IMG/VR virus record: IMGVR_UViG_3300017767_000070
Coordinates: 1-30,297 of that record
Reading direction: 5' to 3' (one strand)
Source: a virus
DNA: 30,297 nt
The notes under the pieces were generated by a model, which did not search any database, was not told where the DNA came from, and was given only the letters and a program-made list of their open reading frames with translations. Shown here piece by piece: positions 1 to 30,297 of this stretch (position 1 is the stretch's first letter; the number at the start of each line of letters is the position of its first letter). A program made the position numbers and the translations under genes.

Positions 1-92
1 AGATTCTTAGCTGCGCCGTTGATGTCGACTAAGTGAAGTTCAATAGTAGTGTCAGTACCTTGATCAATGGTAAATTCGTGAAATTGGGCCAT
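1..92 (-). CDS. Virion structural protein, N-terminus only (truncated by window edge)
   Basis: Reading the minus strand from an ATG at 92 gives a protein starting MAQFHEFTIDQGTDTTIELH, open to the window edge after about 30 residues. This type of N-terminus is what I associate with a structural protein of marine T4-like phages; that is recall, not a search result. A GGAG-type ribosome binding site lies about 7 bases upstream of the ATG, and a perfect late promoter (TATAAATA on the minus strand, 151-158) lies further upstream, so it is very likely a late gene. The product beyond its first 30 residues cannot be seen. Confidence 0.6.
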   Translation of the reverse strand, partial: MAQFHEFTIDQGTDTTIELHLVDINGAAKN

Positions 93-150
93 GAAATACT
101 CCGGTTGATTTCTTTGTCGGACGCGCCTTCACGCCCCTGCCATTTAAAAC

Positions 151-158
151 TATTTATA
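151..158 (-). promoter_or_regulatory. T4-type late promoter for the leftmost minus-strand gene
   Basis: The plus strand reads TATTTATA, so the minus strand carries the exact late consensus TATAAATA. By T4 geometry, transcription should start about 6 bases downstream, near 145. That gives a leader of about 52 nt before the ATG at 92, longer than the other late leaders in this window. Confidence 0.75.
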
Positions 159-179
159 CAAATTAAGTTTTATAAGTGT

Positions 180-187
180 TATAAATA
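180..187 (+). promoter_or_regulatory. T4-type late promoter for the accessory cassette
   Basis: Exact TATAAATA on the plus strand. The octamer ends 5 bases before the ATG at 193, so the T4 rule (+1 about 6 bases after the octamer) puts the transcription start on the first base of the start codon. It forms a divergent pair with the minus-strand promoter at 151-158. Confidence 0.7.
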
Positions 188-192
188 ATTTT

Positions 193-744
193 ATGAATAT
201 TATATTATTAAAGCACGGCACTAAATATAGTGCTGCTGATGTAAATAAAATCTATATCGCTCTTAGTCCATATACATCTGCAAAATTTTACTGTTTTACA
301 GAAGATAAAACAGACGTAATTATAGATTGTATTGATATTCCAAAAAAACCAAATTTAATGAGGTGGTGGAATAAAATGCATTTATTTAGAGAAGACTTTG
401 AGTTAGAAGGTAAATGCATTTTGTTTGATCTAGATATTAAAATACTTTCTGATCCTTTCTCATACACAAAGAATGTGGATTGGAATTATCCAACATTTAT
501 GAAAGATCCATGGAAAAAAGATAAGTTTTTTAGAAAACACTCTTATGACACTGAACTTAATAGTTCAATTTTAGCTTGGACTTCACGAAAAAATTCATAC
601 ATTTGGGATATTTTTAGTAAGAACATAGATTATAATACTCGAAAATATAAAGGAATCGATAGATTTTTTTGGCATGAGAAAATAGAATGGAGAAGCTTTG
701 ACGATGGAATATATAACACCATTGCTTTACAGAAATACATTTAA
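193..744 (+). CDS. Putative glycosyltransferase-like protein with DxD motif
   Basis: A 183-residue protein that begins MNIILLKHGTKYSA and carries hydrophobic-ILFDLDIKIL at residues 76-85. The D79-L-D81 pair resembles the metal and nucleotide-sugar binding DxD motif of GT-A fold glycosyltransferases. It is shorter than full GT8-type enzymes, and the usual N-x-G segment after the DxD is not obvious (NSSILAW at about 123-129 may occupy that place). It is first of five co-oriented genes and its end overlaps the next. No Shine-Dalgarno sequence precedes the ATG; the late promoter is immediately upstream. The donor sugar and the acceptor are unknown. The glycosyltransferase assignment rests on the DxD context and on the neighbours. 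Confidence 0.6.
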   Translation: MNIILLKHGTKYSAADVNKIYIALSPYTSAKFYCFTEDKTDVIIDCIDIPKKPNLMRWWNKMHLFREDFELEGKCILFDLDIKILSDPFSYTKNVDWNYPTFMKDPWKKDKFFRKHSYDTELNSSILAWTSRKNSYIWDIFSKNIDYNTRKYKGIDRFFWHEKIEWRSFDDGIYNTIALQKYI

Positions 745-1339
745 TACTTTATCTTTTTTATATAAAAAATCTGCAGTAGAAGAAGAATTTGATCTATTTA
801 GAATAAAGGATGTTTTAGATTCTTTTAGTGAAGGACAAATTTTCAATAAACAGTGGGCGGTGCAAGAACTTAATAAGCTGATTGATATTACTCATGAAGA
901 ATGTTTAGTAATTGGAAGCTGGTATGGATTGTTTTCTCATATGTTAGCAGAATCTGGTTTTAAAGGTAAAATAATTAATATTGAATTAGATGATATGTGT
1001 AATAAGATAGCTAAAAAACTAAAAGTTTATGATAATATAATATTTAAACATGCAGATGGTATGGAAATATTTAATGAACTTAATTACGAAAATAAAATAC
1101 TAGTATGTACTGCATGTGAGCATATAAATGATGAAGAGTTGTCTTTTACCCTACAACAAAAACACGAGAACATGCTAACTTGTTTACAATCAAATAATTA
1201 TTATGAAATAAATAGTCATATTAATTGCAAAGATAATTTAGAAGATTTTGTAAAGAGTTTGCCTTTGAAAACTATAATGTATTCAGGAACGAAAAAATAT
1301 AAAAATGAATATGATAGATTTATGGTGATTGGAAAATGA
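704..1339 (+). CDS. Class I SAM-dependent methyltransferase-like protein
   Basis: About 211 residues. I chose the ATG at 704 over an in-frame TTG at 698, because GGAGA at 689-693 is better spaced from the ATG. The segment CLVIGSWYGLFSHMLAESG, followed by the acidic strand end IINIELDD, has the layout of Rossmann motif I and the adenine/ribose-binding acidic residue. The glycine loop is atypical (IGSWYG rather than GxGxG). A later LVCTACEHIND segment could be motif IV. The start lies inside the end of the preceding gene (about 40 bases of overlap) and the stop overlaps the next ATG in an ATGA arrangement, so it is translated as part of the cassette. It might methylate a sugar or a protein; the substrate is not visible. 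Confidence 0.6.
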   Translation: MEYITPLLYRNTFNTLSFLYKKSAVEEEFDLFRIKDVLDSFSEGQIFNKQWAVQELNKLIDITHEECLVIGSWYGLFSHMLAESGFKGKIINIELDDMCNKIAKKLKVYDNIIFKHADGMEIFNELNYENKILVCTACEHINDEELSFTLQQKHENMLTCLQSNNYYEINSHINCKDNLEDFVKSLPLKTIMYSGTKKYKNEYDRFMVIGK

Positions 1340-2235
1340 GAGTAATTTTTAGTGTATATATAGACTTTAATGAAAACGAATTTGAAAAAAATTATGACTT
1401 TGATAAAAACGTAAAAAATAAAAAAGAGTTTAAAGATAATTATAATTTTTTAAAAAGTTATCAACAAAAATATGCACAGCAATTAGGCATAGATTATATA
1501 TTGTATGAAAATGATAACAATTGGAAAGAATACAAAAAATATTTTGAAAATAATTATTCGTATATATCTAAATACAATATAGTTAATTTTTATAAAATTA
1601 AATTAATGTATGATTTATCAAAAACCTATGATGAAATTTTATATCTTGACTTTGATGTAGTACCGTTGACAAATGATAATATATTTGATAGTATAGATTT
1701 TAGTAATAGTATAGCATGTAAAGTAAATTATGAAAGAGACCCACATTATTATCTAATATACTCTACGGCAAGCATTATAAGACAAAAAGAAGAATATTAT
1801 AAAAGAACTGGAAAAACTTTTCCTGAAAGAGATCCTATAGCAAAATACTGGAATTGTAGAGCTTTATTAATGGAAAAGGGGTTTAACGGCGATAATGATG
1901 TATATAATACAGGAATAGTATTAGCAAATAAAGATCAATTAAATAAGTTAAACTACTTTGATAATTTCGATAAAACTTTAAAATTTATGCATGAAGTAAA
2001 AACAAACAAAGGCTTGTGGCCGTCTTTTATACAGAGCTCTTTTGGTTACGATAATGAAACGTTATTTAGTTTTAAAATGAAAGTAAATAATGTAAATCTT
2101 ATTGAGTTAGATGATGTGTGGCATTGGTCGCATAGAAAAAACACGAATTTTATCCCACGAGAAACTAAAATAGTTCATGTAATTAATAAAAACTTTGAGT
2201 CAGTAAAAAACTATGTCAAAAAACATAATCTTTAG
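1336..2235 (+). CDS. GT8-like glycosyltransferase with DxD motif
   Basis: A 299-residue protein. YDEILYLDFDVVPL at about 98-111 contains the DxD triad D105-F-D107. It is followed by VYNTGIVLAN (N-T-G at 191-193) and, near the end, KIVHVINKNF with H281. This order (DxD, NxG, late His) is the signature of GT-A retaining glycosyltransferases such as GT8. It shares motifs in the same order with the next gene, so the two look like paralogues. It starts at an ATGA overlap with the methyltransferase-like gene. No signal peptide or membrane segment is seen, so action in the host cytoplasm is likely. Donor and acceptor are unknown. Confidence 0.7.
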   Translation: MRVIFSVYIDFNENEFEKNYDFDKNVKNKKEFKDNYNFLKSYQQKYAQQLGIDYILYENDNNWKEYKKYFENNYSYISKYNIVNFYKIKLMYDLSKTYDEILYLDFDVVPLTNDNIFDSIDFSNSIACKVNYERDPHYYLIYSTASIIRQKEEYYKRTGKTFPERDPIAKYWNCRALLMEKGFNGDNDVYNTGIVLANKDQLNKLNYFDNFDKTLKFMHEVKTNKGLWPSFIQSSFGYDNETLFSFKMKVNNVNLIELDDVWHWSHRKNTNFIPRETKIVHVINKNFESVKNYVKKHNL

Positions 2236-3007
2236 TATATGGTCAGATTTAACTGAAGAGCACACGTCAGTTAATGATTATAAAAAAAAATCATTTCAAA
2301 TCTATAAAAATAAACTTATAGAATTACAAAAAAAATATGCCTACTATTGTAAAGCAGACTATGAAATATTTAAACCTAAATCAACCGATTATGCAAATGT
2401 TCAATTTGATAAAATTTTTAAATTAGAAGAGTTGTGCAAGTATTATGACAATGTAGTTTATTTTGACTTAGATGTTATTCCAAATACACGTTATAATATT
2501 TTTAACAGTTTTAACTTTGATAACATTTGTGTTTATGAATATCCAATAGATACAGCTGATGAAATGGCCAGAACTATTTCTACTCGCATTAAAAACGGAG
2601 CACCTATTTCTGCTATGAATAGATATTCAAAAGTTTGTGCAAAAAACGCTATGCTATTAATTAATGATATAGCAGGAAATGAAAATATAGTTAACACCGG
2701 TGTCGTTTGTGGAAATGCAAAATCCATTAATAATTTAAAATTTAGTGATAGAATGAATGAAATGAATAAAACTTTAAACATAGCTATGAAAGACAATTTA
2801 TATCCAGATGAGATATCTAAGGCTTGGATAAAAAATAATGAAGTTTATTTTTTATATCTTTTAGAACGATATAAAATAAAATTTAATAATATAGGAATAC
2901 AGTGGAATTATATATTAGATGATCTCGTTAGTAAACCAACTGCAGCTGCACACTTAATACATCAAGTAAATAAGGATTTTCATGTCACTATATCCAGACT
3001 CAACTAG
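2213..3007 (+). CDS. GT8-like glycosyltransferase, paralogue of the preceding gene
   Basis: A 264-residue protein with YDNVVYFDLDVIPN (DLD at 85-87), IVNTGVVCGN (N-T-G at 161-163) and a C-terminal AHLIHQVNKDFH. Each of these segments aligns in order with the preceding 299-residue protein, which supports a duplication followed by divergence. The ATG at 2213 lies 23 bases inside the preceding reading frame, and its own C-terminus overlaps the radical SAM gene. The two paralogues may add successive sugars or act on different acceptors; nothing in the sequence decides this. Confidence 0.68.
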   Translation: MSKNIIFSIWSDLTEEHTSVNDYKKKSFQIYKNKLIELQKKYAYYCKADYEIFKPKSTDYANVQFDKIFKLEELCKYYDNVVYFDLDVIPNTRYNIFNSFNFDNICVYEYPIDTADEMARTISTRIKNGAPISAMNRYSKVCAKNAMLLINDIAGNENIVNTGVVCGNAKSINNLKFSDRMNEMNKTLNIAMKDNLYPDEISKAWIKNNEVYFLYLLERYKIKFNNIGIQWNYILDDLVSKPTAAAHLIHQVNKDFHVTISRLN

Positions 3008-4115
3008 ATTTAAATTTTGGAGAAATCCTTATAATATAGTTCTTGATACTACAACATATTGTAATGCAAAGTGCCCGCAATGCCATAGAACTAATTCTGC
3101 CGAAGGTGCAAAATTATCATTTCAAGGAAAAATAACAAAAAGCTTACCATTACTACATGTTCCATTAGAAAAAATTAAAAAAGGTTTCAGTCCTAATGTT
3201 CTTAAAAAATGTAAAAATATACAGTTATGTCCTACATGGGGCGACCATATGATGCATAAACACGCATCTGAAATAATAGAATATTTTTTAAGTTCAGATA
3301 GAAATGTTACTGTATCTGTCAACACGAATGGCAGTATGAGAGATGAGCTGTATTGGTGGAGAATGTGTGCTCAAGGCGTAAAGTACAAATCAAGATACGG
3401 TGTGAGAAGACTACGTATTACGTTTGATGTTGATGGAATTAATCAAGAAATGCATGGCTTATATAGAAGAAATACTAATTTGAAGAAAATCTTAGCGCAC
3501 ATGAAAGTCGCTTCTGAATTTAAAGATCATGTAATAGTACGAACTCAAACTGTGTTATTTAAACATAATCAAGATTATTTAAAAGAAATTGAAGAGCTTT
3601 GTAAGTCATATGGGTCTGAAAGTCACTCATCAGTAATTAGTGATAGATTCTATAATAATCAAAGTGAAAGCGAAGATGTCTACCATTTCTATGATGAAAA
3701 TAATAAAAAACTAGCTTTACACCGCGTAACAGACGAGTGGAGGGATAATTTTAAAGAAGAAGGCGCACATATACCAAGAGGAACAATAAATGAAAACATT
3801 GAAAAACCTACGTGTGGGTGGTCTTTAACAAATGGATTAAATATTAATTTTGATGGTAATGTATGGCCATGTTGTTTCTTTGGTAATGCTTCAATAATGG
3901 CTCAGGATTGGTTTATTAAACATCATAAATTTATAGAAAAATACTATAATTACAATAATAACATTTATGAGACCGATATAGAAGATATTTTAAATAATGA
4001 CTGGTGGAAAGAATTACCTTATAACATAGAATCAGATAATCCAGTAAGACAATGTATGCGTCAATGCACTAAGCGCGTGCAAAAAGGTCAGCTTAGATTA
4101 TCAAATAGGTTATGA
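2982..4115 (+). CDS. Radical SAM enzyme with SPASM-like C-terminal cysteines
   Basis: A 377-residue protein with C27-x3-C31-x2-C34 (TYCNAKCPQCHR), the radical SAM [4Fe-4S] cluster motif, on the first predicted strand. Further typical features are SVNTNGS at about 112-118 and DVDGINQEMHG at about 149-159. The C-terminal part has C278, NFDGNVWPCC (C297, C298), and C358-x3-C362, resembling a SPASM or twitch domain that binds auxiliary Fe-S clusters. SPASM proteins often modify peptides or proteins, but no precursor peptide is visible here. AAGGA at 2972-2976 is a good ribosome binding site for the ATG at 2982. It closes the cassette and its stop overlaps the stop of the convergent 161-residue gene. 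Confidence 0.85.
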   Translation: MSLYPDSTRFKFWRNPYNIVLDTTTYCNAKCPQCHRTNSAEGAKLSFQGKITKSLPLLHVPLEKIKKGFSPNVLKKCKNIQLCPTWGDHMMHKHASEIIEYFLSSDRNVTVSVNTNGSMRDELYWWRMCAQGVKYKSRYGVRRLRITFDVDGINQEMHGLYRRNTNLKKILAHMKVASEFKDHVIVRTQTVLFKHNQDYLKEIEELCKSYGSESHSSVISDRFYNNQSESEDVYHFYDENNKKLALHRVTDEWRDNFKEEGAHIPRGTINENIEKPTCGWSLTNGLNINFDGNVWPCCFFGNASIMAQDWFIKHHKFIEKYYNYNNNIYETDIEDILNNDWWKELPYNIESDNPVRQCMRQCTKRVQKGQLRLSNRL

Positions 4116-4595
4116 TTTAATCATTGATAAAGCTATTTTAGTAGCGTCTATCATACTTGCAGCTTGTCTTAACTGTTTCTTTTTTGCAGAATTTTTACAA
4201 GATTTAATAGCTTCAGCTTCAAAAAGTTGCAGCTTATATAAGAATAGTTTTTCTTTATCTCTCTCAGGATCAAATTTACCAAACATAACCTGAACAAAAG
4301 CTTTAAAAACATCTGTATGTGATTCATCAAAATCATAAATCATACCACGCGCTCTAGCTATATTAACTACTGAAGCTTCAAAAGCTTCATGCTGTTGTTT
4401 AATATGTTTATAAGTAGCTTCGTGTAAAGTATCGATATCGATATGAGTTAATAAGTTTTCCCAATTCTGATCGCCTTCTTTAGCTTCAATATATTCAACT
4501 CTTTCTACTTCACCGTCAGTCCAAAATGCTTCAACAATTGTTCTTTCGTTATTAGAAAAATGTGCTCTTACAAATTCATGTCCGGGAATGGCCAT
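4110..4595 (-). CDS. Conserved-type phage protein of unknown function, 161 aa
   Basis: A 161-residue protein starting MAIPGHEFVRAHFSNNERT, with an N-terminal region that looks beta-rich (AFWTDGEVERVEYIEA) and a long helical, charged C-terminal half (AEAIKSCKNSAKKKQLRQAA). I do not recognise a domain. A strong AAGGAG ribosome binding site precedes the ATG at 4595. It is the last gene of the long minus-strand structural cluster, 2 bases after the preceding stop, so it is expressed with tail genes. Its stop codon overlaps that of the convergent radical SAM gene. A structural or assembly role is inferred from position only. Confidence 0.65.
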   Translation of the reverse strand: MAIPGHEFVRAHFSNNERTIVEAFWTDGEVERVEYIEAKEGDQNWENLLTHIDIDTLHEATYKHIKQQHEAFEASVVNIARARGMIYDFDESHTDVFKAFVQVMFGKFDPERDKEKLFLYKLQLFEAEAIKSCKNSAKKKQLRQAASMIDATKIALSMIKS

Positions 4596-4597
4596 AA

Positions 4598-5524
4598 TTA
4601 ACTCCTTGCAATTTTTAAAAAGTATGTAGTTACAGTTTGCGCTGTACCATTAGGAAATTCTTGAGTACGATAGTCATCAGCACCCACAAATCTTGTTTGA
4701 TAATTTCCTCCTCCATCAAGACGTTGATCTACCATACCAGTCCCTCTGTTAGCTCCGCTTCCATTTATAGAATAAGTAATTCTAGAACCTACAGTGTTTA
4801 CTGTATGATGTCTCATTTCAGCTAATAGCATTGCATCAAGATTAGCATTAGTATATATTTGTAAATCATTACCACTCGTTATTTGCATAGGTGATTGAAA
4901 ACCTGTAGCAGCAGTTTGATTAGTTTGAAATAAATAGTAGTTTTCTTGTGTAGTAGGTTGATCTTGTGTTTCACCAATTCCGCCTTGAGTATAAGCCGAT
5001 ACATTTGCTATTGTGTCAGTAAAAACGGGGGTTGAAGATATTAAAGTGTTAAGAGATAAAGATGTAGCATTAAAAATTCTAAACGTGCCACCTCTGTCAT
5101 TTCCATCAACCAGTGTACCTATAGCAGCATTTATGATAGTATCAAAAACATCAGTAGCGCTCATGGCTTGAATAGTTCCACTGCCGTCATAATAAATCGG
5201 ATATAATTTATTATTAGTGTCTGTAGGAGTGCTTACACTTGAATTGGCTTGATTTATCTTATCATAAACAATTGGAGTAACTTGAGAAACGTTAGGAGTC
5301 TCTCCTTGTGTATCAAAATTAGTAACATCAGTTGTGGATGCACCAGCTTGCATTCTAGTATCTTGCATACTAGCCAAACTTCCAGAACTTCCAACAACTG
5401 TAAGTAGAGCAGAAGGATTAGAACCGTAAACATAAACAGCGCGTTGTTGTAATTGACCTACTTGTGCCAAAGACATTTCTCTGAGATTGCCTCCATCATT
5501 ATATAGTGGCCTTACAAACGCCAT
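4598..5524 (-). CDS. Tail or fibre-associated structural protein, 308 aa
   Basis: A 308-residue protein starting MAFVRPLYNDGGNLREMS, rich in Ser, Thr, Asn and Gln and poor in Lys, as expected for an extracellular beta-structured virion component. The N-terminal segment REMSLAQVGQLQQRAVYVYG resembles structural proteins I recall from marine T4-like phages. No catalytic motif is seen. It sits 4 bases downstream of the 163-residue fibre-like gene and directly before the 161-residue gene. Its leader has AGGGG about 9 bases before the ATG. A fibre or distal baseplate component is the likeliest role. Confidence 0.6.
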   Translation of the reverse strand: MAFVRPLYNDGGNLREMSLAQVGQLQQRAVYVYGSNPSALLTVVGSSGSLASMQDTRMQAGASTTDVTNFDTQGETPNVSQVTPIVYDKINQANSSVSTPTDTNNKLYPIYYDGSGTIQAMSATDVFDTIINAAIGTLVDGNDRGGTFRIFNATSLSLNTLISSTPVFTDTIANVSAYTQGGIGETQDQPTTQENYYLFQTNQTAATGFQSPMQITSGNDLQIYTNANLDAMLLAEMRHHTVNTVGSRITYSINGSGANRGTGMVDQRLDGGGNYQTRFVGADDYRTQEFPNGTAQTVTTYFLKIARS

Positions 5525-5528
5525 TGTA

Positions 5529-6020
5529 TTAAACCCCTGCGCCGTGTATCGTCTTTAGTGTACTACCTGCTGAATCCTTTATTAAGAGGGTTGATAAACT
5601 TTTTAACTCTACTGAACTTATAGCATCATCAGCCATTTTTGCTTCAGTTACTGCATTCGGCTCAATCATAGAAGCATTGATAACGTTTGGTGGAATGAAA
5701 AATCTACCGTGATCTGAATCAAAGCCAATTCCACGTGCACTGTCTTTTTGAAAGTTAGACATGATACTTGTTTCACCAGAATCTGCTCTGATTAAAGCAA
5801 GTACTTCAGATGAGTCCATAGCATTAGCTTGAATTAAACTTATAACATCAGCGGAGTCAACTTTATTTAGTTGAGCATTGATCTCGTTTAATGCTGCAAC
5901 TAAATTAGATTTATCTGTAGTGGTTAAGGTTGCTTTGTCACCTAAATCACTACCTATTGTATTTGTCTTAGTAACTAGAGTGGTTACCGGATCCGATAAG
6001 AATATTTCAGTGACTGCCAT
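5529..6020 (-). CDS. Tail fibre-like structural protein, 163 aa
   Basis: A 163-residue protein. Residues around 25-50 read DLGDKATLTTTDKSNLVAAL, a segment type common in phage tail fibre and neck proteins, followed by short repeats with heptad-like DSADVISLIQANAMDSSEVLALIRA. The C-terminal half (NVINASMIEPNAVTEAKMAD) resembles the register-setting segments of trimeric fibres. A GAGGT ribosome binding site precedes the ATG at 6020. Its first 14 bases overlap the end of the 71-residue coiled-coil gene. A short fibre, fibre connector or adhesin-assembly role is inferred. Confidence 0.6.
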   Translation of the reverse strand: MAVTEIFLSDPVTTLVTKTNTIGSDLGDKATLTTTDKSNLVAALNEINAQLNKVDSADVISLIQANAMDSSEVLALIRADSGETSIMSNFQKDSARGIGFDSDHGRFFIPPNVINASMIEPNAVTEAKMADDAISSVELKSLSTLLIKDSAGSTLKTIHGAGV

Positions 6021-6222
6021 CTTTTACCTCTATTAATTTTTGTAACATAGATTTCATTTCAGTAACATCGTTTTTTAAATCTTCAAAATCTTTTTCTTTT
6101 TGTTTTCTTTCAAGCTTTCTTTTCTTAGCAGCTTGTATCTCTTCTTTATTTATATTCACTATACTTCCATAAGATCCGTTTCTTGCTAAGTTACTGTGTC
6201 CTTTTACTTTAATGTAATTCAT
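6007..6222 (-). CDS. Small coiled-coil phage protein, 71 aa
   Basis: A 71-residue protein starting MNYIKVKGHSNLARNGSYGS, followed by a highly charged Lys/Glu helix (residues about 27-67) with heptad spacing, suggesting a coiled coil. I recall similarly short proteins starting MNYxKVKxHSxL in the tail clusters of T4-like cyanophages. It overlaps the upstream 530-residue gene by one base (TAATG type) and the downstream fibre-like gene by 14 bases, so translational coupling is likely. Its function is unknown; a connector or assembly factor for fibres fits the context. Confidence 0.65.
   Translation of the reverse strand: MNYIKVKGHSNLARNGSYGSIVNINKEEIQAAKKRKLERKQKEKDFEDLKNDVTEMKSMLQKLIEVKDGSH
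6147..6154 (-). promoter_or_regulatory. Possible internal late promoter before the fibre-like genes
   Basis: An exact TATAAATA on the minus strand lies inside the 71-residue gene. If active, transcription would start near 6141, about 120 nt before the 163-residue fibre-like gene. In DNA this AT-rich, octamers arise by chance inside genes, so support is weak. Confidence 0.3.
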
Positions 6223-7814
6223 TATGTACTCAACGCAATAACTCTTAAATTATCAAGAACCGGTGAAAAAGCTTGATTAGTACTTCTTAGTACAACTTTT
6301 ACTTGATACTTTTTAAAATCTAAAATATCTCCGCCTAATCCACCATATAAGTATGTGTATTGTCTAAAAATATTTACATTATCGTCTGCGGGTATAGCAG
6401 CTTCTTGAGGAACTAAAACAAAATCTTTTTCTTCAAGTAATTCGTCAATATCACATGTTCTTACATAAACTTGGAAATCAGTAGCCACTGGTCTATTAGC
6501 ATCAATTAGAATTTTTAATCCTACTGCCGCTTCTTCAAGTACAACTTCTCGAGCTAAATGTTTAGATGCCGAGCTTCCTTCTGTTTTTGCAGTTTCATCA
6601 ACAAAATTAAGAGGAACATTAAAATCATCTGTTGTAGATGATGCTTGCTTATCAATAACATTTGATATTAATCCGACAGATGATCTTTGCATATCAATCA
6701 TTGGAGCTCTATCTGAATCTCCAAGCAAAGTAATTTCCATTTCTAATGACTTCACTTGAATACCAACTGCGCCTATTTGATTTATTTCAGCGCTGTCATT
6801 TGCTACTAATTTTAAATTTTCAAATGGACTATTTTCAAGTAAAGGTATACTATTGAACGAACCTTCTTTTTGAAATGAATTATCTACATCTTCTGCGTAT
6901 GACTTACTTCTAGTTGTTTTTATTGCAGCTTGTATGTCTGTTCCTATCGGAATGTTTGTTTGTATATTAGGAAATACAGTATTATAGCTTATATTCTTTG
7001 TAGATTGAACACTTGATCCGCCAGCTTTAATACTTGCAGTTGCAGAAGAATCTGCAGTAAATTTATAACCAGTAAAATCCATAGATGTTATATTATATTT
7101 TTTGTTTAACGTAGCTGCAGATATACCTCCAACACCTGCCGAATCAACTCCTGAAAGCGTAATACCTTGCCCCACTTGCATTCCATGATGAGGATGAAGC
7201 ACTGTGACCACATTCGATCCGCTATCAACAGAGATGGGATTAAGTTGCAAAAGCTGTTTAGGCACAGAAGCATTTCTAAGTATAGCTTTAGCAGTATTCT
7301 TTTTAAATTTTGCTCGGTGTATTTTAAATGTTAAGTCTTGATTCTGATCGGGAGTAAACGTTCTACCATTTTGCGAATAAAATAAACTACCTAATGTAGG
7401 CTGTTTATTCACTCTTTTTTCAGTAGATGCTACAGTGAATTCGTTTATTTCTGCAACATAAATTCGATAGTCTTTCGAATCTGCAGTAACAACTAAAGCA
7501 TATTCATTACCGCCTTTTAAAAATAAAGGTTCATCTAAAGTAAAAGATGTGGCCGTTGTTGCATTAGCTGAAACTGAACTGCCTCCAGTAAAAGTACTTC
7601 CCGGTAATGTTTTAACACTCCCTGGTAGTACAAAACCTGATGATGGTACTCCATTAACCATTGGTCTTATTTCTATAGAAACTGGAGCAGTTTCATCAGC
7701 AGTTTCAAAAAATAGATCAACTTTTGTAACGTAAATACCCGATGCTTCCCTTACAAAAAACGATTGTGCTATAGGTTGTTTACCTACTCTATATCCTGTT
7801 GACGTTTGTCCCAT
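6222..7814 (-). CDS. Baseplate or tail structural protein, 530 aa
   Basis: A 530-residue protein. Residues about 12-75 (QPIAQSFFVREASGIYVTKV, then FFETADETAPVSIEIRPMVN) form a beta-sandwich-like domain that I recall from large structural proteins of marine T4-like phages. The rest is Ser/Thr/Asp-rich beta-strand sequence without catalytic motifs. AGGAG precedes the ATG at 7814. The gene lies 15 bases after the DUF4815-like gene. A peripheral baseplate component, analogous in position to T4 gp10-gp12, is inferred; the exact counterpart cannot be named. Confidence 0.65.
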   Translation of the reverse strand: MGQTSTGYRVGKQPIAQSFFVREASGIYVTKVDLFFETADETAPVSIEIRPMVNGVPSSGFVLPGSVKTLPGSTFTGGSSVSANATTATSFTLDEPLFLKGGNEYALVVTADSKDYRIYVAEINEFTVASTEKRVNKQPTLGSLFYSQNGRTFTPDQNQDLTFKIHRAKFKKNTAKAILRNASVPKQLLQLNPISVDSGSNVVTVLHPHHGMQVGQGITLSGVDSAGVGGISAATLNKKYNITSMDFTGYKFTADSSATASIKAGGSSVQSTKNISYNTVFPNIQTNIPIGTDIQAAIKTTRSKSYAEDVDNSFQKEGSFNSIPLLENSPFENLKLVANDSAEINQIGAVGIQVKSLEMEITLLGDSDRAPMIDMQRSSVGLISNVIDKQASSTTDDFNVPLNFVDETAKTEGSSASKHLAREVVLEEAAVGLKILIDANRPVATDFQVYVRTCDIDELLEEKDFVLVPQEAAIPADDNVNIFRQYTYLYGGLGGDILDFKKYQVKVVLRSTNQAFSPVLDNLRVIALST

Positions 7815-7829
7815 ATTATATTTCTCCTA

Positions 7830-10800
7830 CTAAAAATCTTCCGCTGTTGAGGTTGTATCATCATTAGATGCATCATTCCCACTTGTTTCATGGCCGTTAA
7901 TTCCGTTAACACTGTTACTAAAGCCGCCATTACCAGTGCTTGTAGCATCACCTATAGATGTGCCTGGGCCGTAACTGTGATCGCCATCACCTCCTGACCA
8001 AGAAGAATAGTATGGAACATATACAATTCTCGTTGATGTATATTCAGCTTGCTTAGTATCTAAATACCCTTTTGCGGTGTAAGGTGCTGATGCAACGCTT
8101 CCTGCATTTGCATCGTTATCTACACTGATGTCTAAAATTTTAAATTCTCGAGTTCCTGTAGCAATTCGAAGTGCATCATTATTTGGAACTATGAATGAAC
8201 CAGAAACACTTCCCATGCCATCCGTTACTAGCGATGTTGTAGTGCCATCGGGGTGTGCAGTCAATCCTTTAAAAGTATTGCCAGGATCTGTTGATGTACT
8301 AGAATAAAAACTAAATCCACCTTCACCACTTGTGCCGTTAGTGAAAGCAGATATGTTAATACCATCTAAGAAAGTAAATACTCTAGTATTAGGCCTTAAA
8401 CCTGTAGCTTTAAAAAATATCTTTCTAGATCTCATAAAAGCTGATTGAGTTGTATTAATTAATCTATCATCAACTAATTCTAAAATAGCATCATTTGTTA
8501 CTACTGATTGTTGAGCTAGTCTTCCAGTAGATCCACACCAGCCAGTTACATGATTATTAAATAAGTAAGCAGGCCTACGTGAAACTTGTGATCCTTTTTG
8601 TATAATTTTATCGGGTAATCTCTCAGTGTCTCTCCATTCGTCAGACGATGGAGATAGCGTAATGTTACCATTGTAAATTGTAACCGCAAAAGGATTTATT
8701 TGAACTGCCTTACTTGCAGTAGATTGATCGATGTAAGAAACTTCATCATAATCAATGTATATGTTGTCACCTCTTAATACAGTGTCAGTTGATCCACTAT
8801 CATAATAAATCATTCTTATTGTATCTTCTCGCTGTAATGCTCTCATTTGCTTATCAATAAGGTCAATTGAGGCTCTATGTTGTCTAGGTGTACTTATAGA
8901 TGAAAATCTATGATCTTTAAAATCATCAACAAAAAATCCAGCTTTTGTTCTGTTATTGCCAGCAGAGTCTAAAACTTCAAGATTTTTAGTATCAACTTCT
9001 AACAAATTTAAAGTAGTAAATTCTTCTAATCTATCAATTCTTTTTTCAAGATTTCCAATGTCTTTCATAGTAAATCTTCTAAAGTTAATTTTACTAATAT
9101 TGACGTCAGAATCATTAAGAGTTTTAGCGTTCAAAGTTATATCATATAAAGGTAATTTTCCTTCTTGCCTTGATGGCAGTATAGGATAAAATGCAGATGG
9201 ACCAAAATTTAAAGATAATCCAGAATTTGTATCAATAGCTAATTTTGCTGACTGAGCAAGATTATATGTAACATCTGCTGTAATAGTTGTTTCACTCTGA
9301 GGAAGCTCTATCATAGTTGAACCAGAAGTTCCAAAGTTTCCAGCTGAATCAGCAACCGATCTGAAATCAAGTACATCTCTTAAATTAACTGTTCTACCTT
9401 CAGGGGTTCTGAATGATGGTATTTTATCATATTCTACTTGTGATGAATATGAATTTACAGAAAAGTAATCACCACTAGAACTTGGATTGAAAAACTTATA
9501 TTTAACAGTTACGTCTCCGGTTGGCGCAGAAACGCCATTTTTCAAAATTAATCTGCCGGGTTCATATCTTGAAGGTCTTTGGCCATCATCAATTGTAAAT
9601 CTTGATGATAAGTCTAGACTGCTGTCTGCTGTAGAAAAAATTTCTTGTACATTAAAAATGTCAGCTCTTTTCAAATTAATGAACTCTAGTCCGGCACCGT
9701 CGGATTCAATACCAGCCACCACAGTAAAACTTGTTAATACTTTTTCTTTTGGTGTTGTTTGAGTTTTTTCAACGTATGCAGCATACTCTATATTTGATGA
9801 ACTAACTATTGTATTACCTGTTCCAAAATCAGCAGTATTTGCTGCAAGGTCAATAGTTGGTGAAATAGTAGATATATCACTGTCAGCCTTTGCAAATATG
9901 AAATTTGAAGTTGACGTATATGTTTCACCTGGGTTTCCAGCTATTGATTGTAAAGCAACTACACCCGAACTGTTTGCACTTTTATTTGAAAACTTCCTTT
10001 GTGCGGTATAAATTAAATCTGATATAGTAGAAGGTCTATTCTTAGGTAATTCAAAAAAACTATAATCATTAGTAGGTTCTTTGACAACAGCCTTTGAGTT
10101 ATCCAAAGTAATGTTAAAATAATTATCAACGGTAGTTCCAACACTTTTAACATTTCTAAATGCTTGGCCACTATTCATTTGTATATCAGTAATATGAGCT
10201 TTAATGTTTGATCCATCTTTTGTAAGTGCTTTAATTCGTGCTGTACCGATTGTGTCTCCTGTATGTCCAACACCTGACCTTAAATTCATTTCTTCCATAG
10301 TATCAATATTTGGAATACCTTTAGATGAACTATCACCAATGCCTGGCGTTGTGATTACATGATGTGCAAGAACAGCACTTACTGGTTCATTATTTATTTC
10401 TAAAGTTGCAGTTGGTTTTTCTACTCTTATTGTAGTAGGCATAGGTCTTCTAGCTCTATATCCATTAATCACCACTGTGCCATCACTTACTTTTAATAAC
10501 AAATGAGTATTTTCTGAATCCAGTTCAAATTTAGCAGTAAAAGGTTTTACTTCATAGTCACCAGAATTTTCTCTAATTCTAGTTGAGATCATATCATTTG
10601 GAATATTATAAGATTGATTCGTATCGACATTTTCAAAAACTGCGCCGTCAACTATTGTTGCAACATGTATAAAATTGTCACTTGCTGTTAATTCATCACG
10701 TTCTGCGATAGTAAGTCTAATTCGGTATCTATCAGCACCTGGTGCACTTACGTTTGGAGCAGCTCCTTGGTTGTCATATAAAGCATCATTATCACTTGCA

Positions 10801-11480
10801 GTTACTACGTCTTCTACTGATTTAAATCCAATATCTGTGTTAGGAGAATCAGTATATTTAGATATGATTTTACTTTGATCTTGAGTAAATACAAAATTTC
10901 CACGTGCGTAATAAACACCACTGCGTATCGTAACTTGAGTACCTGCACCGACAACATTAGGATCACCCGTTGTAGCTTGTTTAACTTTTAAAACATCAGT
11001 ACCACCAGAATCTTGATTAATAATCATTAATTCCTCTGAAGCCATTCTTTTTGTTATGGTATTATCGCCTGATGCTTGGGCTGTTTTAGTATCTGTATAT
11101 TTTACATAAAGTGTAGCTGGATCTCCGCTAGTTGCTGCGACTGCTTCTATGATAGTTGCAACAACACTTGATGTTTGACCAGTTACAGTTTTACCTACAA
11201 GAGTTGAAACCTCTGGCAAACTGTGACTAGTTTCATCTAACTTAATGAATTCATATTTTGGATTTATATTAACGCCACCAGGTTTTACAACTGCTCCTTC
11301 TTTAAATATATTATTACCGAATCTTGATATTTGACTTTGTAATATAGTTTGAAGTTGTGTTAATTCTCTTGCTTGTAATCCTACACCTGAATTAAATAAT
11401 ATTCTATGATAGTTATCACTATCACGAAAATCATCTTTATAGGTTGTCGATAAGCTGCTCTTTATAAATGTTGTCGCCAT
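7830..11480 (-). CDS. Large DUF4815-like baseplate/tail structural protein
   Basis: At 1216 residues this is the largest protein in the window. The N-terminal segment NYHRILFNSGVGLQARELTQ followed by LQTILQSQISRFGNNIFKEG (about 23-62) matches the DUF4815 family as I recall it, found in tail proteins of many myoviruses. An ITxFTLVGKTVTGQTSS-like beta motif occurs near residue 95. The body is Ser/Thr/Asp-rich beta sequence. The last about 60 residues form a Gly/Ser/Asp-rich low-complexity tail (GGDGDHSYGPGTSIGD). AGGAC lies before the ATG at 11480. It follows gp8 and precedes the 530-residue protein, consistent with a wedge-periphery or tail-pin structure. No enzymatic motif was noticed. Confidence 0.75.
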   Translation of the reverse strand: MATTFIKSSLSTTYKDDFRDSDNYHRILFNSGVGLQARELTQLQTILQSQISRFGNNIFKEGAVVKPGGVNINPKYEFIKLDETSHSLPEVSTLVGKTVTGQTSSVVATIIEAVAATSGDPATLYVKYTDTKTAQASGDNTITKRMASEELMIINQDSGGTDVLKVKQATTGDPNVVGAGTQVTIRSGVYYARGNFVFTQDQSKIISKYTDSPNTDIGFKSVEDVVTASDNDALYDNQGAAPNVSAPGADRYRIRLTIAERDELTASDNFIHVATIVDGAVFENVDTNQSYNIPNDMISTRIRENSGDYEVKPFTAKFELDSENTHLLLKVSDGTVVINGYRARRPMPTTIRVEKPTATLEINNEPVSAVLAHHVITTPGIGDSSSKGIPNIDTMEEMNLRSGVGHTGDTIGTARIKALTKDGSNIKAHITDIQMNSGQAFRNVKSVGTTVDNYFNITLDNSKAVVKEPTNDYSFFELPKNRPSTISDLIYTAQRKFSNKSANSSGVVALQSIAGNPGETYTSTSNFIFAKADSDISTISPTIDLAANTADFGTGNTIVSSSNIEYAAYVEKTQTTPKEKVLTSFTVVAGIESDGAGLEFINLKRADIFNVQEIFSTADSSLDLSSRFTIDDGQRPSRYEPGRLILKNGVSAPTGDVTVKYKFFNPSSSGDYFSVNSYSSQVEYDKIPSFRTPEGRTVNLRDVLDFRSVADSAGNFGTSGSTMIELPQSETTITADVTYNLAQSAKLAIDTNSGLSLNFGPSAFYPILPSRQEGKLPLYDITLNAKTLNDSDVNISKINFRRFTMKDIGNLEKRIDRLEEFTTLNLLEVDTKNLEVLDSAGNNRTKAGFFVDDFKDHRFSSISTPRQHRASIDLIDKQMRALQREDTIRMIYYDSGSTDTVLRGDNIYIDYDEVSYIDQSTASKAVQINPFAVTIYNGNITLSPSSDEWRDTERLPDKIIQKGSQVSRRPAYLFNNHVTGWCGSTGRLAQQSVVTNDAILELVDDRLINTTQSAFMRSRKIFFKATGLRPNTRVFTFLDGINISAFTNGTSGEGGFSFYSSTSTDPGNTFKGLTAHPDGTTTSLVTDGMGSVSGSFIVPNNDALRIATGTREFKILDISVDNDANAGSVASAPYTAKGYLDTKQAEYTSTRIVYVPYYSSWSGGDGDHSYGPGTSIGDATSTGNGGFSNSVNGINGHETSGNDASNDDTTSTAEDF

Positions 11481-11492
11481 ATTAATGTCCTA

Positions 11493-12869
11493 TTATAGTG
11501 TAACTACTACTTTAATATCTTCTGTTTGAGAAGTATTTCTAATAACTGGTGCTCTATTCTCTATATATAGAACTTCTCCAGAAGTGTTAATGTATAACTC
11601 ATTTGAATCTGCAACTACAGCAATTGTACCAGTTTGGCCTGCTTCATCTGTGAGAGTGTTTCCTACTGAAAACGGTGTGTAACCAGTACTGTCAGTTTGG
11701 TGATAATATATTTTTGCACCAGCCGTAGTATGATTTACAAATTCGTTAAAATATGCATTTGCTGGTGGTGTTTCACCGTTTGTAATCAATTCGTCAGGTT
11801 GTAACTGACTTGCAAAAGCTGAATCTGCTATTAGATATTTTAAAGCTTTAGCAGTAGTTGCAGTAAGAGTATCTCCATTAGCTGAGTCAGTTTTCGGATT
11901 TCTAATTAACATCACTTGCCTGTAATCTTGATTAGTTCCTGTTAAGAAGTCTCCATTTTCTGCTCCAGCTGGTTTAGAGTTGAACATAAGTGATGTAGCT
12001 TTTAAATCATCTCTTGGATCTGCACCGATACCATTATGTCCACCAAGCACGGCTCTTGCTATACAACCGCTACCACCTGATGTTGGAGTTATAGTAACAG
12101 TTGCATTTACAAAATTGCTTCCTGAACCTGAGCTTTCATTTAACATATCAATCTTAACAACTTTACCACCTGATACGAATGCAGTCGCTTGTGCACTGTC
12201 ACCTATAGCGCCGCTATTTCCTGTTATAGTAACAGTAGGAGCACCTGAGTAGCCAGTCCCTTGATTTTCTACGACGATATTTGCTATTCTACCTGCATCG
12301 GCAGAGTCTTGAGCAGTTTTTTGTTGTATTTCAAATGCATCACTAGTAGTAGTTACAAATTTAACTGGAATAAAGTTGGCCGATAAAAACGAAGCTGTAT
12401 CACTACCAGATAACGCATATAAAAATCTCCAAGTGTACCCATCTGAAGTTTTAAATGGTTTTGGTGATGTGCCAGTAGGTTTAACTGTTGATTTATTTAT
12501 AGTACCAGTTCCGCTTTTGCTTTGTTGTAAACAAATATAAACATGATTATCTTCAGTAAGAACATAATAAGTATTTGATGGTATTGTACTATATTCGTCA
12601 TCATAGCCGCTATATTCGCTACCGGAACTCCAATTGTGTCTTGGTACTACAAAGGATGTTGCGCCTACAGCTTTTACAGATTGTAAAGCATTTTGTGCTT
12701 CTCTTATTGTTTTAGGTGTATCTGTCGGTGTTGGAACAGTTTCAGTTGAGTTCCATTCATCATTTTTTCCAATACCTACGTAATATCTTGCAAGTGTAAC
12801 ATCTGATGCTTCATCTAATATTTTTTGCATGAATTGTTTTTTAAATGGGTCTGTTATTATTGCTGACAT
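11493..12869 (-). CDS. 8: Baseplate wedge subunit gp8
   Basis: A 458-residue homologue of T4 gp8. The C-terminus GEVLYIENRAPVIRNTSQTE followed by DIKVVVTL aligns with the T4 ending GEMIYMENRPPIIMAMDQTE. Internal landmarks also match: YVGIGKNDEWNST (30-42), VPRHNW (75-80) and SDGYTWRFLYAL (142-153) correspond to T4 FGRSEPWSS, IPRRDW and GDGYVWEYLFEI. In T4, gp8 dimers join the gp7-gp10 wedge arm. The protein is longer than T4 gp8 (334 aa). The extra length includes a beta-repeat region at about 195-275 with GTGYSGAPTVTITG-type units. AAGGA precedes the ATG at 12869. Confidence 0.9.
   Translation of the reverse strand: MSAIITDPFKKQFMQKILDEASDVTLARYYVGIGKNDEWNSTETVPTPTDTPKTIREAQNALQSVKAVGATSFVVPRHNWSSGSEYSGYDDEYSTIPSNTYYVLTEDNHVYICLQQSKSGTGTINKSTVKPTGTSPKPFKTSDGYTWRFLYALSGSDTASFLSANFIPVKFVTTTSDAFEIQQKTAQDSADAGRIANIVVENQGTGYSGAPTVTITGNSGAIGDSAQATAFVSGGKVVKIDMLNESSGSGSNFVNATVTITPTSGGSGCIARAVLGGHNGIGADPRDDLKATSLMFNSKPAGAENGDFLTGTNQDYRQVMLIRNPKTDSANGDTLTATTAKALKYLIADSAFASQLQPDELITNGETPPANAYFNEFVNHTTAGAKIYYHQTDSTGYTPFSVGNTLTDEAGQTGTIAVVADSNELYINTSGEVLYIENRAPVIRNTSQTEDIKVVVTL
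12494..12501 (-). promoter_or_regulatory. Late-promoter octamer inside gp8, probably fortuitous
   Basis: An exact TATAAATA on the minus strand lies inside gp8. The next start codon downstream on that strand is at 11480, about 1 kb away, so this is most likely a chance match. It is recorded because it calibrates how often the octamer occurs inside genes. Confidence 0.12.
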
Positions 12870-12879
12870 ATTCTATTCC

Positions 12880-13836
12880 TTATGCTACCGTTACTTCACC
12901 TTGATTTCCAACTAAGAACCAAGCACTTCCATCCCATATACAGGTGCAACCGTCAAACTGTGCTAATGTGAATTTAGTTTGTGAACCTCTAAAAGCAACT
13001 GGTGTAACTTCCATTGCGTCTGAACCTTTATTTGTAAAAATTTTATATTCGCCTACAGTAGTTCCATTAGGTAAACTTAGTGTTAAAGTACTACCTGCGC
13101 TTTTATTTCCTATAATTAATGTGCCACTCACTATTGACGCAGCATTTGTATCAACAGTTGTAGAACTAAAAGCAGCTTTACTTAAATTAACTGAACCAGT
13201 GCCTTTTGCATTCATAGCTATATTTAAATTAGATCCGCTTCCAGTAGCAGAAAGTGTAGGTCCTGTTGTTGATGCACCGTTTGCAATTGTTAATTCATTT
13301 ACTGCGCTACCAGTTGCAGTTATTTTTATAACTTCATTTCCTGATGTATCATTAATTGATGTTCCTATTTTTGGTGCAGTTATAGTAGGTGTTGTTAATG
13401 TTTTATTAGTAAGTGTTTGTGAACCTGCAGTTGTAACTACAACACCAGTTACACCATCGAGTAAATTTAATTCTGTTGCAGTGCTTGTAAGTGCCACATT
13501 TTCATTTATTTTTGGTGCAGTTAAAGTTTTATTTGTAAGTGTTTGTATTGTATTATCGAGTGTTACAGTTCCTGTAGAATCTGGTAATGTTATAATGTTA
13601 TCTTGTGATGGATTCGTTGCTTTTAATCTTGTTTCAAAATCATTTGCACTTGTTCCTTCAAAGGTAACTGCATCAGTTTCTAGAGAAATTTGTGATGATA
13701 AGTTACTACTATCTCCTCCACCAAGTAATGCATATACTTCAGCAAAGTTTGAATTTATTTTTGTTCCGGCTTGTCGTAATGTATCTCCATTACCGTCATT
13801 AGCTGAACTGCCTATACCAATATTTTGTCTAGTCAT
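12880..13836 (-). CDS. gp10/gp9 N-domain protein with fibre-like body
   Basis: A 318-residue protein. The N-terminus MTRQNIGIGSSANDGNGDTL followed by RQAGTKINSNFAEVYALLGG aligns with the start of T4 gp10 (MKQNINIGNVVDDGTGDYLR, KGGIKINENF) and with a similar segment of gp9. In T4 this segment attaches these proteins to the wedge. The rest does not resemble gp10. It contains two copies of a QTLTNKTLTxPxI unit (about 99-110 and 141-152), a TELNLLDGVTG unit and Ser/Thr/Gly-rich beta sequence, and ends in a FDGCTCIWDGSAWFL domain. This looks like a wedge anchor fused to a fibre or tip. It has its own late promoter (13857-13864) and an AGGAAG ribosome binding site, and lies just upstream of gp8. 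Confidence 0.75.
   Translation of the reverse strand: MTRQNIGIGSSANDGNGDTLRQAGTKINSNFAEVYALLGGGDSSNLSSQISLETDAVTFEGTSANDFETRLKATNPSQDNIITLPDSTGTVTLDNTIQTLTNKTLTAPKINENVALTSTATELNLLDGVTGVVVTTAGSQTLTNKTLTTPTITAPKIGTSINDTSGNEVIKITATGSAVNELTIANGASTTGPTLSATGSGSNLNIAMNAKGTGSVNLSKAAFSSTTVDTNAASIVSGTLIIGNKSAGSTLTLSLPNGTTVGEYKIFTNKGSDAMEVTPVAFRGSQTKFTLAQFDGCTCIWDGSAWFLVGNQGEVTVA
13381..13542 (-). repeat. Two NKTLT repeat units in the fibre-like protein
   Basis: The minus strand encodes a TLTNKTLTxPxI unit twice, at about 13542-13507 and 13416-13381, separated by a TELNLLDGVTG spacer. Such repeats are typical of elongated trimeric phage fibres and are potential recombination points. Confidence 0.7.
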
Positions 13837-13856
13837 TTAATCTTCCTAATAAGTTC

Positions 13857-13864
13857 TATTTATA
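13857..13864 (-). promoter_or_regulatory. T4-type late promoter for the gp10-like/gp8 unit
   Basis: Exact TATAAATA on the minus strand, in the 42-base gap between two structural genes. The expected start is near 13851, giving a leader of about 15 nt that carries AGGAAG before the ATG at 13836. Confidence 0.85.
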
Positions 13865-13878
13865 CATAAGAATAATCG

Positions 13879-14862
13879 TTATGTGTTAAAAGATGAATCA
13901 AATTGTGTGTTGTCCATTGTCTCAAAAGTAAGTGAGAAATCTGGTGCAGCTGCTTCTGCGCTATCACCTAATGCACCAACAAAGTCTTTTCCTTGGCCAC
14001 TATCATCAAATGTAAATGAATTAGGTGTAATAAGTTCTTCCATGTTTCTATAAAATCCTTGAAGTTGTGTAGATGTAAGTGACTGATATACACTAACTTT
14101 TTGGTCAAGGCCTACTCTGACTGGTGTTCCATTAGAATCTATTAACCCAGTCATTTGTGTAAATGGTGCAAGTGCTGATGTAATTCCAATGCCTTCTACT
14201 ACTCTAGATGCACTATCAACTTCTGCTATTAGTGCAGATGCATTTCCAACAGCTTCAGTGTCAGTTGTAACTGTCCCAGCAATATGAAATCCTGCAGGAT
14301 GCACAAACTTTTTATATAATTCTATCCATGTAGTTTGTGATATAGGACTCTTAATTAGTATTGAAAAAACTTGATATAGTGCATTATTTCTAATAAATTT
14401 ATTTGATTCAGCACCAATTCTACTTAAAGGCCCAGCTAAATCGTACCCTATAGTGAAGATATCTTTCTTAGGATACTCAACCTCTACATTTTGTTGAAAG
14501 AATGCTCTAAAGAATTCTTCAATTGAAAATCTACTACCTTTAGTTCTATGTAATTCATTAATTCTTTGAGCATAAAAACTCGGATCAATAAAATTACCTC
14601 CAGTATTTCCACCTGCAATTTCTTGTATTATAAATTTCAATAAATCTGAAGAAGTTTCTTGCGTATCTCTTGTTTGATATATTTTTCTTAATTTGTAATC
14701 AAATGAACTGGCTCCGTCTGAATCTAAATAATCATAATATTTCTCTAAAAATGTTACAAGATTTGGATAATCTTGAGTAAAAAATTCAGGCAAAGCCTCA
14801 CGAACTTTTCTATGTAAAAAGTTTCTTGGTCTTCTATTATAATGATACTGAATATTTGTCAT
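13879..14862 (-). CDS. Baseplate wedge protein matching the C-terminal part of T4 gp7
   Basis: A 327-residue protein. Three segments align in order with the C-terminal third of T4 gp7 (1032 aa). FLEKYYDYLDSDG (38-50) resembles gp7 FCEAYIQYLSDGYG. RTKGSRFSIEEFFRAFFQQN followed by VEVEY (106-130) resembles STKGIEASYKFLFKVLYNEE followed by VEIE. KKFVHPAGFHIAG (184-196) resembles IRFVHPVGFGF. The gene directly follows gp6, as gene 7 does in T4. The large N-terminal beta-propeller-like part of T4 gp7 is absent, so this may be a reduced wedge arm. It overlaps gp6 by one base. The T4 comparison is from memory and needs a profile search. Confidence 0.7.
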   Translation of the reverse strand: MTNIQYHYNRRPRNFLHRKVREALPEFFTQDYPNLVTFLEKYYDYLDSDGASSFDYKLRKIYQTRDTQETSSDLLKFIIQEIAGGNTGGNFIDPSFYAQRINELHRTKGSRFSIEEFFRAFFQQNVEVEYPKKDIFTIGYDLAGPLSRIGAESNKFIRNNALYQVFSILIKSPISQTTWIELYKKFVHPAGFHIAGTVTTDTEAVGNASALIAEVDSASRVVEGIGITSALAPFTQMTGLIDSNGTPVRVGLDQKVSVYQSLTSTQLQGFYRNMEELITPNSFTFDDSGQGKDFVGALGDSAEAAAPDFSLTFETMDNTQFDSSFNT

Positions 14863-16721
14863 TAGTAACTAGAACCGCTTGATGATGTTGATCCTGATAA
14901 TGATGCTTGGATTTCTTGATAATCAAGAATAGCATTAGCTTTAGATGCCACAGTATCAATATCAATTATACTTGCTCTTAAAGGCCTTATTGTACTTTCG
15001 TTGGCAGGCCTAGCTGATATTTTTATTTCGCCACCTTCTAGTGCAGTAGGATTAAATCCTACTAAATTAACTCTACCTGCTTTTGAATCAAATGAACCGA
15101 TATTGTCTACTTCAACACCTTCTTCACCACTAACTATTTCTAAAGTGCTTGAATTGAGTCTACTTCTAATGGTGCAAGGTTTTGAATTGAACGTGAACTT
15201 AGAAGATGTAATTATTCTTTCAACACTACCTACATCAATAGCGCCACCGATCTCAACTGGAAAGTTTATCTGGTAATCTCTTGAAAGGCCTAAAGTAGGT
15301 GTGAATCTCTTTTGTATCTTAAGTCTAATTTTAGTGTTTAATATTGATTCGTCAATATCATCAAGAATTGCTAGTAAATTTGATCTTCTAAACACTTTTC
15401 CAAATCTTTGTAAATTATTTGAAAAATACGTGTTAATTGTATCTTGAATTAAAGTTTCTGTTGCACTTGAAGTTGAACTTGTTAAATCTGGATCAAAATT
15501 AAATGTAGTTAAAATTTCTAAATAAGAAGTGCTCACATCTACAAATTTAGTGTCTATACTTGCAATAGCAAAATTATCAGACAAATCACTTATGATATTA
15601 TTTTTTACATCTAACTGTGTAGCGTCATCTACGTCTGTTTTAAATTTTAATGCTACATAAACACAACCAAACTTAGCTGGGTCATTATCTTGTCCTCCCC
15701 ATGAAGTAACATCATCAACAAATGAACCGTAGTTAGTTAATACTTGAGATGTGTAATCTTCAGCTGTAACCATTCGTCTTTGAGATGTAAAGTATAATGG
15801 TGCATTTTGTCTTATAGATTCTATCCCTTCTCTGAATGATCCACCCGCTGCAGCAGCACTCGTAACAGCTTCTAAATTAACACCTTCTACTTGAACATCT
15901 GTAGAAAACACACTAGATCCATTAGCTTCAGGCCCTACAGTAGACAAATAATCTATTACTATTTTATTTCCTGCAATTGGAGCTGCTCCCGTACTCGTTC
16001 CGTCGCCGAATATTATTTCATAGTAACCATTAGGCACTTCTTTAATTTGATAATGTGTAGACGTTGGCGTAATTCGAGTTGCTTTATTGATATTAGTGTA
16101 TGTGGTAAAAGTCGGACTTACTGAAGTATCGAAAACTTGTATTCTTATTGTTGTAGTGTCAATCGTTAAATCTGGTATGACATATATTTGTGAATCTGAT
16201 GTTTCACCGACAAAAAATGTTTTAGTTTTCTCTATTCCTTCATAAACTGGTATATCTGAAGAACCTTCAGAAGTTTTAAAAATATAAACACCAGCGCCAC
16301 TAGGAGTTGCAACATATTTTTCTCTTGTTCGGAATGTATAACTTATATCATTCAATGACGTAGTAAATTTACTATTTCTAGGTAGTTCAATTGCAGTTGG
16401 TCTATCTGCATCTGCGATTGTAATAGATAATGTTAGTTTTGCTAATGCAGATGCATATGATCTTGGTACATATCCTAAAGCTTCTGCATGAGATATTATA
16501 GAACTTCTTAGTTGTGCAGTGTTTAAAAAACTTTCATTAAGAGCAAAGTTTGATGTTAAGCCATTAAAATGAGTATTATAAGCTAATACATCTAATATAT
16601 TACTTAAAGCAGAACCTTCAAAATCATAATCAGTAAATTCACTTTGACGCTTGAAATAATCTTTTAGCCTCGTTTTTATTGTATCAAAATCTAAATCTGT
16701 TGATTGAATTGTAGTTGACAT
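14862..16721 (-). CDS. 6: Baseplate wedge subunit gp6
   Basis: A 619-residue homologue of T4 gp6 (660 aa). The clearest block is FTDYDFEGSALSNILDVLAY followed by NT (29-50), matching T4 FLDYDFEGSRLNVLCDLLAY followed by NT. It is followed by NESFLNTAQLRSSIISHAEA (62-81), matching ESFMRTANLRSSVVQAAQDN. In T4, gp6 dimers form the inner ring of the baseplate and hold the wedges together, and the fold is shared with Mu gp47 and P2 gpJ. It lies between gp25 and the gp7-like gene, the usual wedge order. The ATG at 16721 abuts the gp25 stop and the stop overlaps the next start by one base, so translation is probably coupled. Confidence 0.95.
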   Translation of the reverse strand: MSTTIQSTDLDFDTIKTRLKDYFKRQSEFTDYDFEGSALSNILDVLAYNTHFNGLTSNFALNESFLNTAQLRSSIISHAEALGYVPRSYASALAKLTLSITIADADRPTAIELPRNSKFTTSLNDISYTFRTREKYVATPSGAGVYIFKTSEGSSDIPVYEGIEKTKTFFVGETSDSQIYVIPDLTIDTTTIRIQVFDTSVSPTFTTYTNINKATRITPTSTHYQIKEVPNGYYEIIFGDGTSTGAAPIAGNKIVIDYLSTVGPEANGSSVFSTDVQVEGVNLEAVTSAAAAGGSFREGIESIRQNAPLYFTSQRRMVTAEDYTSQVLTNYGSFVDDVTSWGGQDNDPAKFGCVYVALKFKTDVDDATQLDVKNNIISDLSDNFAIASIDTKFVDVSTSYLEILTTFNFDPDLTSSTSSATETLIQDTINTYFSNNLQRFGKVFRRSNLLAILDDIDESILNTKIRLKIQKRFTPTLGLSRDYQINFPVEIGGAIDVGSVERIITSSKFTFNSKPCTIRSRLNSSTLEIVSGEEGVEVDNIGSFDSKAGRVNLVGFNPTALEGGEIKISARPANESTIRPLRASIIDIDTVASKANAILDYQEIQASLSGSTSSSGSSY

Positions 16722-17195
16722 TTATCTTAACCTTGTTAAATTTATTTCTACAGTATCTTGTTGTAATGTAGATATTACTAAAAATCTTACTGTTACTCTT
16801 ACTTCATTGTTGTCTGCACTTATAATACTATTTATGCTTAAAACCTGAGCTCTTGGTTCATAAGTTTGTATTGACGAAGTTATATCATTCTCTAAATTAG
16901 CATCATCTATTTCAGTGCTTAATCTAAATAACATATCTGTCAAATTTCCACCAAACCTGTGCATGAAAGGTCTCTCAGTAAAATTCGTCAATAGTAAATT
17001 TCTTATTGATTGCTTAACAGCTGCAGCATTTGTTTTTTTAAAAATATCACCTGGTAAATTATTACCATCAGTATCTAATCCAACAAACTTAGCACTAAAC
17101 GTTGCATCTATGTCTTTGTCTTCACGTACTCTTGAAACAATAATAGACTTCTTACTAACATTTCCATCTTCATTTGCAAAAACTCTTGTTGGCAT
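16722..17195 (-). CDS. 25: Baseplate wedge subunit gp25 (sheath initiator)
   Basis: A 157-residue homologue of T4 gp25 (132 aa) and of the W/VipA-associated TssE family. The diagnostic block IRNLLLTNFTERPFMHRFGG (64-83) is present, and the conserved E-P-R motif is at 113-115 (TYEPRAQVL). In T4, gp25 joins the gp6 ring to the first sheath ring. It is first gene of its transcription unit, with a late promoter at 17214-17221 and AAAGGAAA as ribosome binding site about 5 bases before the ATG at 17195. Confidence 0.95.
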   Translation of the reverse strand: MPTRVFANEDGNVSKKSIIVSRVREDKDIDATFSAKFVGLDTDGNNLPGDIFKKTNAAAVKQSIRNLLLTNFTERPFMHRFGGNLTDMLFRLSTEIDDANLENDITSSIQTYEPRAQVLSINSIISADNNEVRVTVRFLVISTLQQDTVEINLTRLR

Positions 17196-17213
17196 AGTGT
17201 TTCCTTTATTGAC

Positions 17214-17221
17214 TATTTATA
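17214..17221 (-). promoter_or_regulatory. T4-type late promoter for the gp25-gp6-gp7C unit
   Basis: Exact TATAAATA on the minus strand in the short gap before gp25. The expected start is near 17208, giving a leader of about 13 nt that contains AAAGGAAA and ends at the ATG at 17195. This is a compact, well-formed late promoter plus ribosome binding site. Confidence 0.9.
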
Positions 17222-17225
17222 CAAT

Positions 17226-17861
17226 TTATTCGACAGTTTGCTCATCACTAATTTCTAATAATTCACCAGTAGACTGCACCGAATTGTTAAATCTTGTTTC
17301 AATAATATTGTTATATGAAACGCTCCATGGTGATATTATTTCTGGCATAATTAAAACTATGTCCACGTGCAAAGATCCGTTTGGATTATAACTATCATAA
17401 TTTAGTATGATCTTATCAAAGTCTATGTTATTCTTTAGGTAAACAGCCAGATCAAATGTTTTATCAAATGCTATTTTGCCGTCTTCGCCGATAAGTTCAT
17501 AAACAACAGCTCTTCCGTTTGTCTTTAAATAATTAATACCATCAGTAACGTCTAAATCTTCATTTGGGCCTTCCCTATAAAATCCTTCAGAAACAATCAT
17601 TCTAAACTTTTCAAATGATGCTATGCCTCTTAATCCGGGTGATGAATTAATAGATTGCAACACTTGAGCATGCAAATAATATTGTTTTGCTAGTAATAAT
17701 TTATCATCACTATCTAAATGACTTATACTCACAGGATCATTGTAACTACCTAAAAATTTAGATAATGTTATGCTATGTGCTAATCTCGTACGACCAGTTA
17801 TTTCTGATTGAAATGTAGGATCGTATTGCGCGTCTGGAATTACATTTATTTTACGTGCCAC
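17226..17861 (-). CDS. Unassigned baseplate-cluster protein, possible degenerate M15 peptidase fold
   Basis: A 211-residue protein that uses a GTG start at 17861 with AAAGG about 9 bases upstream. Its frame overlaps the spike gene by 11 bases. I do not recognise it securely. The order of segments recalls phage M15 (VanY-like) peptidases: FRMIVSEGFYR (86-96) for the TSGYR strand, TNGRAVVYELI (114-124) for the HxxGxAxD zinc motif, FDLAVYLKNNIDFDKIILNY (136-155) for the typical EIAxWIxxNxxFDQLIxE helix-strand, and NGSLHVDIV (161-169) for the GWVHVS strand. If homologous, the first His and the Asp ligands are Lys and Val, so catalysis is unlikely. A structural role in the baseplate is then more plausible. 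Confidence 0.5.
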   Translation of the reverse strand: MARKINVIPDAQYDPTFQSEITGRTRLAHSITLSKFLGSYNDPVSISHLDSDDKLLLAKQYYLHAQVLQSINSSPGLRGIASFEKFRMIVSEGFYREGPNEDLDVTDGINYLKTNGRAVVYELIGEDGKIAFDKTFDLAVYLKNNIDFDKIILNYDSYNPNGSLHVDIVLIMPEIISPWSVSYNNIIETRFNNSVQSTGELLEISDEQTVE

Positions 17862-19224
17862 TTTGGTATACCTTTGCTTTCGGATTTGATGGACCTATTG
17901 CTTCTGTACCTCTTTGCGATGTATTGTTTGCACTAATCGCTCTACCAAATTTTGGTGGTATAGCATTTGTTGCATCTTTTGACACAGTTCCATCTGAAAG
18001 TATTTCTCCCATAAATGTTTCGTTAGAAATATTATTAGGATCTCTTAATTTTGATCTTGCAGACTTTGTAGTCAAATCATCTTTAGTTATTCCGCCGTAA
18101 GATCTACTTCTATCAACTGAATGTTTTAAATCATCAAATGTATCTACTTCAACTTCTCTTATACCGAATAGTGGTGAAGTTCTTAATGCAGAATTTAACA
18201 GTTCTACTGTTGGTTGCTCAGTTGTTTTATTCGTTGCAGTTGTAACTGTTGGTGTTCCGCCCGTGCCAGCAGGTCCTGGAACTGCAGTTCCAGCTTTATT
18301 TGCTTCATTTGCTTTTTCAGCTACACCATTTAAATCTCCGTGAAATGTTGTGGCATGCATTGAAGTTGAATTGATTCTAGGAATATGCGCAGTACTACCA
18401 TAATAAACAACATCTGCACCTCCTATTGTACCAACAGGAGCTATCACTGAAATGTTATCTGTGCTAATGCTAGTGTCTGGTGAAGAAGCGATAAGTTTAG
18501 ATTCACTACTCATCGTTAAAGTGCCAGCAGCATCTAATTCTATTGCGCCTTGAACATTAGTTTCAAGAGTGCCTTTAACCATTATATCTTTATCTTTTAA
18601 AACAGTTAGTGCATCAACTCCTAAAATAGTTTCAGCTTTATTTTCTCCTACGGTCATAGTTTTGTTTTTAGATACAGATTCTATTAGAGAGCTTTTAATT
18701 GTTTCTTCTTTATTGCCTGTGACATTAACATTAAAATCACCACCAACTTCTAAATCAAAATCACCTGCAACTCTCATTTTTAAATTGCCATTGTATACAA
18801 CCTCACCATCGCCTTCAACTATGACTTTTTCATTGGCTGCAACTATTCTTAATGTGTTATTTGTTGAACTTAATATAACAGTTCCATCCGCTCTCATTTC
18901 AACACCAGATCCAGTTCTATGTCTTATCATGACGCGTTCACGGCCATTGGTGTCATCATACTCGACAACATGACCGGATGCTGTTTCTTTTACTTGATTT
19001 TCTGGATATTGTGTTGACGGCTCATCGTTTAATTCAAGATCCATACCGGGAATACTTCCGCCGATATAAACATTTTTAACGCGTGTGCCACGTGCAATAT
19101 TGTTTACAGATGAAACACCAACATATTCTTTCCTAGGAAATCTTTTATCTGGGTCAGATCTTCCATCATCTGGGTTTTGTATTGATTCTAATTCATTAGG
19201 ATCAATTTGATCAACTTCTGCCAT
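17851..19224 (-). CDS. Central spike beta-helix protein (T4 gp5 C-terminal part)
   Basis: A 457-residue protein. SGHVVEYDDTNGRERVMIRH (83-102) matches the T4 gp5C start SGHIQEFDDTPGQERYRLVH. It is followed by VEGDGEVVYNGNLKMRVAGD and similar VxGDxxxxVxGN octads to about residue 270, the intertwined beta-helix of gp5 and VgrG needles. It lacks the OB-fold and lysozyme domains, which are encoded by another gene upstream. The last about 180 residues extend beyond the helix, with TTFHGDLNGVAEKA and a Gly/Pro linker (VPGPAGTGG). AAGGAG precedes the ATG at 19224. In the virion it should form the trimeric membrane-piercing needle under the hub. Confidence 0.85.
   Translation of the reverse strand: MAEVDQIDPNELESIQNPDDGRSDPDKRFPRKEYVGVSSVNNIARGTRVKNVYIGGSIPGMDLELNDEPSTQYPENQVKETASGHVVEYDDTNGRERVMIRHRTGSGVEMRADGTVILSSTNNTLRIVAANEKVIVEGDGEVVYNGNLKMRVAGDFDLEVGGDFNVNVTGNKEETIKSSLIESVSKNKTMTVGENKAETILGVDALTVLKDKDIMVKGTLETNVQGAIELDAAGTLTMSSESKLIASSPDTSISTDNISVIAPVGTIGGADVVYYGSTAHIPRINSTSMHATTFHGDLNGVAEKANEANKAGTAVPGPAGTGGTPTVTTATNKTTEQPTVELLNSALRTSPLFGIREVEVDTFDDLKHSVDRSRSYGGITKDDLTTKSARSKLRDPNNISNETFMGEILSDGTVSKDATNAIPPKFGRAISANNTSQRGTEAIGPSNPKAKVYQSGT
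18276..18293. repeat. 18-bp perfect palindrome inside the spike gene
   Basis: CTGGAACTGCAGTTCCAG equals its own reverse complement. It lies in the part encoding the GTAVPGPAG linker. No known function; it could be a hairpin in RNA or a codon-choice accident. Confidence 0.6.
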
Positions 19225-21368
19225 TATATTCTCCTTAACTTATCTGCAAATGTCTTTACACTTGTATTATCTGTATTAGTTTTGCCGATAATACTATTAA
19301 GTTGTTTATTTTTTTCTTTCATGAATGATTGAGCATTTTTAAAGTCAGTATCCATCTTTGCCTTTAAATCACTTTGTGGTAAATTTTCAGCTCCAAATTT
19401 AGTTGCAATTGCATTTCTTTCTTCACCATTTAATTGCGCTAATGCAGCTCCAGCTTTATTAGCTGCAGCGTCTACATCATCATTAAATTCTTTACTTTCT
19501 AATACTTCTTTAATATTTTGATTTGCTTCAGCAAAAGTTACTGGTTTAGTTATTGTAGATGAAGTTTTAGCTATAGTTGTTGGTTTTGTAATTACTCTTT
19601 CAAGTTTAGTTGGAAATTCAGTTAACTCAGATAAATCATCGTAGCGATAAACGAATCTAAATTTTGATTTTACAGTTTGTCTTACATCAAAAGTGTTCTG
19701 TGATGTTGACTTAACTTCACTATTACCGTATACACCACAATCTGGAAATACTGTAAACCAAGCTTTTAAAAATCTATCATAAGTTTCAAACATTTTTGAA
19801 TTCGGAGTTTTGCCGCCTGAAACAAAAGTAAGTTGAAGACCAGTTTTATAAAATCTTGGATATCCTGTAGGCGTACGAGTTTTATCTATAGGTCTACCTC
19901 TTTGCAAAGAGCCATCTGTTAGTATTACATAATGTGAATTCAATCCATAATCATTAGGTTTAGTTGATATTCTTTCAAGTGCTGTTTCTGCCGCCGTTTT
20001 TCCATCTGATGCAGTATTAGTATCTTTTATTTCTTTTGTAAGTAATTTTAATTGAACTTTTTTAACACCATCATTTATAGCTTTGGCATTAGCTTTCTCT
20101 GGAGGACCAGTGAATTTTCGAGTTTCATGAATAAACAGTCCACCGATTGCATCATCTCCTTCACTGTTTGGGCCTCTTGCACTTAACTGAAATTCTTTTA
20201 TTAGCTCTTCAGTAGAATTAACAAATGCAAATTCATAGTCGTCTGGAGTAGCATATCCTAAGAAAGCATTTCGATTTTGTAAAAGATATTGAATCTTAGG
20301 TGTTTTAATGTTTACTAAATCTCCTTTATTCATATAGCTTGAAACATTAGTTTGAGATCCTCCAACTTCAATCAAGTCTTTTACGTTTCCTTCAAACGCT
20401 GAAGTTATAGATGGTGGTGGATTGTCACCAAAAACTTTAAGTCCATTTAATATGTTGCCAAATGCACTTCCTACTTTATTTAATAACGTGCCTATAAATT
20501 GTGCAGCTAAATTTTGTTTAGTTCTACCCATTCCTGGAAATCTATCAAGTGGATTTAAATTAAATCCTCCAGAATTTAGCTTTAATTTTAATTTATCTTT
20601 GTAGATTCTAGATGCAGTTTGTACCGAAACTAAAGACGGACTTTTTTCTGGCTTAAGTGCTTCAATACTATTTGAAGGACTAACAGAAACGTTAGCTGCA
20701 AATGTTCTTAATTTTTGTGGTGAAAGCTTAGGTAAATTTCTTTGCATTTGTTTAAGCAACGAAGCTGGAGCTCCGCTCGTAACAATTCTTTTTAACGTAC
20801 CTGTTGCGGCTGGATTGCTACCAAGAATCGATGTAAGTTGAGATGTATTTGTAGCTATAGCAGATAAACTTCCATCGCCGACTGATGAAGTTAATTTTAC
20901 AGGCATAGCTCTTTTACTTATTGCTTCACCTTCTTTAGCAAATGGGTATAAAGACTTAAATCCTCCTACTTGTTTCAAGTCTCCTATTATTGTTCCTTCG
21001 TTACTAATTTTGCTTTCTTGTTGTGCTTCTAGAATATTATTATCAGAAGTATCTACATTCCTTGTTCTTTGTGCATCTGAGTTTACTTTTGTTATAGGAA
21101 CTATTCTGTTAATTGCATCCATATCTAAAGGTTCTATGTAGCGAATTTCTACTTGGCCAAAATCTCGACTTATTGTTAATATACTTGTATCTTCATTAAA
21201 AGTATAAAAAAGATCAGGAATATCTTCAAACCTATGTGTAGGGCCTGTATTTTTCATAATCAATTCGCGATACTCAGGATCGATTAACGTCTTAGTTCTA
21301 ACTTCCTGAACTTGAACTGTTCCTAAAGGTAGTTGTATTTTAGTGCCTGTTGTTACTAATATTGCCAT
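19224..21368 (-). CDS. Baseplate hub protein, 714 aa, with N-acetylmuramoyl-L-alanine amidase-like region
   Basis: A 714-residue protein lying between the two gp5 pieces. Residues 1-90 are beta-rich (LPLGTVQVQEVRT). Residues about 120-340 are low in recognisable features. The region about 380-560 follows the layout of amidase_2/PGRP domains: GGLFIHETRKF (409-419, His414 at the first zinc-ligand place), NSHYVILTDGSLQRGRP (477-493, as in SYHYVIxxDGxIxQGRP), GLQLTFVSGG (510-519), a helix, and VYGNSEV (546-552, where active enzymes have GHxDV). The His is Asn549 here, so the zinc site may be incomplete. The C-terminus (610-714) is a charged helix. Position in the hub operon suggests a spike/hub component that contacts peptidoglycan. 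Confidence 0.6.
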   Translation of the reverse strand: MAILVTTGTKIQLPLGTVQVQEVRTKTLIDPEYRELIMKNTGPTHRFEDIPDLFYTFNEDTSILTISRDFGQVEIRYIEPLDMDAINRIVPITKVNSDAQRTRNVDTSDNNILEAQQESKISNEGTIIGDLKQVGGFKSLYPFAKEGEAISKRAMPVKLTSSVGDGSLSAIATNTSQLTSILGSNPAATGTLKRIVTSGAPASLLKQMQRNLPKLSPQKLRTFAANVSVSPSNSIEALKPEKSPSLVSVQTASRIYKDKLKLKLNSGGFNLNPLDRFPGMGRTKQNLAAQFIGTLLNKVGSAFGNILNGLKVFGDNPPPSITSAFEGNVKDLIEVGGSQTNVSSYMNKGDLVNIKTPKIQYLLQNRNAFLGYATPDDYEFAFVNSTEELIKEFQLSARGPNSEGDDAIGGLFIHETRKFTGPPEKANAKAINDGVKKVQLKLLTKEIKDTNTASDGKTAAETALERISTKPNDYGLNSHYVILTDGSLQRGRPIDKTRTPTGYPRFYKTGLQLTFVSGGKTPNSKMFETYDRFLKAWFTVFPDCGVYGNSEVKSTSQNTFDVRQTVKSKFRFVYRYDDLSELTEFPTKLERVITKPTTIAKTSSTITKPVTFAEANQNIKEVLESKEFNDDVDAAANKAGAALAQLNGEERNAIATKFGAENLPQSDLKAKMDTDFKNAQSFMKEKNKQLNSIIGKTNTDNTSVKTFADKLRRI

Positions 21369-22207
21369 TATACATTCACCAATTTGTTAAAAATTTCTTT
21401 AGCAAAGCCAACTCTTTTTTCTGTATGCGCTGCTGCTTTATTAGGCCTCTCATAAGAATCTTGAAAAGCTATTGTTGCATCTCTCGTAGTTGATGCTTTT
21501 CTTAAAAGACCATCTCCTAAATAGCTAAATGTTTCCAATTCGTATTTAGTGAATAACAGCTGCGCACCAAGTGTCAGGTGATTTAAACCTAATGTGTTTG
21601 AATATTCTACTAGTTGACCTAATCTGTTTCCAGCGGCTGCAGCTGGATTCCACTGCGCTATGCCTGTAGAGCCTTCATTTGCTGCGACTGCTCTTGGATT
21701 TAGAGTAGGACCAGACTCTTGACAAAAGTTACCTATTATTCCACATGCTTGTTCCATACTGTAATTACCGCCTTCTTCTGAAACAAAAAAGTTGAAAGCT
21801 TTTTCTATATTTGAACTACCATCTAAATCAATATCGCCAACTCCAGATTTTTTATTAAATGATGGAAGAGTATTATCGGCATCTCCGCTTTGATTAGCGT
21901 AAGATTCAATTTTAGGTATAGATCCTACAACTAAAGGCAATTGTGAATTTTTTCCATCTAAGAAGAATCCAAAAACTTGTGCTCTTGGCTTTATACTGCA
22001 ATTGGCACCTATGCCAGAACTGCCGCCTTCTGTAACAGGTATTATTACTTGAGCCCAAGGTAAATCTGCATTAGGTATTAGTGTTGTATCATGCGTATGT
22101 ATCCCTTGTATTCTTACTTTTACTCTATCGAGCTTAAGAGGATCATTAACGTCTATGACTAAACCTACGAACCAGCGATTGTGATCACCATAAAACATTT
22201 GACTCAT
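21368..22207 (-). CDS. 5: Hub protein gp5 N-terminal part: OB-fold plus phage tail lysozyme
   Basis: A 279-residue protein. RWFVGLVIDVNDPLKLDRVK followed by VRIQGIH (11-37) matches T4 gp5 NWFVGVVEDRMDPLKLGRVR followed by VRVVGLH. LPWAQVIIPVTEGGSSGIGA (49-68) and AQVFGFFLD (76-84) continue the gp5 OB-fold. After a linker, residues about 131-275 read ACGIIGNFCQESG (154-166, with Glu164 as likely catalytic acid) and GSTGIAQWN (179-187). This is the pattern of the phage tail lysozyme (Phage_lysozyme2) family rather than the GH24 lysozyme of T4 gp5. No beta-helix follows; it is encoded separately. It overlaps the hub gene before it (ATGA) and the next gene by one base. Confidence 0.9.
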   Translation of the reverse strand: MSQMFYGDHNRWFVGLVIDVNDPLKLDRVKVRIQGIHTHDTTLIPNADLPWAQVIIPVTEGGSSGIGANCSIKPRAQVFGFFLDGKNSQLPLVVGSIPKIESYANQSGDADNTLPSFNKKSGVGDIDLDGSSNIEKAFNFFVSEEGGNYSMEQACGIIGNFCQESGPTLNPRAVAANEGSTGIAQWNPAAAAGNRLGQLVEYSNTLGLNHLTLGAQLLFTKYELETFSYLGDGLLRKASTTRDATIAFQDSYERPNKAAAHTEKRVGFAKEIFNKLVNV

Positions 22208-23559
22208 AATATTATATCCTCAGTTAATGAACCAAGTTTACCACACAATAAAGTAGTGTTGTAATTTTCATCATCAAAAACGTGCCTTGCTGCACATATT
22301 ACGTAATCTCCAGATTTCTTACTATCAAATGACAATTTCGTTTGGTTTGTAGATGAACTAACAGTATCAACAAATAATATTCTAATAACTTTACCTATAG
22401 TGTAATTTTCATCAGCTGTTAAAAATTCTCTACCTTTTACAGTAATCTGAATCGGCGCTTTTGATAAGAATGATTTTAAAGATGCTGCTATTATTTTTCT
22501 TTTATGATTACTTGCAGAATTGTCGTCTTGGTAACTTCTAAAGTTACTTAATCCATTTTCATATGCACCACTTTGTGATATCTGTGTTATCGAACGAGAA
22601 TTATATTTTGAAATTTTTTGATCTTTTAATTTATAATCAGGAGCATAAACAAATCTTTCATTTTCTCCTCCTAATAAATTATTTTTAGCTAAATCTTGGA
22701 AGACCTCCTCAACATCAAACTTTACTCTATACGGAGCAGCTGTCATAGTATTATAGAAATAGTATTCACCTCCAACTAAACCTTCACTAATTATTGAGCG
22801 TAAATCTTCATTATCAGAAATTTTAAAATCTATTATATTATAGTATTTTCGTGGCCCGAGCTGAGCCGTATTTAAACTAGGTGCGTATATAAAAGGAACA
22901 CTTTTATTAAGTACTGGATCTTCTAGCATGTTACCTAAATCTCTCATAATTAAATTATCTACGCCTAAAACTGAATAAAGATAATAAGGCATTCCAGTTT
23001 CACTTACTGCTCTTTTCTTTAACCAATCACATGCCTCAAGAGGATTTAAATTTGGTATAATAACTTTTAAATCATCTACAGATTCAGTGCCTAAAGACAA
23101 CAAATCTTTTTCTATGTATTCACTTAATATCTTAGAAATAATTTTACTTGCAGAACCGATATACGATCTACTTATATTTTGCAATGAAGATTTAAATACA
23201 TGGTATTCGACACAATGTAACATAACAGCATCGGTAGCTTCATCAGCTCTTGTAACACTTTCAATTTTATTAATCAAAAAGTCTTTTTTGATAGTAAAGC
23301 CTTCATTTCTTTCTTCTGATTGACATATTTCTAAAGTTAATTTCTCACCACCTTGAAAATCCATATCTTGCAAAAGATTTGTAGTATCAGCAAAGACAAC
23401 TTCTGCTGTCAAATATGATTTTTCGATATGTTCAAATATTTGAAATGACGATATCAAACGCTTTATGTCAACAGATAAGTCAACATTTCTATCACTGTTT
23501 GTTATTTCAGCAGACAGTAACTGATAGTCACTTCTCGTTTCAATTGCTAATTCAGACAC
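22204..23559 (-). CDS. Baseplate hub protein, gp27-like
   Basis: A 451-residue protein using a GTG start at 23559. ISSFQIFEHIEKSYLTAEVV (36-55), FLINKIESV and LNPLEACDWLKKRAVSETGM followed by PYYLY (about 171-195) are the landmarks of the gp27/gpD/VgrG-N hub family, in which the P-x-x-A-x-x-W-L-x-x-R-A segment is typical. It directly precedes the gp5 OB-lysozyme gene, with an overlapping ATGA, as expected for partners: in T4 the gp27 trimer forms the cup that binds three gp5. It is somewhat longer than T4 gp27 (391 aa). Assignment is by motif layout and synteny; the sequence is far from T4 gp27. Confidence 0.75.
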   Translation of the reverse strand: MSELAIETRSDYQLLSAEITNSDRNVDLSVDIKRLISSFQIFEHIEKSYLTAEVVFADTTNLLQDMDFQGGEKLTLEICQSEERNEGFTIKKDFLINKIESVTRADEATDAVMLHCVEYHVFKSSLQNISRSYIGSASKIISKILSEYIEKDLLSLGTESVDDLKVIIPNLNPLEACDWLKKRAVSETGMPYYLYSVLGVDNLIMRDLGNMLEDPVLNKSVPFIYAPSLNTAQLGPRKYYNIIDFKISDNEDLRSIISEGLVGGEYYFYNTMTAAPYRVKFDVEEVFQDLAKNNLLGGENERFVYAPDYKLKDQKISKYNSRSITQISQSGAYENGLSNFRSYQDDNSASNHKRKIIAASLKSFLSKAPIQITVKGREFLTADENYTIGKVIRILFVDTVSSSTNQTKLSFDSKKSGDYVICAARHVFDDENYNTTLLCGKLGSLTEDIIL

Positions 23560-23560
23560 G

Positions 23561-24322
23561 CTATTCTCTTACAGCTTTTTTATAACCAGATACAATATTA
23601 TTTATTAAGTTAGGTCTAATGACTCTTATTTGTCTAAGACTTTCATTAACATTAAAATAAGCTTGTTCATTTGTAATTTCATTTTTTAGTGCTCCGGGTG
23701 GAATAAAACCTCCGTACGTTAGTGAATTTACATCAGAATCTACGCCTAAATCAACTATGCCGCCAGATATATCAGTATAGTAATTTGCAGCGTTTTGTTC
23801 ATCAGAACTTGATACTGCTATAATAGATTCTAAAACGCCACTTGAATTAGTAGATGTAATAGTTTCACCTAATGTTCTGAAAGATGGTTTACCTTCAACG
23901 ACGATTTGGCCTAAATCTAGATTTCTTCTTATAATTGTTCCGCTAGCGCCAGATGTATTGCCAGTTAGAGTTTGACCAACTTTAAACTTAGTTGAAATAT
24001 TTTCTCTTGTAGTTATTACTGTATTAGGAAATATTTTTTTAATATAAGTTTGAAACTCAACATTGTTTAAAGGCCAGCCTTGTTGTCTTATGTTATCATT
24101 TAATAAATATAAAGTCCAATAATACAATGGTGTATCATATAATTCAATAGAAACTTGATCAGGCCTATGTCCTTCTTGTATAGTATAAAAAGTTAAAAAT
24201 GCAATATCATCTTTTACTTGATCTATCACATCTACATATCTTGATATATTTTGAATTAAAGTTGGTTGTGCTTCATTGCCAAAATTATAAAAGACGTCTT
24301 GAAAATCTTTAAAATATTTCAT
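23561..24322 (-). CDS. 53: Baseplate wedge subunit gp53
   Basis: A 253-residue homologue of T4 gp53 (196 aa). HRPDQVSIELYDTPLYYWTL followed by YLLNDN (52-77) matches T4 RPEELANAIYGNPQLYWVLL followed by MCND. NESLRQIRVIRPNLINNIVS (226-245) matches NEKLRQIKIIAKSDINSFMN. Between them an inserted beta-rich stretch (about 105-175, KVGQTLTGNTSGASGTI and FRTLGETITSTNSSG) explains the extra length. In T4, gp53 clamps neighbouring wedges around the hub. The ATG at 24322 overlaps the gp48 stop by one base. The stop at 23561 leaves one base before the hub gene. Confidence 0.92.
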   Translation of the reverse strand: MKYFKDFQDVFYNFGNEAQPTLIQNISRYVDVIDQVKDDIAFLTFYTIQEGHRPDQVSIELYDTPLYYWTLYLLNDNIRQQGWPLNNVEFQTYIKKIFPNTVITTRENISTKFKVGQTLTGNTSGASGTIIRRNLDLGQIVVEGKPSFRTLGETITSTNSSGVLESIIAVSSSDEQNAANYYTDISGGIVDLGVDSDVNSLTYGGFIPPGALKNEITNEQAYFNVNESLRQIRVIRPNLINNIVSGYKKAVRE

Positions 24323-25704
24323 TAGTAACCTGCCTGTATATCTTTTTTGTTGAGAGTTTTATATTCAACAAAACTTAATGTTAAATCAACTTCATTCGGT
24401 TGACCGTCTCTTCTAAAAGCTCCTCCAGTTGGATTTATTGAAGTACTAACATTACGTAAATAACAAAATTCTAGTTTTGGAATATTCCTATTAATTACAC
24501 CATTATAATTAAATTGTATTTGGAAAACGTTAGGAAATTTAAATCCTATATCTGCACCGCCTAATTCATCAATATCAAAAGTTCCGGGGTACATTTCTTC
24601 TCTAAAGTGCTGAATTATTTGTCTTATTACCTCTGCTTCTAACTGAGAACGAGCAATCATCTTAAACTGAAATGTAAATTCACGTAAACCTACGCCTCTA
24701 AATAAAGCTCTTATATTTGGATTAATTATTGTTCTATTTTGAAGTGTCAATGCGTTAGCTACACCGGAATTTATCATTGAACCTTTGTCAATAACTCGAG
24801 CTAAACCAACTCTGAATGCAGCTTCCGAAAGTTTTTGATTACCTCTTACAGCATCAAACATACTTACTAAACCGTTATTAAATTCTCCTAATATTGATTC
24901 AAGAGCTCCACCACCTTGATTCATTGCTCCTTCAACAGCTCCACCAAAAGCACCTAATGATGCATTATCATATTGCGCATTATCGTTAAATTGCATCGTG
25001 ACAGGAAAATACATATCTACTATTGGAGTGTTTCTTACAGGTTTAAACTCAACACCTCCCATAAGATGTTTGCTAGTTTGCTTTATAAATCGGGATCCTG
25101 CAACTTTATCTTTTCCACTTTTTGCATAATCGGTAACGATTTTGGTTAATGACGTCTTGTTTGCTCCAGTTGCAGCTGAACTGCCTGTAGCAGACGCTGC
25201 AGCAGCTGATGGTCCATCTATTCCTGCGTTAGCTGTACCACTATTTCTTCCAGCATAGCCAAAACTATCAACTTGAGCTCGTACATCTTGAGTTTTTGCA
25301 GAGGATTCTAATAAACTTTTTAAATTATCACTTGCAACTTTATCAAAGTTTTTTTGGCTTTCACCATCAATACTAGGTTGCAGTGAGAACATTCTAAATT
25401 GAACTCTAGCTTGATACGCTGGATTATCAGTTTCAAGAGGATATTTTAAATCAGATCTTTGTCTAGACCCAAACAATCCGCTTATCAATCCTTCTAATGA
25501 TTTTGAGGCTGTTCTAAGTTGACCAGATAAATCATCAAAATTTAAATTTCTAAATCCGTCACCTGCTTCATTTATTCCTACCTTCGGTCCACTTCCGCCA
25601 AAAGCATCTAACCCTGGAAAAGCACTCCCTGGTAGTACTTCACCATTAGGGCCAACTTTATTAAGTGATGTAGTTGATACACCTGTTAATCCGATATCTG
25701 ACAT
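24322..25704 (-). CDS. 48: Baseplate tail tube cap gp48
   Basis: A 460-residue protein. The C-terminal half has the tube-like fold sequence of gp48: LREFTFQFKMIARSQLEAEV, IRQIIQHFREEMYPG, FQIQFNYNG and the ending LTLSFVEYKTLNKKDIQAGY, comparable with the T4 gp48 ending LEITMREIITLNRASLYTGT. The N-terminal half is Gly/Ala/Ser-rich (ASATGSSAATGANK) and probably flexible. In T4, gp48 sits on the hub and, with gp54, starts tail-tube polymerisation. It is first gene of the minus-strand hub operon, with a late promoter at 25741-25748 and a leader of about 30 nt. Confidence 0.82.
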   Translation of the reverse strand: MSDIGLTGVSTTSLNKVGPNGEVLPGSAFPGLDAFGGSGPKVGINEAGDGFRNLNFDDLSGQLRTASKSLEGLISGLFGSRQRSDLKYPLETDNPAYQARVQFRMFSLQPSIDGESQKNFDKVASDNLKSLLESSAKTQDVRAQVDSFGYAGRNSGTANAGIDGPSAAAASATGSSAATGANKTSLTKIVTDYAKSGKDKVAGSRFIKQTSKHLMGGVEFKPVRNTPIVDMYFPVTMQFNDNAQYDNASLGAFGGAVEGAMNQGGGALESILGEFNNGLVSMFDAVRGNQKLSEAAFRVGLARVIDKGSMINSGVANALTLQNRTIINPNIRALFRGVGLREFTFQFKMIARSQLEAEVIRQIIQHFREEMYPGTFDIDELGGADIGFKFPNVFQIQFNYNGVINRNIPKLEFCYLRNVSTSINPTGGAFRRDGQPNEVDLTLSFVEYKTLNKKDIQAGY

Positions 25705-25740
25705 GATAATCCTTATAGATATAATTAAATATTATTTTTC

Positions 25741-25748
25741 TATTTATA
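25741..25748 (-). promoter_or_regulatory. T4-type late promoter for the gp48-gp53-hub operon
   Basis: Exact TATAAATA on the minus strand in the 52-base gap between divergent gp48 and gp4. The expected start is near 25735, 30 nt before the ATG at 25704. The leader contains AAGGA about 7 bases before the ATG. The octamer ends only about 9 bases from the gp4 start on the other strand. Confidence 0.85.
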
Positions 25749-25756
25749 ACAAAAAT

Positions 25757-26260
25757 ATGGCTTATTCAGGTAGATATACAATCAAAAATGCATCCAAGTA
25801 TAAGGGTGACACGTCCAATATAATATATAGGTCGTTGTGGGAGAAGGCTGCATTTCAGTGGTGCGACAAGAATCCTAAAGTAAAGCAATGGAGTTCTGAA
25901 GAAATTGTAGTGCCATATTACTATGAAGTAGATAAAAGGTACCACAGATATTTTGTTGATATGAAAATAGTGTTCGAAGATAAGACATTACTAGTTGAGA
26001 TAAAACCAGAGAAAGAAACTATTCCGCCTGCGGGCCCGCGAAGAACTAAGCAGTATATATCTGAAGGCTTATCATATGTTAAGAACATGAATAAGTGGGA
26101 AGCAGCTACAGAATACGCAAGAGATCGTGGCTGGCAATTTCAAATATGGACAGAGAAAACATTACAAGAAATGAAGTTACTAAAAGGACCGGTTCCAGGA
26201 AAACTAAAGAAGCTAACACCGTACAAACCATTTCGAAAAAAGCGTAAGAAAAAGATATAA
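25757..26260 (+). CDS. 4: Head completion nuclease gp4
   Basis: Starting at ATG 25757 this is a 167-residue protein (MAYSGRYTIKNASKYKGDTS...). An in-frame ATG at 25703 would add 18 residues but overlaps the gp48 start, and the MAYSG start fits T4 gp4. NIIYRSLWEKAAFQWCD (21-37), WSSEEIVVPY (45-54), RYHRYFVD (61-68) and LLVEIKP (78-84) are conserved in gp4. The arrangement D68...E81-x-K83, with Glu29 or Glu49 upstream, resembles a PD-(D/E)xK nuclease core, in line with the head-completion-nuclease name used for this family. The C-terminus is strongly basic (FRKKRKKKI), suggesting DNA contact. No clear ribosome binding site or exact late promoter precedes it on the plus strand. Confidence 0.88.
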   Translation: MAYSGRYTIKNASKYKGDTSNIIYRSLWEKAAFQWCDKNPKVKQWSSEEIVVPYYYEVDKRYHRYFVDMKIVFEDKTLLVEIKPEKETIPPAGPRRTKQYISEGLSYVKNMNKWEAATEYARDRGWQFQIWTEKTLQEMKLLKGPVPGKLKKLTPYKPFRKKRKKKI

Positions 26261-26263
26261 ATA
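26256..26263 (+). promoter_or_regulatory. T4-type late promoter overlapping the gp4 stop codon
   Basis: Exact TATAAATA; bases 26258-26260 are also the TAA stop of gp4. The octamer ends 5 bases before the ATG at 26269, so the expected start falls on the first base of that ATG. It would drive the 196-residue gene, tube-fold protein, gp26, gp51-like and tape-measure unit. Confidence 0.7.
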
Positions 26264-26268
26264 GATTC

Positions 26269-26859
26269 ATGAGTAACTTATTTCAAAAACTAGAACTTGA
26301 AGCTTTTCGTGCAGGAATTAATCCTCGTACACAAGAATCACGTGATTGGTTTCGTAAAAGAATTCAAAGACTTACAAGAGTTAACCGTGATGCTTTAATG
26401 AGAGAAGATGAAATTAATCGTAGAGCATCTCATAGTTATGGTTCTATGTTTATGTACTTTTATGATCCTAAGCATAAAGACAAATTACCTTTCTACGACA
26501 GGTTTCCATTAACTATACCAGTTGAACCCGCTCCTGGCGGATTTAGAGGAATCAATTTACATTATCTTCCTCCAGTGTTGAGGGCAAAGTTCTTAGATGC
26601 ATTATTAGATGCAACTAATAACAAAAAATATGATGAATCTACAAGATTTAAATTAACATACGATTTGTTAAAAGGTGCACGAAAAATGAGATATTTTCAA
26701 CCGTGTTTCAAACATTATTTGCTTGCACACGTTAAATCGCGATTTGCTGAAGTACCGGCACCTGAATGGGAAATAGCAGCATTTTTACCTACTGCGCAAT
26801 GGGAGAAAGCATCTGCAGGAACAGTTTATCAGAATTCAAGGATGAAAGTAAATGGCTAA
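26269..26859 (+). CDS. Conserved phage protein, 196 aa, probably virion- or head/tail-completion-related
   Basis: A 196-residue basic protein. The core GSMFMYFYDPKHKDKLPFYD (58-77) with RFPLTIPVEP and GINLHYLPPVLRAKFLDALL (94-113) is a pattern I recall from proteins of many T4-like and other myoviruses, but I cannot attach a proven function. The N-terminus is rich in Arg (RKRIQRLTRVNRDAL). It follows gp4 by 8 bases and overlaps the tube-fold gene by 8 bases. It has no Shine-Dalgarno sequence, and the late promoter is directly upstream, so its mRNA from that promoter would be leaderless. Translation from gp4 read-through mRNA is also possible. Confidence 0.7.
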   Translation: MSNLFQKLELEAFRAGINPRTQESRDWFRKRIQRLTRVNRDALMREDEINRRASHSYGSMFMYFYDPKHKDKLPFYDRFPLTIPVEPAPGGFRGINLHYLPPVLRAKFLDALLDATNNKKYDESTRFKLTYDLLKGARKMRYFQPCFKHYLLAHVKSRFAEVPAPEWEIAAFLPTAQWEKASAGTVYQNSRMKVNG

Positions 26860-27532
26860 TAGTATTGAAGATCTTAAAGCATTAATGAACACTAAGTTAG
26901 GTTTTGCTAGACCAAATAAATTTTTAGTTACATTACCTAGTGTAGGAGTTGGTGGTGGTTTACTTAATGGTATAGTAGGAGCATTTAGTGGAATGGGCGG
27001 AGGAGCGAGTCCAAGAGAATTAAATATTTTGTGTTCAAATGCGACTTTGCCAGCAAAACAAATATTAACTAATGATAGAAGAATTGGAATGGAATTTCAA
27101 AAAGTAGCTTACGGTTATGCAGTTGATGACGTAAGTATGACTTTTTATTTAATGAACGATTATGGAGTAAAAGATTATTTTGATAGTTGGAGAAGCACTA
27201 TACTTGATGAAACAGGACAAGCATCTAACTATAAAAATGAATATGCTAAAACAGTAACTATACATCAATTAAGACAACCATTGAAAGGTTTTAGCAAACA
27301 ATTAGGACCTATAAGATTTAATGCAGGTATTGGTGGTGGAAGTGTCTATTCAGTAGATTTACTTGAAGCTTTTCCAATAGCATCTAGTGCAATTGAATTG
27401 AATAATGATCTTGATGGTTTAGTGCAATTGACTGTAACATTTGCATATACGAACTGGAGAAGAGCCAGTGGTGTACAGAACTTTATCAATATGGATATTG
27501 ATACACCATTAGGCGGAATTGATATAATATAA
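26852..27532 (+). CDS. Tail-tube-fold protein (gp19/gp54 family)
   Basis: A 226-residue protein. GFARPNKFLVTLP (17-29), ILCSNATLPAKQI (59-71), VSMTFYLMNDYGVKDYFDSW (94-113) and the C-terminal VQLTVTFAYTNWRR are the tail-tube fold pattern; T4 gp19 has ARPNLFQVEI, CKATALPAG and FEVTLALDYW at the equivalent places. A Gly-rich loop (about 32-52) is inserted. Its place next to gp26 and the tape measure, rather than beside a sheath gene, suggests either the gp54 tube initiator or the major tube protein. It uses AAGGATG-type spacing for its ATG at 26852. Which of the two roles it has cannot be decided here. Confidence 0.75.
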   Translation: MANSIEDLKALMNTKLGFARPNKFLVTLPSVGVGGGLLNGIVGAFSGMGGGASPRELNILCSNATLPAKQILTNDRRIGMEFQKVAYGYAVDDVSMTFYLMNDYGVKDYFDSWRSTILDETGQASNYKNEYAKTVTIHQLRQPLKGFSKQLGPIRFNAGIGGGSVYSVDLLEAFPIASSAIELNNDLDGLVQLTVTFAYTNWRRASGVQNFINMDIDTPLGGIDII

Positions 27533-27542
27533 GGAGTAAAAT

Positions 27543-28259
27543 ATGGCGCTGCCAGTATTATCTAACGATAAACCAATGTATGAGGTAGTAGTACCTTCAT
27601 CACAAGAAACGTTTAAGTTTCGACCTTTTCTTGTTAAAGAACAGAAAAGTCTATTAATTGCATATGAATCTCAAGACATGAAACAGATTTTAAATGCTAT
27701 GATAAATTGCATTGAAACATGTGTGCCAGGAATAAACATCAAAGAGCTCGCAACCTTTGATGTTGATTACGTATTTACACAAGTAAGAGCAAAGTCAGTT
27801 GGAGAAACTTCAACTATAAGATCTGCATGTGTAGATTGCAATGAAGAAAATGAAGTTGTAATTAATTTAGAAGAAGTAAAAATGAAAGCTTCTGAAATTA
27901 AAACTAAAATGATTCCAATTACAGATACAGTAAGTATTGAAATGAAATACCCAACCTATGATGATATGTTGCGTAATCCTAACTACAATAATCCAGCTGG
28001 ATCACAAGCAGAATTATTATTTGAATCAATTATAAGTTGTATGTATTCAGTACAAACTGGTGATGATAAAATTATCATAAGTCAAGAATCAAGAGAAGAA
28101 ATAGAAAAATTTGTAAATTCTCTTACTAACGAACAATTAACAAAGATTACAGATTTCGTGGAAAGCATGCCTGCAATGCAACATGAAGAAAAGTTTACTT
28201 GTAAAAAATGTCAACATGAAAATACTGTGCAATTGAAAGGCTTACAAGATTTTTTTTAA
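27543..28259 (+). CDS. 26: Baseplate hub assembly/tail chaperone protein gp26 (T4_baseplate family)
   Basis: A 238-residue protein with the gp26 layout: FKFRPFLVKEQKSLLIAYES (24-43), a Cys pair C96-V-D-C99, a second pair C220-K-K-C223 and the ending NTVQLKGLQDFF. The four cysteines could form one zinc site. T4 gp26 is needed for hub formation. By gene order (tube, this gene, short second-frame ORF, tape measure) it is the counterpart of lambda gpG-type tail chaperones; this is inference. AAGGAG lies before the ATG at 27543. The last sense codons are TTT TTT, followed directly by TAA, inside a T-run suited to -1 slippage. Confidence 0.85.
   Translation: MALPVLSNDKPMYEVVVPSSQETFKFRPFLVKEQKSLLIAYESQDMKQILNAMINCIETCVPGINIKELATFDVDYVFTQVRAKSVGETSTIRSACVDCNEENEVVINLEEVKMKASEIKTKMIPITDTVSIEMKYPTYDDMLRNPNYNNPAGSQAELLFESIISCMYSVQTGDDKIIISQESREEIEKFVNSLTNEQLTKITDFVESMPAMQHEEKFTCKKCQHENTVQLKGLQDFF
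28250..28256 (+). other. Candidate -1 ribosomal frameshift site
   Basis: Bases 28250-28256 read T TTT TTT in the gp26 frame, a heptamer of the X XXY YYZ class, directly followed by the TAA stop at 28257. Slipping back one base continues TTA ATT AAC CTC and stays open to TGA at 28439-28441. No strong downstream stem-loop is evident; the stop codon itself could supply the pause. Confidence 0.6.
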
Positions 28260-28441
28260 TTAACCTCTCTCATGAAACCTTGGAGAATTACTTCAAGACT
28301 AATTTTTTGATGATGCAACATTTCAACTATTCTTTATCTGACTTAGAAGAAATGTTACCGTGGGAGAGAGAGGTATATTTAATGTTACTTAATGATCACT
28401 TAGAAGAAAGAGCACGAGAGGAACAGAGGCAAGCAAGATGA
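28256..28441 (+). CDS. gp51-like short ORF, probable C-terminal part of a gp26 frameshift fusion
   Basis: In the -1 frame relative to gp26 the sequence encodes LINLSHETLENYFKTNFLMM, QHFNYSLSDLEEMLPWEREV, YLMLLNDHLEERAREEQRQA and R before TGA. The block NYSLSDLEEMLPWEREVYLM resembles short ORFs after gp26 in T4-like phages that are sometimes called gp51. The first in-frame ATG is 28310 (43 residues), without a ribosome binding site at the right spacing, so expression through slippage at 28250-28256 is favoured. This would give a 299-residue fusion (238 + 61). The stop overlaps the tape-measure ATG (ATGA). It is acidic and helical, and a chaperone role for tail assembly is inferred. Confidence 0.65.
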   Translation, partial: LINLSHETLENYFKTNFLMMQHFNYSLSDLEEMLPWEREVYLMLLNDHLEERAREEQRQAR

Positions 28442-30147
28442 CAACATTAGCAGAAGTCAATGCAACTTTAGGCGTAACTAATTTAGCACTATCAGGCGTA
28501 GCAAAAGAACAGAAACAAACTAATGAAGGTATTTCAAAGTTTGTTGATTTCATGAAAAGTAAAGATACGCGTGATAGAAGAGAAGACATAGAAACTAATA
28601 GAGAAACTAAAGCTTCTGTTATAAGTCGTGTTGGTGGTGCTGCTGGTGCAGTAGGAAGTGGTGCAAAAAAAGGATTCGGTTTAGGTAAAGACTTGTTTTC
28701 GAAATTAGGTGGTATTTTACCTATAGGGTTAGCCGGTACTTTTTTAACGAGTCTACTTGGATCTAAAATGTTTAGATTTGGTGTAGCTGGTTTAGGTGTA
28801 ATGTTTGGTGATCGCATAGCTGAAATGCTGACGGGTGAAGACGCTAAACAAGAAGTAAAAGATACGTTAGGCGGTGTTATAAAAGGTGGTGCACTTGGAT
28901 TTTTACTTGGACCTAGATTTGCATTAATAGGTGGCATATTAGGTGGTTTATTAAAAAATGAAACCGTAGATAAAGAAGCTGGAGAATTATTAATTAACTT
29001 AAGAAAATTAGAAGTCAAATTTCCGGCAATAAGTACTTTTTTTAAGGGATTTGGCGATGCAGTCGGCAGTGGTTTAAAAAGTATTAATAATTTACTTGAA
29101 GGTAAAAGTGAAAATACATTTAAAGATATAGGTAAGAGTTTACTATTAGTAGGCGGCGTTGCAGCGCTCTTTATGCCCGGAAAAATATTAGCACTATTGG
29201 CTGGAGCTTCGAGGTTAATGATGGCTACACCCGCAGGTGCGGCATTATTAGCAATTGCTGGTGGTGGCGTAGGTATTAATAAATTAATGGGTAATGAAGC
29301 AACTGATTCAAGCGGGTTCATAGCTAGTACCGCCGCTACTGGAGCTGCATTGTACGGTGGTAAAAAGGTTGTTGATAAATTCAAAGGAAAAAGTTCTGTC
29401 AGTAAAGCACCAGATATAGATCCAGCAAGTAAAGGATTAAAAGGTAAAGATGGTGCAGAAGGTAAAATCGATAAAGGGTTGATGAAATCATTAAGTAAAT
29501 ACCCGAGACTAGCAAAGTTCTTAAAATTTGCAGGAAGATTTGGTGGACTAGGTACTTTACTTGGTGTTGGTGAAATACTTAATATGGCGAGAACTGGTAA
29601 TGTTACAGTGGACGCAGTAAGCGGTTTGTTTGGTGGTATACTTGGTGGAGTAGGTGGAACTAAATTAGGTGCAGCACTAGGATCCTTTTTCCCTGGCCCC
29701 GGCACAATTTTAGGTGGTATAGTAGGTGGTGGTTTAGGTTACTTTGCAGGTGACACTGTTGCAAAAGGATTAAGCCAGTGGATGCTAGGTAAAAAGGTCG
29801 ACGCCTTTGGATTTGACGCAATAAATAATTTATTCAATGACGCAGGTGCTTCGTCCTCATCAAAATCTGCAGGCAGTGTACAAACTAGTGATGAGTTAGC
29901 TAAAGCATCTAAAATAAATGCAAATAGTAGAGTACGAAATCAGTTTGAAGCCAATCGAAACATTGGCGGAACAACTGCCAGCGGGATGGATCCTACTGGT
30001 AATGCTGGTGATGTTAATATGGTAAACTCTAATAATAGAACTGTGACTACAAACAACAGCGCCGGAGTAGTATTAGATACCGCCGGCGCTGTTGATAGAC
30101 AAGATAATCTAAGTAATCAGATTAAAAATCCTAGTAATTTATTCTAA
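28438..30147 (+). CDS. Tape-measure-like tail protein
   Basis: A 569-residue protein, close to T4 gp29 (590 aa). Residues about 20-60 are charged and helical (KEQKQTNEGISKFVDFMKSK). Beyond these follow many Gly/Ala/Leu-rich hydrophobic stretches such as GILPIGLAGTFLTSLLGSKM (92-111), GALGFLLGP, ALIGGILGGLL and LLLVGGVAALF, typical of tape-measure proteins that can enter membranes. Asn/Ser/Gly-rich sequence ends it. The place directly after the tube-fold gene and the gp26/frameshift pair is the usual one for a tape measure. The ATG overlaps the preceding TGA. Sequence similarity to gp29 is not obvious, so a lysis- or injection-related membrane protein remains possible. Confidence 0.68.
   Translation: MTTLAEVNATLGVTNLALSGVAKEQKQTNEGISKFVDFMKSKDTRDRREDIETNRETKASVISRVGGAAGAVGSGAKKGFGLGKDLFSKLGGILPIGLAGTFLTSLLGSKMFRFGVAGLGVMFGDRIAEMLTGEDAKQEVKDTLGGVIKGGALGFLLGPRFALIGGILGGLLKNETVDKEAGELLINLRKLEVKFPAISTFFKGFGDAVGSGLKSINNLLEGKSENTFKDIGKSLLLVGGVAALFMPGKILALLAGASRLMMATPAGAALLAIAGGGVGINKLMGNEATDSSGFIASTAATGAALYGGKKVVDKFKGKSSVSKAPDIDPASKGLKGKDGAEGKIDKGLMKSLSKYPRLAKFLKFAGRFGGLGTLLGVGEILNMARTGNVTVDAVSGLFGGILGGVGGTKLGAALGSFFPGPGTILGGIVGGGLGYFAGDTVAKGLSQWMLGKKVDAFGFDAINNLFNDAGASSSSKSAGSVQTSDELAKASKINANSRVRNQFEANRNIGGTTASGMDPTGNAGDVNMVNSNNRTVTTNNSAGVVLDTAGAVDRQDNLSNQIKNPSNLF
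30055..30093 (+). other. GC-rich hairpin near the end of the tape-measure gene
   Basis: Left arm AACAGCGCCGG (30055-30065) and right arm CCGGCGCTGTT (30083-30093) are perfect 11-bp inverted repeats around a 17-base loop. They stand out in AT-rich DNA. No T-run follows on either strand, so it is not a classical intrinsic terminator. Confidence 0.65.
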
Positions 30148-30297
30148 GCATCTTCTTTCGCTAACTTAGCAAAGTAAGACATAGTGTCTTCATCCTCAGT
30201 GCTGATTTCTTCAACGGTAACAGGTTCCATTGCAGCTACTGGATCATTCATCTTGATTTCTTCTTTTACTGAATATGAACCTGCATTCATTTCTTCA
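30144..30297 (-). CDS. C-terminus of an unidentified protein (truncated by window edge)
   Basis: The minus strand encodes about 50 residues ending EDEDTMSYFAKLAKEDA before TAG at 30146-30144. The visible part is acidic (EEIKMNDPVAAMEPVTVEEI), like the tails of several T4-like replication and scaffold proteins, but I do not recognise it. It is convergent with the tape-measure gene and its stop overlaps that gene's stop by 3 bases, leaving no room for a terminator between them. Confidence 0.7.
   Translation of the reverse strand, partial: EEMNAGSYSVKEEIKMNDPVAAMEPVTVEEISTEDEDTMSYFAKLAKEDA

Follow-up and report, generated by a model that had tools for sequence, protein, structure and literature searches.

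The gp26 gene and the gp51-like reading frame behind it very probably specify a short and a long version of a single tail assembly chaperone, an equivalent of lambda gpG/gpGT, with the long form made by a -1 slip at the end of gp26. The window (the whole stretch of DNA analysed, 30,297 nt) is a 30.3-kb virus fragment from IMG/VR that belongs to an uncultured marine T4-like phage and has a GC content of 33%, and its + strand carries from 25703 a row of genes for head closure, DNA end protector, tail tube, gp26, and a 569-aa tail protein. As shown in Table 1, gp26 ends in GAT TTT TTT TAA and the T7 heptamer abuts the stop codon, just as the original prediction had described. The open -1 frame that it had reported was also found, giving a fusion of 238 + 61 = 299 aa and ending in a TGA that shares bases with the start codon of the following gene (ATGA).

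Table 1. Features of the gp26 locus in the window.
Feature	Coordinates	Strand	Evidence or energy
Tail tube-like gene (context, immediately upstream of gp26)	26852..27532	+	phrog_45 E 2.3e-28
RBS AAGGAG of gp26	27531-27536		-8.5 kcal/mol
gp26-like tail assembly chaperone, short form (TAC-N), 238 aa	27543..28259	+	PF12322 E 1.2e-58, phrog_150 E 5.9e-60, TAC-like fold
SD-like AAAGG, ends 9 nt 5' of heptamer	28236..28240	+	-3.2 kcal/mol
Slippery heptamer T_TTT_TTT (T TTT TTN in relatives)	28250..28256	+	
0-frame stop TAA, directly 3' of heptamer	28257..28259	+	
-1 frame extension, 61 codons + TGA (28439-28441); gp51-like; TAC-C of long form	28256..28441	+	phrog_634 E 3e-23
Long-range helix 5' arm ACCTCTCTC, begins 7 nt past heptamer	28263..28271	+	
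Predicted inner hairpin CTTGGAG/CTTCAAG within long-range loop	28279..28297	+	MFE structure only
Long-range helix 3' arm GAGAGAGGT, codons around PWEREVY	28366..28374	+	
Putative tape measure protein, 569 aa	28438..30147	+	position, phrog_1047 E 1.8e-11, phrog_23574 E 5.8e-4

Gene context and identity of the encoded protein

The gene after the extension had been called the tape measure gene. Its position and weak PHROG matches agree with this, and the profile comparison found no T4 gp29 match for its product; the assignment is putative. In the window, the ORF after the -1 extension encodes a large tail-like protein. Small ORFs intervene before this gene in some relatives, as in Pelagibacter, Methylophilales, and rhizobial phages (L003, L004, L006, and L007), which have one or two of them. 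No tape-measure-like gene follows the chaperone pair of Delftia phage PhiW-14 or of Vibrio phage D531 (L097 and L098), where a terminator and uvsW, or a tail lysozyme region, come next instead. The public annotation of the extension varies: it is absent in ACG-2014e, ACG-2014d, and ACG-2014b, and other records give it as a separate gp51 with differing start positions. Elsewhere in the window (193-4115), glycosyltransferase-like ORFs and a radical-SAM-like protein (2982-4115, carrying CNAKCPQC) lie near tail genes, as judged by eye only.

By homology, gp26 belongs to the T4-type gp26/gp51 tail chaperones (PF12322; 198.9 bits against a cut-off of 24.5). The family matched by the extension, phrog_634, is annotated as "baseplate hub assembly catalyst", and T4 gp26 and gp51 are both listed as hub assembly chaperones, with gp51 missing from the final particle (PMC3004832). 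With hhalign, the fusion and T4-type gp51 aligned from one end to the other (99.4%, 243 columns), and the short form aligned with gp26 of T4-type phages (99.5%). The extension scored 96.7% against the gp51 C-terminus and 0.5% against gp26, the controls gp27 and gp28 scored 0.1-2.9%, and T4 gp26 scored 98.3% against T4 gp51.

The short form was modelled with AlphaFold2 (pLDDT 91.8). Foldseek found nothing significant for this model in the PDB, so the fold similarity rests on a second structure aligner. There, residues 1-96 matched 3fgx (Bacillus; Z 7.7), YqbN 3klu (Z 7.2), and the HK97 chaperone 2ob9 (Z 6.8), and the next structure had a Z of 2.6. We take 3fgx and 3klu, both Bacillus proteins, to be relatives of the HK97 chaperone. 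A Z below 8 is modest by itself, but the HK97 chaperone and its relatives as the top three would be hard to get by chance. The homology to T4 gp26/gp51 and the fold similarity to HK97 gp13 and YqbN support the predicted role of the pair as a tail-chaperone equivalent with a short and a long form. In addition, gp26 has two CxxC pairs (residues 96-99 and 220-223) with weak zinc-ribbon matches, and a PDB sequence search with gp26 gave just weak RPB9 matches. The cysteines are missing in several cyanophage relatives, and a possible metal site may have been lost or gained.

Conservation of the slippery site and the -1 extension

The T-run by itself was dropped as evidence. The window is not T7-rich, with 17 T7 runs observed against 42 expected from shuffling, yet such runs are not rare as such, and the weight therefore rests on the comparison of relatives. 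The first set comprised 102 gp26 loci, 80 of them from IMG/VR and the others from annotated phages of Synechococcus, Prochlorococcus, Pelagibacter, Methylophilales, Vibrio, Rhizobium, Sinorhizobium, Agrobacterium, Stenotrophomonas, Delftia, Aeromonas, and Ochrobactrum; 55 representatives had a gp26 identity below 60%. The second set comprised 229 further IMG/VR records from three more scans with other lineages, and some contigs recur between the sets.

All 229 records and 101 of the 102 loci carry T_TTT_TTN, read in the frame of gp26, at one and the same Phe-Phe (330/331), the Delftia and Stenotrophomonas phages among them. The second Phe-position codon of the 101 loci was TTC in 58, TTT in 38, TTA in 3, and TTG in 2, and T6C was also the commonest form in the further records (180/229). 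This is the comparison of junctions proposed with the original prediction, and the second ORF lay in the -1 phase in every locus and record of both sets. The gp26 stop followed the heptamer after 0 codons (30 loci) or 1 codon (66 loci), and rarely later, in the 102 loci. Past this stop the extension ran for 51-68 codons in both sets and for 53-65 in the 102 loci wherever complete. Moreover, the residue before the two Phe varies (D, S, N, G) while its codon always ends in T among the 55 representatives (P 10^-11.3 from same-gene codon use), and TTT is the only codon used for the first Phe (P 10^-9.4). The synonymous constraint at the heptamer reached a z of 12.8 in the same representatives. The sole exception was Vibrio phage D531 (2046-2082), which reads TCA CTT TTC AAG TAA and has no T_TTT_TTN. 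Its homologous -1 extension remains open, and a U_UUC tetramer could serve for slippage in place of the heptamer.

The extension matched 548 phage records in tblastn. Differences at -1 frame codon positions 1, 2, and 3 numbered 4584, 1980, and 8258 in 416 close pairs, a pattern that indicates selection on the -1 ORF at the protein level, as judged from codon positions. The block SLSDLEEMLPWEREVY, which had looked conserved from a single sequence, is truly so among relatives: a conserved LSHxxLxNYY..NF starts four codons past the slip site, and L4, H6, and L9 of the extension are 83-91% conserved.

RNA elements around the slippery site and alternative explanations

A compact 70-nt downstream hairpin was weak as the stimulator of the window (z -1.4), and a long-range helix took its place. 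When 12-nt arms were scanned against the following 150 nt, with resampled synonymous codons as the control, offsets +3 and +6 after the heptamer stood out with mean z values of -2.8 and -2.9, compared with +0.2 to -0.7 elsewhere. The 5' arm of the family lies about 7-16 nt past the heptamer, and its usual partner is formed by codons 35-38 (PWERE), about 90 nt away. Register i+j=121 (nt after the heptamer), which joins third codon positions to third codon positions, had at least 8 of 9 positions paired in 54% of 48 representatives, compared with at most 8% for other registers. The wobble pairs 3-38 and 4-37 ranked first and third among 666 in this set. In the 48 unselected representatives, the cells paired, the cells changed on both sides, and the covariation score were all above all 500 shuffles; against slid registers the excess was clear for the first two, and the covariation score equalled that of the -1 slide.

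These patterns recurred in a held-out set of 109 loci, whose junctions shared less than 80% identity with one another and with the first set. Register i+j=121 peaked again (42%, others at most 1%), the arm scan gave z values of -2.2 and -2.6, and wobble pairs 3-38 and 4-37 ranked first and second of 666. The Fisher p, which ignores residual relatedness, was 2e-6 for 3-38 and 3e-7 for 4-37 (CTC/CTT with GAG/GAA: 27, 10, 1, and 20). In 48 loci without the family register, the 5' arm was paired above chance with other partners at +20 to +130 (mean z -1.9; 48% below -2). In the P-SSM2 group, the arm folds into an 11-bp hairpin that spans +6 to +36 after the heptamer and contains a U-A/G-C/A-U pair; a shorter hairpin is found in some lineages. 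RNAalifold predicted no pairs on 48 diverse sequences, probably because lineages use different partners, and a consensus helix appeared only when loci were chosen for keeping it. Rfam gave no match at 28100-28560. In the window, the two arms of Table 1 pair with each other, the MFE of 124 nt is -31.3 kcal/mol, and the arm scan reached a z of -6.4 at offset +3; the best helix register is 4 nt off that of the family. RNA structure of the kind seen in dnaX and IS911 signals is thus predicted shortly 3' of the heptamer, and this long-range helix closely behind the slip site appears to be deeply conserved.

The other element of dnaX/IS911-type signals, an SD-like stretch 5' of the heptamer, was present in the family and weak in the window (AAAGG). 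The family stretch, which ends about 7-10 nt 5' of the heptamer and is strong in many relatives, encodes a conserved Glu/Lys-Gly (GAG GGN). Its pairing energy exceeded synonymous controls with a z of -7.1 in the first set and -12.4 in the held-out set, and GAG was over-used at the site (17/27 against 316/1269, p 4e-5). Marine T4-like phages probably tune the ratio of short to long chaperone with the helix (-1 codons 3-6 with 35-38) and the SD-like element, and the pairing partner would be swapped while the 5' arm is kept.

The helix could instead be real but serve to mask the SD-like purine stretch of PWERE from internal initiation, with no stimulation of frameshifting. The 3' arm is indeed SD-like, and a start codon in some frame lies 5-14 nt behind it in 47 of 87 helix loci. 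Yet it is the 5' arm, immediately after the heptamer, that stays constant, and loci without the family register still pair this arm elsewhere, e.g., in the +6 to +36 hairpin of P-SSM2, so we consider masking unlikely, though it is the most credible of the alternatives.

It is much less probable that gp51 is an independent gene, with its own start or with termination-reinitiation at the gp26 stop, as most public records annotate it from varied starts and as the ATG right after the gp26 stop in the P-SSM2 and S-PM2 groups might suggest. The phase and heptamer are invariant among relatives, and the first nine codons of the extension lack ATG in 42 of 54 representatives and ATG, GTG, and TTG in 26 of 54; in the latter, independent initiation could not yield the conserved part. 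In the window, the starts that retain the conserved block (TTG 28280, TTG 28307, ATG 28310, and ATG 28313) have SD pairing of 0 to -0.7 kcal/mol, compared with -8.5 kcal/mol by the same measure for the ATG of gp26. The predicted lack of a well-placed internal ribosome binding site therefore holds for every start that keeps the block. It fails for ATG 28382 inside the -1 ORF, which has a strong SD-like purine stretch (-7.3 kcal/mol) and would give the last 19 residues only; these same purines make up the 3' arm of the long-range helix. Other phases of the second ORF and strong independent ribosome binding sites, either of which would have spoken against the original prediction, were looked for in relatives and not found.

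Equally improbable is a change of frame by transcriptional slippage on the T8 run that the window and its nearest relatives share, even though slippage during bacterial transcription does occur at runs of 9 A or T (PMC5009743). T6C, the form in most relatives (58/101 and 180/229), is short for polymerase slippage, and these relatives keep the SD-like and RNA-helix elements, which act on ribosomes. An assembly or homopolymer error, conceivable for an error-prone T8 in an IMG/VR virus fragment, was rejected as next to impossible, since the sequenced isolates P-SSM2, S-PM2, Mosig, Melnitz, and phiM7 carry the same architecture.

Proposed mechanism and comparison with known systems

From these data we infer a -1 slip that would proceed as follows. 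Most ribosomes would stop at the TAA at 28257 and yield the 238-aa short form (TAC-N), and a fraction would slip back one base on U_UUU_UUU to yield the 299-aa long form (TAC-NC) with 61 additional residues of a gp51-like domain. The SD-like element about 9 nt upstream and the helix 7 nt downstream, whose pairing (28263-28271/28366-28374) would close a loop of about 90 nt, would pause the ribosome and probably stimulate the slip as in dnaX and IS911. By analogy with lambda gpG and gpGT, whose roles are taken from PMC5009743, the short form would coat the tape measure protein, and recruitment of the tail tube protein would fall to the long form. U_UUU_UUU is less slippery than A_AAA_AAG in E. 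coli (PMC5009743), which counts against this best explanation; homogeneous pyrimidine motifs, the class that includes U_UUU_UUN, have been found prone to frameshifting in this bacterium (PMC4066793).

The chaperone assignment and frameshifting in T4-like phages have already been published (2022). In that study, frameshifting was reportedly found in several T4-like groups, with separate genes 26 and 51 in T4. PMC10885494 and PMC12846349 credit Vladimirov, Gautam & Davidson (2022; doi 10.1016/j.virol.2021.11.003) with identifying the T4-like tail chaperones. The SD-like element and the long-range helix were not mentioned in the literature searched, which comprised sources other than this 2022 Virology study, and the long-range RNA stimulator was probably undescribed before. 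The present reading corrects the annotation of a core tail gene, which many marine phage records show as split or with a part missing. It also supports the view that the puzzling T4 hub proteins gp26 and gp51 correspond to a frameshifted chaperone pair whose two members come from separate genes. If the role of the helix holds true, one stimulator would have been reinvented many times within a protein-coding region. The conserved helix itself provides a natural series, in hundreds of phages, for following the control of a frameshift ratio by an RNA fold and the ease with which such folds are exchanged within coding sequence during evolution.

Compared with the T4-like gp26/gp51 chaperones of the 2022 study, the pair described here belongs to the same gene family and follows the same logic of short and long forms, and our profile comparison agrees. 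In the TAC frameshift of Vandenendeviridae and Andersonviridae, a -1 TAC extension is likewise reached from a poly-T slip site, in other phage families and with the motif GTTTTT, according to excerpts of PMC12846349 in which an RNA stimulator is not mentioned. As in lambda gpG/gpGT, a -1 slip near the end of a chaperone gene, here one that precedes a putative tape measure gene, would give a short and a long form; the slippery site and the -1 extension are conserved as in that type, and the modelled short form has a TAC-like fold. Unlike in lambda, the sequence family and the heptamer are different, and the stop lies 0-1 codons past the slip site. With the signals of IS911, whose stimulator is a branched structure (PMC5009743, PMC4066793), and of E. 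coli dnaX, the locus shares an upstream SD-like element, a slippery heptamer, and a downstream structured RNA. However, the genes are unrelated, and the helix predicted here spans a coding loop of about 90 nt and links the wobble positions of distant codons.
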